DNA from: Caloramator sp.
GTDB taxonomy: Bacteria > Bacillota > Clostridia > Clostridiales > Caloramatoraceae
Direction: 5' to 3'
Length of the DNA stretch: 43,866 nucleotides
Assembly: GCA_026416875.1 (NCBI GenBank)
Contig: JAOAEI010000007.1
Location: 1-43,866, forward strand
The position numbers and the translations under genes are program-made. Shown piece by piece: positions 1 through 43,866 of this stretch; position 1 is the stretch's first letter, and the number at the start of each line of letters is the position of its first letter. Under the pieces are notes generated by a model. That model had not been told where the DNA came from. It did not search any database and worked only from the letters and a program-made list of their open reading frames with translations.

Positions 1-972
1 CATTTGCAGAAGGTAGCCCTAGAACTTTTAGGAAAGGGAAGGGAGCTTTCTGAAAAGCTTGGGGTAAAACTTACAGCAGTATTGGTAGGATATGAGGTAG
101 AAAAACTTGCAAACACCCTAATAAAGCATGGGGCAGATGAGGTTATAGTTCTTGAAAATATACTTTTAAAGAACTACACAACCGATGGATATACAAAGGC
201 GATAGAAAAAATAGCAATAGAAAGAAAGCCTGAGATTATATTAATAGGGGCAACAAATATAGGAAGAGACCTAGGTCCAAGGCTTGCAGCAAGATTAAAG
301 ACAGGACTTACAGCCGACTGCACAGGGCTTGATATAGATGAAAACACAAAAAATCTTTTAATGACAAGACCAGCCTTTGGGGGAAACCTAATGGCGACAA
401 TAGAGTGTCCAAACCACAGGCCGCAGATGGCAACTGTAAGGCCTGGAGTATTCCCACTTCCTTGTGCTGATGATAGAAGGGAAGGAAAGGTGGAAAGGAT
501 TGATATAAAGATAAAGGAAGAGGAAATAAGAACAGTTGTAGAAAAGATAGTAAAATCCCTCGATGAAAAGATAGATATAACAGAGGCAAAGGTTATAGTA
601 TCAGGGGGAAGAGGAATAGGGAATAAGGAAGGCTTTGAGATGCTAAAGGAACTTGCCCATCTTTTAGGAGGGGTAGTAGGAGCAAGCCGTGCAGCAGTAG
701 ATGCAGGATGGATAGGAAAGGATCATCAGGTAGGACAGACGGGAAAAACCGTAAGGCCAAAGCTTTATATAGCCTGTGGAATATCAGGGGCAATTCAGCA
801 TCTTGCAGGAATGCAGGAGAGCGAATATATAATCGCTATAAACAAAGATGAAAATGCTCCAATAATGTCTATTGCAGACCTTGCAATCGTTGGGGATGTT
901 TATAAGGTTATTCCTGAACTTATAAATGAGATTAAAGCTTATAAGGATAGCTGCGAAATAGTTAACCTATAA
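1..972 (+). CDS. etfA: Electron transfer flavoprotein subunit alpha, 5' end missing
   Basis: Host gene cut by the window edge; reading is open from the first base. EtfA pairs with EtfB and holds FAD, passing electrons from acyl-CoA dehydrogenases or related enzymes in the cytoplasm. The N-terminal half has the ETF alpha/beta fold. The C-terminal FAD domain shows the family signature around SRAAVDAGWIGKDHQVGQTG, then CGISGAIQHLAGM and the final INKDENAPIMSIADLAIVGD segment. Compared with typical clostridial EtfA only about 15-20 N-terminal residues are missing. It is probably the last gene of an etfBA or acyl-CoA dehydrogenase operon lying upstream, since a strong terminator follows directly. 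Family assignment is secure; the metabolic partner cannot be seen. Confidence 0.95.
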   Translation, partial: HLQKVALELLGKGRELSEKLGVKLTAVLVGYEVEKLANTLIKHGADEVIVLENILLKNYTTDGYTKAIEKIAIERKPEIILIGATNIGRDLGPRLAARLKTGLTADCTGLDIDENTKNLLMTRPAFGGNLMATIECPNHRPQMATVRPGVFPLPCADDRREGKVERIDIKIKEEEIRTVVEKIVKSLDEKIDITEAKVIVSGGRGIGNKEGFEMLKELAHLLGGVVGASRAAVDAGWIGKDHQVGQTGKTVRPKLYIACGISGAIQHLAGMQESEYIIAINKDENAPIMSIADLAIVGDVYKVIPELINEIKAYKDSCEIVNL

Positions 973-1019
973 AAAAGAGCCACAATATATTGTCTTAACA
1001 ATATATTGTGGCTCTTTTT
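972..1019. terminator. Bidirectional terminator between etfA and the cysteine-cluster gene
   Basis: Two perfectly complementary 22-nt arms (972-993 and 998-1019) with a 4-nt CTTA loop. Each arm begins or ends with five A or T, so both strands give a stem followed by a U-run. It overlaps the stop codon of the convergent minus-strand gene (1018-1020), so it serves both transcripts. Confidence 0.93.
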
Positions 1020-1662
1020 ACACTGCTATTTCATTTTCAAATTTAATTTGTATTTCTCTTAACCTTCTAAAATCGAATTTAGGAATGTGGACTTGCTTTA
1101 GAAGCTTTATGCTATCATCAAAATTATCTATTAGGTTTATTTTGTTGTTTTGCAATTCTTTAGCTAATAGGTCGTTGTAATAATTGCAGTAGGCAAAGTA
1201 GTCCTTTCTTTCCCTGTTATAGCTTTCATATTCTAATCCGCAAGCTTCTATAACTTCACGGCAAAGGTAAAGGTTACAGGGATGGGGTCTTAGGGTAAAA
1301 TCCAGTCTACAACCGTTTTTATCAAAGAAGGGACAAAGTTTAAAAAATAGTGTAGAATCAAAGTCCTTTACCTGAGGTTTTAATTTGTTATACTTTTCAT
1401 CATCGAAATAACCTAAAACTTCAATGTGATACTTTTCGATCTTTGAATTTGTAAGATTTGCAATTTCCTTGATAAAATCTTCTCTTCCGATGTTTAAGAT
1501 ATTTTTTATATCGATTAGCTTATATTTGGGGAAATACCAGCAGCATCCCCTCATTTTAATTTTAAGATATGAAGTTGATTCCAAAAAGCCAAAGCATTTG
1601 CCACAATATGAACACTTAAAAAGCGGAATGTTATCATGCACTACAAGGTTTAAACTGTGCAT
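1018..1662 (-). CDS. YkgJ-like cysteine-cluster protein (host)
   Basis: A 214-aa cytoplasmic protein with no signal peptide. Cysteines occur in the spaced groups of the YkgJ/zinc- or iron-chelating cysteine-cluster family: CSYCGKC near the N-terminus, GCCWYFP, then CPFFDKNGC and RPHPCNLYLC in the second half. Such proteins are thought to bind a metal or Fe-S cluster; the reaction is unknown. I place the start at the ATG at 1662 because a GGGGG ribosome site lies 8 nt upstream; an in-frame upstream ATG at 1698 has no such site. It faces etfA and shares its terminator. The prophage carries another protein with a YkgJ-like cluster (18921..19685). Fold assignment moderate, function unknown. Confidence 0.75.
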   Translation of the reverse strand: MHSLNLVVHDNIPLFKCSYCGKCFGFLESTSYLKIKMRGCCWYFPKYKLIDIKNILNIGREDFIKEIANLTNSKIEKYHIEVLGYFDDEKYNKLKPQVKDFDSTLFFKLCPFFDKNGCRLDFTLRPHPCNLYLCREVIEACGLEYESYNRERKDYFAYCNYYNDLLAKELQNNKINLIDNFDDSIKLLKQVHIPKFDFRRLREIQIKFENEIAV

Positions 1663-1811
1663 ATTTTCATCCCCCTTATAGTAAGATTTATAGCACAATA
1701 ATAAATATATTTCAAATATGTAAATATTATGAAAAAATAAAGAATAATTTTAAACTAAAAGAAATTAAAAGATATATAGAAAAGATTATTAACTATTGAG
1801 AAAAATAAAAA

Positions 1812-1840
1812 TTGTTCAGTTAATTTTTTAGGAATATAAT
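1812..1840 (+). promoter_or_regulatory. Promoter of the tRNA-Gly gene
   Basis: TTGTTC at 1812-1817, a 17-bp spacer and a perfect TATAAT at 1835-1840, 32 bp before the mature tRNA start. The rest of 1663-1872 is AT-rich and shows no gene. Confidence 0.85.
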
Positions 1841-1864
1841 TAAAATAAAGAAAAATAATAGATT

Positions 1865-3415
1865 TTAGGTGGGCAGGTATAGCTCAATGGCAGAGCTCCG
1901 GCTTCCCAAGCCGGCTATGCGGGTTCGATTCCCGTTACCTGCTCCACTCATATGTAAAACTCTAAGGTTAGTGATAACCTTATCGTCATATATTATTACC
2001 TTGTCAACGTAAGTGTTGATGATTTCTTTCAAGTCATCAACATTCTTATTTTGCAATCTGTGCATATCTTTAATAAGATACTTTTCAATAAGCTCTTCAT
2101 TAAGTGAGTAGGTTTCTAGTTTATGCTTAAGTTCATATAACGTTGATGCAACTTGACTTTTTTCTTCTTCAAGTTTATTCATTGCTTCTTTCATTGTTGG
2201 ACTATACATCCCGTCTGCAATAGCTGCGACTATATTATCAATTTTCTTTTGAATTTCACTTAACTTTTCTTCAAGAAGTTCTAAATCTTCAGTGTCTTCT
2301 TGAACCATTTTATTATAGTATTCTACTAACTTTGATGTAAGGGATTTAATTGCATCTGGATTGAATATGCTAATTTTAAGATTTTCAATAACTTTATCCT
2401 CAACATAATCTCTCTTGACTGCCTTTAAGTCGCAGTTTTTAGTTCTATATTTTGTTCCACAAATGTAGTTAGGATAAATTTTATTTTTCATATGTGTAGT
2501 ATGCCCTATTAGAGCAGCTCCACATTTACCACAAAAAATCTTCCCAGAAAGAAGATATATTTGTTTAGCTTTATTTTTTCCATTTGCCCTACTTTGTATT
2601 CTTTCTTTAATCTTATTAAAAAGTTCTCCTGGAATAATTTGAGGTATAGCTCCAGGGACTTTAATAATTTCTTCTTCAGGTTTCGATTTATGTTGATTCC
2701 TTTTTCCGTTTACATCTTTTGCTGCTTGCCTATTGAATATATAGCATCCTGTATATTTTTCGTTTTTTAATATGTCATGTAAACTTGGCTGAGTAAAATC
2801 ATTTCCACGCTTAGTTTTAAAACCTCTTGCTTTTAGTTCTTGTATAAGTTTTTTATATCCAATTCCTTCAGCATATCTTTGAAAAATATATCTTACTATT
2901 TGAGCTTCTTTTTCATTAATGACATATTGCCCATCAATAACATCGTAACCAAGTGGGGGAGTGCCGCCGTTATGTTTAGCTTTTAAGGCATTTTCTTTCA
3001 TACCTTTCATAACTTCCCTTGCCAGATTTTTTGAGTAATACTCAGCCATACCTTCTAAAACCGATTCAAGTATAATTGACTCGGGACTGTCATCTAAGTT
3101 TTCAAGAACGGAAATCAATCTTACTCCGTTCTTTTTAAGTTGCCTTTTATAAAAGGCAGAATCATATCTATTACGAGCAAATCTATCAAGTTTATGAACT
3201 ATAACAGTGTCAAATATTCCAAGTGAACTATCTTTAATCATTTGTAGAAATTGAGGTCTGTCATCAGAAGTTGCAGATTTTGCTTCATCTGTATATATCT
3301 TAATTATTTCATAGCCCTGTCTTGTAGCAAAATCTTTAATTGCTCTTATTTGAGCATCTATACTTTCCTCTCTTTGATTATCACTTGAATATCTTGCATA
3401 TATTGCTGCTTTCAT
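1865..3415 (-). CDS. Large serine recombinase (phage integrase)
   Basis: A 516-aa site-specific recombinase for integration and excision. The N-terminal resolvase domain starts MKAAIYARYSS with catalytic Ser at residue 10 and the arginine motif HKLDRFARNR. The recombinase domain follows (GGTPPLGYDV to NEKYTGCYIFNR), then a zinc ribbon (FCGKCGAAL with CGTKYRTKNC) and a long coiled coil, the standard large serine recombinase order. The start at 3415 is chosen for an AGGAGGT site 6 nt upstream; the upstream in-frame extension is leader. The last 23 codons run antisense through the tRNA-Gly gene, so the encoded C-terminus depends on integration. The promoter holds a LexA box (3532-3545) and the leader a terminator-like hairpin. 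Confidence 0.95.
   Translation of the reverse strand: MKAAIYARYSSDNQREESIDAQIRAIKDFATRQGYEIIKIYTDEAKSATSDDRPQFLQMIKDSSLGIFDTVIVHKLDRFARNRYDSAFYKRQLKKNGVRLISVLENLDDSPESIILESVLEGMAEYYSKNLAREVMKGMKENALKAKHNGGTPPLGYDVIDGQYVINEKEAQIVRYIFQRYAEGIGYKKLIQELKARGFKTKRGNDFTQPSLHDILKNEKYTGCYIFNRQAAKDVNGKRNQHKSKPEEEIIKVPGAIPQIIPGELFNKIKERIQSRANGKNKAKQIYLLSGKIFCGKCGAALIGHTTHMKNKIYPNYICGTKYRTKNCDLKAVKRDYVEDKVIENLKISIFNPDAIKSLTSKLVEYYNKMVQEDTEDLELLEEKLSEIQKKIDNIVAAIADGMYSPTMKEAMNKLEEEKSQVASTLYELKHKLETYSLNEELIEKYLIKDMHRLQNKNVDDLKEIINTYVDKVIIYDDKVITNLRVLHMSGAGNGNRTRIAGLGSRSSAIELYLPT
1873..1946 (+). tRNA. tRNA-Gly (anticodon CCC), prophage integration site
   Basis: Acceptor arms GCAGGTA and TACCTGC pair. D-arm AGCTC..GAGCT, anticodon stem CCGGC/GCCGG with loop TTCCCAA (anticodon CCC), T-arm with GGTTCGATTCC, discriminator T and encoded CCA are all present. 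The last 12 bases are repeated at the right end of the prophage, so the tRNA remains intact after integration. The T-run that presumably followed it on the chromosome is now 39 kb away, after the right-hand repeat. The following bases are phage DNA, antisense to the recombinase gene. Confidence 0.95.
1935..1946 (+). repeat. attL core (12-bp direct repeat, left copy)
   Basis: TTACCTGCTCCA, the 3' end of the tRNA gene, recurs exactly at 41375-41386. Outside this core the two flanks differ. The pair marks the limits of the prophage. Confidence 0.85.
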
Positions 3416-3433
3416 AAATAACCTCCTTTTGAC

Positions 3434-3472
3434 AAAAAATAATAACCCAACGCACGTAAAGTGCATTGGGTT
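3434..3472 (-). terminator. Terminator-like hairpin in the recombinase leader
   Basis: On the minus strand, arms at 3461-3472 and 3444-3455 form 12 base pairs (one G-U) around a UUUAC loop, followed by ATTATTTTTTG. It lies between the recombinase promoter and its start codon, so it could end transcripts of the upstream minus-strand genes and also attenuate recombinase expression. Confidence 0.75.
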
Positions 3473-3480
3473 TCGTGGAA
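3464..3480 (+). repeat. 17-bp repeat, copy 1
   Basis: CATTGGGTTTCGTGGAA, identical to 7752-7768. This copy overlaps one arm of the recombinase leader hairpin. Role unknown. Confidence 0.7.
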
Positions 3481-3524
3481 CCTCTAGTGAATCTCAAAAG
3501 GATTTCTTTTGGTTTTCTAATTTT

Positions 3525-3553
3525 ATTTTAACGAACATATGTTTGGATGTCAA
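3525..3553 (-). promoter_or_regulatory. Sigma-A promoter of the recombinase gene
   Basis: On the minus strand: TTGACA at 3553-3548, a 17-bp spacer, and TAAAAT at 3530-3525. Consensus -35 and near-consensus -10. The spacer contains the LexA box. Confidence 0.88.
3532..3545. promoter_or_regulatory. LexA (SOS) box in the recombinase promoter
   Basis: CGAACATATGTTTG matches the Firmicute LexA/DinR consensus CGAACRNRYGTTYC at 13 of 14 positions. It lies wholly between the -35 and -10, where bound LexA would block RNA polymerase. This predicts that the recombinase is repressed until DNA damage. Confidence 0.8.
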
Positions 3554-3568
3554 TCCATAAAAGATAAA

Positions 3569-4189
3569 TTATTCTCTTAGAATATAAATCCCGTTAGAAA
3601 TGTTTTCAAGAGATATAATTTTTCCTATTAGGTTTTTCATTTTATTTGATGACAATTTAGTTAAAATAATTATTTCAGTATTTTCAGTTTTGGCTTTATA
3701 TATGTTGTATCCAAATAATATATATATTGTAGGATTAATATATATCAAATTAATTTTAATAAAAAAATAACCTATAAAAGTTATTAACATTATAAAAACT
3801 ATAATAGTTTGTATTTTAATTCTTTCAAAATCAGAAAAAATTGAAGTTGTAAATGCAAAAATATAAACCATAAAATAATTCATTATTTCAATATTATTAT
3901 TTTCTATAGATGTTATCATTATAGGTTCCTTATAACCTTCATTTGCATTTAAAGCTAGTTTTAGTAAAAGGATAATAACAAAGATTAGAACTAATAAAAA
4001 TGTAATTAATATATCTGAAAGATCAAATGATTTAATTAATCCCCAAAGAACAACAAAACTAAATTTTTTTTTGAACAAAAGGGCTAATGAATTTTCAATT
4101 TTTTCTAAATCAATATTTAGTATTATTAAGAAAATATATAGAGGGACAAAAGAAGATATAAAAAGGATGGCTTTACTAAGTTTATTCAT
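3569..4189 (-). CDS. Four-helix membrane protein, KwaA-like (candidate Kiwa component)
   Basis: A 206-aa protein with about four hydrophobic segments: near the N-terminus (AILFISSFVPLYIFLIIL), in the middle (ILITFLLVLIFVIILLL and a segment near YFMVYIFAF) and ending near IIVFIMLITFIGYFFI. A short soluble tail follows that begins NPTIYILFGYNIYKA. Kiwa consists of a membrane protein of about this size (KwaA) and a DUF4868 protein (KwaB); the gene directly upstream looks like DUF4868. The order here is B then A, the reverse of the best-known Kiwa loci. Start 4189 has GGTGA 6 nt upstream. It has its own extended -10 promoter with a LexA-like palindrome at the -35, so it may be SOS-induced apart from its partner. 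Confidence 0.6.
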   Translation of the reverse strand: MNKLSKAILFISSFVPLYIFLIILNIDLEKIENSLALLFKKKFSFVVLWGLIKSFDLSDILITFLLVLIFVIILLLKLALNANEGYKEPIMITSIENNNIEIMNYFMVYIFAFTTSIFSDFERIKIQTIIVFIMLITFIGYFFIKINLIYINPTIYILFGYNIYKAKTENTEIIILTKLSSNKMKNLIGKIISLENISNGIYILRE

Positions 4190-4205
4190 AAAAATCACCA
4201 ATTTT

Positions 4206-4214
4206 ATTATAGCA
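4206..4214 (-). promoter_or_regulatory. Extended -10 promoter of the membrane-protein gene
   Basis: Minus strand reads TGCTATAAT (TGn plus perfect TATAAT at 4211-4206), 17 nt before the start codon; the -35 (TTTATT) is weak. A LexA-like palindrome abuts the -35. Confidence 0.65.
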
Positions 4215-4233
4215 CAACATCACAATTTAATAA

Positions 4234-4247
4234 AGAACAAATGTTCT
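4234..4247. promoter_or_regulatory. Second LexA-like box
   Basis: AGAACAAATGTTCT has the GAAC-N4-GTTC core of the Firmicute SOS box and matches CGAACRNRYGTTYC at 12 of 14 positions. It touches the -35 of the promoter at 4206-4214 and overlaps the stop codon of the upstream gene. Confidence 0.6.
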
Positions 4248-5181
4248 ATTTGCGTATATATTCTGTTTTTGTAGCAGCAATAAAGGTATCATTAGTGTAG
4301 AACGATCTTAGATAATCATTTGAAATAAAGTTTAGTATTTCAGTTAGACAAGAAACATCTTCATAAGCTATTTGGTTATTAACAATTTCAAAGTTAAGTT
4401 GAAGGATCTTTATAGCTTCAATCATATTTAATCTAATTCCTTCATTTTGTATACAATCAATAAATTTATCGATGAAGCCTTCTTTTTCTATTTTATAAAG
4501 TCTTCGAATTATTCTATTTCTTGATAGACAATCCTCCTTGAAGGATTCAAAATTAGATATAACGTTAAAATTATTAAGTTTGTTAAGAGATATATTAGCC
4601 GTATTTAAGTATACTGAATCATATGAAAAGAGCAGTTCAAAGTTATATTTACCTATAATGTAAGTTTTTTCACCAAATATAATACAGTCAATTTTATTAT
4701 CTAAAACAAATAATTCTTGGTCAAATTTACTTATGCGATCATTATCTGAGAATAATATATTTTTATTTTTAAGTGAATAGCTTGAATTCATTTTTCTTAA
4801 ACAAATAACTTTTTGTTCATTATGAGAAAAAACAAAAGCAAAAGCATCGGACTCATTTACCATTTTTTTAAAAGGAGAAGATTCAATTGCAGCTACATCA
4901 TTTAACGGATTGAGTATATCATTAATACCTTTTATTTCAGTATTATGCAAAAAATAAACAATGTCATCATTATCTATCATTGGATCAAATTCACTTTCAT
5001 TTTTATTCTTCATGCTATTCTCTATAAAAGGAATATATAAATCTTTAATATTATTATAGATAGTTTCATTAATGTAAATTTTTCCAATTTTAAACTTTGG
5101 ATCATTGGAAGTTTTGGTAATAAATATTAATATGATAGAGTTTGAGTTTTTAATAGTATTAATAATATTTTCGGCAAACAC
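4246..5181 (-). CDS. DUF4868-like protein, KwaB-like (candidate Kiwa component)
   Basis: A 311-aa soluble protein with a GTG start and a GGGTG ribosome site 8 nt upstream. The central part, from FAFVFSHNEQKVICLRK through NKIDCIIFGEKTYIIGKYNF to NFESFKEDCLSRNRIIRRLY, has the pattern I associate with DUF4868: a beta-rich core with a basic LRK-type strand, a hydrophobic FELLF segment and a helical end. DUF4868 proteins of about 315 aa are the KwaB subunit of Kiwa, reported to act with membrane-bound KwaA. The adjacent downstream membrane protein supports this. It lies in the prophage lysogeny block, where defence cargo is common. Alternative: a lysogeny-control protein of unknown fold. Confidence 0.6.
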   Translation of the reverse strand: MFAENIINTIKNSNSIILIFITKTSNDPKFKIGKIYINETIYNNIKDLYIPFIENSMKNKNESEFDPMIDNDDIVYFLHNTEIKGINDILNPLNDVAAIESSPFKKMVNESDAFAFVFSHNEQKVICLRKMNSSYSLKNKNILFSDNDRISKFDQELFVLDNKIDCIIFGEKTYIIGKYNFELLFSYDSVYLNTANISLNKLNNFNVISNFESFKEDCLSRNRIIRRLYKIEKEGFIDKFIDCIQNEGIRLNMIEAIKILQLNFEIVNNQIAYEDVSCLTEILNFISNDYLRSFYTNDTFIAATKTEYIRK

Positions 5182-5277
5182 TCAAATTTCACCCTTTCGA
5201 ATAAATTTAAAATAATTAGTAGGGTTGGTGCTCAAAGGCTCTCAAATTTTGGTCGCCAGGGCCCAAAATTAAGTTGA

Positions 5278-5700
5278 TTAGCGTATTAATAGAAATTCAA
5301 TTGGAATACAGAATATTGCGGCAATTTGTTCTAAGGGATAGCTTGAGAATTGCTGTAATGTTTCATCAGATATTAGAAGATATGAGCAGAATAGATTTGC
5401 TTCGTTTTCAAATTTGTTTGTGCTAAATAAGGTGTGATGTTTTAAGAAAGTGCAGTTAATTTTGGTGTGTAGAATAGCATGTCCAAGTTCGTGGCCACAA
5501 ACATACAGCTTTTCATGATGAGATAGGTGTTTGTTTAAGTAGATAAATTTGTTTCGTTTTTCATACTGATAGATTCCTTTAATTTCTAAAGGGAAATTCC
5601 AATATTTAATTGTCACATTCAAATAATCAGCAAGTTCAAAAGGGTCGTTGGTATTATATTTTTTAACAAGATTATTAACAATTGGTTTAATATAACTCAA
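5278..5700 (-). CDS. ImmA/IrrE-family metallopeptidase
   Basis: About 140 aa, with the zinc motif HELGH (H70, E71, H74 from the chosen start) followed by a helical segment with NEANLFCSYLL, where the conserved glutamate supplies the third ligand. In ICEBs1, ImmA cleaves the HTH repressor ImmR after DNA damage or quorum signals, and phages use relatives in the same way. Here the likely target is the repressor encoded upstream at 6754..7218. I prefer the TTG at 5700, which has AAGGGGG 6 nt upstream; an in-frame ATG at 5718 has no ribosome site. About 95 bp without a gene separate it from the KwaB-like gene. Confidence 0.88.
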   Translation of the reverse strand: MSYIKPIVNNLVKKYNTNDPFELADYLNVTIKYWNFPLEIKGIYQYEKRNKFIYLNKHLSHHEKLYVCGHELGHAILHTKINCTFLKHHTLFSTNKFENEANLFCSYLLISDETLQQFSSYPLEQIAAIFCIPIEFLLIR

Positions 5701-5759
5701 GATGATCCCCCTTCCCATTTATGGCGACCATATAACCCAGGGGAGACAATAGAAAAAAA

Positions 5760-6557
5760 CTAATAATGTAAATGACGATAAATAACTATCGGTGTTATAG
5801 CATATTCTGGTTGGTCTGTATTTATTAATGAATTACAAGCAATAGTTAATGTATCAACAACATCACGATAATTAGTCACGGGATTAGAGTTTATATCTTT
5901 TTTAACTAATTTATTTAAAATTCCTATAATTGACCATTCGCCAGGGATATTATTATCATAAATTCTTGTTAAGTCATCAGATTTAAATGTTAAGAATTCT
6001 TCTTTAATAATTCCGAGTGCTCTTTGATTAGAATTTGTAATTATTTCTAGTTCAATGCCAGAAGGAACTAATTCAAGAATAGCCTCTATAAAGTCCCCAA
6101 AGGTTTTTATTTTTTTGTTTTTTTGTGTCCATGGTTGATTGAATTCTGGAATTAAGCCTAAAGTTTCAATTTTAGGGAAAATCTTTTTAACAATGCTTAA
6201 GTCTCTAATAGTAAGAGACCCTTTAATTAAAATGATTTGATTGTCTTTACAATTTGATAATGAATCTGTGACGTGGAGATTAAGACTTTGAAATAAGTTA
6301 ATAATTTTTAGATCATGAGGGTCAATATATCTACTTGTTTTATTTTCCCTTTTCTTTTCTGACTCTATTTTTCCATCAAAAAAAATAGCTTTTAAACCAC
6401 CAGTGCCATTAATCAATTCCTGAGTGGTTTGAGCCATTTCTATTGAAAATAAGTTCCCTTTAAATATTTGAGCAAATAGAGAATTGATTATTTCATAATC
6501 TTTGTATAAAAAGTCTACTAAGGCATATTTGGTTTCTTCTTGTTTAATTTCTCCCAT
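5760..6557 (-). CDS. Unrecognised protein, possibly DUF6414
   Basis: A soluble protein of about 265 aa. It begins with TKYALVDFLYKDYEIINSLFAQIF and has a later segment, PGEWSIIGILNKLV. This resembles DUF6414 proteins as I remember them, but I am not certain and the function of that family is unknown. The start is probably the ATG at 6557, 10 nt from a GAGGAGG site; an ATG at 6566 sits too close to it. Its 5' end overlaps the small upstream gene by 40 bp, so the two are probably translated together. Position in the lysogeny operon fits either immunity control or superinfection defence. Confidence 0.55.
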   Translation of the reverse strand: MGEIKQEETKYALVDFLYKDYEIINSLFAQIFKGNLFSIEMAQTTQELINGTGGLKAIFFDGKIESEKKRENKTSRYIDPHDLKIINLFQSLNLHVTDSLSNCKDNQIILIKGSLTIRDLSIVKKIFPKIETLGLIPEFNQPWTQKNKKIKTFGDFIEAILELVPSGIELEIITNSNQRALGIIKEEFLTFKSDDLTRIYDNNIPGEWSIIGILNKLVKKDINSNPVTNYRDVVDTLTIACNSLINTDQPEYAITPIVIYRHLHY

Positions 6558-6691
6558 TTCCCCCATTCCTCCTCAAATTGTTCATTAAATTGTTTAAACT
6601 TAATATTGAATTCTGGATTAAGTTTATTAAATTCTTTTTCTATTTCCTTTTGAATTTTTATTGCTTTATTGATGAGGTTTTTATATATCAT
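6518..6691 (-). CDS. 57-aa charged coiled-coil protein
   Basis: Rich in Lys and Glu, predicted as one long helix, ending WGKWEKLNKKKPNMP. The start at 6691 follows GGAGGGGAGATT; the longer in-frame reading up to 6757 lacks a ribosome site. A TATAAT at 6730-6725 may give it a promoter separate from the repressor gene. The overlap with the downstream gene suggests a complex of the two products. No known family. Confidence 0.55.
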   Translation of the reverse strand: MIYKNLINKAIKIQKEIEKEFNKLNPEFNIKFKQFNEQFEEEWGKWEKLNKKKPNMP

Positions 6692-6753
6692 AATCTCCCC
6701 TCCAGGTAAAACTATTCTCATACTATTATATACCATTTTGGAAGGGAATGAAA

Positions 6754-7218
6754 TCATTTATCCTTTCGATACTTTTTAGGAGTATATTTTTTATTAATAA
6801 TTTTAGCCTGACGCATACCGAATTCAAGGGCAGCTAAAATACTTTCAATAGCTTCAGGAGAAGCGGGCTCGCCGTTGAACATAAGACCCTGCTGTTTTTC
6901 TAATTCCTTTCTTAATTGTTCCAGTCTTTTGGCAATATCTTTTTCTTCTTTAGGGGTGAGCTGTGGCATATCAGGGTTAGTTGATTCGGATTTTTCTATA
7001 TATCCAGCAGCTTCCATTAGATCTTCATATGTGACATCATTATATGCAGCTTCGGCTAAACGCCTAATTATTTCAGGTGTTGGTGGTTTATCTATATTTT
7101 TATTAATATATCCAGAAATATATGCTCTACTTACTCCACTTTCTCTTGAAAATTCTGCATTATTTCTTTCACCACGGGCTTTTATAAGCAAGTAACTAAA
7201 TTTATCCCTATCAAACAT
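6754..7218 (-). CDS. HTH (XRE) phage repressor
   Basis: A 154-aa repressor. The N-terminal helix-turn-helix includes NNAEFSRESGVSRAYISGYINK. The C-terminal part has the pattern MFNGEPASPEAIESILAAL and ends NKKYTPKKYR, common in repressors of clostridial prophages. No LexA-type serine protease domain is visible, so inactivation probably relies on the ImmA-like protease and/or the antirepressor. Start 7218 has AAGGGG 8 nt upstream. It is transcribed from 7267-7239, divergent from the Cro-like gene, with operators between them. Confidence 0.9.
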   Translation of the reverse strand: MFDRDKFSYLLIKARGERNNAEFSRESGVSRAYISGYINKNIDKPPTPEIIRRLAEAAYNDVTYEDLMEAAGYIEKSESTNPDMPQLTPKEEKDIAKRLEQLRKELEKQQGLMFNGEPASPEAIESILAALEFGMRQAKIINKKYTPKKYRKDK

Positions 7219-7238
7219 ACTTATCACCCCTTAAAATA

Positions 7239-7267
7239 ATTCTATTGTTAAGCGTCAAAATTTTCAA
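7239..7267 (-). promoter_or_regulatory. Repressor promoter
   Basis: Minus strand: TTGAAA (7267-7262), 17-bp spacer, TAGAAT (7244-7239). The -35 is covered by the 18-bp dyad at 7264-7281, which suggests autoregulation. Confidence 0.8.
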
Positions 7268-7281
7268 CATAAATATGTCGA
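7264..7281. promoter_or_regulatory. Operator dyad
   Basis: TCAACATAAATATGTCGA: half-sites TCAACATA and TATGTCGA are inverted repeats with one mismatch. It overlaps the -35 of the repressor promoter. A probable binding site for the repressor or Cro-like protein. Confidence 0.65.
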
Positions 7282-7284
7282 AAA

Positions 7285-7326
7285 ATGCGTATAATTTTTT
7301 GACTTTATTGCGTATAAAATATTGAC
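7285..7326. repeat. Two 19-bp imperfect direct repeats in the genetic switch
   Basis: 7285-7303 and 7308-7326 share 15 of 19 bases (TGCGTATAA then TTGAC), start 23 bp apart (about two helical turns) and end in the -35 of the rightward promoter. Likely operators of the switch, different from the dyad beside them. Confidence 0.6.
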
Positions 7327-7350
7327 ACATGCAAATAATAGTGATAAGAT
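7322..7350 (+). promoter_or_regulatory. Early rightward promoter
   Basis: TTGACA (7322-7327), 17-bp spacer, TAAGAT (7345-7350), 38 bp before the Cro-like gene. It opens the whole early operon. Confidence 0.88.
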
Positions 7351-7387
7351 TAAAGTGTAAAAAAAATTGACGCAGGAGGTGATATTG

Positions 7388-7636
7388 ATGAAACCTAATA
7401 CAAAAAAATTAAATGAGCTTGTTGAACAAAAATTTAATGGCAATAAAGCATTATTTGCAAAAACACTTGGGATTAAGAGGTCACAAGTTTCAATGGTTCT
7501 AAATCATGGGAATTGCGTAGGTGCAAAGTTTTACGGAGCATTGTTCGCTTATTGTGAAAAAGAAGGCCTTAATTTTAAAGATTATATTTTTTTACCCGAA
7601 AGTGTCAAAAAATTAGACACACAATCTACTGCCTAA
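7388..7636 (+). CDS. Cro-like HTH protein
   Basis: An 82-aa DNA-binding protein whose helix-turn-helix spans NKALFAKTLGIKRSQVSMVL. First gene of the rightward early operon and divergent from the repressor, the usual position of Cro. Start 7388 follows GGAGGTGATATTG. It should compete for the operators at 7264-7326. Confidence 0.85.
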   Translation: MKPNTKKLNELVEQKFNGNKALFAKTLGIKRSQVSMVLNHGNCVGAKFYGALFAYCEKEGLNFKDYIFLPESVKKLDTQSTA

Positions 7637-7680
7637 CAATAGTTTATGCAGAAGAAAAGAAAAAATGATGGAAAAAGGAG

Positions 7681-7776
7681 GTGAAGGGACTGGAGTATGA
7701 AATATTGCCAAAAGTTTTAAGGAAAATCCTGCTAAGTAAAAATTTAATATACATTGGGTTTCGTGGAAAAGGGTGA
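7681..7776 (+). other. Short open frame of doubtful status
   Basis: A GTG-started 31-codon frame encoding a basic peptide ending IYIGFRGKG. The GGAG motif directly abuts the GTG, which is poor for initiation, and two other short frames overlap. It contains the second 17-bp repeat copy. I list it only to account for the 7637-7803 gap; it may not be translated. Confidence 0.2.
7752..7768 (+). repeat. 17-bp repeat, copy 2
   Basis: CATTGGGTTTCGTGGAA, identical to 3464-3480 in the recombinase leader. The flanking bases differ at once on both sides. Confidence 0.7.
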
Positions 7777-7803
7777 TGAGGGGCATAAAGAGGAGGAATT
7801 GAT

Positions 7804-7944
7804 ATGTTAGAAAACATGGATGAGTTTAGATGCCCCAAGTGTAATAAATTGTTATTCAAATACAAGTTAAAAGGTGAATTGGTAGCTCAGGTTAAATGCA
7901 CAAGATGCAAAACATTAGCAAGTTTACAAGTGCTAAGTAGGTGA
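7804..7944 (+). CDS. Com-like zinc-binding peptide
   Basis: 46 aa with two CxxC pairs, FRCPKCNKLL and VKCTRCKTLASL, the zinc-finger layout of the Com family. In phage Mu, Com binds mRNA and activates translation of mom; in other phages its role is unknown. Start 7804 follows AGAGGAGGAATTGAT. No mom-like gene follows here. Confidence 0.7.
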   Translation: MLENMDEFRCPKCNKLLFKYKLKGELVAQVKCTRCKTLASLQVLSR

Positions 7945-7948
7945 TAAA

Positions 7949-8107
7949 ATGGAAGTTTTGCTTATTAGTATTACAGATAACAGAGAAAACAATAGCAAAG
8001 ATGTGAAAGTGTTAGGAAAAGATGAAATGCCAGAGGAAGTTTATTTAAAACCAATGGTTAATATTCTAAAGAAAAAAATGAAGGAGGTGCAAAGTGATGA
8101 ATTTTGA
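7949..8107 (+). CDS. Small hypothetical phage protein (52 aa)
   Basis: Begins MEVLLISITDN and has a charged second half; no family recognised. The start lies 4 nt after the Com-like stop, and its 3' end overlaps the next gene by 11 bp and carries that gene's ribosome site, so it is tightly embedded in the early operon. Confidence 0.6.
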   Translation: MEVLLISITDNRENNSKDVKVLGKDEMPEEVYLKPMVNILKKKMKEVQSDEF

Positions 8108-8249
8108 GGGAACAACGTATGACAAAGTGACGGATCAGCTCTGGAAGATGTGCGACACATTCGGGGAAGAACAGGTTTATCAATGGCTGACAGAAATTAT
8201 TCAATTTAGGCGTGGGAAAGAAGTTCTGGAAAAATTACAAAGGAGGTAA
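8097..8249 (+). CDS. Small hypothetical phage protein (50 aa)
   Basis: Includes TYDKVTDQLWKMCDTFGEEQVYQWL. Well placed AAGGAGGTG ribosome site and overlap with the preceding gene. The next gene starts 5 nt after its stop. Family unknown. Confidence 0.6.
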   Translation: MNFEGTTYDKVTDQLWKMCDTFGEEQVYQWLTEIIQFRRGKEVLEKLQRR

Positions 8250-8253
8250 GGTT

Positions 8254-8793
8254 ATGGAATTAAGGTTAAGCGATGTATTTCTTCCAGAGGAAGAAACTCA
8301 ACAAGAAGGTTTTAAGATTGACAGTGACTTAAAAGCAGATTGGTGTTTAGACAAAATTAGAGAAGCAAATGCAGAGTATAACAGGTTTGAAATGGTGGTA
8401 AATGCAAAGATTGAGCAACTACAGCAAGCACTTAAAAAAGCACAAGAAAAGAGAGATAGAGAAGTAAGTTTCTTTGAAGGAAAACTTAGAGAATATTTTG
8501 AAACAGTTCAGGCAAAAGAAACAAAAACTCAAAAGAGTTATACATTACCAAGCGGAAAGCTAGTTCTTAAATATCAACAACCAGAATTTATGAAAGATGA
8601 AGAAATACTTTTAGGTTGGGTAGAACAGAATAAACCTCAGTATGTGAAAATTAAAAAGTTAGTTGATTGGGCTAACTTAAAGAAAACAATAAAGGTAGCT
8701 GGTGATGTAGTAATAGACAGCGAGACAGGTGAGATAATTGAAGGAGTAAAAGTTGAAGAAAGAGAACCAAAATTCATTGTGGAGGTGGAATAA
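8254..8793 (+). CDS. Gam-like host-nuclease inhibitor
   Basis: A 179-aa protein with a long central helix (EANAEYNRFEMVVNAKIEQL and on through KKAQEKRDREVSFFEGKLREY) followed by the LPSGKLVLKYQQPEF segment typical of Mu-Gam-like proteins. Gam coats DNA ends and protects them from RecBCD/AddAB-type exonucleases. Start 8254 has AGGAGGT 7 nt upstream. The stop directly abuts the start of the Sak4-like gene, as expected for a recombination module. Confidence 0.85.
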   Translation: MELRLSDVFLPEEETQQEGFKIDSDLKADWCLDKIREANAEYNRFEMVVNAKIEQLQQALKKAQEKRDREVSFFEGKLREYFETVQAKETKTQKSYTLPSGKLVLKYQQPEFMKDEEILLGWVEQNKPQYVKIKKLVDWANLKKTIKVAGDVVIDSETGEIIEGVKVEEREPKFIVEVE

Positions 8794-9678
8794 ATGCCAT
8801 TTCAAAAGGCATCTAAAAAGCAAGCCAAAGCAAGAATTGGATTAATAGGGCCTTCAGGTTCGGGTAAAACATATACAGCGTTAACTTTAGCAACCGGTTT
8901 AGGAGAAAAAATAGCAGTAATTGATACAGAACATGGTAGTGCAAGCAAATATGCAGACAAATTTGAATTTGATGTTTTAGAATTAGATAATTTTCATCCT
9001 CAAAAATACATAGATGCAATAAAAGAAGCGGGAGCATTAGGATACGATGTTTTAATAATTGATAGTTTGTCACATGCATGGGCTGGAACAGATGGAGCGT
9101 TAGAGCTTGCAGATAAAAACTCAGTAAAGTATGGAGGAAATAAATTCGCAGCATGGAGAGATGTAACACCACTTCATAACAAGTTGGTTGAAGCAATTAT
9201 AACATCACCATGTCACGTAATAGCAACAATGAGAGCCAAAATACAATACATTCAAACTCAAGATGATAAAGGCAAAACAATAATTAAGAAAGTTGGATTA
9301 GAACCTATACAAAGAGATGGTATGGAATATGAATTTGATATAGTTGCGGATATGGATATAGATCATAATTTAATTATTTCAAAAACCAGATGTGATGTAT
9401 TAGATGGATTAATTATAAATAAACCTAATAAAGATTTAGCAGAAACAATAAATGCATGGCTTACAGATGGAGCTGAAATGAAAATAAAAAGACCAATTAC
9501 TCAGGAACAAATAGAGAAAGTGAAAAATTTACAACAAGAAAAAGGATTAAGCAAAGAAGAATTAAAGATTATAGCTACAAATACAACTGGTAAACACTCA
9601 TTAAAGGAAATGAATTTTGAAGAAGCAGAAAAGTTTATTAAAGCAGTAAAAGAATATAACAATTTTGAAGGGCAATAG
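8794..9678 (+). CDS. Sak4-like RecA-fold ATPase (recombination)
   Basis: 294 aa. Walker A GPSGSGKTY (residues 19-27), VIDTEHGSA, Walker B-like DVLIIDSLSHAW, then a sensor-type VIATMRAKIQYI segment: the AAA_24/Sak4 arrangement. Sak4 proteins are phage single-strand annealing or strand-exchange ATPases that work with an SSB. Here Gam lies directly upstream and SSB and RecU downstream. The C-terminal region (ITQEQIEKVKNLQQEKGLSK onward) is a helical extension seen in related phage proteins. Confidence 0.82.
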   Translation: MPFQKASKKQAKARIGLIGPSGSGKTYTALTLATGLGEKIAVIDTEHGSASKYADKFEFDVLELDNFHPQKYIDAIKEAGALGYDVLIIDSLSHAWAGTDGALELADKNSVKYGGNKFAAWRDVTPLHNKLVEAIITSPCHVIATMRAKIQYIQTQDDKGKTIIKKVGLEPIQRDGMEYEFDIVADMDIDHNLIISKTRCDVLDGLIINKPNKDLAETINAWLTDGAEMKIKRPITQEQIEKVKNLQQEKGLSKEELKIIATNTTGKHSLKEMNFEEAEKFIKAVKEYNNFEGQ

Positions 9679-9680
9679 AA

Positions 9681-9705
9681 AAAGCCCTCGGCAAAGGGCT
9701 TTCTC
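9681..9705 (+). terminator. Hairpin after the Sak4-like gene
   Basis: AAAGCCCT/AGGGCTTT, 8 bp with a 6-nt loop. The following TTTCTC is a weak U-run, so termination may be partial. Confidence 0.55.
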
Positions 9706-9717
9706 ATGGAACCGTTT

Positions 9718-9744
9718 GGTGCGGGAGCCGCCACTCCCTGCACC
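9718..9744. repeat. GC-rich inverted repeat upstream of the LysM gene
   Basis: GGTGCGGGAG at 9718-9727 faces CTCCCTGCACC at 9734-9744, with one bulged base. GC-rich in an AT-rich setting; possibly an operator or transcript structure. Confidence 0.45.
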
Positions 9745-9791
9745 CTCATTATAACACAAGAATATTAAGTTTTGAATGGGGGTTGAAAAAT

Positions 9792-10058
9792 TTGAGAAAG
9801 AAACTGCTTTTTATACTGGCAATTTGCATAGTTTCCTCTTTTACTATTATATCCATCATAAATAGAACTTATGCATCAAAAGAAGAAAAAATTTTTATAA
9901 CCTACACAGTTCAAGTAGGGGATACATTGTGGAAAATAGCAAAGCAAACAAACCCAAACGAGGATCCAAGAGAAGTTATATACGAGATTAGGAAGATAAA
10001 CAACATAACACCAATAATTTATCCTGGGCAAGAAATATTGGTCCCGGTAAAAAAATAA
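9792..10058 (+). CDS. Small exported or anchored LysM protein
   Basis: About 88 aa: a basic N-terminus, one hydrophobic segment (LLFILAICIVSSFTIISII) and a single LysM domain (YTVQVGDTLWKIAKQ to IIYPGQEILVPV). It should sit outside the membrane and bind peptidoglycan. The layout matches YneA, the SOS-induced cell-division inhibitor of Bacillus, but LysM proteins of this form are also found with other roles. The TTG at 9792 has GGGGG 9 nt upstream; an earlier TTG at 9783 is too close. Surrounded by replication genes, so it looks like cargo. Confidence 0.75.
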   Translation: MRKKLLFILAICIVSSFTIISIINRTYASKEEKIFITYTVQVGDTLWKIAKQTNPNEDPREVIYEIRKINNITPIIYPGQEILVPVKK

Positions 10059-10075
10059 GACCTACGAAGAGGTCT
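10049..10075 (-). terminator. Terminator of the minus-strand coiled-coil gene
   Basis: Minus strand: AGACCT/AGGTCT stem followed by TATTTTTTT. It overlaps the gene's stop codon and sits between convergent genes. Confidence 0.7.
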
Positions 10076-10346
10076 ATTGATTAAAAGCTTTTTTTAAGTC
10101 ATTCATAAATTTATATGTTTCTTCAACCTTGTAAAATTCTTTGTCAACTTCTTGAACAAAAGTAAGGATAGTTTGCTGAGTAACTTTAATATTAGCAATA
10201 TCTGACTTAATAGACTCTACATCTGATTTAAGTGAAGAAACATCCGCTTTAAGCTCAGCAATATCCTTCTTAATAGGTTCAAGTTTTTCATCGAGCTTTT
10301 TATCGAGAAGTTTCTCAATCGCTTTTAAAAGGATTTCGTTTTCCAT
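10074..10346 (-). CDS. Coiled-coil protein, lone minus-strand gene in the early region
   Basis: 90 aa, almost entirely coiled coil with repeated blocks IKKDIAELKADVSSLKSDVE and IKSDIANIKVT. Start 10346 has GAGGTG 5 nt upstream. It has its own extended -10 promoter (10386-10378) and its own terminator, and runs against the early operon, so it is probably expressed in the lysogen. No enzymatic motif. Likely a moron or a control protein acting through oligomerisation. Confidence 0.75.
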   Translation of the reverse strand: MENEILLKAIEKLLDKKLDEKLEPIKKDIAELKADVSSLKSDVESIKSDIANIKVTQQTILTFVQEVDKEFYKVEETYKFMNDLKKAFNQ

Positions 10347-10377
10347 ATCAACACCTCTGAGAATAGATAGTGATTTA

Positions 10378-10386
10378 ATTATAGCA
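10378..10386 (-). promoter_or_regulatory. Extended -10 promoter of the coiled-coil gene
   Basis: Minus strand TGCTATAAT, the same element as at 4206-4214. -35 is weak (TTTCAA at about 17 bp). Confidence 0.65.
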
Positions 10387-10430
10387 TAGTTTTCAGGGGT
10401 TGAAAAGAACGAAAGATGGGAGGTATTAAA

Positions 10431-11258
10431 ATGGATTGTTACGATAGCAAATTCTGTGGTGGAAGCTGCGAAGAATGTAATTTTGACGAGCAAAAAGAAA
10501 CATCAAAGGAACTACAAATATTTGAAAATCAAGAGTTTGGGAAAGTAAGAGTAGCAATGATTGAAAAAGAACCATGGTTTGTAGGAAAAGATATAGCAGA
10601 GATTTTAAAATACAAAGAACCGCATAAAGCAATAGTTAGGCATGTAGAGGAAGATGACAGGATGAAACATCCCATCATAGATAGTTTAGGCAGAGAACAA
10701 GAAACATGGCTAATAAATGAAAGTGGAATTTATTCATTGATTTTAAGTTCAGAAATACCAGAAGCAAAAAAATTTAAGAAATGGATCACTTCTGAGGTCC
10801 TACCCAGTATTCGTAAACATGGCATGTATGCAACAGATGAACTACTTAATAATCCGGATTTGTTAATTAGCATTGCAACAAAACTTAAAGAGGAAAGAGC
10901 TAAAAGAATACAAGCTGAACAAAAAATACAGGTCCTACAACCAAAAGCAGAATTCTTTGATGCAGTTGCTGGGAGCAAGGACGCAATAGATATGAATAGA
11001 GCTGCAAAACTGATATATGAAGAAACAAAGCTTGGGAGAAATAAGCTGTTTAAATTCTTAAGAGAAAAGAGAGTCTTAATGCATGACAACATTCCTTATC
11101 AAGAATATATCGATAAAGGCTATTTTAGGACGATTGAGCAAAAATACAACAAACCCGATGGGACAACATGCATTTATATTAAAACATTAGTTTATCAAAA
11201 GGGATTAGATTTTATAAGGAAACTGCTTAAAAGTGAAGGGATTATAAAAAGCAATTAA
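10431..11258 (+). CDS. Phage antirepressor (BRO-N plus KilAC)
   Basis: 275 aa. The BRO-N domain runs from ELQIFENQEFGKVRVAMIE through the KKFKKWITSEVLPSIRKHG signature. The C-terminal KilAC (ANT) domain contains LQPKAEFFDAVAGS and KLGRNKLFKFLREKRVLM. Antirepressors of this kind bind phage repressors and trigger lytic growth. Start 10431 has GGGAGGT upstream. Unusual: a cysteine-rich N-terminal extension (CYDSKFCGGSCEEC) precedes BRO-N and could hold a metal. It is divergent from the coiled-coil gene. Confidence 0.9.
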   Translation: MDCYDSKFCGGSCEECNFDEQKETSKELQIFENQEFGKVRVAMIEKEPWFVGKDIAEILKYKEPHKAIVRHVEEDDRMKHPIIDSLGREQETWLINESGIYSLILSSEIPEAKKFKKWITSEVLPSIRKHGMYATDELLNNPDLLISIATKLKEERAKRIQAEQKIQVLQPKAEFFDAVAGSKDAIDMNRAAKLIYEETKLGRNKLFKFLREKRVLMHDNIPYQEYIDKGYFRTIEQKYNKPDGTTCIYIKTLVYQKGLDFIRKLLKSEGIIKSN

Positions 11259-11260
11259 TC

Positions 11261-11280
11261 GGGGCAGGGTATCCTGCTCC
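11261..11280 (+). repeat. Short GC-rich hairpin before the replication gene
   Basis: GGGGCAGG/CCTGCTCC with a GTAT loop and no U-run. Possibly an mRNA processing or stability element. Confidence 0.4.
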
Positions 11281-11301
11281 GAAATGAAAGCAGGTGATTA
11301 A

Positions 11302-12213
11302 ATGTCAGAGCAGCAAGGCTGGATAAAACTATACAGAAAAATACAGGACCATTACCTATACAACGAAAAGCCATTTGATAAAATGCACGCTTGGTTAGAC
11401 TTACTGCTAATGGCAAATCATCAAGACAGCAAAGTTTTACTTGGTAATGAACTAATCGAAGTTAAACGAGGATCATTAATAACATCAATTCGGAAACTAT
11501 GTGATAGGTGGGGATGGTCAAATAACAAAGTAGTGCATTTTTTAGAACTTCTTAAAAATGATAAAATGATTGAATTTAAAACTGACAAAAAAGCGACGCT
11601 TATAAGCATTGAAAATTATAGTATTTACCAAGATGTGTGCGACACAAAAGCGACACAAAAGCGACACGAAAGCGACACAAAAGCGACACAAATGCACACA
11701 AACAAGAATGATAAGAATGTAAAGAATGATAAGAATGATATATATATAAATAATACATGTGTGCATGACGACTCCCCGGCTGAGAAGTCACCAGAAGTTG
11801 GTGATGGAGCGCAGGATGATGAAGCGAAAGCTGGTAGTCCTGGCAAAGGAGAAGCATACACACAGGAGTTTGAAACATTTTGGAGCCATTATCCTAGGCA
11901 TAAAGAGAAGAAAAAAGCCTATAGGGTATGGCAAACAAGGCTTAAGGAAAAGCATAAGCCTGAGGATATTATAAAAGCCGCTATTAATTATGCTGAATAC
12001 TGTAAGTTTAATAATCTCGAGGAGAGATATATAAAACTTGCAGCGACATTCCTTGGACCAGATAAGCCATTTGAGGAGTTTATAAACTGGCAAAATAGCG
12101 GTTCAAAAGTAGCAAAGGTAAATGCACCACGAAACTATTTCAACAGCTATGGTGGTCAGAGAAAATACGATATCAAGGAGCTTGAGAAAATGCTTCTTTC
12201 AAGGAGGGGGTAA
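11302..12213 (+). CDS. Replication initiation protein containing the phage origin
   Basis: 303 aa. The N-terminal winged-helix domain is of the phage replisome-organizer type (GWIKLYRKIQDHYLYNEKPF, ELIEVKRGSLITSIRKLCDR). A low-complexity linker follows, then a C-terminal domain starting FETFWSHYPRHKEKKKAYRV, found in many phage replication proteins. The linker is encoded by tandem 11-bp iterons and an AT-rich stretch, so the gene probably contains its own origin, as lambda O does. No helicase or DnaC-type loader is encoded next to it; host proteins presumably serve. Confidence 0.82.
   Translation: MSEQQGWIKLYRKIQDHYLYNEKPFDKMHAWLDLLLMANHQDSKVLLGNELIEVKRGSLITSIRKLCDRWGWSNNKVVHFLELLKNDKMIEFKTDKKATLISIENYSIYQDVCDTKATQKRHESDTKATQMHTNKNDKNVKNDKNDIYINNTCVHDDSPAEKSPEVGDGAQDDEAKAGSPGKGEAYTQEFETFWSHYPRHKEKKKAYRVWQTRLKEKHKPEDIIKAAINYAEYCKFNNLEERYIKLAATFLGPDKPFEEFINWQNSGSKVAKVNAPRNYFNSYGGQRKYDIKELEKMLLSRRG
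11639..11760 (+). other. Putative phage replication origin (iterons plus AT-rich unwinding region)
   Basis: Five tandem 11-bp units of GCGACACAAAA at 11639, 11650, 11661 (one change), 11672 and 11683 (one change). Then an AT-rich stretch (11700-11757) with four AAGAATG-type repeats and ATATATATAAATAATA. Iterons at helical repeat beside an AT-rich region inside the initiator gene match lambdoid origins. Confidence 0.8.
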
Positions 12214-12214
12214 G

Positions 12215-12595
12215 GTGTTCTCACAAAGGTTAAAAGAACTAAGAAAAGAAAAGAAGTTAACTCAGACAGAATTAGCTAAAGAAATAGGATTATCTAAAAG
12301 TGCTATTGTTCAATATGAAAGTAATAAACGAATACCTAATTATGAGATATTAAGTAAACTTGCTGATTTTTTTGGAGTTACAACTGATTATATGATAGGT
12401 CGAACGGACTACAAAACAAACATTAAGAAACTTGAAGAAACTCTATTGGCTTATAGAAAAGTATTAGAAAAACTTGAATGGCATTCTTTTGCGGGGGAAA
12501 TAGGATTCTTAAGCAATTGCCCCATGTGTGGTGCAGCATATATTCATGATGAAGATTGCGAACTTGGGAAGCTATTAAGAGAGGGGGATGAATAA
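12215..12595 (+). CDS. HTH (XRE) protein with C-terminal cysteine/histidine motif
   Basis: 126 aa. The XRE helix-turn-helix covers LTQTELAKEIGLSKSAIVQY, followed by the NKRIPNYEILSKLADFFGV segment. The C-terminus has CPMCGAAYIHDEDC, a likely zinc site. GTG start directly after an AAGGAGGGGG site; the next gene's start overlaps its stop (TAATG). A second regulator in the early operon; target unknown. Confidence 0.78.
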   Translation: MFSQRLKELRKEKKLTQTELAKEIGLSKSAIVQYESNKRIPNYEILSKLADFFGVTTDYMIGRTDYKTNIKKLEETLLAYRKVLEKLEWHSFAGEIGFLSNCPMCGAAYIHDEDCELGKLLREGDE

Positions 12596-13158
12596 TGCAA
12601 GAAATTAAATTTAGGGCTTTGATGAAGACAAAGGATGGCACAAGCATGTATCCTGTTGGTGTTTTTAACAATAAAGTTTTTATACGAACTACAATTCCTT
12701 ATTATGGTGATGCTTTTGTCCCACTAACAAAAGATTACGGAGAATTAGTAGCAGTGATGCTATATACAGGAGTTAAGGACAAGAACGGTAAAGAAATTTA
12801 TGAAGGAGATATAGTAAAAATTGCAAAAGAATTTTATGTTGTAAGATTTGGTAAATATTATTGCGAGGTATTTGAAACAGGAAAGATAGGATTTTATTTA
12901 GAAGAAATTGCGAATAATCCAATATATAAATCGTTATCCGATTATTTGAGCAATATAGCAGAAGTAGTTGGCAATATTTATGAAAACGACTTAGAAGAGC
13001 TAATAAAAATTAAGCAGAGTGAAGCTAAAGAAATATTAATAAAAATGGCAATGGAAATATCAAATGGGAATAAAAGAATTAAAAATGCGGAAGAAATAAA
13101 AAAGCTTAAAGCTTTAGAATATGTGATAAGTATGCTTAAGGAGGCTAAAAATGAATAA
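12595..13158 (+). CDS. YopX family protein
   Basis: 187 aa. N-terminal MQEIKFRALMK and the signature LYTGVKDKNGKEIYEGDIVK define the YopX family, common in early regions of Firmicute phages with unknown function. A C-terminal helical extension of about 60 aa goes beyond the usual YopX domain. It overlaps SSB by 8 bp. Confidence 0.88.
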   Translation: MQEIKFRALMKTKDGTSMYPVGVFNNKVFIRTTIPYYGDAFVPLTKDYGELVAVMLYTGVKDKNGKEIYEGDIVKIAKEFYVVRFGKYYCEVFETGKIGFYLEEIANNPIYKSLSDYLSNIAEVVGNIYENDLEELIKIKQSEAKEILIKMAMEISNGNKRIKNAEEIKKLKALEYVISMLKEAKNE

Positions 13159-13552
13159 GGTGTTGCTAATTGGTAGACTAACAAAGGACCCAGAGCTGCG
13201 ATATACAGCTCACACAGGTATAGCAAATTGCACATTTACATTAGCAGTAGATAGACCATATGTAGGTCAAAGTGGTCAAAGGGAGACGGATTTCATCCCA
13301 GTTGTTTGTTGGAGAAAGCTTGCTGAAAATGTTGCCAATAACCTTACAAAAGGAAGGCTTGTTGCGGTATCAGGCTCTATACAAACAAGAAGGTATCAGG
13401 CCCAGGACGGAACAAACAGATATATAACCGAAGTGGTAGCTGATGAGGTGAAGTTTTTGGATAAACCAAAACCGACAGGAAACCGACAAGAAACCGACGA
13501 CTTTATTCCAGTTGAAGATGAAGAACTCCCGCCTTGGGATGAAGATTTCTAA
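13151..13552 (+). CDS. ssb: Single-stranded DNA-binding protein
   Basis: 133 aa. The OB fold starts MNKVLLIGRLTKDPELRYT and includes DFIPVVCWRKLAENVANNL. The C-terminus ends in an acidic tip, EELPPWDEDF, for partner binding. It should serve the Sak4-like ATPase, replication and RecU. Its 3' part carries three 11-bp repeats (13472-13504) resembling the origin iterons. Confidence 0.95.
   Translation: MNKVLLIGRLTKDPELRYTAHTGIANCTFTLAVDRPYVGQSGQRETDFIPVVCWRKLAENVANNLTKGRLVAVSGSIQTRRYQAQDGTNRYITEVVADEVKFLDKPKPTGNRQETDDFIPVEDEELPPWDEDF
13472..13504 (+). repeat. Three 11-bp repeats within ssb
   Basis: CCGACAGGAAA, CCGACAAGAAA and CCGACGACTTT in tandem. The first two share 8 of 11 positions or nearly so with the iteron GCGACACAAAA. 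Confidence 0.45.
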
Positions 13553-13580
13553 TTGGGGGGGATAAATGTGAAAACACTTT

Positions 13581-13832
13581 ATGTTACTGAAAATACATAA
13601 ACAAAACGTAAAACTTGAAGTAATTGAATGGAGCAAGAAAGAAAAAGTAAAAGTTATGAATGAAACAAATGCACTTAGAAGATACAACGCAATGGAAAAG
13701 ATTTTAAAAGACTATAAAGAGATAACAAAAAGAGAACTGATAGATATAGGAGCAAAAATAAACTATCCTTTTTCAACTAAAAAGCTAATAAGGCATGCAC
13801 AAAAGCTTGGGATAAGGGTGAATGGAATATGA
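13581..13832 (+). CDS. Hypothetical phage protein, start uncertain
   Basis: Up to 83 aa; the C-terminal region (EITKRELIDIGAKINYPFST, KKLIRHAQKLGIRVNGI) looks like a small helix-turn-helix. The strong GGGGGGG ribosome site upstream leads to a GTG at about 13568, which opens only a 10-codon frame in another phase. Initiation could be at 13581 or at the ATG at 13656, both with poor sites. It overlaps the next start by ATGA. Confidence 0.5.
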   Translation: MLLKIHKQNVKLEVIEWSKKEKVKVMNETNALRRYNAMEKILKDYKEITKRELIDIGAKINYPFSTKKLIRHAQKLGIRVNGI

Positions 13833-13984
13833 AGCAAGATATAGAGACAATAAAGCAAAATATCGAAGAAATTGTGGAGCTTTATTTTAAAGGTTACACC
13901 CTTAAAAGAGCTATACAGATGGTAAAAGATAAGAAGAAAGATGAGGAGGTTATAAATGGAGCTATTAGTTTTAAAAAAGGATGA
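13829..13984 (+). CDS. Small hypothetical protein (51 aa)
   Basis: Mostly helical, with VELYFKGYTLKRAIQMVKDK, resembling a short DNA-binding or adaptor peptide. Start overlaps the preceding stop, AAGGGTG lies 7 nt upstream, and its 3' end overlaps the MazG-like start. Confidence 0.6.
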   Translation: MKQDIETIKQNIEEIVELYFKGYTLKRAIQMVKDKKKDEEVINGAISFKKG

Positions 13985-14246
13985 TGATAATGTTTCAATC
14001 TTAAATAAGCTTAATGAAGAGGTAGATGAGCTGAGTAATGAATTATTTAAAAGCATAATGGATAATGTAAACAATAAAGAAGAAATGGCAGCTGAAGCTT
14101 TAGATGTTATTCAGGTATGTGTTGGTTTGTTGGATAAGCTCGAACAAGAAGGACTAAATATACGAAAAGCTATGGAAAAGCACAATCTTAAGCTTTTAAA
14201 TAGAGGTTGGCAATATAAGAAAGTTATAAGAATTGACATAGATTAA
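13956..14246 (+). CDS. MazG-like nucleotide pyrophosphohydrolase domain protein
   Basis: 96 aa of all-alpha NTP-PPase type: NEEVDELSNEL (metal-binding EExxE pattern) and EALDVIQVCVGLLDKLE (second E..D site). MazG-like phage enzymes hydrolyse (d)NTPs or (p)ppGpp to control nucleotide pools. AGGAGG site upstream. Substrate cannot be told from sequence. Confidence 0.75.
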   Translation: MELLVLKKDDDNVSILNKLNEEVDELSNELFKSIMDNVNNKEEMAAEALDVIQVCVGLLDKLEQEGLNIRKAMEKHNLKLLNRGWQYKKVIRIDID

Positions 14247-14267
14247 GACTAAAGAGGAGCTGGTAAA

Positions 14268-14822
14268 ATGGGTTATCATAGGGGAGACGTATTCGAGAGC
14301 ATGATAAACCATGCAAATGCTGCATACAGGATCAGAGGTATAGCTGAAATAAACAAAATAGCAACGCCAATGAAACCTATTAGGAGAGGTAAACATATAG
14401 TAGGAGCATTTTATGAAGAAAAAAGCATACTTGACTACGTTGGAGTGTATAAAGGAATACCAATAGCATTTGACGCAAAAGAGACAAGTGAAGAAGACAG
14501 ATTCCCATTAAACAACATAAAACCTCATCAGATAGAGTTTATGGAAAGGTGGATTAAAAATGGTGGACAAGCATTTTTACTTGTCCACTTTAAGAGACTC
14601 AATAGAGTGTATAGATTAGACTGGATCACACTAAGTTGGTATTGGAAGCAGTATAAAGAAAATAAAGGGAAGAAAGGATTTGGAAGCATACCGTTGAATG
14701 AGTTTGAATGTAATTGTAAGTTAGTTAAAAGTAAGAATGGAATAGTTTTAGATTACTTAGAAGGGCTTGAAGGGTGTGAGCATAAAAATGCATACAATGA
14801 GCAAAAAGGAATTTGTAGATAG
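14268..14822 (+). CDS. recU: Holliday junction resolvase RecU
   Basis: 184 aa. The core ILDYVGVYKGIPIAFDAKET, followed by NNIKPHQIEFMERWIKNGGQ, gives the catalytic Asp and Glu/Lys residues of RecU-type nucleases. It resolves four-way junctions arising in phage recombination and prepares unbranched DNA for packaging. AGAGGAGCT ribosome site upstream. Shorter than host RecU at the N-terminus, as is usual for phage copies. Confidence 0.92.
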   Translation: MGYHRGDVFESMINHANAAYRIRGIAEINKIATPMKPIRRGKHIVGAFYEEKSILDYVGVYKGIPIAFDAKETSEEDRFPLNNIKPHQIEFMERWIKNGGQAFLLVHFKRLNRVYRLDWITLSWYWKQYKENKGKKGFGSIPLNEFECNCKLVKSKNGIVLDYLEGLEGCEHKNAYNEQKGICR

Positions 14823-14940
14823 ATATTTAAAAGAAAAGCATAAGTGGGAAAAGAAGAAAGAGTCGGAGTTTTATGCTTACCGAAATGAGCTATTTAAGAG
14901 AATACACAAAAGATTGAATTATAAAGTCAGATACATTTAA
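14788..14940 (+). CDS. Small basic protein (50 aa)
   Basis: Lysine- and arginine-rich, helical, with DRYLKEKHKWEKKKESEFYA. Overlaps recU by 35 bp in another frame; a second possible start is at 14797. Family unknown. Confidence 0.5.
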   Translation: MHTMSKKEFVDRYLKEKHKWEKKKESEFYAYRNELFKRIHKRLNYKVRYI

Positions 14941-14956
14941 AAAAGGGGGTAAAAAG

Positions 14957-15619
14957 ATGACAGCTGGGGAATTAGTTGAAATATTTATGGATGAGATAAA
15001 AAAAGCATTGTTAAGAAGAAATTTTTCAAAGGTTAGGATTACAAATTTTATTGATGAAGTCGGTTTAGCAGTTGAAGCGAGATTAAAAGGAGGAAGATCA
15101 GATCTTGCAAAGGAACTTGTATTTGAAAATGTTAGACATTATTCACCAAAAAGATTCTTATCATATAACGAACGAAAAGAATATATGCAACTTCAAGTTA
15201 CAAATGCAGCTCTAGTAAGTTTAGCAGAAACATTTGAAAAATCAGGATTATTAAGTAAAGAAGCTAAGAAAAATTTAAAAGCAGCCCAGAGCTATTTATT
15301 TAAAGCAATTAGAGAAATAAACAATATGTTAGACGAGAAAGAATTGGATAAACACGATAGATTTTTAAGAAAGTTTAGGATAGCACTGTTAGACACAGAG
15401 AATGTTGTTGATAGAGATAAAATAAGAAAAATTGAACAATACGGGGATAAATTTGTTCTTACACATGAAGAGTTTTTACAATTAGCTGAAAATGCAATTG
15501 AAATAACTTGTAAGAATTGTAACAAGGAAGATTACAAGAACTGTAGATATTTTAATTTAATGTTTGAACTGGAAGTAGATCCGATAAATCAAAATGGATG
15601 CCCATATAGAATGGAGTGA
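14957..15619 (+). CDS. Hypothetical protein with C-terminal cysteine motif (DUF5651-like)
   Basis: 220 aa. A mostly helical N-terminal part precedes a C-terminal block FVLTHEEFLQLAENAIEITC with CKNCNKEDYKNCRYF and a closing CPY. That block resembles DUF5651, a phage family of unknown role; I hold this name loosely. The cysteines suggest a zinc site. Start 14957 follows an AAAAGGGGG site. Confidence 0.65.
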   Translation: MTAGELVEIFMDEIKKALLRRNFSKVRITNFIDEVGLAVEARLKGGRSDLAKELVFENVRHYSPKRFLSYNERKEYMQLQVTNAALVSLAETFEKSGLLSKEAKKNLKAAQSYLFKAIREINNMLDEKELDKHDRFLRKFRIALLDTENVVDRDKIRKIEQYGDKFVLTHEEFLQLAENAIEITCKNCNKEDYKNCRYFNLMFELEVDPINQNGCPYRME

Positions 15620-15623
15620 TTAA

Positions 15624-15956
15624 ATGGCATTAGATATAGTAGACATAGGACAAGCTATATATGAAACAGCAAAGAGGATAGAAAAAGGCTGCAATGAGTT
15701 ATATAAGTATGCAAAGGCTTATGCGGAAGCAGAAAAGGAATATAGGTTAGCCCTGGCAAGAGAAATAATGAACTTAAGGGATGCAGGATTACCTGCTACC
15801 TTAATAAATGATGTAGCAAGGGGAAATGTAGCAGAACTGAAATATAAAAGGGATTTGTCAGAGGTAAGCTATAAGACAGCGAGGGATATGCTTGAAGCAT
15901 TGAAGTCGGAATTAAGTGGTTTACAGAGTTTATACAAAAATCAAGGTGAGGTGTAA
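15624..15956 (+). CDS. Hypothetical helical phage protein (110 aa)
   Basis: Helical throughout, with ELYKYAKAYAEAEKEYRLAL and NLRDAGLPATLINDVARGNV, a layout common in small early proteins of Firmicute phages. Follows the previous gene after 4 nt with a GAGTGATTAA leader. Function unknown. Confidence 0.7.
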   Translation: MALDIVDIGQAIYETAKRIEKGCNELYKYAKAYAEAEKEYRLALAREIMNLRDAGLPATLINDVARGNVAELKYKRDLSEVSYKTARDMLEALKSELSGLQSLYKNQGEV

Positions 15957-15959
15957 CAA

Positions 15960-16226
15960 ATGAACCAAGAAGTTGCAAAGTTAGCTTGGAGAGCTATAAT
16001 CGACTACTTGGGTGGAGACATGAAGAAATATAAAGAATTAATCAACAAAGCAATGGCTATATATAAGCAATCTTTTATGTGTGAATGTGGTGAGGTATTA
16101 ATCAAAGGGACTCTTAAAAGGGGTAAGATAGAAATTGATATAATGTTATGCACACATTGTGGACAAGTATATTTGAATGGTGAAAAGTTTAGAAAGTGTA
16201 ACGTTAGGAGGGTAAACAAATGCTAA
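15960..16226 (+). CDS. Hypothetical zinc-ribbon protein (88 aa)
   Basis: CECGEVLIKG and CTHCGQVYLNG form a four-cysteine zinc ribbon in the C-terminal half. GAGGTG site upstream; its stop overlaps the next start. Confidence 0.65.
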   Translation: MNQEVAKLAWRAIIDYLGGDMKKYKELINKAMAIYKQSFMCECGEVLIKGTLKRGKIEIDIMLCTHCGQVYLNGEKFRKCNVRRVNKC

Positions 16227-16477
16227 ATTTTGTAATAGGGATGATGTTAGGAGCAATTTTTGGGCTGTTCATGTTTTCGATATTTTCGGTTTCATCAGAT
16301 AGCGATAAAAAGGCAGAAAAGATGATAAGTGATTGGGTAGAATACAAATGCAAGGTAAATACAATTTCAGAATGCGGGAACTTATGTTGTTGGTATTGCC
16401 TTGGAGCAAGTGAATGTAAATTTGTTTGCAAAGGGCATCCATCCGAATGTGGACAATCGATAGCACAACTTAAATAA
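16220..16477 (+). CDS. Small membrane protein with cysteine-rich tail
   Basis: 85 aa: one N-terminal transmembrane helix (FVIGMMLGAIFGLFMFSIFS) and a tail rich in cysteine (CGNLCCWYCLGASECKFVC). AGGAGGG site upstream. The tail would face the cytoplasm or the outside depending on orientation. Function unknown. Confidence 0.65.
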   Translation: MLNFVIGMMLGAIFGLFMFSIFSVSSDSDKKAEKMISDWVEYKCKVNTISECGNLCCWYCLGASECKFVCKGHPSECGQSIAQLK

Positions 16478-16489
16478 GGTGGTGACAGA

Positions 16490-17011
16490 GTGATCAAAGA
16501 CGAAATCTTTAGAAAAACAGAAGGGATGTTGTATAGATATTATGAAAAACTAAAATTAAAAGACAAACTAAATTACAGAGTCGAGGTGTTACAAAATAAA
16601 ATATACAGATTAGAGCAGGATATGATAAATTGTAATGTAGTTATTGATGCTGACATAAAAGCAATAGATTATAGTAAGGATAGAGTCCAAGGAGGAATAT
16701 GTAGATCAAACATTGAAAATGAATTAGAAAAAGAAATAGAAAAGCTTGAAAGGGAATTAAAACAGGCAAAAGTAAAACTTATAAGAACAAAACGCAGAAT
16801 AAACCAGATAGAAGATGAAATATCAAATATTGAATTTGCTATTACCCAACTTTCAGAAGAGGCAAAGAAACTTGTTGAATTAAAATATGGGACATGGCCA
16901 AAGTTAAGTAATATAGAAATAGGCATGAGAATGAATATGGCAGAAGCAACTATAAGGAGAAAAAGAAAAGAGATAGTTGAAGCAATAGCAAAGTGGATGA
17001 ATATTTCATGA
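16490..17011 (+). CDS. ArpU/RinA-like late transcription regulator
   Basis: 173 aa with GTG start and an AGGTGGTG site. A long coiled coil (EKEIEKLERELKQAKVKLIR and on) is followed by a sigma-region-4-like helix-turn-helix: LVELKYGTWPKLSNIEIGMR then MAEATIRRKRKEIVEAIAKW. Proteins of this type, last in the early operon, activate the packaging and morphogenesis genes. The stop codon is itself the first of three phased TGACG repeats, likely its binding site. Confidence 0.75.
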   Translation: MIKDEIFRKTEGMLYRYYEKLKLKDKLNYRVEVLQNKIYRLEQDMINCNVVIDADIKAIDYSKDRVQGGICRSNIENELEKEIEKLERELKQAKVKLIRTKRRINQIEDEISNIEFAITQLSEEAKKLVELKYGTWPKLSNIEIGMRMNMAEATIRRKRKEIVEAIAKWMNIS

Positions 17012-17041
17012 CGAGTTTTTGACGAAAAAATGACGTTCATA
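17009..17041 (+). promoter_or_regulatory. Three TGACG repeats at 11-bp spacing (candidate late-regulator site)
   Basis: TGACG at 17009, 17020 and 17031, exactly one helical turn apart. Just downstream is a possible -10 (TATGAT) at about 16 bp from the last repeat. The array begins in the stop codon of the late regulator. Confidence 0.55.
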
Positions 17042-17119
17042 ACAGAAAATTTATGATATTATGGATACAATGATAAATTTGCAAGTTCAACAAGTTTCAC
17101 ATATAGCTACCCCAACCAG

Positions 17120-17150
17120 AGCAGCCTTGATCCCCCGGGCTGCTTTTTTA
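17120..17150 (+). terminator. Terminator after the early operon
   Basis: AGCAGCC/GGCTGCT stem with an 11-nt loop, then TTTTTT. It separates early genes from the toxin-antitoxin pair. The interval 17012-17303 otherwise holds only the TGACG repeats and the toxin promoter. Confidence 0.85.
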
Positions 17151-17199
17151 TTTTAAGATGAATAAAAATAAAAAACATGGTAAAAATAATAATAAAGTT

Positions 17200-17279
17200 G
17201 CCCTCAAATAGTGGCAAAAAATATTTTTGTGTGATATAATAAAAGTAAACAAATAGCATATCACGGCACGAAAGAGGGC
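17200..17279 (+). promoter_or_regulatory. Toxin-antitoxin promoter and inverted repeats
   Basis: TATAAT at 17235-17240 (-35 weak, GTGGCA at 18 bp). Nested inverted repeats GCCCTC (17200)/GAGGGC (17274) and GTGATAT (17231)/ATATCAC (17258) flank it. Probable autoregulatory operators for the MqsA-like antitoxin. Confidence 0.55.
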
Positions 17280-17303
17280 GATATTATTTTACTGCAGGAT
17301 GAA

Positions 17304-17618
17304 TTGATAAAAGCTTATTTGAAGGATATAAAGAAAATTATTGTAGAAAAGGGTTTTCAATTTATAAAGCGAGAAAAAAATGTTAAATTTTTAAGGGAAT
17401 ATGGTTTATTAATAGAAGATGTTAAAAAAATTATTTTGAGTCTTAAGCCTGAGGATTATATAAAGGGACCTGAGAAGGATCATAATCAAAAATATTTAGG
17501 TGATATTTGGGTATTTAAGAATACAACATATTTAGATATGACTATATACATAAAAATTAGGTATAATCCTCCAGATGAGGTAGTCTGTATATCATTTCAT
17601 GAGGATATGGAGGAGTAA
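17304..17618 (+). CDS. MqsR-family toxin
   Basis: 104 aa, the size of MqsR. Family features: an alpha-beta RelE-like fold with FLREYGLLIEDVKKIILSL, DYIKGPEKDHNQ, then DIWVFKNTTY, YIKIRYN and the closing VVCISFHE strand. MqsR is a ribosome-independent mRNA interferase in E. coli. TTG start with AGGATG close by. The antitoxin gene follows after 13 nt; toxin-first order is typical for mqsRA. Confidence 0.8.
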   Translation: MIKAYLKDIKKIIVEKGFQFIKREKNVKFLREYGLLIEDVKKIILSLKPEDYIKGPEKDHNQKYLGDIWVFKNTTYLDMTIYIKIRYNPPDEVVCISFHEDMEE

Positions 17619-17631
17619 AGGGGGAAGATGT

Positions 17632-18648
17632 ATGAAAAAGGTTTATTGCCCAAATTGTAATGAATACGTTGAATATAAGGTAAAGCAAAATTTAATAAAA
17701 GAATACAAAGGTAAAGAAGTTAATATTGTTGAAAATATTGCATATTGCAAGAAATGTGGTGAGGATCTATTTGTTGAAAAAATTGAAGAAGATAACCTAA
17801 AGAGATTATATGAAAAATACAGACAAGTTGCTGATTTAATTAATCCGGAACAAATTATCAAATTAAGAGAAAAATATGGTTTATCGCAGAGAGAACTTGG
17901 TGCAATTCTGGGATGGGGAAAGATGACAATTAACAGATATGAAAGAGGAGGTTTACCTAGTCAGAGCCATAGCGATTTATTAAAACTAATGCTTGAAGAT
18001 GAAGAATTTTTCAAAGAAAAAGTTGAGGAAGCATACAACAAGGGGCGGATATCAAACAAAACATATAATAAAATAAATAATAAACTTGGGGATAATATTA
18101 AATTTCAAAAGAAAAAGTATATAATAAATTTGTTAAGTCATGAGGAAAATATTTATAATGGCTATAAAAAATTTGATTTTGAAAAAGTAGAAAATCTGAT
18201 TGCTTATCTGGCTGATAAAATAAATGAATTGTATCAAACGAATTTAAACAAATTATTATGGTATATAGATTTTATTTATTATAAGCATTATGTAACTTCG
18301 ATAACAGGATTAAGATATGTTAAATTTTATTACGGACCTGTTATTGAGAAAAGGGGATATGTTGAATTATTGAATTATCCAAGCGAAAAATTCATAATAG
18401 AAGAGCAAGAATCAATTGATGGAACATCTACAATTTTAAAAATAAAAAGCAATAAAAATTATGATTTGTCTATGTTTGAACATGAAGAAATAAAAGTAAT
18501 AAATAAGGTAATTGATAAATTCAAAAATGTAAATTGTAAGGAGATATCAAAAATTTCCCATGAAGAAGTAGCGTGGCTTGAAACTCCTTTTAATGAGTTA
18601 ATTTCTTACGATTATGCTGATAATCTTAAAATTGACATAGGTGTGTAG
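17632..18648 (+). CDS. MqsA-type antitoxin fused to a Panacea (DUF4065) domain
   Basis: 338 aa, far longer than MqsA (about 131 aa). An N-terminal YgiT-type zinc finger (CPNCNE and CKKCGEDL) is followed by an XRE helix-turn-helix (LREKYGLSQRELGAILGWGK, MTINRYERG). The C-terminal 170 aa (KVENLIAYLADKINELYQTN, LNKLLWYIDFIYYKHY, YGPV) form a Panacea/SocA-like domain, known as a toxin-neutralising module in many unrelated toxin-antitoxin pairs. It should bind the toxin and repress the operon through the inverted repeats upstream. AAAGGGGGAAG ribosome site. Confidence 0.85.
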   Translation: MKKVYCPNCNEYVEYKVKQNLIKEYKGKEVNIVENIAYCKKCGEDLFVEKIEEDNLKRLYEKYRQVADLINPEQIIKLREKYGLSQRELGAILGWGKMTINRYERGGLPSQSHSDLLKLMLEDEEFFKEKVEEAYNKGRISNKTYNKINNKLGDNIKFQKKKYIINLLSHEENIYNGYKKFDFEKVENLIAYLADKINELYQTNLNKLLWYIDFIYYKHYVTSITGLRYVKFYYGPVIEKRGYVELLNYPSEKFIIEEQESIDGTSTILKIKSNKNYDLSMFEHEEIKVINKVIDKFKNVNCKEISKISHEEVAWLETPFNELISYDYADNLKIDIGV

Positions 18649-18650
18649 AG

Positions 18651-18675
18651 AGAGCCTAAATCGGCTCTTTTTATT
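18651..18675 (+). terminator. Terminator after the toxin-antitoxin operon
   Basis: AGAGCC/GGCTCT with a 6-nt loop followed by TTTTTATTTTA; starts 3 nt after the antitoxin stop. Confidence 0.85.
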
Positions 18676-18697
18676 TTACCCGAAAGGAGTGGGAGAG

Positions 18698-18856
18698 GTG
18701 AAAATAAAGGATATAGTAAAAGAGAAACAGCCAGAAGTTTATAAAAAGCTGATGAAGGAGAGGAAGGAGCCAAAAAAGCAGGAACACCTCTCCTTTTATA
18801 ATATAAATAGAATAATGCAAAAGAATCCAGGAGTTGATGAAACAAAATGCAGATAG
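18698..18856 (+). CDS. Small charged protein (52 aa)
   Basis: GTG start after AAAGGAGTGGGAGA. Lys/Glu-rich helix (DIVKEKQPEVYKKLMKERKE) and a C-terminal FYNINRIMQKNPGVDE. No family recognised; lies between two accessory units. Confidence 0.55.
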   Translation: MKIKDIVKEKQPEVYKKLMKERKEPKKQEHLSFYNINRIMQKNPGVDETKCR

Positions 18857-18920
18857 AAGTAATAAAAATATAATTTATTAGAATATATTTTAATGTAAAA
18901 TAAGTTAATGGAGGAATTTA

Positions 18921-19685
18921 GTGAAGATAATCAATAATAATGAAGTGATTATTGAAAATGGTGATTTATGCCCTTGTGGAAGTCAAAAGAAATTTAAAAA
19001 ATGCTGTAAAACAAAAGAATATAAATATTACACAATAGGGAAAAATTATAAAGGACAAGAGATTATATATAATTATACTTTATTTAAAATCAAAACAAAT
19101 GAGCTAATCAACTTATGTAGCAATATCCAAAATAAATATGATAGTAAAGAGTTAAAGTTAGAAGATGCAATAAGAATTGTTAAAGAAATATATTCAAGAT
19201 TTGATTTATGTATAGAACCTTTTCAAAAATATAGTTCATGTAGTAAAGGCTGTTATGGATGCTGCGAACAAATAGTTAACACATACTATATAGAATCAGA
19301 AATCATAAAAAATTACATTAATGAAAATTTTAATGAAGGAGAACAAAAAATAGTTATTGCAAAAGCACAAAAAAATAAGGGAAGATATCCTAAGGATATA
19401 AATGAAGCACATCCTAAATATACAGAAAAAGAATATGTTACATTCGGAAGATTACCTTGTATTTTTTTAAATGATAATGGCACGTGTAAAATATATAAAG
19501 TAAGGCCTTTTGAATGTAGACAATATATTGTATTTAATAACCCAGAGGATTGCTATAAAGATAATGCAAAAGATATACATTACGAAGGTTATTATTTTTA
19601 TTATGTCCGCCAAACAATTAAGTTTATTGATAAAAAATTAAAGAATGATAGAGTAAGGCATTTAGCTAAATGGTTTTGTGAATAA
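18921..19685 (+). CDS. SEC-C motif protein with YkgJ-like cysteine cluster
   Basis: 254 aa. The N-terminal SEC-C zinc motif CPCGSQKKFKKCC is followed by a YkgJ-type cluster: CSKGCYGCC near the middle, LPCIFLNDNGTCKIYKVRP and ECRQYI. SEC-C binds zinc and partner proteins; the second cluster probably binds a metal or Fe-S centre. GTG start with GGAGGAATTT. It stands alone between the toxin-antitoxin pair and the packaging genes and looks like cargo. The host protein beside attL has a related cluster but no SEC-C motif. Confidence 0.75.
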   Translation: MKIINNNEVIIENGDLCPCGSQKKFKKCCKTKEYKYYTIGKNYKGQEIIYNYTLFKIKTNELINLCSNIQNKYDSKELKLEDAIRIVKEIYSRFDLCIEPFQKYSSCSKGCYGCCEQIVNTYYIESEIIKNYINENFNEGEQKIVIAKAQKNKGRYPKDINEAHPKYTEKEYVTFGRLPCIFLNDNGTCKIYKVRPFECRQYIVFNNPEDCYKDNAKDIHYEGYYFYYVRQTIKFIDKKLKNDRVRHLAKWFCE

Positions 19686-19786
19686 ATTTTGTTAATATAG
19701 TTACACTTATAGAATTTAATAAAAAAATTTTTTTAGATTTATTACTTTATATTTTTTCAGTATGTAGATGAAAAAATTCGACAATA

Positions 19787-19813
19787 GCAGGAAAAACCCT
19801 TTCTATGGAGAAT
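19787..19813 (+). promoter_or_regulatory. Sigma-H-type promoter (copy a), before the packaging region
   Basis: GCAGGAAAA, 11 bp, GGAGAAT, against the Spo0H consensus RnAGGAwWW-N11/12-RnnGAAT. Predicted start near 19820, immediately before the right arm of the hairpin at 19797-19830. Confidence 0.6.
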
Positions 19814-19830
19814 ATTGGAAATAGAAAGGG
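19797..19830 (+). promoter_or_regulatory. RBS-sequestering inverted repeat (copy 1)
   Basis: CCCTTTCTAT (19797-19806) pairs with ATAGAAAGGG (19821-19830), which contains the ribosome site of the gene at 19840. The left arm lies in the spacer of the sigma-H-type promoter, so only transcripts from further upstream would form the hairpin. Confidence 0.65.
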
Positions 19831-19839
19831 GGTGAAATT

Positions 19840-20250
19840 ATGGTTAAGTTATTTAATGAGCCAATAATCCTTAAGTGTGATCATTGTGGAAAAGATCTGT
19901 TTGCAGATTCACAAATGAGCATTATTGTTTTTGTTGAAGATAGGAAAAATAAAGTTATTAAAGATGTTTATGTATGTTGCAAATTGGAATGTGATAGAAA
20001 TTTACAAGAAATAAAAGTAAAAGAGGGTTTAATAGATGGTTGGAAAGATTTAAGTGATTTGACTAACCCAATATTGTTTTTAAATCAAATAATGGCGACA
20101 TTTAATAGAATGAAAAATGGCTGGATATTTGAACCTAATGCTTTTGAAAAATTAAAAGAAATATACTTGGCATGTGCTCAATATGTAATGAGAGAACCGA
20201 CGGAAAGTGAAATCAAAAGAGCATCAGATATATTAGGTTTACCTTTTTAA
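19840..20250 (+). CDS. Hypothetical protein with N-terminal zinc site (136 aa)
   Basis: CDHCGKDLFA near the N-terminus and VCCKLECDRN about 40 residues later could form a four-cysteine zinc site; the rest is helical. First gene after the sigma-H-type promoter, ahead of the HNH and terminase genes. AAAGGGGGTG ribosome site. Family not recognised. Confidence 0.65.
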   Translation: MVKLFNEPIILKCDHCGKDLFADSQMSIIVFVEDRKNKVIKDVYVCCKLECDRNLQEIKVKEGLIDGWKDLSDLTNPILFLNQIMATFNRMKNGWIFEPNAFEKLKEIYLACAQYVMREPTESEIKRASDILGLPF

Positions 20251-20277
20251 CTTATAAAAAGATAAGAGGATGATAAT

Positions 20278-20388
20278 ATGGCAAAATATAAGAGAAGGAG
20301 TAAAAGCGGCCATTATTATACAACAGGGTGTTTGCTTCAGATTGTTAGTATATTGATTATTATAGGTCTAATAATTTTATTAATTTAA
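20278..20388 (+). CDS. Small membrane peptide (36 aa)
   Basis: A basic N-terminus (KYKRRSKSGHYY) and one hydrophobic helix (LLQIVSILIIIGLIILLI) to the end. AGAGG ribosome site 8 nt upstream; followed at once by a terminator. Confidence 0.5.
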   Translation: MAKYKRRSKSGHYYTTGCLLQIVSILIIIGLIILLI

Positions 20389-20389
20389 A

Positions 20390-20414
20390 GGGCTCTTAAC
20401 AGAGCTCTTTTTTA
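20390..20414 (+). terminator. Terminator
   Basis: GGGCTCT/AGAGCTC (one mismatch), loop TAAC, then TTTTTT. Confidence 0.75.
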
Positions 20415-20438
20415 ATTGATAAATAGGAGTTAGATAGA

Positions 20439-20828
20439 ATGCTGAAGAGTTGCTTATATTGTGGAAAGATACATTCAAAAGGATATGTATGTGCAAAGAA
20501 ACCAAAGAGAGTATATAAAATAACAGATATAGATAAATTTAGATGGAGTAAAGCATGGCAAAAGAAAAGAGAATGGATAAAGCAAAGAGATAATTATTTA
20601 TGTCAAATGTGCTTGAGGAGGTTACATAAAACACTCAAACAATACAACTATGATGATTTGGAAGTGCACCATATAGTATCTATTAATGAAGATTGGGATA
20701 AGAGGTTAAACGATGATAACTTGATAACATTATGTAGTTATCATCATAAGATGGCTGAACAAGGAGAGATTAGCAGAGAAGAACTATTAAATATAGTTAA
20801 AGAGCAAGAACAGAAGGTTAAAAGATAG
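20439..20828 (+). CDS. HNH endonuclease of the packaging module
   Basis: 129 aa. Zinc cysteines (CLYCGK and a later CQMC) and the HNH core LEVHHIVSINEDWDKRLNDD (H77-H78), closing with NLITLCSYHHKMAE. In cos phages with HK97-type terminases the HNH protein next to the small terminase subunit is needed for cos cutting and packaging. The terminase genes follow. Confidence 0.92.
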   Translation: MLKSCLYCGKIHSKGYVCAKKPKRVYKITDIDKFRWSKAWQKKREWIKQRDNYLCQMCLRRLHKTLKQYNYDDLEVHHIVSINEDWDKRLNDDNLITLCSYHHKMAEQGEISREELLNIVKEQEQKVKR

Positions 20829-20932
20829 TCCCCCCCGGGGGAGCAAAATTGAGGAAGTGGCATGCGGAACACCACGCACCCACCTCAGAACAAAAAACAT
20901 TCCCACATCAAGTTTTAAAAAATGAAAGGTAG
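20829..20932 (+). other. Candidate cos region
   Basis: Between HNH and terS lies a GC-rich block, CCCCCCGGGGGAGC at 20831-20844, then GTGGCATGCGGAACACCAC and further CCAC/GGTG motifs. The GC content is unlike the neighbourhood, and cos sites lie at this position in HNH-containing cos phages. The exact cut cannot be read from sequence. Confidence 0.5.
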
Positions 20933-20941
20933 GTGATAAAA

Positions 20942-21481
20942 ATGCCAACACCACCGAAACCATTAGCAGTTTTAAAAGCTGAAAAAAAATCACATAGGAC
21001 AAAAGTGGAGTTAAAAGCAAGGGAAGAAGCAGAAAAGGCTTTAACTACAGGAATACCATTAAAGGAAAGACTAGAAGTAAAAAACAATGCTATTGCTCAT
21101 AAAGAATTTCAGAGAATTAACAAGCTCTTAAAAAACATAGGTAAGAATGATGCAATATACGAAGCTATAATAAATAGATACTGCATACTGCAAGCAGAAT
21201 GTTTTGATTTTGAGAACAAAAGAGAAAAGTTATATGCTGATATACAAGAATTAGAGGAAGCATATCAAAAAGAAAATATTTCTCCAACAGAATATTTTAA
21301 AATTAAAACAACACTTCAAAAACAAATATTAATGTTGGACAAACAACTACAATCTAAAAGAAAAATGCTACTTGATATAGAAAAAGAAAATATTATGACT
21401 ATAGCAGCAGCACTAAGGAGCATACCAAAGACAGAAGAAAAGAAATCAAATGTATTGTTAGAGATATTAAAGAATGGTTAA
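20942..21481 (+). CDS. terS: Terminase small subunit (P27-like)
   Basis: 179 aa. Begins MPTPPKPLAVLKAEKKSHRT with the KVELKAREEAEKALTT segment typical of P27-like small terminases, then a helical oligomerisation region. It recognises the packaging site and recruits TerL. Start 20942 has AGGTGATAAAA upstream. TerL starts inside its last codons. Confidence 0.8.
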   Translation: MPTPPKPLAVLKAEKKSHRTKVELKAREEAEKALTTGIPLKERLEVKNNAIAHKEFQRINKLLKNIGKNDAIYEAIINRYCILQAECFDFENKREKLYADIQELEEAYQKENISPTEYFKIKTTLQKQILMLDKQLQSKRKMLLDIEKENIMTIAAALRSIPKTEEKKSNVLLEILKNG

Positions 21482-23162
21482 AGATAGTAGAGCATATAAG
21501 TATGCTCTTTGGTGCTTAGATGAAAATAATAGAAAAGTAGGTAAATATGTAAAAAAACAAGCTCAAGACTGGATAGAAATAGTTGAAGGTAAAAACCCTG
21601 AAGCATATATTGATGAAAGGGCATATGAGAAGGTATGTAAAATATTAAAACTAATGGTTCATCCAGATTTAGGTTGTAGTATGTATGATGGACTTGAAGA
21701 TTATGCGTGGTTTTTAATAGTTGCAATATTTTGTACCAAATTAAAAAATGAACAAGGATTAGATATTAGATACTACACTACAGCAGTATTAGAAATCGCA
21801 AGAAAAAACTTTAAAACTTTTAATTCAGCAGTAATATTTATCCTTCTTATGTTAACAGAACCTCAATTCTCAAGATTTTTCTCTGTAGCACCGGATTTAA
21901 AGCTTTCGAGTGAGCTTAAAAATGCAATAAGAAAAATAATAAAGGTAAGTCCGGCATTAGCAGAAGATGGAGTTTTCAAACTTCTAAGAAGTGAAATAAG
22001 GTGTTTATTAACTGATAGTGAATATACACCTTTAGCATATTCAGAGGATAGGATGGATGGTAAACTTGCAAATGCTTTTTTAGCTGATGAAGCTGGAGCA
22101 ATGGATTCATATCCAATTGAAGCAATGAGGTCCTCACAGATAACTTTATTTAATAAACTTGGGATAATAATATCAACGCAATATCCTAATGACAATAATG
22201 CAATGATAGATGAAATAGATATATCAAAGAAGACATTAGATGGACTTTTAGAGAACAAAAGAAGGTTTTCACTACTCTATGAGCCAGATGATGATTTACT
22301 TCAAAATGATAGATGGCAAATAGATGATTTAGTAATATATCAAGCTAATCCTGTTGCAGTAACAAACGAAAATGTATTTAATGCAATAAAAGAAATGCGA
22401 ACAATGGCTATCTTATATGAAAATAAGAGGGAAAATTTCCTATGTAAGCATTGTAATATTAAATACAAAGGACTTGGAGTTGAAGGTTATATTGAGGTAA
22501 CAAAGGTTAGGGAATGCAAAACACTTTTAGATAAAGATTTCTGGAAAGGTAAACGAGTATATTTAGGACTAGATTTATCAATGACAGATGATAACACAGC
22601 AGTAGCAATGGTTTGTGAGTATGATGACAAGGTTTATGCTAAGGTTTGGGGGTTTATTCCAAAAGAAAAGAAATTATTGAAGATAAAGAAAGAGAGGGTA
22701 GATTATAACAAACTCATACAACAAGGAGTATGTTTTGAATGTGGTGATGAAGTTATAGACTATAAATATGTAGAAAATTTTATACTAAATTTAGAAAAAG
22801 AATATGGAGTAGAGATAGTTCAAATTGGATATGACAGATACAATGCAATAAGCACAGTTCAAAAATTAGAATCCGCTGGATATGAGTGTGTAGAAATTAG
22901 ACAACATTCAAGTGTTTTACATGCTCCAACTAAACTAATAAAAGAATTGATATTACAGAAAAAATTTGCTTATGATGAAAATCTTATGCTTGAAATCAAT
23001 TTTCAAAATGCACGTTGCACAGAAGATACGAATTTGAATAAATATGTGAACAAGAAGAAATCAGAAGGTAAAGTAGATATGGTAGTTGCACTTATTAATG
23101 CTATGTATTTAATGCAACAAGATATATTAAATATGCCAGATTGGACAGTACAAGTGTTATAA
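21474..23162 (+). CDS. terL: Terminase large subunit
   Basis: 562 aa, the HK97-type packaging motor. The ATPase domain has the deviant Walker A ARKNFKT (residues 109-115) and Walker B-type FLADEAGAMDS. The C-terminal RNase H-like nuclease has YLGLDLSMTDDNTAVA and VQIGYDRYNA, with metal-binding aspartates. It translocates DNA into proheads and cuts it. Overlaps terS by 8 bp and has a weak ribosome site, so translation is probably coupled. Confidence 0.95.
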   Translation: MVKDSRAYKYALWCLDENNRKVGKYVKKQAQDWIEIVEGKNPEAYIDERAYEKVCKILKLMVHPDLGCSMYDGLEDYAWFLIVAIFCTKLKNEQGLDIRYYTTAVLEIARKNFKTFNSAVIFILLMLTEPQFSRFFSVAPDLKLSSELKNAIRKIIKVSPALAEDGVFKLLRSEIRCLLTDSEYTPLAYSEDRMDGKLANAFLADEAGAMDSYPIEAMRSSQITLFNKLGIIISTQYPNDNNAMIDEIDISKKTLDGLLENKRRFSLLYEPDDDLLQNDRWQIDDLVIYQANPVAVTNENVFNAIKEMRTMAILYENKRENFLCKHCNIKYKGLGVEGYIEVTKVRECKTLLDKDFWKGKRVYLGLDLSMTDDNTAVAMVCEYDDKVYAKVWGFIPKEKKLLKIKKERVDYNKLIQQGVCFECGDEVIDYKYVENFILNLEKEYGVEIVQIGYDRYNAISTVQKLESAGYECVEIRQHSSVLHAPTKLIKELILQKKFAYDENLMLEINFQNARCTEDTNLNKYVNKKKSEGKVDMVVALINAMYLMQQDILNMPDWTVQVL

Positions 23163-23175
23163 AGGAGGTGAAAAA

Positions 23176-24420
23176 ATGGGGATTATAGATATAATAAAAG
23201 AATTTAGATTTAAAAAAGAAACAAGAATGACATTAGATGATATACTCCTTCAAGCGGGATTAGTAACAGGCAGAATATCAAAAGAACAAGCTTTAAATAT
23301 ACCAGCAGTAGCTTCATGTGTAGAAATAATATCTAATACAGTTGCCTCGTTACCTATAAAACTTTATAAAGAAGGTGAAGGCAGAGTTGAAGAGGTTAAA
23401 GATGAAAGAGTAAACCTTTTAAATGATGATACTAAAGATACATTAGATGGATTTCAATTTAAAAAGGCATTGGTAGAAGATTATTTGTTGAAAGGTTCGG
23501 CATATGCATATATAAATAGATACAGAAATAAAGTTAAAAGCCTTCATTATGTAGAAAATGAAAAAGTAGCAATTAACATAGGAATTGATCCAATATTTAA
23601 AGACTATGATATTTTAGTTAATGGTGCAATATATAAGGATTATGAATTCATAAAGATAACAAGAAAAACAAAAGATGGAGTAACAGGTAAAGGAATAATA
23701 GCTGAAAATAACGAAGCTTTAGCAGTTGCTTATAATTCTCTAGTGTTTGAGAATATACTTCTTAAAACTGGTGGAAATAAGAAAGGATTTTTAAAATCTC
23801 AAGGGAGATTAAGCAAAGAAGCAATAGACGAATTAAAACAAGCTTGGAATAATCTATATAAAAATAACACAGAAAGTGTTGTAGTTTTAAATAATGGTCT
23901 TGAATTTCAAGAAGCTTCAAGCACATCAGTTGAATTACAACTGAATGAAAACAAAAGAACAAATGCAATTGAAATATGTAAAATATTCAATGTTCCGCCT
24001 TCATTATTAGAAGGAAAAGCAAAAGAAGAAGAATATAACAATTTTATAAAAATAGCAATATTACCTATTTTAAAAGCAATAGAAACAGCCTTAAACAAGG
24101 ACCTTTTACTTCCAAGTGAAAAAGGTTCTTTTTATTTTGCATTTGATACAAAAGAACTGCTTAAAGGTGACATAGAAAAACGATTTAGAGCTTATGAAAT
24201 AGGAGTTAGAAATGGAATATTGCAAATTGATGAAGTTAGGTATATGGAAGATTTAAAACCATTAGAGTTAGATTTTATAAAATTAGGACTTCAAGATGTC
24301 TTATACAATCCTAAGACAAAAGAAATATACACCCCAAACACAAACCAAAAGACCAATATATCATTACCAGAGATAGGAGGTGAGAATGATGAAGATAGAA
24401 ATCCGAGGGAATCAAGTTAA
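23176..24420 (+). CDS. Portal protein (HK97 family)
   Basis: 414 aa. Typical start region (QALNIPAVASCVEIISNTVA, SLPIKLYK) and middle (FQFKKALVEDYLLKGSAYAY), then NAIEICKIFNVPPSLLEG. Forms the dodecameric ring through which DNA enters. AAAGGAGGTG ribosome site. Overlaps the protease gene. Confidence 0.93.
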   Translation: MGIIDIIKEFRFKKETRMTLDDILLQAGLVTGRISKEQALNIPAVASCVEIISNTVASLPIKLYKEGEGRVEEVKDERVNLLNDDTKDTLDGFQFKKALVEDYLLKGSAYAYINRYRNKVKSLHYVENEKVAINIGIDPIFKDYDILVNGAIYKDYEFIKITRKTKDGVTGKGIIAENNEALAVAYNSLVFENILLKTGGNKKGFLKSQGRLSKEAIDELKQAWNNLYKNNTESVVVLNNGLEFQEASSTSVELQLNENKRTNAIEICKIFNVPPSLLEGKAKEEEYNNFIKIAILPILKAIETALNKDLLLPSEKGSFYFAFDTKELLKGDIEKRFRAYEIGVRNGILQIDEVRYMEDLKPLELDFIKLGLQDVLYNPKTKEIYTPNTNQKTNISLPEIGGENDEDRNPRESS

Positions 24421-24988
24421 ACTTGATGGATATGTAAATGTTCCTATGCGAGAAAGCAGGATATTACCGAGTCCTAGAGGTCCTTTTATTGAAAAAATAG
24501 AGCCAAAAGTTTTCGAAAGAGCTTTACAAAGAGCAGATGATGTAGAGCTTTTATTTAATCATGATAAAAACAAAAAATTAGGATCTATTAAGGAAGGAAA
24601 TTTGGAACTATATGAGGATAATATAGGTTTAAGGGCTATAGCGACTATAACTGATGAAGAAATCGTTGAAAAGGCTAAAAATAATAAGCTAAAAGGTTGG
24701 TCTTTTGGATTTATAGCTAATGAAGATGAATGGGAGGAAGGAAAAGATGGTATTCAAAGAAGAACAATAAAGGATTTAGATTTAATAGAAGTATCAATTT
24801 TGGATAAGACACCAGCGTATATAGCAACATCAATAGAAGTAAGAAATGATAAGAGTGTAATAACAGAGCAGAGGAATGAAGAATTCACTGCTACTGTTGA
24901 AGAAATAGAAGAAAAAAGGCATAAAGTCTTTGACTTTTCAATCTATGAAAAAGAATTAGAAATTATTAAATTAAAAGGAGGAAGATAA
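24389..24988 (+). CDS. Prohead protease (HK97 family)
   Basis: 199 aa. VELLFNHDKNKKLGSI has the catalytic His and KGWSFGFIA the catalytic Ser. Cleaves the capsid delta domain during maturation. Start 24389 is 8 nt from GGAGG; ATG 24386 is also possible. Confidence 0.92.
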   Translation: MKIEIRGNQVKLDGYVNVPMRESRILPSPRGPFIEKIEPKVFERALQRADDVELLFNHDKNKKLGSIKEGNLELYEDNIGLRAIATITDEEIVEKAKNNKLKGWSFGFIANEDEWEEGKDGIQRRTIKDLDLIEVSILDKTPAYIATSIEVRNDKSVITEQRNEEFTATVEEIEEKRHKVFDFSIYEKELEIIKLKGGR

Positions 24989-24990
24989 TT

Positions 24991-26130
24991 ATGATTTTAA
25001 GAAAGATTGAAACAAGAGCATTTCCAGAGTTAATGGAGAAAAGAAACAACTTAATCGAAGAGATGGAAGCATTAATTAGTAAGGCAAAAACAGAAACAAG
25101 AGCTTTCACAGAGGAAGAATTTAAAAGATATGAGGAAATAAGAGCAGAAATCGAGAATCTAGACAAGACAATCAAGGCAGAAGAAGAAACAAGAAACTTT
25201 GAAAAGAAGGAAACAAAGAAACCAGAACAAAGAAGTGCATCAGAGATTTTTTCTGATTTTATTAAGGGAGAAACAAGAGCAGCTGGAGAAATGACAACTA
25301 CTGCTAATGGTAATATTATTCCTACAGAACTTTCAAAGGATATAATTAGGAAGGTTACTGAAAGAAGTGGACTTTTCAACTTAGTTAGAAAGGTAAATTC
25401 AACAGGAAAATATCAACAAATAATAGAAAATAACAAAATAATAGCTGGATGGACTGATGAATTAGCTGAAGTTACAAAGTCTAACCCTGATTATACAGTT
25501 GTTGAAATAGGCCATTTTAAGTTAGGAGCTTTAACTAAGATTTCATTGGAATTAATTAATCAAGCTAATTTTAATGTAACAAGTGAAGTAATACAACAAA
25601 TGGCTGATGCATTTGCAGATAAATTAGAAGAAGCATTTATCAAAGGTGATGGGAATAAGAAACCTACAGGGCTTGTCACTGGTGGGGTTAAGGTAAATTT
25701 AGCCTCAAAAACTGCAATTACAGCAGATGAACTAATTGACATATATCATTCTTTGAAAGCTCCATATTTAGCTAATGCAGTATGGATAATGTCAAGAGAT
25801 ACATTGGGTAAAATAAGAAAGTTAAAAGACAATGATGGACAATATTTATTCCAAGCGGATATGACCAAGGATTATGTTGGATATATTTTAGGGAAACCAG
25901 TAATTATATCAGAATTTATGGATAACTTAGGTGGAACTTCTGTATATCCAATCATATTTGGAGATTTAACAAAGGCATATGCAGCAAATATCAATCCAGA
26001 ACAAACAATTCAAGTATTAAATGAAGTATATGCTTCACAAGGAGCAAAAGGAGTATTAGGCTTCATGTTTGTTGATGGTAAGCCAGTTAATAATGAGGCT
26101 TATGTTGTTGCTAAGACTCCTAATGCTTAA
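24991..26130 (+). CDS. Major capsid protein (HK97 fold)
   Basis: 379 aa. The N-terminal charged coiled coil of about 100 aa (EMEALISKAKTETRAFTEEE) is the delta/scaffold region to be removed. The mature part starts near TTANGNIIPTELSKDIIRKV and includes WIMSRDTLGKIRKLKDNDGQ, matching HK97-fold capsids. Follows the protease by 2 nt. A hairpin follows its stop. Confidence 0.95.
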   Translation: MILRKIETRAFPELMEKRNNLIEEMEALISKAKTETRAFTEEEFKRYEEIRAEIENLDKTIKAEEETRNFEKKETKKPEQRSASEIFSDFIKGETRAAGEMTTTANGNIIPTELSKDIIRKVTERSGLFNLVRKVNSTGKYQQIIENNKIIAGWTDELAEVTKSNPDYTVVEIGHFKLGALTKISLELINQANFNVTSEVIQQMADAFADKLEEAFIKGDGNKKPTGLVTGGVKVNLASKTAITADELIDIYHSLKAPYLANAVWIMSRDTLGKIRKLKDNDGQYLFQADMTKDYVGYILGKPVIISEFMDNLGGTSVYPIIFGDLTKAYAANINPEQTIQVLNEVYASQGAKGVLGFMFVDGKPVNNEAYVVAKTPNA

Positions 26131-26131
26131 T

Positions 26132-26158
26132 AAGGAGGGGTTATCCCTCCTTAAATTT
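26132..26158 (+). terminator. Hairpin after the capsid gene
   Basis: AAGGAGGG/CCCTCCTT with a 5-nt loop, then AAATTTT. Weak U-run; probably lowers expression of downstream genes relative to capsid. Confidence 0.6.
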
Positions 26159-26172
26159 TAGGAGGTGTTTAA

Positions 26173-26331
26173 ATGAAGGTTAGAGCATTAGTAAATTTTG
26201 CTGGAATAATTACTATGAAAAAAGGTGATGAGATAGAAATAAATGATAAGGAAATATGTGAAGATTTGCTTCGGGCTGGATATGTAGAGGAAGTTAAGTC
26301 TTCAAAGAAGGTGAAAAAAGATGAAGATTAG
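26173..26331 (+). CDS. Small head-associated hypothetical protein (52 aa)
   Basis: MKVRALVNFAGIITMKKGDE and EDLLRAGYVEEVKS resemble the short proteins between capsid and connector genes in many Firmicute phages. Ribosome site GGAGGTG; overlaps the next start by 11 bp. Confidence 0.75.
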   Translation: MKVRALVNFAGIITMKKGDEIEINDKEICEDLLRAGYVEEVKSSKKVKKDED

Positions 26332-26605
26332 TGATGTCTCTATAGAAGATATAAAGCAATATGCAAACATATATCACAATGAAGATGATAATCTAATATC
26401 TTCTATAATAACTGCTGCAAAATCATATATAAGAAACTATACTGGTCTAACAGATGAACAAATGGACCAAAAAGAAGATTTAACTATAGCTCTTATGGTG
26501 CTTTGTAGTGAAATGTATGATAATAGAGCCTTTACAGTCGAAGATTCAAAAGTAAATTCAGTAATAAAGTCAATTTTAGATATGCACTCAATAAATTTAT
26601 TATAA
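26321..26605 (+). CDS. Head-tail connector protein (gp6-like)
   Basis: 94 aa, helical: DDNLISSIITAAKSYIRNYT and LTIALMVLCSEMYDNRAFTV, the pattern of gp6-like adaptor proteins that bind the portal ring. AAGGTG ribosome site in the preceding gene. Confidence 0.88.
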   Translation: MKISDVSIEDIKQYANIYHNEDDNLISSIITAAKSYIRNYTGLTDEQMDQKEDLTIALMVLCSEMYDNRAFTVEDSKVNSVIKSILDMHSINLL

Positions 26606-26619
26606 AGGTGGTGCATATC

Positions 26620-26958
26620 ATGAGAAAAATAAATGCAGGAGAATACAGACACATAATTATATTTCAAGAATTAACAAATAAAAGAAATGATTATGGAGAA
26701 ATTGAAAAGGAATGGAAAGATGTATATAAAACAAAGGCGGCTATTTATCCTTTAAGTAGCAAGGAATTATTTCAGGCTGGAGTAATTAGTAATGAAACAA
26801 CACATAAAATTTACTTGAGGTATTCACCACGTATTAAAAATGATATGAGGATTAAATTTAAAGATAGATATTTTAGTATTATATCGATAATAAATTTTGA
26901 AGAAAAAAATAGAGAGCTTCAATTATTATGTAGGGAGCTGGGGAATGGTGAAATATAA
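26620..26958 (+). CDS. Head closure / head-tail adaptor protein
   Basis: 112 aa, beta-rich: INAGEYRHIIIFQELTN, YKTKAAIYPLSSKELFQAG and LRYSPRIKNDMRIKFKDRYF, as in SPP1 gp16-type head-closure proteins. Start 26620 is 8-9 nt after AAGGTGG. Confidence 0.88.
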   Translation: MRKINAGEYRHIIIFQELTNKRNDYGEIEKEWKDVYKTKAAIYPLSSKELFQAGVISNETTHKIYLRYSPRIKNDMRIKFKDRYFSIISIINFEEKNRELQLLCRELGNGEI

Positions 26959-27403
26959 AATTGAAGGAATGAATGAATTACAACGGAGCTTAAAAAAATT
27001 AGGAGATGTACCTCAGAAAAGTGTAACAAAAGCAGCTAAAAAAGGTATGAATATAGCATTAAAAAGTGCGAGACAAAATGCTCCAGTGGATACAGGGGAA
27101 TTAAAATCAGGGATAATTATGGTTGGTGAAAAATCAAGATTTAAGGGCAAAAAAGTTTATCAAGTTGTATTCGATAGAAATAAAAATGATATATTTCAAA
27201 AACCTATTAAGTACCCTAAAAAGGGTAAAAATAAAATAGCATATTATCCAGCATCACAAGAGTTTGGATATTTTTTAAGAAATGGAAAGTATATGCCTGG
27301 ACTACATTTTATGAAAAAAGCTTTACAAGAGAATGAAACAGCAATAACAAAGAAAATAGTTGATGAAATGAGCAAAGAAATAGAAAAAGCTTTAAGGGGG
27401 TGA
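26945..27403 (+). CDS. HK97 gp10-type tail component
   Basis: 152 aa. MNIALKSARQNAPVDTGELK is the hallmark of this family, with GRxR-like beta strands and AYYPASQEFGYFLRNGKYMP near the end. Sits at the head-tail joint. Overlaps the previous gene by 14 bp; start chosen after GGAGCTGGGGA. Confidence 0.9.
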   Translation: MVKYKIEGMNELQRSLKKLGDVPQKSVTKAAKKGMNIALKSARQNAPVDTGELKSGIIMVGEKSRFKGKKVYQVVFDRNKNDIFQKPIKYPKKGKNKIAYYPASQEFGYFLRNGKYMPGLHFMKKALQENETAITKKIVDEMSKEIEKALRG

Positions 27404-27407
27404 TTAA

Positions 27408-27779
27408 ATGGAAAAATTATTAGTTAAACAATTAGGAAATATAGAAGAACTAAGAAATAAAATATTTCCTACCAATATTCCAGAAGGACAAAAACCCCCT
27501 TTTTGTGTGTATATAAAATCATCTTATAAGCAACTAAGAACGCTGCAAGGAATAGAAAGCAATATAGAGACATCTTTTCTTATAAATGTTTTATCAAAAT
27601 CATATTCTGAACTAAAAACATTAACTCAAAAAGTGATTAATGGGCTTAAAAATATGACTGGAGAAGATAACATTATTATAGAAAATACAGAAATAGAAAA
27701 CATATCAGAGACATATGAAAATGAATTAGAACTTTATAGATCTATTATTGATATTAAAATACAATACAAGGAGGAATAG
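27408..27779 (+). CDS. Tail terminator-like protein (DUF3168-type)
   Basis: 123 aa. KIFPTNIPEGQKPPFCVYIK followed by a beta strand and helix (SELKTLTQKVINGLKNM) fits tail-completion proteins in this position, between gp10-like and tail tube. GGGGGTGATTAA ribosome site. Confidence 0.78.
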   Translation: MEKLLVKQLGNIEELRNKIFPTNIPEGQKPPFCVYIKSSYKQLRTLQGIESNIETSFLINVLSKSYSELKTLTQKVINGLKNMTGEDNIIIENTEIENISETYENELELYRSIIDIKIQYKEE

Positions 27780-27782
27780 AGT

Positions 27783-28205
27783 ATGGCAGTTAGAGCATTA
27801 GGGACAGTTCTTAAAATAGGAACTGGAGCAGAAGCAAAGACAGTTGCAGGGTTAACTGAAATAGGAGGACTTGAACTTTCGGCTGATACAATAGACACAA
27901 CAACACTTGATTCAGAAGGTGGGTATAGAAAGTTTATAGGCGGCTTTAAAGACGCAGGTGAAGTGTCACTTAGCGGATATTTTGACGCAACTACTGGACA
28001 TGGACAAAAAGAGCTCTATGACGCATTTGAGAGTGGAGCTGAAACAGATTTTGAAATAGTATTTCCAACAGCATTAGGTGCTAAGTGGAGCTTCAAGGGA
28101 GTTGTAACAGGATTTAAAACAGGTGCTTCACTTGAAGATCCAGTTTCATTTGAAGCGACAATAAAAGTAAGCGGGAAGCCAACTCTAACAGTAACAGCAG
28201 GTTAA
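27783..28205 (+). CDS. Major tail (tube) protein
   Basis: 140 aa, beta-rich: TEIGGLELSADTIDTTTLDS, GGFKDAGEVSLSGYFDATT and FEATIKVSGKPTLTVTAG, classic tail-tube features. Polymerises to form the tail tube. Followed by a good terminator hairpin. Confidence 0.93.
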   Translation: MAVRALGTVLKIGTGAEAKTVAGLTEIGGLELSADTIDTTTLDSEGGYRKFIGGFKDAGEVSLSGYFDATTGHGQKELYDAFESGAETDFEIVFPTALGAKWSFKGVVTGFKTGASLEDPVSFEATIKVSGKPTLTVTAG

Positions 28206-28259
28206 TCTAATAGGTACTAAGGTATTACCTACATTAGAAAAATGGCTCTAAAACGATTT

Positions 28260-28292
28260 AAAGCGGGAACAATATTATCCCGCTTTTATCAT
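28260..28292 (+). terminator. Terminator-like hairpin after the tail tube gene
   Basis: AAAGCGGGA/TCCCGCTTT, 9 bp with a 9-nt loop, then TTATCATTTTTT. Probably a partial terminator that sets high tube-protein expression. Confidence 0.8.
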
Positions 28293-28318
28293 TTTTTGTC
28301 GAAGAAAGGAGAGATAAG

Positions 28319-28618
28319 ATGTTTGTACCAGTTCAACTCGATAAAATGAGAAATCTTAGATATGGAATGAAGGCATTACATACAATTGAAAAGAAGTTTA
28401 AGAAAAAAATATCAGAAATAGATATGAGTAACATGAGTATAGAAGAAATAGCCACTTTTATATGGGCTGGATTAGTTCATGAAGATAGTAGTTTAACAGT
28501 AGAAAAAGTTATGGATTTAATAGATGAATATAGTAATTTGACTACAATATCACAGAAGATGTCAGAAGCATTTGCATTAGCTTTTGGAGAAGAAGAAGGT
28601 AATAGGGGAAAAAAGTAA
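28319..28618 (+). CDS. Tail assembly chaperone, short form (gpG-like)
   Basis: 99 aa, mostly helical: KMRNLRYGMKALHTIEKKFK and MSIEEIATFIWAGLVHEDSS. Lies between tail tube and tape measure, the gpG position. Its last codons contain the heptamer G GGA AAA (28606-28612), and the -1 frame stays open to 28968. GAAAGGAGAG ribosome site. Confidence 0.88.
   Translation: MFVPVQLDKMRNLRYGMKALHTIEKKFKKKISEIDMSNMSIEEIATFIWAGLVHEDSSLTVEKVMDLIDEYSNLTTISQKMSEAFALAFGEEEGNRGKK
28606..28612 (+). other. Slippery heptamer GGGAAAA
   Basis: In the gpG frame the codons are AGG GGA AAA AAG TAA, giving the X XXY YYZ form G GGA AAA two codons before the stop, the standard arrangement for -1 slippage in tail chaperone genes. 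Confidence 0.85.
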
Positions 28619-28968
28619 TAGAAGGCAGCGAAGAAAATACTGAATTTGATTTATATAAGTATTTTGAAGTAGCTGCCTTAGTAGGGATTTCAATTAATGA
28701 ATTTTGGGAGCTAACACCTTACGAAATAAGCCTTATTGTTAAAACTAAAAACGAAATAAAGGAAGAAGAAACAAAAGAAAAAATAGCCATAGCATATATG
28801 ACAGCTCTTTGGACTGCTCAATGGTTTTCAAAGAGAAAACCTAAGCCTTTAGATGAAATACTTCAAATTAAACCTAAAAAACAAATGACAGACGAAGAAA
28901 TGCTGGCACAAGTAAAGAACCTAAATGCCATCTTTGGCGGAGAGGTGGTGAGAGAGGATGGCAACTAA
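28612..28968 (+). CDS. gpT-like extension reached by -1 frameshift
   Basis: Read in the -1 frame after the slip at GGGAAAA. It adds about 119 residues (including DLYKYFEVAALVGISINEFW and AYMTALWTAQWFSKRKPKPL) to give a gpGT-like fusion of about 215 aa. No start codon with a ribosome site is present. The T part binds tube subunits during tail assembly in lambda. It overlaps the tape measure start by 11 bp. Confidence 0.87.
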   Translation, partial: KVIEGSEENTEFDLYKYFEVAALVGISINEFWELTPYEISLIVKTKNEIKEEETKEKIAIAYMTALWTAQWFSKRKPKPLDEILQIKPKKQMTDEEMLAQVKNLNAIFGGEVVREDGN

Positions 28969-31315
28969 AAATATACTTATTCGTGGTGGTGCAGACTTTT
29001 CAGGAGTAAAAAAAGAACTCCAAAAGACACAGCAACAGCTACAGAGCTTTCAAAACAGTGTAGGAAGTGTAATGAGAAAAATAGGTGGAATACTTGCTAC
29101 TATTGGAATTGGTAAAGTAATTAAAGACGCAACAAAAGAAGCAATGAGTTTTGAAGCAAGCTTTCAACAAATAGGTAGAATTATGGGGGCAAATGCAGGA
29201 GAGTTTACTAAATGGGCTAACTCTCAAGCTTCAGCACTTGCTATGTCAAAAGGAGAATTAATCAAATATGGTGCGGTATATGGCAATCTTATAAGTGGAT
29301 TTGCAAAATCTACTGGTGAAACAATGAAATATACTCAAGACCTTTTAAAAGCAAGTGCAGTAATTGCAAGTGCCACAGGACGCTCAATGGAAGATGTTAT
29401 GGAGAGAATTAGGTCGGGGCTCCTTGGTAACACAGAAGCAATTGAAGATTTAGGTGTAAATGTCAATATTGCAATGATACTATCAACCGAAGCATTTAAG
29501 AAGTTTGCAAATGGCAAGTCGTGGCACCAACTTGACTTTCAAACACAGCAACAAATAAGACTAATGGCAATACTTGAACAAACTACAAAGAAATATGGAA
29601 CTGACCTAATGAACAACACAGCAACAGCTCATGCAAGGTTTATAGCTGAACTTAAAAACCTTCAACTTGCTTTAGGGCAGGCATTTCTACCAATATATCA
29701 AGCGATTTTACCTGCACTAACTGCTTTTTTACAAAAAATAACTCAAGTAGTTAGCATAATAGCTCAATTTTCTCAAGCACTTTTTGGAAAGCCAGCAGAA
29801 CAAAAGCAACAAGTTACAACAACACAAGCACAGTCAAAGGCACTTGGTGGAGTAGCAAAGGGGTATGACAAGGTCGGTAAAGCAGCTAAAAAGGCAAAGG
29901 GACAGCTTGCTGGATTTGATGAATTGAATACATTAAGTCAAGGTACATCAGAAACAGGAAGTGGTGGAGCTGGAGAAGGAACAGCAGGTTCAGAAATGCC
30001 TGTAATGGATATGAATGTTCAACCTCTATCTAATAGTATAGTGGAGGTTAGTGAGAATATAAAGAAAACTGTAGATAATATCAAGATAAAATTAGATAAA
30101 TTTAAAAATTGGTTAAATGGACATAAAGATGTAATAATTTCAATAATTTCAGGTATATCAGCGTTTGTTGGTAGCTTCTTAATAATATCAAATTGGGGAA
30201 CAATTGTTGCTGCAATAAAAGCTGGGGTAACAGCAATAACAAGTGCATTTGCATCAATATCAGCACCAGTTTTAGCAGTTGCAGCGGTTATTGCCTTACT
30301 TGTAGGAAATATAGTCTATTTATGGCAGACAAACGAAGGATTTAGAAATTCGGTTATTGAGATATGGAATTCAATATGTAACTTCATAAAAACAGTAGTA
30401 AGTGATACTTGGAACATAATAAAAGGTATATGGGAGACATATGGACAGACGTTAATTAATAATCTAAAAGGATTTATGACATCAATACAAAACTTAATTC
30501 TTACACTTTGGAATGGATATATACACCCTATTATTAAAACAGCTTTAGAAACATTAAAATGGCTTTGGGATAAGCATTTAAAAGATACAGTTCAAGTTGT
30601 TCTGCAGTTTATAATGAAACTTGTTAATGGGGCTTTGGAGTTATGGAATAAGTTCTTTGCTCCTATAATTAATTGGTTATTACAAAACTTTGCACCTGTT
30701 TTTAGAACAGTATTTGGAACACTAATTTCAGTTGCAGGAACATTTTTAGCTGGTATAGCAGATGTTGTAAAAGGTATATTCAGAGTTTTAGGAGGTTTAA
30801 TTGATTTCATAGTTGGAGTGTTTACAGGAAATTGGAGAAAAGCTTGGGAAGGAGTTAAGACAATATTTAAAGGTGTATTTGACGCACTTTATGGAATAAT
30901 AAAAGTTCCTTTAAACCTAATAATAGACGCAATAAATTATGTAATAAAAGGCTTAAATGAACTTCTAAGTTTTAAAGTTCCTTCTATAGTTCCAGGTATA
31001 GGAGGAAAACAAATAGGAGTTACAATACCTACTATTCCAAAGTTAGCAAAAGGTGGTATAATTGATAGTCCAACTGTTGCGATGATTGGAGAAGCAGGTC
31101 CTGAAGCAGTTGTTCCACTTCAAAATACAGGCTTTGTTCAAGCTATAGGTCAAGCAGTAGGTGAAGCTGTAAGAAATGCAATAGGAAATGCAAAAGGGAA
31201 TACACATGATACAACAGTTATATTGAAACTTAATGAAAATGAGTTAGGCCGTGCAGTTATAAAAGCAATAAACAATGTCCAGCGACAAACAGGAATGACA
31301 TTAATATCAATATAG
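28958..31315 (+). CDS. Tape measure protein
   Basis: 785 aa, the longest gene. N-terminal coiled coil (KKELQKTQQQLQSFQNSVGS), a conserved TMP domain (SFEASFQQIGRIMGANAGEF and MEDVMERIRSGLLGNTEAIE), central hydrophobic helices (DVIISIISGISAFVGSFLII and later segments), and a C-terminal Gly-rich block ending KLAKGGIIDSPTVAMIGEAG PEAVVPL. It fixes tail length and passes into the host membrane with DNA. Confidence 0.93.
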   Translation: MATKNILIRGGADFSGVKKELQKTQQQLQSFQNSVGSVMRKIGGILATIGIGKVIKDATKEAMSFEASFQQIGRIMGANAGEFTKWANSQASALAMSKGELIKYGAVYGNLISGFAKSTGETMKYTQDLLKASAVIASATGRSMEDVMERIRSGLLGNTEAIEDLGVNVNIAMILSTEAFKKFANGKSWHQLDFQTQQQIRLMAILEQTTKKYGTDLMNNTATAHARFIAELKNLQLALGQAFLPIYQAILPALTAFLQKITQVVSIIAQFSQALFGKPAEQKQQVTTTQAQSKALGGVAKGYDKVGKAAKKAKGQLAGFDELNTLSQGTSETGSGGAGEGTAGSEMPVMDMNVQPLSNSIVEVSENIKKTVDNIKIKLDKFKNWLNGHKDVIISIISGISAFVGSFLIISNWGTIVAAIKAGVTAITSAFASISAPVLAVAAVIALLVGNIVYLWQTNEGFRNSVIEIWNSICNFIKTVVSDTWNIIKGIWETYGQTLINNLKGFMTSIQNLILTLWNGYIHPIIKTALETLKWLWDKHLKDTVQVVLQFIMKLVNGALELWNKFFAPIINWLLQNFAPVFRTVFGTLISVAGTFLAGIADVVKGIFRVLGGLIDFIVGVFTGNWRKAWEGVKTIFKGVFDALYGIIKVPLNLIIDAINYVIKGLNELLSFKVPSIVPGIGGKQIGVTIPTIPKLAKGGIIDSPTVAMIGEAGPEAVVPLQNTGFVQAIGQAVGEAVRNAIGNAKGNTHDTTVILKLNENELGRAVIKAINNVQRQTGMTLISI

Positions 31316-31325
31316 AGGTGGTATT

Positions 31326-31685
31326 ATGCAACTTAAAATAAATGGAACACAAGTTCCAGTAATCCCCAAAACTCTTTTAGTCACATCAATGGATATAGAC
31401 AACGAAGAAACAACGAAAAGGACAGCAGATGGGACACTTATAAGAGATAGAATAACAACAAAACGAAAAATAGAGCTTGAATGGGGATTGCTGAAATGGA
31501 ATGAAGTATCAGCAATCCTCAATTTAGTTAAAGATGTATTTTTTGATGTTTATTATCCCGACCCTATGAGTGGAAAATATGAAACGAAAACTTTCTATTG
31601 TTCAAACAGACCTGCTGGGATAGCAATAGAAAAAGGAAATGAAATTTATTGGTCGGACATAAAATTGAGCCTTATTGAAAAGTAG
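31326..31685 (+). CDS. Distal-tail-type protein (DUF6711-like)
   Basis: 119 aa, beta-rich: LKINGTQVPVIPKTLLVTSM, TKRTADGTLIRDRITTKRK and SDIKLSLIEK. Position after the tape measure suggests a Dit-like hub protein. The name DUF6711 is from memory. AGAGGTGG ribosome site. Confidence 0.7.
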   Translation: MQLKINGTQVPVIPKTLLVTSMDIDNEETTKRTADGTLIRDRITTKRKIELEWGLLKWNEVSAILNLVKDVFFDVYYPDPMSGKYETKTFYCSNRPAGIAIEKGNEIYWSDIKLSLIEK

Positions 31686-31693
31686 GTGATAAG

Positions 31694-33289
31694 ATGTATA
31701 ATGTATCGCAATTATTTAAGAATTTATGCGACAGCAATAATCGAGAATTTGAGATGAAATTAATCATAAATGATGAAATTGAAATAGATGATAGCAAAAT
31801 ATTTGATTTAGAAATAGAAAATAGCATTATAGCAGGAGAAACATATACTATAGGTAATTGTATCGCTTCAAAGCTTGTTGTTGAAGTGTTGGATATTGAA
31901 GACATTCCACTAAAAACAAAATTGATACCTTATATTCGAATTAAAGATAATACACAAACGAGCGAATGGCTTCAATTAGGTGTTTTTTATGTAGAAGAAA
32001 AAAGCAAAACACAAAATAGATATATTTACACTTGCTATGATGCTCTATTTAATTCGGATATAAAATATATATCTCAAAAGACACTTCCAACAACTACAAT
32101 AGAAATATTGAACGAAATAAAAACATTATTAGGTATAGAAGCAGATACGACAAATATTTACTCATATCCTATTAGTTATCACATAGATGGAACTATCAGA
32201 GAAGCTTTATCCGAAATAGCAGTTATGAACGCAGGAAATTTTATTGTTGATAATACAGGTGTTTTACGACTAATAAAATTACCTTCTTTTAGTAGTGATA
32301 GCATAAAAGACTTTACAGGAAGTGACTATATCAATATTCAATATAAAAATGAAAGTGCAGAATTAACGAAACTCATATTTACAAAAGATAGTGTGGAATA
32401 TACAAAAGGAGAGGGGACAGAAGAAAAGACTTTTTATGCTACTGGTAGAGAGTATTTTATAAATAACCAATTTGAGACAATTTTAAATAATATTTATAGT
32501 GCTATATCTTCGATAAAATATACTCCAATAAGTGCAGTAATTAAGGCTTATCCTTATTTGCAGGTAGGCGATAAAGTTAAGTTTATAGACCATAAAACAA
32601 ATGAGGAAATAGACACATATATAATGAGGCTTGTATTGCAATATTCTGGTGGGTTAAGTATGCAAGTGGAGTCAAAATTCAAGGCTAACGAAAAGATTCA
32701 AAATACAGGAAGTGTTATAAAAAGAGCTGAAAAGGTAGTTGAACAGATAAAAGGGTTTTCAATGGTGAAAAATGAAAACCCTATTGAGGTATATGATACA
32801 AGTGAGGTTACTTTATTAGAGATGCCTTTAATTTCATTACAAAGTGCAGATTCAGTAGCAATTGACACAACAGTATACATTCAAGGCATTTTACAAGGTG
32901 GGACAAGTTGTAAATTATCTATAAAGTTATTAATTGATGAAGAACTAATAAAAGAGTTTAAAGTAAATTGCACAAATGATGAAGATTATATAACTATAAA
33001 ATATCTTCTTACTAATGTAAATATCGGCGAATACACACTAAAATTGGTGGCAAAAGTTGAAACACAAGGCGTGACACTGAACATTGATAAAGAAGGATGT
33101 TGTTTATATATAAGGTGCGGGCAACAACTGAAACCAGTTGTTAAGGTGGAGGGTGGGGAGAGCACTCAGATTATTGAATATGTTCCATTTTTAAATATAT
33201 TTCATAAAGATACATTAGAGTTTATTACTTTAGAAGAAACTCTAATTCCTTTTAGTATTTATTTTGTCAATAAAAACGATTACATGTAA
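31694..33289 (+). CDS. Tail/baseplate hub protein (gp27/Tal-like)
   Basis: 531 aa. The N-terminal region (NCIASKLVVEVLDIEDIPLK, WLQLGVFYVEEKSKTQNRYI, TIREALSEIAVMNAGNFIVD) resembles gp27-like hubs of siphovirus tail tips. The last 160 aa are beta-rich and could reach the cell surface. No peptidase motif was seen. Confidence 0.75.
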   Translation: MYNVSQLFKNLCDSNNREFEMKLIINDEIEIDDSKIFDLEIENSIIAGETYTIGNCIASKLVVEVLDIEDIPLKTKLIPYIRIKDNTQTSEWLQLGVFYVEEKSKTQNRYIYTCYDALFNSDIKYISQKTLPTTTIEILNEIKTLLGIEADTTNIYSYPISYHIDGTIREALSEIAVMNAGNFIVDNTGVLRLIKLPSFSSDSIKDFTGSDYINIQYKNESAELTKLIFTKDSVEYTKGEGTEEKTFYATGREYFINNQFETILNNIYSAISSIKYTPISAVIKAYPYLQVGDKVKFIDHKTNEEIDTYIMRLVLQYSGGLSMQVESKFKANEKIQNTGSVIKRAEKVVEQIKGFSMVKNENPIEVYDTSEVTLLEMPLISLQSADSVAIDTTVYIQGILQGGTSCKLSIKLLIDEELIKEFKVNCTNDEDYITIKYLLTNVNIGEYTLKLVAKVETQGVTLNIDKEGCCLYIRCGQQLKPVVKVEGGESTQIIEYVPFLNIFHKDTLEFITLEETLIPFSIYFVNKNDYM

Positions 33290-33303
33290 AGAGGGTGTTA
33301 TAT

Positions 33304-34005
33304 ATGGCAACAGTATTTAAAACTTACTCTTTGTCAACAATATCAAAAGATACTTTGAGAAATATGTTTAATGATTTTGCTAATAACAGCAATATAATAG
33401 AAAGTGCAACAAATTTTGGAACGTCAGGGATAAGTATTATTTTACGAAAAGACAAATATGTAAAAATAGGTATTTCATCTTTTTCTTCCGGAATGTATCC
33501 AGAAGATATAAGACTTTATGATTATGGTGCATCTTCAGACAATTATAGATATATAGTATACAATAGCACAACTACATGGTCATTAAACGGAGCATCAGCA
33601 AATTTTTATTTTTTTGAGATAAATAGTGAAATATTAATAATAACTTATTCGTATCCGAACGGTAGAGGTAATTTACTAACAATACTTAGTAAACCTTCGC
33701 ATACATACTTTGCAAAAAATTGTGTTACTTATGGTAGTTCTGAAGGTTGTTTAGTTGTGAATGGGGTTTTTAATACAGCTGCGCCACGATTGTTTGGTGC
33801 ACCCGCTATATATAATAATATTTTTCCAACACCTAACGGCGAACGCTATCTTGCAAGTAATGTTTATTATTTAAACACAGTAGAAGGAGTAATATCCCAG
33901 ATACCTTATAAAATAGTTTTTTATACACCACCACAATTTTTCTATGAAAAATCTAATTCCTACATTATTTCAAATGTATTCTTTGCCATAGAAATTCCAA
34001 AGTAA
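33304..34005 (+). CDS. Tail tip or receptor-binding candidate
   Basis: 233 aa, rich in Ser, Asn and Tyr and predicted beta, with no family I recognise. Position between the hub and the holin suggests a receptor-binding or tip protein. Only this one candidate fibre gene is present, so host recognition may rest on it. Start 33304 follows AGAGGGTG. Confidence 0.55.
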   Translation: MATVFKTYSLSTISKDTLRNMFNDFANNSNIIESATNFGTSGISIILRKDKYVKIGISSFSSGMYPEDIRLYDYGASSDNYRYIVYNSTTTWSLNGASANFYFFEINSEILIITYSYPNGRGNLLTILSKPSHTYFAKNCVTYGSSEGCLVVNGVFNTAAPRLFGAPAIYNNIFPTPNGERYLASNVYYLNTVEGVISQIPYKIVFYTPPQFFYEKSNSYIISNVFFAIEIPK

Positions 34006-34030
34006 TTTTGTGGGGTTATGGAGGTGCGAT

Positions 34031-34228
34031 ATGGAAAATGAAGTAATAAAACTTGCAATGTCTCAAGGAATATGGGCAGTATTATTTGTAATACTGCTTT
34101 TTTATGTGCTAAAAGAAAATTCAAAAAGAGAAAGTGAGTTAAGGGCTATAATAGACAAATTAAGTGACAAGTTTGACGACTTGAAAAAAGAAATTGAAGA
34201 AATAAAGTTTAAAATAACGAGAAGGTGA
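34031..34228 (+). CDS. BhlA/UviB-type holin-like protein
   Basis: 65 aa: MENEVIKLAMSQGIWAVLFV starts one transmembrane helix, followed by a charged coiled coil (SKRESELRAIIDKLSDKFDD). Matches the BhlA/UviB family next to phage amidases. GGAGGTGCGAT ribosome site. Confidence 0.85.
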   Translation: MENEVIKLAMSQGIWAVLFVILLFYVLKENSKRESELRAIIDKLSDKFDDLKKEIEEIKFKITRR

Positions 34229-34232
34229 TATA

Positions 34233-35012
34233 ATGCAACAACAAGGCAAATTTATCCTCATGAATAGAGAGGAGTTTAAAGAATATATTTTAAAACTTAA
34301 AGTAAATAGGATAATTAAATTAATTCAAAATCATCATACCTACATTCCAAGCTATAAGGAATTCAAAAACAATCATTTCAGACTTTTGGAGGGTATGGAA
34401 AGAAGCCATCTTTCAAGGGGGTTTAACGAAATAGCACAGAATATTACTATCTTTCCTGATGGACTTATTGCAATATGCAGACCAATTGAAACAGCTCCAG
34501 CAGGGATAAAAGGTGCAAACGAATATGGTATATGCATAGAGAACGTCGGTAATTTTGACATCGGCGGGGATAAGATGACGGAGGGACAAAAAAAAAGCAT
34601 AATATTTGTAAATGCAATGCTGTGCAAAAAGTTTAAATTAACACCAAGCACCAATACGATAGTGTATCATCATTGGTATGACCTTAACACTGGAAAAAGA
34701 TTAAACGGAAAAGGGATTACAAAATCGTGCCCTGGAACAAACTTTTTTGGAGGAAATACAGTAGATGCTGCAAATAAGTATTTTATAACTCTTATACAGA
34801 AAGAATTAGAACAAATGGATAAGGTGTCACAGACTAAAAAGGGACAAGTATTAGCGACTACTTTGAATATTAGAGAAAACCCCTCAACTCAAGCAAAGAT
34901 ATTAGGGCAGTATAAGAAAGGTGAAACAATTGAGATTTTTGAAACAAGAGACAACTGGGCAAGAACAAGCAAAGGCTGGGTTTGTAGTGATTTTATTAAA
35001 ATACTCAATTAA
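34233..35012 (+). CDS. Endolysin: N-acetylmuramoyl-L-alanine amidase with SH3 domain
   Basis: 259 aa. Amidase_2 domain (roughly residues 15-190): zinc ligands plausibly in QNHHTYIPSY and VYHHWYDL, then SCPGTNFFGG with the third ligand Cys. C-terminal bacterial SH3 (residues 205-259): VLATTLNIRENPSTQAKILG and WARTSKGWVCSDFIKIL, binding the cell wall. Cleaves the glycan-peptide amide bond to release phage. No signal peptide, so it needs a holin. Confidence 0.9.
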   Translation: MQQQGKFILMNREEFKEYILKLKVNRIIKLIQNHHTYIPSYKEFKNNHFRLLEGMERSHLSRGFNEIAQNITIFPDGLIAICRPIETAPAGIKGANEYGICIENVGNFDIGGDKMTEGQKKSIIFVNAMLCKKFKLTPSTNTIVYHHWYDLNTGKRLNGKGITKSCPGTNFFGGNTVDAANKYFITLIQKELEQMDKVSQTKKGQVLATTLNIRENPSTQAKILGQYKKGETIEIFETRDNWARTSKGWVCSDFIKILN

Positions 35013-35025
35013 GGAGGGTAAGATT

Positions 35026-35352
35026 ATGAGTGATATTTTAAATTTTGCATGGGAATATAGGTTTATTATTGTTATTGTAATTGCAGTTTTGTTTTATGCT
35101 CTGCTTGAGTGGCAAAAGTTTAAAGCTATTGTTTATGCTCTTATGCTACAAGCTAAACGTATGGCCAAGGATGCGATTCTGAAAAGTGGCCAACAACAAG
35201 AGGAATGGGTTGTAAAAAAGACTTATCAGTTCTTGCCAAAGGCATGGACAATCTTTATATCTGAGGAAACTATGGGGAAGATTGTTCATTGGTTGTATGA
35301 AAAGGCAAAAGATTATTTGGATGATGGAGTATTGAATGGTAGTATAGAATAA
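35026..35352 (+). CDS. Second holin-like membrane protein
   Basis: 108 aa: N-terminal helix (FIIVIVIAVLFYALLEW) and a helical soluble part (VVKKTYQFLPKAWTIFISEE, KIVHWLYEKAKDYLDDG). Follows the amidase with AAGGAGGG; probably a lysis accessory. Ends at a strong terminator. Confidence 0.7.
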   Translation: MSDILNFAWEYRFIIVIVIAVLFYALLEWQKFKAIVYALMLQAKRMAKDAILKSGQQQEEWVVKKTYQFLPKAWTIFISEETMGKIVHWLYEKAKDYLDDGVLNGSIE

Positions 35353-35356
35353 ATTT

Positions 35357-35398
35357 ATCCTGGTGCTGGCGAAAGCTGGTGCCAGGATTTTTTTATTT
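35357..35398 (+). terminator. Terminator of the late operon
   Basis: Fourteen-pair stem including G-U pairs (ATCCTGGTGCTGGC with GCTGGTGCCAGGAT), GAAA tetraloop, then TTTTTTTATTTTTTT. Confidence 0.92.
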
Positions 35399-35402
35399 TT
35401 TT

Positions 35403-35429
35403 GCAGGAAAAAAAGGAAATGTGTAGAAA
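35403..35429 (+). promoter_or_regulatory. Sigma-H-type promoter (copy b), before the GHKL/STAS pair
   Basis: GCAGGAAAA, 11 bp, GTAGAAA: the -35 fits and the -10 differs from RnnGAAT at the last base. A TATAAT-like element further downstream (about 35447) could be a sigma-A alternative. Confidence 0.5.
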
Positions 35430-35511
35430 TAAATAAAATATAAATATAATTTAATTTTATGTTAATTAATCTAGCTTTAATTTTGTTTAAGTAAATGGGG
35501 GCAGAAATTAC

Positions 35512-36417
35512 ATGAAAAACATAAATATAGATTTTAGTAACATATGTTCTTTGGAGGAATTATTATATTTATTAGATATTCGTAATTGTTTAAATGAAGA
35601 AAAAATAAGATTAGATATTAACTTCCCTTGTGATAAAATGATTTACCCTGAATGGTTAGTTTCAATAGTAGGAACAGTTAAACACTTAGAAATGTCTGGC
35701 AAAGAAGTTTGTTTAAATATTATAAATAATGGTAATAATAATTACATATCAAGAATAAATTTTTACAAAGAGTTGGAAGTGGAATATGAAGAAAATTTTA
35801 ATAGATATGACAGTTCAGGAAGGTTTATTGAAATAACAAAATTTGATCAAATGAATAGTATAGATATTGTAAATAAAGCGATAAAGATAATTAAGGAACA
35901 TTGCGACTTAGACAAAAATGTTCTAGGAACATGGAATTATTGTTTATTTGAAATAGTTGATAACGTTCATAATCATGCAGATTCTTCCATTGACGGATAT
36001 GTTGTTATGCAAAATTACCCTAGAAATCGAGAAATAAGATGTGTTGTTTTAGATGCAGGTAAGGGAATTTATGAATCTTTATCTCAATCATCGAAATATA
36101 GGAACATAACTCCTGAAGAAGCTTTAAAATTGTCATTAGAAGCAGGAGTAACAAGAGGATATGGCAGAGGTAATGGGTTATATCATTTAAAAAATTTTAT
36201 TGTAGAAAATAATGGTGAACTTCAAATATTTTCATGTGGGCAAGTATTAAAATTGTCAAATAAAAAAATAGAAGTTGTAGATGGACCATATTGGCAAGGA
36301 ACGTTAATATATGTTAGAATAAATACACATAATGAAGTTGATTTGGATAAAGTATTTGGTGAAGATATACCTACATCTGTTTTAGAAGTTGATGAATGTA
36401 TTTATGATTTGTGGTAG
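35512..36417 (+). CDS. GHKL (HATPase_c) ATP-binding protein
   Basis: 301 aa. An N-terminal alpha/beta region (1-115) precedes a GHKL fold: N-box LFEIVDNVHNHADS (E147, N151), G1 DAGKGI (D181) and G2 GYGRGNGLYH (residues 216-225). No phospho-acceptor His domain or transmembrane segment, so it is an anti-sigma-kinase-type or sensor ATPase rather than a classical histidine kinase. The next gene encodes a STAS-like partner. GGGGGCAG ribosome site. Such pairs occur in bacterial genomes with unknown function. Confidence 0.82.
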   Translation: MKNINIDFSNICSLEELLYLLDIRNCLNEEKIRLDINFPCDKMIYPEWLVSIVGTVKHLEMSGKEVCLNIINNGNNNYISRINFYKELEVEYEENFNRYDSSGRFIEITKFDQMNSIDIVNKAIKIIKEHCDLDKNVLGTWNYCLFEIVDNVHNHADSSIDGYVVMQNYPRNREIRCVVLDAGKGIYESLSQSSKYRNITPEEALKLSLEAGVTRGYGRGNGLYHLKNFIVENNGELQIFSCGQVLKLSNKKIEVVDGPYWQGTLIYVRINTHNEVDLDKVFGEDIPTSVLEVDECIYDLW

Positions 36418-36428
36418 GAGGTGTAAAT

Positions 36429-36728
36429 ATGATTATAAGGTTTGCTGAATACGGGGAATCATTAGGCACAAGGTTTTTAGGGAAAAAAATAAGAGAAGAT
36501 GTAGTAAATAACTTAGATCATGAAGAAAAAATAGTTTTTGATTTAAGTGGTGTTGAACTCCTATCAAATTCTTTTGCAGATGAATGTTTTGGTAAATTAG
36601 TAGCTGACTTTGGGCTTGATTATATAAAAAGTAAAACGACTTTTGTAAATATTAATCCTATTGTAGGCAAAATAATAAAAAAGGCTATACTTGATAGAAT
36701 GAATGATATTGTAATGATAAGAAATTAG
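36429..36728 (+). CDS. STAS-like (DUF4325) protein
   Basis: 99 aa. KIVFDLSGVELLSNSFADEC holds the strand, turn and Ser region of STAS/DUF4325 proteins. In SpoIIAA-type proteins a Ser at this place is phosphorylated by the partner GHKL kinase; here serines lie in LLSNSF. Gene starts 11 nt after the GHKL stop with an AGGAGGTG site, so the two are co-expressed. Confidence 0.8.
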   Translation: MIIRFAEYGESLGTRFLGKKIREDVVNNLDHEEKIVFDLSGVELLSNSFADECFGKLVADFGLDYIKSKTTFVNINPIVGKIIKKAILDRMNDIVMIRN

Positions 36729-36735
36729 TATGTAT

Positions 36736-36762
36736 AAAAGCCTCATCGGGCTTTTTCTTTTT
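36736..36762 (+). terminator. Terminator after the GHKL/STAS pair
   Basis: AAAGCC/GGCTTT stem with a short loop followed by TTCTTTTT. Confidence 0.8.
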
Positions 36763-36789
36763 GAAGGAATTTCCACCTCAGCGTAGAAT
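36763..36789 (+). promoter_or_regulatory. Sigma-H-type promoter (copy d), before the HTH gene
   Basis: GAAGGAATT, 11 bp, GTAGAAT, a full match to RnAGGAwWW-N11/12-RnnGAAT. TATAAT at 36792-36797 lacks a matching -35. Confidence 0.68.
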
Positions 36790-36805
36790 AATATAATAGA
36801 GGTGG
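36773..36805 (+). promoter_or_regulatory. RBS-sequestering inverted repeat (copy 2)
   Basis: CCACCTC (36773-36779) pairs with GAGGTGG (36799-36805), the ribosome site of the HTH gene at 36810. The left arm is in the promoter spacer, as in copy 1. Confidence 0.65.
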
Positions 36806-36809
36806 TGGT

Positions 36810-37007
36810 ATGGTAAAGAATCGGCTCAAGGAAATTAGGATGAGGGAATATATGATGAACCAGAAGGAGTTTGCAAAGCTGCTTAAAGTTGATGATAAAA
36901 CTTATTCTAATTGGGAGAAAAATTATAGCAGGCCAATATTAGAAAAGGCCCTTGAAATTGCAAAAATTTTAAATAAAAGAGTTGAAGATATATGGTTCCT
37001 CGAATGA
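36810..37007 (+). CDS. Small HTH (XRE) regulator
   Basis: 65 aa. MNQKEFAKLLKVDDKTYSNW and RPILEKALEIAKILNKRVED give a bare XRE helix-turn-helix. Located ahead of parM-like and possibly its regulator. A terminator overlaps its stop codon. Confidence 0.82.
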   Translation: MVKNRLKEIRMREYMMNQKEFAKLLKVDDKTYSNWEKNYSRPILEKALEIAKILNKRVEDIWFLE

Positions 37008-37018
37008 GGAATTTTTTT
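36996..37018 (+). terminator. Terminator overlapping the HTH stop codon
   Basis: TTCCTC/GAGGAA with loop GAAT (which includes part of the stop), then TTTTTTT. Separates the HTH gene from the partition genes. Confidence 0.82.
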
Positions 37019-37126
37019 ATTTTTTGTAGTATAAAAATTTAATATTTAATATCAAAAATTTGGAATATTTTTATATTCGTAATAATAAATATATACCAAG
37101 AGTAAGAAAAAGGAGTGAATTTCAGA

Positions 37127-37978
37127 ATGATACTTGGTGTAGATTTAGGCAATTATGCAACAAAGACATCGGAAGGTGTATCTTTTCTATCAAAAGTATC
37201 AAAAATCGGAAATATACTAAAGAATTCAATAGAGCTGCAAACTCACAATGGGACATTTTACATTGAGGAAGGGGAGTTTGACACAGAATACAGGAAGGTG
37301 CAAAAGCAAAATTTAAGAGAACTTTTTATTGCAGCAGTAGCATTAAGCACAGATGATATAGAAAATCAAATAGTTGTTGGGTTACCATTATCACAATATA
37401 AACAGGATAAAGAAATATTAAAAGAGTTGCTTACAAAAGAAAGGATACAATATATTGCTATAAATGGTGTAACAAAGAAGATAATTATAGAAGATGTAGA
37501 GGTGTATCCAGAAGGCCTTGGATCCGTTAATAACTTTGACGGAATAATAATTGATATAGGCGGAAGAACAACAGATATAGCAGAAATAGAGAACATGAAA
37601 GTTAGAAAACCTTTCAGTTTACCTGTTGGAACACTAAATTTATATAGTGATTTTATTAAAGTTATCAACGACAAATATTCATTAGACCTTAAACCACATG
37701 ATGCAAACAGAATATTAAAGAATGGGCTAAAGATTTTTGGTGAACAAAAAGATATTTCATTTGCATTAGAAGTTTTTAGGGAATATGTAGAAAAGATAAT
37801 TAGCGAACTACAAATAAATTACAGCATAAAAACACATGATATAAAGCTTACTGGCGGAGGAGCTGTGCTATTAGCAAAAGCCTTTATAAAAAGACTGCCT
37901 AATGCTGAAATAGTTGATAATCCTTTCTTTGCTAATGCAATAGGTTTTAAAAAGGTGGGTGAGTCGATATGGCTATGA
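37127..37978 (+). CDS. ParM/StbA-like actin-type partition protein
   Basis: 283 aa actin-fold ATPase: MILGVDLGNYATKTS (phosphate 1), IVVGLPLSQYKQDKE, GIIIDIGGRTTDIAEI (phosphate 2), and KLTGGGAVLLAKAF (adenosine motif). Polymerises to push plasmid copies apart. Start at 37127 with AAGGAGTG 9 nt upstream. A ParR-like gene overlaps its end. The AT-rich leader (37019-37126) with short repeated AAAATTT blocks may hold the centromere. Confidence 0.88.
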   Translation: MILGVDLGNYATKTSEGVSFLSKVSKIGNILKNSIELQTHNGTFYIEEGEFDTEYRKVQKQNLRELFIAAVALSTDDIENQIVVGLPLSQYKQDKEILKELLTKERIQYIAINGVTKKIIIEDVEVYPEGLGSVNNFDGIIIDIGGRTTDIAEIENMKVRKPFSLPVGTLNLYSDFIKVINDKYSLDLKPHDANRILKNGLKIFGEQKDISFALEVFREYVEKIISELQINYSIKTHDIKLTGGGAVLLAKAFIKRLPNAEIVDNPFFANAIGFKKVGESIWL

Positions 37979-38145
37979 AGATAAGTGTCAGCTTCAAAGA
38001 AAATGAAAAGCATATATACGAATACTTGATATCAAAGTTAAGTCCTTCAATTTATCTTAAAGAACTTATACTAAAAGAAATGAAGAATGAAGAACCAAAG
38101 CAGGAGAAAAAAAGGCAAAATTTATTCAATTCATTGGATATATAG
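37969..38145 (+). CDS. ParR-like adaptor (58 aa)
   Basis: MKISVSFKENEKHIYEYLIS resembles the ribbon-helix-helix start of ParR/StbB adaptors; the tail is basic (KQEKKRQNLFNSLDI). Overlaps parM by 10 bp with an AAAGGTGGG site. It should bind the centromere and the ParM filament end. Confidence 0.72.
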   Translation: MAMKISVSFKENEKHIYEYLISKLSPSIYLKELILKEMKNEEPKQEKKRQNLFNSLDI

Positions 38146-38177
38146 ACAAAATAAAAAGGCCTATAATGGCCTATCAA

Positions 38178-38220
38178 GCTTTACTGAGCTTTCGCTATTC
38201 GCTTCAGCTTTCAGTAAAGC
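38178..38220. repeat. 10-bp inverted repeat with repeated AGCTTTC blocks
   Basis: GCTTTACTGA (38178) and TCAGTAAAGC (38211) are perfect inverted repeats around AGCTTTCGCTATTCGCTTC. Further TATGCT/TTGCTA repeats follow to 38262. Possible centromere or nic region between ParR-like and the membrane/ATPase genes. No U-run, so not a normal terminator. Confidence 0.5.
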
Positions 38221-38269
38221 GTATGCTAAAAATTTTCAAAATATGCTATTTGTTGCTAAATCTTAACAA

Positions 38270-38344
38270 TTATTTTAGTAGTCTCATAAGTGCTTCACTT
38301 GCTACAACTACACCATAAGCGATCCAAAACAAAATTTTAATCAT
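38270..38344 (-). CDS. Possible 24-aa hydrophobic peptide
   Basis: Minus strand, GGGGTG ribosome site 6 nt before ATG 38344. Begins MIKILFWIAYGVVVA and ends ALMRLLK: one membrane helix with a basic end, like type I toxins or small phage membrane peptides. Very short, so only tentative. Confidence 0.35.
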   Translation of the reverse strand: MIKILFWIAYGVVVASEALMRLLK

Positions 38345-38417
38345 AAAAACACCCCATTTCTTTAAATTCAGTTATAGTATTCCCAATAAAATCAATTATA
38401 TTCAAGAGGAGGTTTGT

Positions 38418-38672
38418 ATGAATTGGTTAATTCTTTTAGCTGCAAATCCTAACTTAAGCAAAATCGACAAAGCTGGTTTATTGCTCTTAGGAATTGTAAG
38501 AAGAATCGGATACTGGGCTTGTATAATTCTCGCACTCATGGACATCGTGAAAAGCTTGATGGAGGGAAGCACAAAGGATGTTTGGAAAACAATAGCAAAA
38601 TACACAGTTGCATTTGCGACATTGTATTTGTTGCCTTGGCTGTTTGACCTTATTGCAAGTATTTTTTCATAG
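38418..38672 (+). CDS. Small two-helix membrane protein, VirB2/TrbC-like
   Basis: 84 aa: a first hydrophobic stretch (RIGYWACIILALMDIVKSLM), a short charged loop, and a second (IAKYTVAFATLYLLPWLFDL). This layout resembles VirB2/TrbC pilin-like subunits of conjugation systems. GAGGAGG ribosome site. Starts a three-gene unit with the ATPase gene. Confidence 0.6.
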   Translation: MNWLILLAANPNLSKIDKAGLLLLGIVRRIGYWACIILALMDIVKSLMEGSTKDVWKTIAKYTVAFATLYLLPWLFDLIASIFS

Positions 38673-38683
38673 AAGGTGATAGA

Positions 38684-38926
38684 ATGCAGCAAATTAAAGA
38701 AGCATTGCTTGTTATAAAAGAGCTATTTCTTTATATCTTGCACCCAAGCTGGATCTTTATTGATATTTGGAATTGGTTTGTTGAGAGAAGCTATATCATG
38801 TGTCTTTTGATAGCTATATTTAGCTATTTGTTAGCTTTGCTTGGGTATAAGAAGTTTTTAAAAGTAATTCCGCTGAGCATCTGTCTATATATCCTATTCC
38901 AAGCAATAGGAGTGATAAAAAGATGA
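38684..38926 (+). CDS. Small membrane protein (80 aa)
   Basis: Two or three hydrophobic segments (YIMCLLIAIFSYLLALLGY, VIPLSICLYILFQAIGVI). Ends with an ATGA overlap with the ATPase gene. No family recognised. Confidence 0.65.
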   Translation: MQQIKEALLVIKELFLYILHPSWIFIDIWNWFVERSYIMCLLIAIFSYLLALLGYKKFLKVIPLSICLYILFQAIGVIKR

Positions 38927-41238
38927 AAAGCATGAAGATCAGCGAATACTTTAAAGTTGTTCATCCTAAGTATGTTATTCTTCAAGTTATTCCTGATACA
39001 TCAATACGCAATTACAACAGCTCCAACATCGCTGGAGCTATTGCGAGGATGTATAAAGGGATATTTGAGAGAATAAAAAAGATAGAAAAACAATATGTAG
39101 TTGAAACGCCTTGCAAAGTTGCATTTTTCATTGATATTAGAAAAACATCAGTTAATTTTTACTTTATTGTTCCTGAGCAATACGAACGATTAGCACGAGA
39201 AAAAATTATTGAAACATGGCCTAAAGCAACTATTGAGGTAGTTGAGAGCATTCAGCAATTTTCAGACAAGGCACTAAAATATCAACTTAGATACACAAAA
39301 GAGGATGCTCTCTCTCTTAATGTAGATAAGCGAAATAACGAGCCACTAAATAATATTTTAAGTGTAATTGATGTAATGGAGGAAGGGGATAGGGTAGGTA
39401 TATTCTATAACTTTATTCCTGTATCTCAACGTGGCTGGAGAAAAGAATACGAAACAACAATACAAAAGATAAAAAATAATGAGCCTATCGATAAGAATAA
39501 GTTTGATAAAGTTTATATAATAAAAGTAACAATCATTACTTTATTACAAATATTGCAGGACATTATAAGTGCAGTAATGGAAGTTTTCGGAGACGAAAAG
39601 AAACAAAATTTAGGAGTATTTGAAGCAGCAATAACATCCTTGATTATTGATGATAAGAAAAAGCTTTCGAATGCGACAATAAAAAAGAAAGATAACACAG
39701 TTGTAGCAACTCAAATGATAATATTAAGCGAAAGTGAAAATAACAATAGGAAGGTAAACAACGCAGTTGCAGTATTGGAAGCATATAAAACAATATCCGA
39801 AGATAACGAATTACATTACGAGAGACTAAATAGTAATTTAGTTTATACTGATTACAAAGTAAAAGGTGCTGATGAAAATAAACTTAGTATAGACGAATGC
39901 CAAAATTTAATTCAGCTCCCAGGACGAGAATTGTTATACAAATATGATTGCATTAGAAAAATTGAAACACTGGAAATTGATATACCTGCTGAATTAAGAC
40001 AAGGGACTAAATTAATTGGAATAGCAACTTATAAGGGGATACAACAAGCTGCATACTTTACGACTGATAAAGATTATAAGAACTTAGCAATAGTTTATAT
40101 TGGACCAACAAGATCAGGTAAAACGACAGCACTTGCTAATTATTGTAGGGATAGTATAAACGCAGGTGAAAGCATAGTTGTTTTAGATTATATTGAAAAT
40201 TGTTCACTATCAGAAAGTATAAAACAATATGTGCGAAAAGATAAAATAATTGAAATAGACTTAGGTCAATTTAATAAAATTGAAGGCTTTGGATATAATG
40301 AATTAGATATACCTACTAATGATGTGTTAGAACAATACAATAACGCTAAACTCAAAACTAATCAGCTTGAATATCTTATTAATTCAATTAATGATGAGAA
40401 TAGCGAATTTACTGCAAGAATGGAAAAATATTTAGACGCAGCAGCAATTGTAGGATTTATAAACAGTGGGAAAGTAAAAGATGTATTTGATATACTTGAA
40501 AATCATGAGAAAAGACATTATTTTATTAGAAAAACACCACAGGTTTATAAACAATATGTGGATGATTATATAAACGCATTATTTGAGCTTGATGAGATTA
40601 ATAAAGCAGGTGAAATTGTAGGGACAAAGATGAGCCTAATAACAGGAATATTATCGAGAGTTAATAAACTAAAGAAAAACACAGTTATGGAGCTTATGCT
40701 TAAAAAAGATACTAAATATAACATTAACTTAGTAAAAGAACTACAAAAAGGTAAAGCAATTTTTATAAAAATGCCAGAAGATAAATTCAATACATCTGAG
40801 GAAAGAGATATAATTACAACATATTGGCTTACTAAGATATGGCTTGCACTTCAAATTAGAGCTTCGAAAATACCCAACAGATATGATAGAACAACGGTTA
40901 ATATAATTACAGATGAGCTTAATCAATTAAGTTCTGCTCAAATGTTTGTAGGGAATAAGTTGGATCAATGTGCTAAGTTTGGAGGAAAATTTATTATTTC
41001 TACAATGTATATTAATCAACTGAAGATAAGGGAAAAGCTTAGAACAGCTAATACGAGTTATATAATAATAAGTGGAGCAGACAAAACAAATTTTTATGAA
41101 TTAAAAGAGGAACTAACATCATTTGGATTTACACTTGAGGATATGATGAGAATGCAAAGGTATCATAGTTTAAATTTAATCAAATATGAGAAAGGATATG
41201 TTGCATTTATTTCAAAACTTCCCCCACCATTAAAATAG
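38923..41238 (+). CDS. VirD4/HerA-FtsK superfamily ATPase
   Basis: 771 aa. A long N-terminal region (1-385) begins with HPKYVILQVIPDTSIRNYNS, which I associate with Gram-positive conjugation-type proteins. The RecA-like motor has Walker A GPTRSGKTT (about 394-402) and Walker B VNIITDEL (D664, E665), then ISTMYINQLKIREKLRTANT, typical of coupling ATPases that pump DNA or protein. A hydrophobic stretch near VTIITLLQILQDIISAVMEV may anchor it. With the two small membrane proteins upstream it forms a coherent unit; no relaxase is present. Confidence 0.72.
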   Translation: MKSMKISEYFKVVHPKYVILQVIPDTSIRNYNSSNIAGAIARMYKGIFERIKKIEKQYVVETPCKVAFFIDIRKTSVNFYFIVPEQYERLAREKIIETWPKATIEVVESIQQFSDKALKYQLRYTKEDALSLNVDKRNNEPLNNILSVIDVMEEGDRVGIFYNFIPVSQRGWRKEYETTIQKIKNNEPIDKNKFDKVYIIKVTIITLLQILQDIISAVMEVFGDEKKQNLGVFEAAITSLIIDDKKKLSNATIKKKDNTVVATQMIILSESENNNRKVNNAVAVLEAYKTISEDNELHYERLNSNLVYTDYKVKGADENKLSIDECQNLIQLPGRELLYKYDCIRKIETLEIDIPAELRQGTKLIGIATYKGIQQAAYFTTDKDYKNLAIVYIGPTRSGKTTALANYCRDSINAGESIVVLDYIENCSLSESIKQYVRKDKIIEIDLGQFNKIEGFGYNELDIPTNDVLEQYNNAKLKTNQLEYLINSINDENSEFTARMEKYLDAAAIVGFINSGKVKDVFDILENHEKRHYFIRKTPQVYKQYVDDYINALFELDEINKAGEIVGTKMSLITGILSRVNKLKKNTVMELMLKKDTKYNINLVKELQKGKAIFIKMPEDKFNTSEERDIITTYWLTKIWLALQIRASKIPNRYDRTTVNIITDELNQLSSAQMFVGNKLDQCAKFGGKFIISTMYINQLKIREKLRTANTSYIIISGADKTNFYELKEELTSFGFTLEDMMRMQRYHSLNLIKYEKGYVAFISKLPPPLK

Positions 41239-41262
41239 GAGCCGATTGGCTCCTAAAAATTT
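41238..41262 (+). terminator. Terminator after the ATPase gene
   Basis: AGGAGCC/GGCTCCT, loop GATT, then AAAAATTTTT. Confidence 0.8.
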
Positions 41263-41284
41263 TTGTATATGTCGAATTTTTTTT

Positions 41285-41311
41285 GCAGGAAATTTATAAA
41301 TGATATAGAAT
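41285..41311 (+). promoter_or_regulatory. Sigma-H-type promoter (copy c), pointing out of the prophage
   Basis: GCAGGAAAT, 11 bp, ATAGAAT, full match to the Spo0H consensus. No phage gene lies downstream before attR; in the lysogen it reads toward the HD-GYP gene, in the excised circle it reads antisense into the recombinase. Confidence 0.6.
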
Positions 41312-41374
41312 AATAACTTAGTAGGAACCTTGATTTATAAGCTTAAATAAGTTTTACATACGATAGGAAACGGC

Positions 41375-41386
41375 TTACCTGCTCCA
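41375..41386 (+). repeat. attR core (12-bp direct repeat, right copy)
   Basis: TTACCTGCTCCA, identical to the tRNA-Gly 3' end at 1935-1946. It is followed by TTTTTTATGCC, presumably the original downstream sequence (and U-run) of the tRNA gene. Confidence 0.85.
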
Positions 41387-41411
41387 TTTTTTATGCCTAA
41401 AATATCAAACT

Positions 41412-41441
41412 TTGTTGAAATGTCTCAAATTTTAGTATAAA
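41412..41441 (+). promoter_or_regulatory. Promoter of the HD-GYP gene
   Basis: TTGTTG (41412-41417), 18-bp spacer, TATAAA (41436-41441). Confidence 0.65.
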
Positions 41442-41488
41442 ATTTTGAATTGTGGAGACTTTAATTTAACTTTGGAAGTAGGTGGACT

Positions 41489-42550
41489 ATGAAACTTACA
41501 AGCATCTTTAGTGTTAACCCAGGTGATGTGCTATCCCAGAGCATTATAGATGCTAAGGGAAACATATTGTTAAGGGAGGGCGTAGTTTTAACCCAAAAAT
41601 ATATAAATAAACTAATGGATCTAGGAATTTTGTATGTATATGTAAAGGACAAGAATTTATCGGATATACCAGGTCAGGATTTGCATTTTTTAGAAATTAA
41701 AACTCAAGCTGTAAAAGCACTTAATAAGGTCTATTCAAGGGTACACCTTGTTAATAGTGGAGATTTTAAGGAGACTTTAAAGACTATAAATGAACTTGTT
41801 GAATATCTGATAGATAATAAAGAAGTAAATTTCATGTATTTAACAGAATTAAAAACCTATGATAATTATACATTTGTTCATTCTTTAAATTCCTGTGTTG
41901 TATCTTTATTTTTAGGGGTTCAAATGGCTTATTCTAAAGCAATGCTTATAGATTTAGGAGCAGGAACACTTTTGCATGATATTGGAAAGATGAAGATTCC
42001 ACAAAGTATCTTAAACAAAAATGGTAAACTAACCGAAGAAGAATACGATGTGATGAAGACGCATCCTGAGATAGGTTACGAAATGGTAAAAAGTATTAAT
42101 AGCATAAATGAAAGGGGAAAAAGCATAGTATTAGAACATCATGAAAGATATGATGGGAAGGGTTATCCTAATGGCCTTAAGGGAAATGAAATATCAAAAT
42201 ATGCAAGGATAGCCTGTGTTAGCGATGTTTATGATGCACTAATTAGCGATAGAATATATAGAAAGGCCTTCCCACCAAATGAAGCCTATGAGTTTATATT
42301 AGCTTCCTCTGGTACTTTTTTTGATCCGGAAATTGTAGATCTTTTTAGAAATCATTTTTGTGTATATCCATTAGGAATAGAAGTAAAGCTTTCAAATGGA
42401 TGTCATGCCTATGTTGTTGGACAAAATAAGGGTTTCCCTGACAGACCAAGGGTAAGGATATTTAAAAATGAAGAAGGTAAAGAAATAGAACCATATGATG
42501 TTAATTTAGTGGAGAAGCTTAACGTTTGCATTGAAAACATAATATTTTAG
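41489..42550 (+). CDS. HD-GYP domain protein (cyclic-di-GMP phosphodiesterase type)
   Basis: 353 aa host protein. HD site HDIGK (H163-D164), then HHERYDGKGYPNGL with GYP at 225-227, and DVYDALISDR. HD-GYP enzymes hydrolyse cyclic-di-GMP. A preceding N-terminal domain of about 100 aa could be a sensor; a short beta-rich C-terminal part follows the catalytic core. AGGTGG ribosome site. It is the first gene after attR and may receive transcription from the prophage edge. Confidence 0.92.
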   Translation: MKLTSIFSVNPGDVLSQSIIDAKGNILLREGVVLTQKYINKLMDLGILYVYVKDKNLSDIPGQDLHFLEIKTQAVKALNKVYSRVHLVNSGDFKETLKTINELVEYLIDNKEVNFMYLTELKTYDNYTFVHSLNSCVVSLFLGVQMAYSKAMLIDLGAGTLLHDIGKMKIPQSILNKNGKLTEEEYDVMKTHPEIGYEMVKSINSINERGKSIVLEHHERYDGKGYPNGLKGNEISKYARIACVSDVYDALISDRIYRKAFPPNEAYEFILASSGTFFDPEIVDLFRNHFCVYPLGIEVKLSNGCHAYVVGQNKGFPDRPRVRIFKNEEGKEIEPYDVNLVEKLNVCIENIIF

Positions 42551-42558
42551 GTGGTTTT

Positions 42559-43455
42559 ATGAGTATTTTATTTATTGTTAATCCAATGGCTGGAAATGGA
42601 AAGGCATTAAAAGTATCAACACAAATTCGCGAAAGGATGAAAAAAGCAAAAATAGAGTATCAAATCGTCCATACTAAGGGTCTGGAGGATGCAATTTATA
42701 TTGCTAGGGAGGCTACAAAATTTTTTACCAAAATCGTATCTGTAGGTGGGGATGGAACATTAAATGAGGTCTTAAACGGTATAGTGGGAAGCAAGTCTGC
42801 CCTTGCAGTTATTCCCGCAGGGACAGGAAATGACTTTGCAAAGACCATATATCCTAGTCTAAACATAGATGATATTATTGAAAGTATTTTAGACGGAGAA
42901 ATAAAGAGAATAGATGTAGGAAAATGTAATGAAAAATACTTTATTAACATAGCAAGTGCAGGTATCGATGCAGAAATAGCCCATAGGGTTCAAAGAATGA
43001 AAAAATATATCTCCGGAAAGTTTGTTTATTTAAGTGCACTTTTTAAAACTCTAGTTAGCTATAAAGGTATAGATTTTAATATAAAGCTTGATGATGTTTC
43101 ATTTCAGTCAAATACCCTTTTGATTACTGCCTCCAATGGCAAATATTATGGTGGTGGAATGCTTCCAACACCAGATGCAGATATAAAAGATGGTTATTTT
43201 GATGTATGTCATATTAAAAATTTGAATAAGTTAAAAATTATTTCTCTTTTAAATAAATTTATAAAGGGTAAGCATACTAAGTTAAAGGAAGTTACTATTT
43301 TTAAAACAAAAAGATTGACCATTCAAGCGGAACAAAAGTTTTTTGTTAATATAGATGGGGAAAACTTAGAAACCATCGAGGCAAATTTAGAAATTTACAA
43401 GGATTTTATTAATATTGTTTTACCGAAGAATAAAGATGGTTTTTTGAAAATATAA
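42559..43455 (+). CDS. Diacylglycerol kinase family lipid kinase (YegS/DagK type)
   Basis: 298 aa. IVNPMAGNGKA, the nucleotide motif GGDGTLNE (63-70) and AVIPAGTGNDFAKTI, then NIASAGIDAEIA and GYFDVCHI: the complete DAG-kinase catalytic pattern. Phosphorylates diacylglycerol or a related lipid at the membrane. Begins 8 nt after the HD-GYP gene, so co-transcribed. Confidence 0.93.
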   Translation: MSILFIVNPMAGNGKALKVSTQIRERMKKAKIEYQIVHTKGLEDAIYIAREATKFFTKIVSVGGDGTLNEVLNGIVGSKSALAVIPAGTGNDFAKTIYPSLNIDDIIESILDGEIKRIDVGKCNEKYFINIASAGIDAEIAHRVQRMKKYISGKFVYLSALFKTLVSYKGIDFNIKLDDVSFQSNTLLITASNGKYYGGGMLPTPDADIKDGYFDVCHIKNLNKLKIISLLNKFIKGKHTKLKEVTIFKTKRLTIQAEQKFFVNIDGENLETIEANLEIYKDFINIVLPKNKDGFLKI

Positions 43456-43487
43456 ATATAAAAGAGCAGGTTTAAAGTTTTATTTGT

Positions 43488-43778
43488 ATGGAAAAAGTAA
43501 TCGTAATTGCCATCTTAACTGAAGCTATATGGGAAACTTTAAAGATGACTAAAAAGGAAAAATACTTTAATGTCGATAGGATAGGAGCCATTTTAGTTTC
43601 AGTTTTTATTTGTATTATTTTTGACCTTGATATTTTTTCTATGTATCTTGGGCTGGCAAAAGTAAATTATATAGGGAATATCCTTACCGGTATTTTGATA
43701 AGTAGAGGTTCAAATTTTATCCATGACATATTAGGAATGGTTTCAAGCTTGTATCAATCAAGAAAAATGTCTTCTTAA
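43488..43778 (+). CDS. Small membrane protein (host)
   Basis: 96 aa with about three hydrophobic segments (VIVIAILTEAIWETL, IGAILVSVFICIIFDLDIF, YIGNILTGILISRG). Ribosome site weak. Probably the last gene of the HD-GYP operon; no family recognised. Confidence 0.65.
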   Translation: MEKVIVIAILTEAIWETLKMTKKEKYFNVDRIGAILVSVFICIIFDLDIFSMYLGLAKVNYIGNILTGILISRGSNFIHDILGMVSSLYQSRKMSS

Positions 43779-43781
43779 ATA

Positions 43782-43810
43782 TTGAAATTTTCAAAAAAAT
43801 AACTTATAAT
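43782..43810 (+). promoter_or_regulatory. Promoter at the window end
   Basis: TTGAAA (43782-43787), 17-bp spacer, TATAAT (43805-43810). It leads into the riboswitch. Confidence 0.85.
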
Positions 43811-43834
43811 AATTTTAAAAGTAAATATTTCCAT

Positions 43835-43866
43835 CAAGGGTGCTCGTTAAGAGCTTAAAAGGGAAA
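43835..43866 (+). ncRNA. Cobalamin riboswitch, 5' part only
   Basis: GGGTGCTCGTTAAGAGCTTA then AAAGGGAAA at the very end of the window: the GGTGC...AAAAGGGAA start typical of cobalamin (B12) riboswitches. The B12-box is beyond the window, so the call rests on the 5' segment and the strong promoter. Confidence 0.65.

Follow-up and report, generated by a model that had tools for sequence, protein, structure and literature searches.

What does a phage gain from a kinase and a STAS-like protein placed behind its lysis genes? This question is raised by two adjacent genes in a 43,866-nucleotide stretch of a Caloramator sp. contig (JAOAEI010000007.1), the whole of which is referred to here as the window. 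The original prediction read the two, from sequence, as a GHKL ATPase and a DUF4325 STAS-like protein resembling a partner switch, and both genes are indeed present. The features of the locus are as follows.

35357..35388, + strand: intrinsic terminator of the lysis unit, with a 14-pair stem, a 4-base loop and a T run
35403..35431, + strand: sigma-H-type promoter-like site, GCAGGAAAA-N12-GTAGAAA, one mismatch
35512..36417, + strand: ORF1, kinase gene, 301 aa, with a STAS-topology domain at about 1-100 and a SpoIIAB-type GHKL domain at about 102-275
36429..36728, + strand: ORF2, bare DUF4325/STAS gene, 99 aa, predicted phospho-acceptor Ser48 in LLSNSFADE
36736..36755, + strand: intrinsic terminator ending the ORF1-ORF2 unit

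For ORF2, the ATG at 36429, with AGGAGG just 5' of it, is preferred over the GTG at 36411. Three terminator-like sites are found at the locus, compared with 0.2 expected, and the terminators at 35357-35388 and 36736-36755 bound ORF1 and ORF2 as one unit, in agreement with the earlier claim that the pair is independent of its surroundings. The gene that follows encodes a 65-aa XRE regulator and lies behind the second terminator with a promoter-like site of its own. No RNA element was found at the ORF1-ORF2 locus with Rfam, and there is no sigma factor gene among the neighbours of the pair in the window.

The surrounding prophage spans approximately 1946 to 41386 (about 39 kb) and looks intact. 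These bounds derive from comparison with the empty site, which is found both in a genome of the same genus and on a second contig of this MAG; the comparison joins window position 1946 to about 41375. The prophage-free site within the MAG (L078) is about 92-93% identical, and the bin therefore mixes strains. Its left end carries a serine integrase, followed in order by the genes for terminase, portal, capsid, tape measure and lysis; the genes upstream of the pair encode a BhlA holin, an amidase/SH3 endolysin and a 143-aa membrane-protein-like product. ORF1 and ORF2 follow the lysis genes directly, about 5 kb short of the right end, and are thus prophage genes at a location where lysogenic-conversion cargo is typically carried. 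The original prediction had called this a classic post-lysis cargo site, and the position does recur in unrelated phages. Between the lysis genes and attR, the stretch 37127-41238 also encodes a ParM-like actin and an ATPase of 771 aa (phrog_5156) that matches mad8 weakly.

The closest characterized counterparts are CapK/CapS and VapK/VapS/VapC, in which DNA-damage-linked serine kinases act on STAS proteins in immunity (EMBO J 2026, PMC13373217). CapK, composed of HTH, STAS and GHKL domains, is activated by ssDNA and phosphorylates CapS, a STAS-winged-helix protein, which then leaves the promoter of immune operons; VapK-VapS-VapC follows a like logic in which a PIN toxin is freed (PMC13373217). 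Mutants of VapS place its action at Ser48 (VapS numbering), and an aromatic residue is needed in both kinases, W68 of CapK for activation by ssDNA and F54 of VapK for protection (PMC13373217).

ORF1 matches the RsbW/SpoIIAB-type ATPase model HATPase_c_2 (PF13581) at E 1.6e-4, below the Pfam cut-off, and phrog_3364, a family listed without assigned function, at E 4e-33 over nearly its full length. Its AlphaFold2 model (pLDDT 88.6, pTM 0.89) places residues 1-100 in a beta-alpha STAS-like topology and residues 102-275 in a GHKL fold. The top structural match is the SpoIIAB-SpoIIAA complex 1til (Z 15.2, 133 residues, rmsd 2.7), with SpoIIAB structures at Z 15.2 to 14.4 and the mycobacterial UsfX-RsfB and sigF complexes at about 12. 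Outside the anti-sigma kinases, matches reach at most Z 11.5 (histidine kinases, MutL and gyrase at about 11 or less), and the proposed likeness to SpoIIAB is upheld by this ranking. All GHKL catalytic residues are retained (E147, N151 and H155; D181-x-G183-x-G185; G220-x-G222; G263-T264), and the N-box E147/N151/H155, D181 and G183 of DxGxG, G220 and G222 of GxG, and G263 are invariant in ten divergent homologues. Furthermore, the kinase profile and a Deinococcus VapK, which belongs to a VapK-VapS-PIN operon, align over 238 columns (E 8e-15). From these features we infer kinase activity, and we regard it as fairly likely that ORF1 belongs to the CapK/VapK family of Ser/Thr protein kinases.

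The N-terminal domain of about 100 residues adds to the original description of ORF1. Its topology and its alignment to Deinococcus VapK suggest that it may be a STAS domain; the fold comparison of ORF1 barely covered it, its profile comparison with DUF4325 was not significant, and its sequence retrieved no STAS protein from the PDB. At the column to which CapK W68 and VapK F54 appear to map, by alignment via W53 of a Deinococcus VapK, the family mostly carries Phe, and Met is found in ORF1 (Met43) and in the Clostridioides phages. A PADLOC call of the DISARM component 'DrmA' (PDLC02567) for 35512-36728 was rejected, as the match is limited to the first ~400 of the 1750 positions in the model. 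This front part of PDLC02567 matches kinase and STAS proteins, which may cause false DrmA calls.

ORF2 exceeds the cut-off for DUF4325 (PF14213, E 9e-16) and falls below that for the classical STAS family of SpoIIAA (PF01740, 15.5 bits against 22.6), and its family profile matches the solved structure of Escherichia VapS in the PDB at E 1.3e-16. The host SpoIIAA segment FDFSGVNFMDSSG lies opposite FDLSGVELLSNSF of ORF2, and a gapless alignment pairs Ser48 with the second serine of DSS, the phospho-serine of SpoIIAA. Ser48 is present in 27 of 30 bare pairs (many of them related Flavobacteriia, with L025/L026 and L008/L105 as repeats), in 7/7 kinase-STAS fusions (of which L100 and L114 are one protein) and in 3/3 STAS-winged-helix partners, compared with 1 of 14 DUF4325 proteins without an adjacent kinase. 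Glu52 has the same counts in the three kinase-associated groups and occurs in none of the 14. This motif tracks the kinase neighbour, as expected of a kinase-substrate relation. Position 48 is Ala in three bare STAS proteins from a single lineage, which retain T46-S47. In stand-alone DUF4325 proteins of clostridial chromosomes (L011-L017, at the centre of each locus), which lie without a kinase in a conserved neighbourhood of glutamate racemase and peptidyl-prolyl isomerase genes, the phospho-serine position is mostly Thr.

We favour Ser48 as the probable phosphosite of ORF2. The phospho-serine of VapS falls one column earlier in the gapless alignment, so that use of Ser46, or a shift of the loop, is possible. 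Kinase and STAS domains are naturally fused at several loci, which supports a physical interaction of the two; one such fusion, folded for a docked serine, reached a pLDDT of 60.6, too poor for geometry. Pairwise dN/dS values of about 0.12 for two Clostridioides phage copies, with few changes between them, and about 0.06 for one Flavobacterium pair are indicative of purifying selection. The fold, the catalytic residues and the coupling of Ser48 to the kinase thus bear out the partner-switch reading at the level of sequence, with complex formation and use of the phosphosite as its predicted consequences.

The survey proposed for other phages shows the pair recurring as cargo in unrelated ones. 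In C. celatum and C. saudiense it occupies the prophage end, following two serine recombinases; it is also present in Clostridioides phages, behind the lysin in group B Streptococcus phages and, in a Bacteroides phage, some genes after the annotated endolysin. Marinitoga phage MPV1 has it next to integrase and lysis genes, and another Bacillota prophage (L102) next to the endolysin. In a further prophage (L114) a fusion of kinase and STAS immediately follows holin-peptidase-holin, and on a Bacteroidota phage contig (L115) such a fusion adjoins lysis genes. A 293-aa hypothetical protein and a DUF4325 protein encoded between repressor and integrase of Francisella phage KIRK (PMC7924643) look like another such pair. 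Bare pairs are also carried by Alicyclobacillus and Sulfobacillus plasmids and by Flavobacteriia chromosomes. A single-protein search of viral contigs and a search with the fusion L009 gave no match. The close family is rare, occurring in 6 of 391 genomes of the class, and the wider family in 17 of 398 genomes of the phylum. Phage forms fall at several places on the kinase tree, whose deeper branches are weak; acquisition by phages has therefore probably been repeated.

Relatives are situated in immune or DNA-damage contexts. A type I restriction locus (L009:2029-7112) has a kinase-STAS fusion gene flanked by its HsdR- and HsdM-like genes, and another relative precedes an N6-methylase and a TIR gene. 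In several Bacillota genomes (L103:2623-4106, L109:4278-5913, L110:4288-5977), related kinase and STAS genes stand directly before recA-recX with cinA upstream; their STAS proteins retain the serine and carry a C-terminal winged-helix-like part as in CapS, making a chromosomal DNA-damage switch in the recA operon possible. Archaeal prophage psiM100 carries, in insert IFa (L119:3505-6297), a kinase, a DUF4325 protein and a 492-aa protein that has a PIN-like stretch at its start and a match to PDC-M11A, a candidate defence model of PADLOC. This arrangement reads as archaeal VapKSC-like cargo and indicates that phages also carry an effector-bearing version. Other arrangements, some assigned by eye, include a kinase without STAS partner between cinA and phosphotransacylase/butyrate-kinase-like genes (L106:5004-5855, L107:4978-5832; by eye), a kinase-STAS pair between tnsD/tniQ- and tnsA/tnsB-like genes of a Tn7-like element (L108:4742-6273; by eye), and two small STAS-like proteins with a Fic-like protein and no kinase between a specificity-subunit-like gene and HsdR (L018:1-3174).

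The gene identities, the fold, the intact catalytic residues, the conserved serine and the recurrence as phage cargo follow from these sequence comparisons, and we consider it probable that ORF1 and ORF2 form a phospho-switch, carried as prophage cargo, whose target is encoded elsewhere. Unphosphorylated ORF2 would bind and restrain a target protein. By analogy with CapK, the trigger of ORF1 would most likely be DNA damage, or ssDNA, arising during infection. ORF1 would then phosphorylate ORF2 at Ser48, or possibly Ser46; phosphorylation would break the ORF2-target complex and free the target. The latter is not encoded beside the pair and is probably a protein of the host or of a distant part of the prophage. 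Trigger, target and benefit are our guesses, the trigger being uncertain because the ssDNA-contact aromatic appears as Met43 in ORF1. For the phage, the benefit would most likely be lysogenic conversion, with a lysogen that withstands stress or superinfection; this gain, under DNA damage or superinfection, is much less certain than the switch itself.

Sporulation offers a different target. The kinase or the STAS protein could plug into the SpoIIAA-SpoIIAB-sigma-F switch of the host and, driven by sigma-H, delay or redirect sporulation, as the original prediction had suggested. The host, a spore-forming clostridium, encodes spoIIAA, spoIIAB and the sigma factor, the ORF1 kinase fold is nearest to SpoIIAB, and the site at 35403 is one mismatch from RNAGGAWWW-N11-12-RNNGAAT, a near-match contained in about 0.15% of local shuffles. 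An exact site occurs at 36763-36789, directly upstream of the XRE gene. Genome-wide, the exact pattern has 81 copies compared with 28 for the reversed control, one of them just upstream of host spoIIAA; this enrichment and the spoIIAA copy make sigma-H control believable for this prophage, and at 35403 it is plausible. The proposed promoter thus stands as a near-consensus site, but inspection by eye showed none upstream of the relatives, and it cannot carry the functional argument. Moreover, many non-spore-formers, as well as phages of these, have homologous pairs, with relatives known from Streptococcus, Bacteroides, Marinitoga, Flavobacteriia and Nostoc; the pair has no linked sigma factor, ORF2 belongs to DUF4325 and lies under the cut-off for SpoIIAA's family, and ORF1 has the additional domain of the CapK/VapK type. 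As the effector-less pair or fusion recurs in phages of Clostridium, Streptococcus, Marinitoga and others, a sporulation-specific role is improbable.

Stand-alone defence, in which superinfecting phage is blocked by the pair itself or by the pair together with some general nuclease of the host (an unlinked PIN toxin, for example), is a possible but doubtful reading. VapKSC gives E. coli about 100-fold protection from a phage (PMC13373217), the pair occupies a phage-cargo position, relatives lie near restriction genes and TIR, and psiM100 combines kinase, STAS and a PIN-type protein; yet no toxin-like partner was found beside the bare pairs in the phages and Flavobacteriia examined, and ORF2 is devoid of the VapS tail needed to hold VapC. 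The suggestion of a defence system is therefore backed circumstantially by relatives that regulate immune operons or control toxins, whereas the window locus has no effector. The switch could instead sense damage on behalf of the prophage and set the timing of induction or lysis, given the adjoining lysis genes and the XRE-type regulator gene with its own sigma-H-type promoter. This we judge unlikely, for the pair is a separate transcription unit with terminators on both sides, and the module is absent from most phages, moves between phage families and lacks conserved neighbours. That ORF2, as a VapS relative, acts as a decoy neutralizing VapC-type toxins of the host is very improbable: it is encoded with a kinase that should switch it off, it lacks the toxin-blocking tail, and no second DUF4325 copy was found in the host genome (78% complete). 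The cargo switch with an unlinked target remains our preferred reading.

Compared with SpoIIAB-SpoIIAA-sigma F and UsfX-RsfB, the pair shares the kinase-domain fold and the phospho-serine position, but differs in the N-terminal domain of ORF1, a sensor-like addition common to CapK and VapK and not to SpoIIAB, in a DUF4325 instead of a classical STAS substrate, in its kinase-first gene order, and in lacking a sigma factor, with relatives in non-spore-formers. With CapKS it has in common the two-gene arrangement of a STAS-GHKL serine kinase and a STAS substrate. CapK, however, carries an N-terminal HTH where ORF1 begins at its STAS-topology domain, and the winged helix of CapS and the downstream immune operon are both absent here. 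VapKSC (PMC13373217; PDB 9z7o) is alike in its STAS-GHKL kinase without HTH adjoining a DUF4325 protein, its conserved loop serine and its mobile or phage-related contexts. In contrast to the pair, VapKSC has a PIN toxin gene directly downstream and an antitoxin tail (residues 94-116 of Escherichia VapS) required to hold VapC, whereas ORF2 ends at the STAS domain; its phospho-serine is offset by one column from Ser48, and the probable ssDNA-contact aromatic appears to be replaced by Met in ORF1.

ORF1 thus appears to be the same kind of kinase as VapK. Lacking the defining output features of CapKS and VapKSC, the pair would work like both but belongs to neither. CapKS and VapKSC are immune regulators with built-in outputs; the bare pair, which recurs in chromosomes and among the cargo of several phage lineages, indicates that the switch also travels without one. 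Unlinked partners are therefore predicted and can be fished for directly, and phrog_3364 and its DUF4325 partners gain a testable function, down to the phospho-site. More tentatively, the bare pairs may constitute a third, effector-less branch of the CapK/VapK type, spread by phages and comprising sensor and switch only, which taps an unlinked host protein; a phage would then control the stress or immune response of its lysogen through a sigma factor, a toxin or an immune effector, where CapKS and VapKSC bring their outputs with them.
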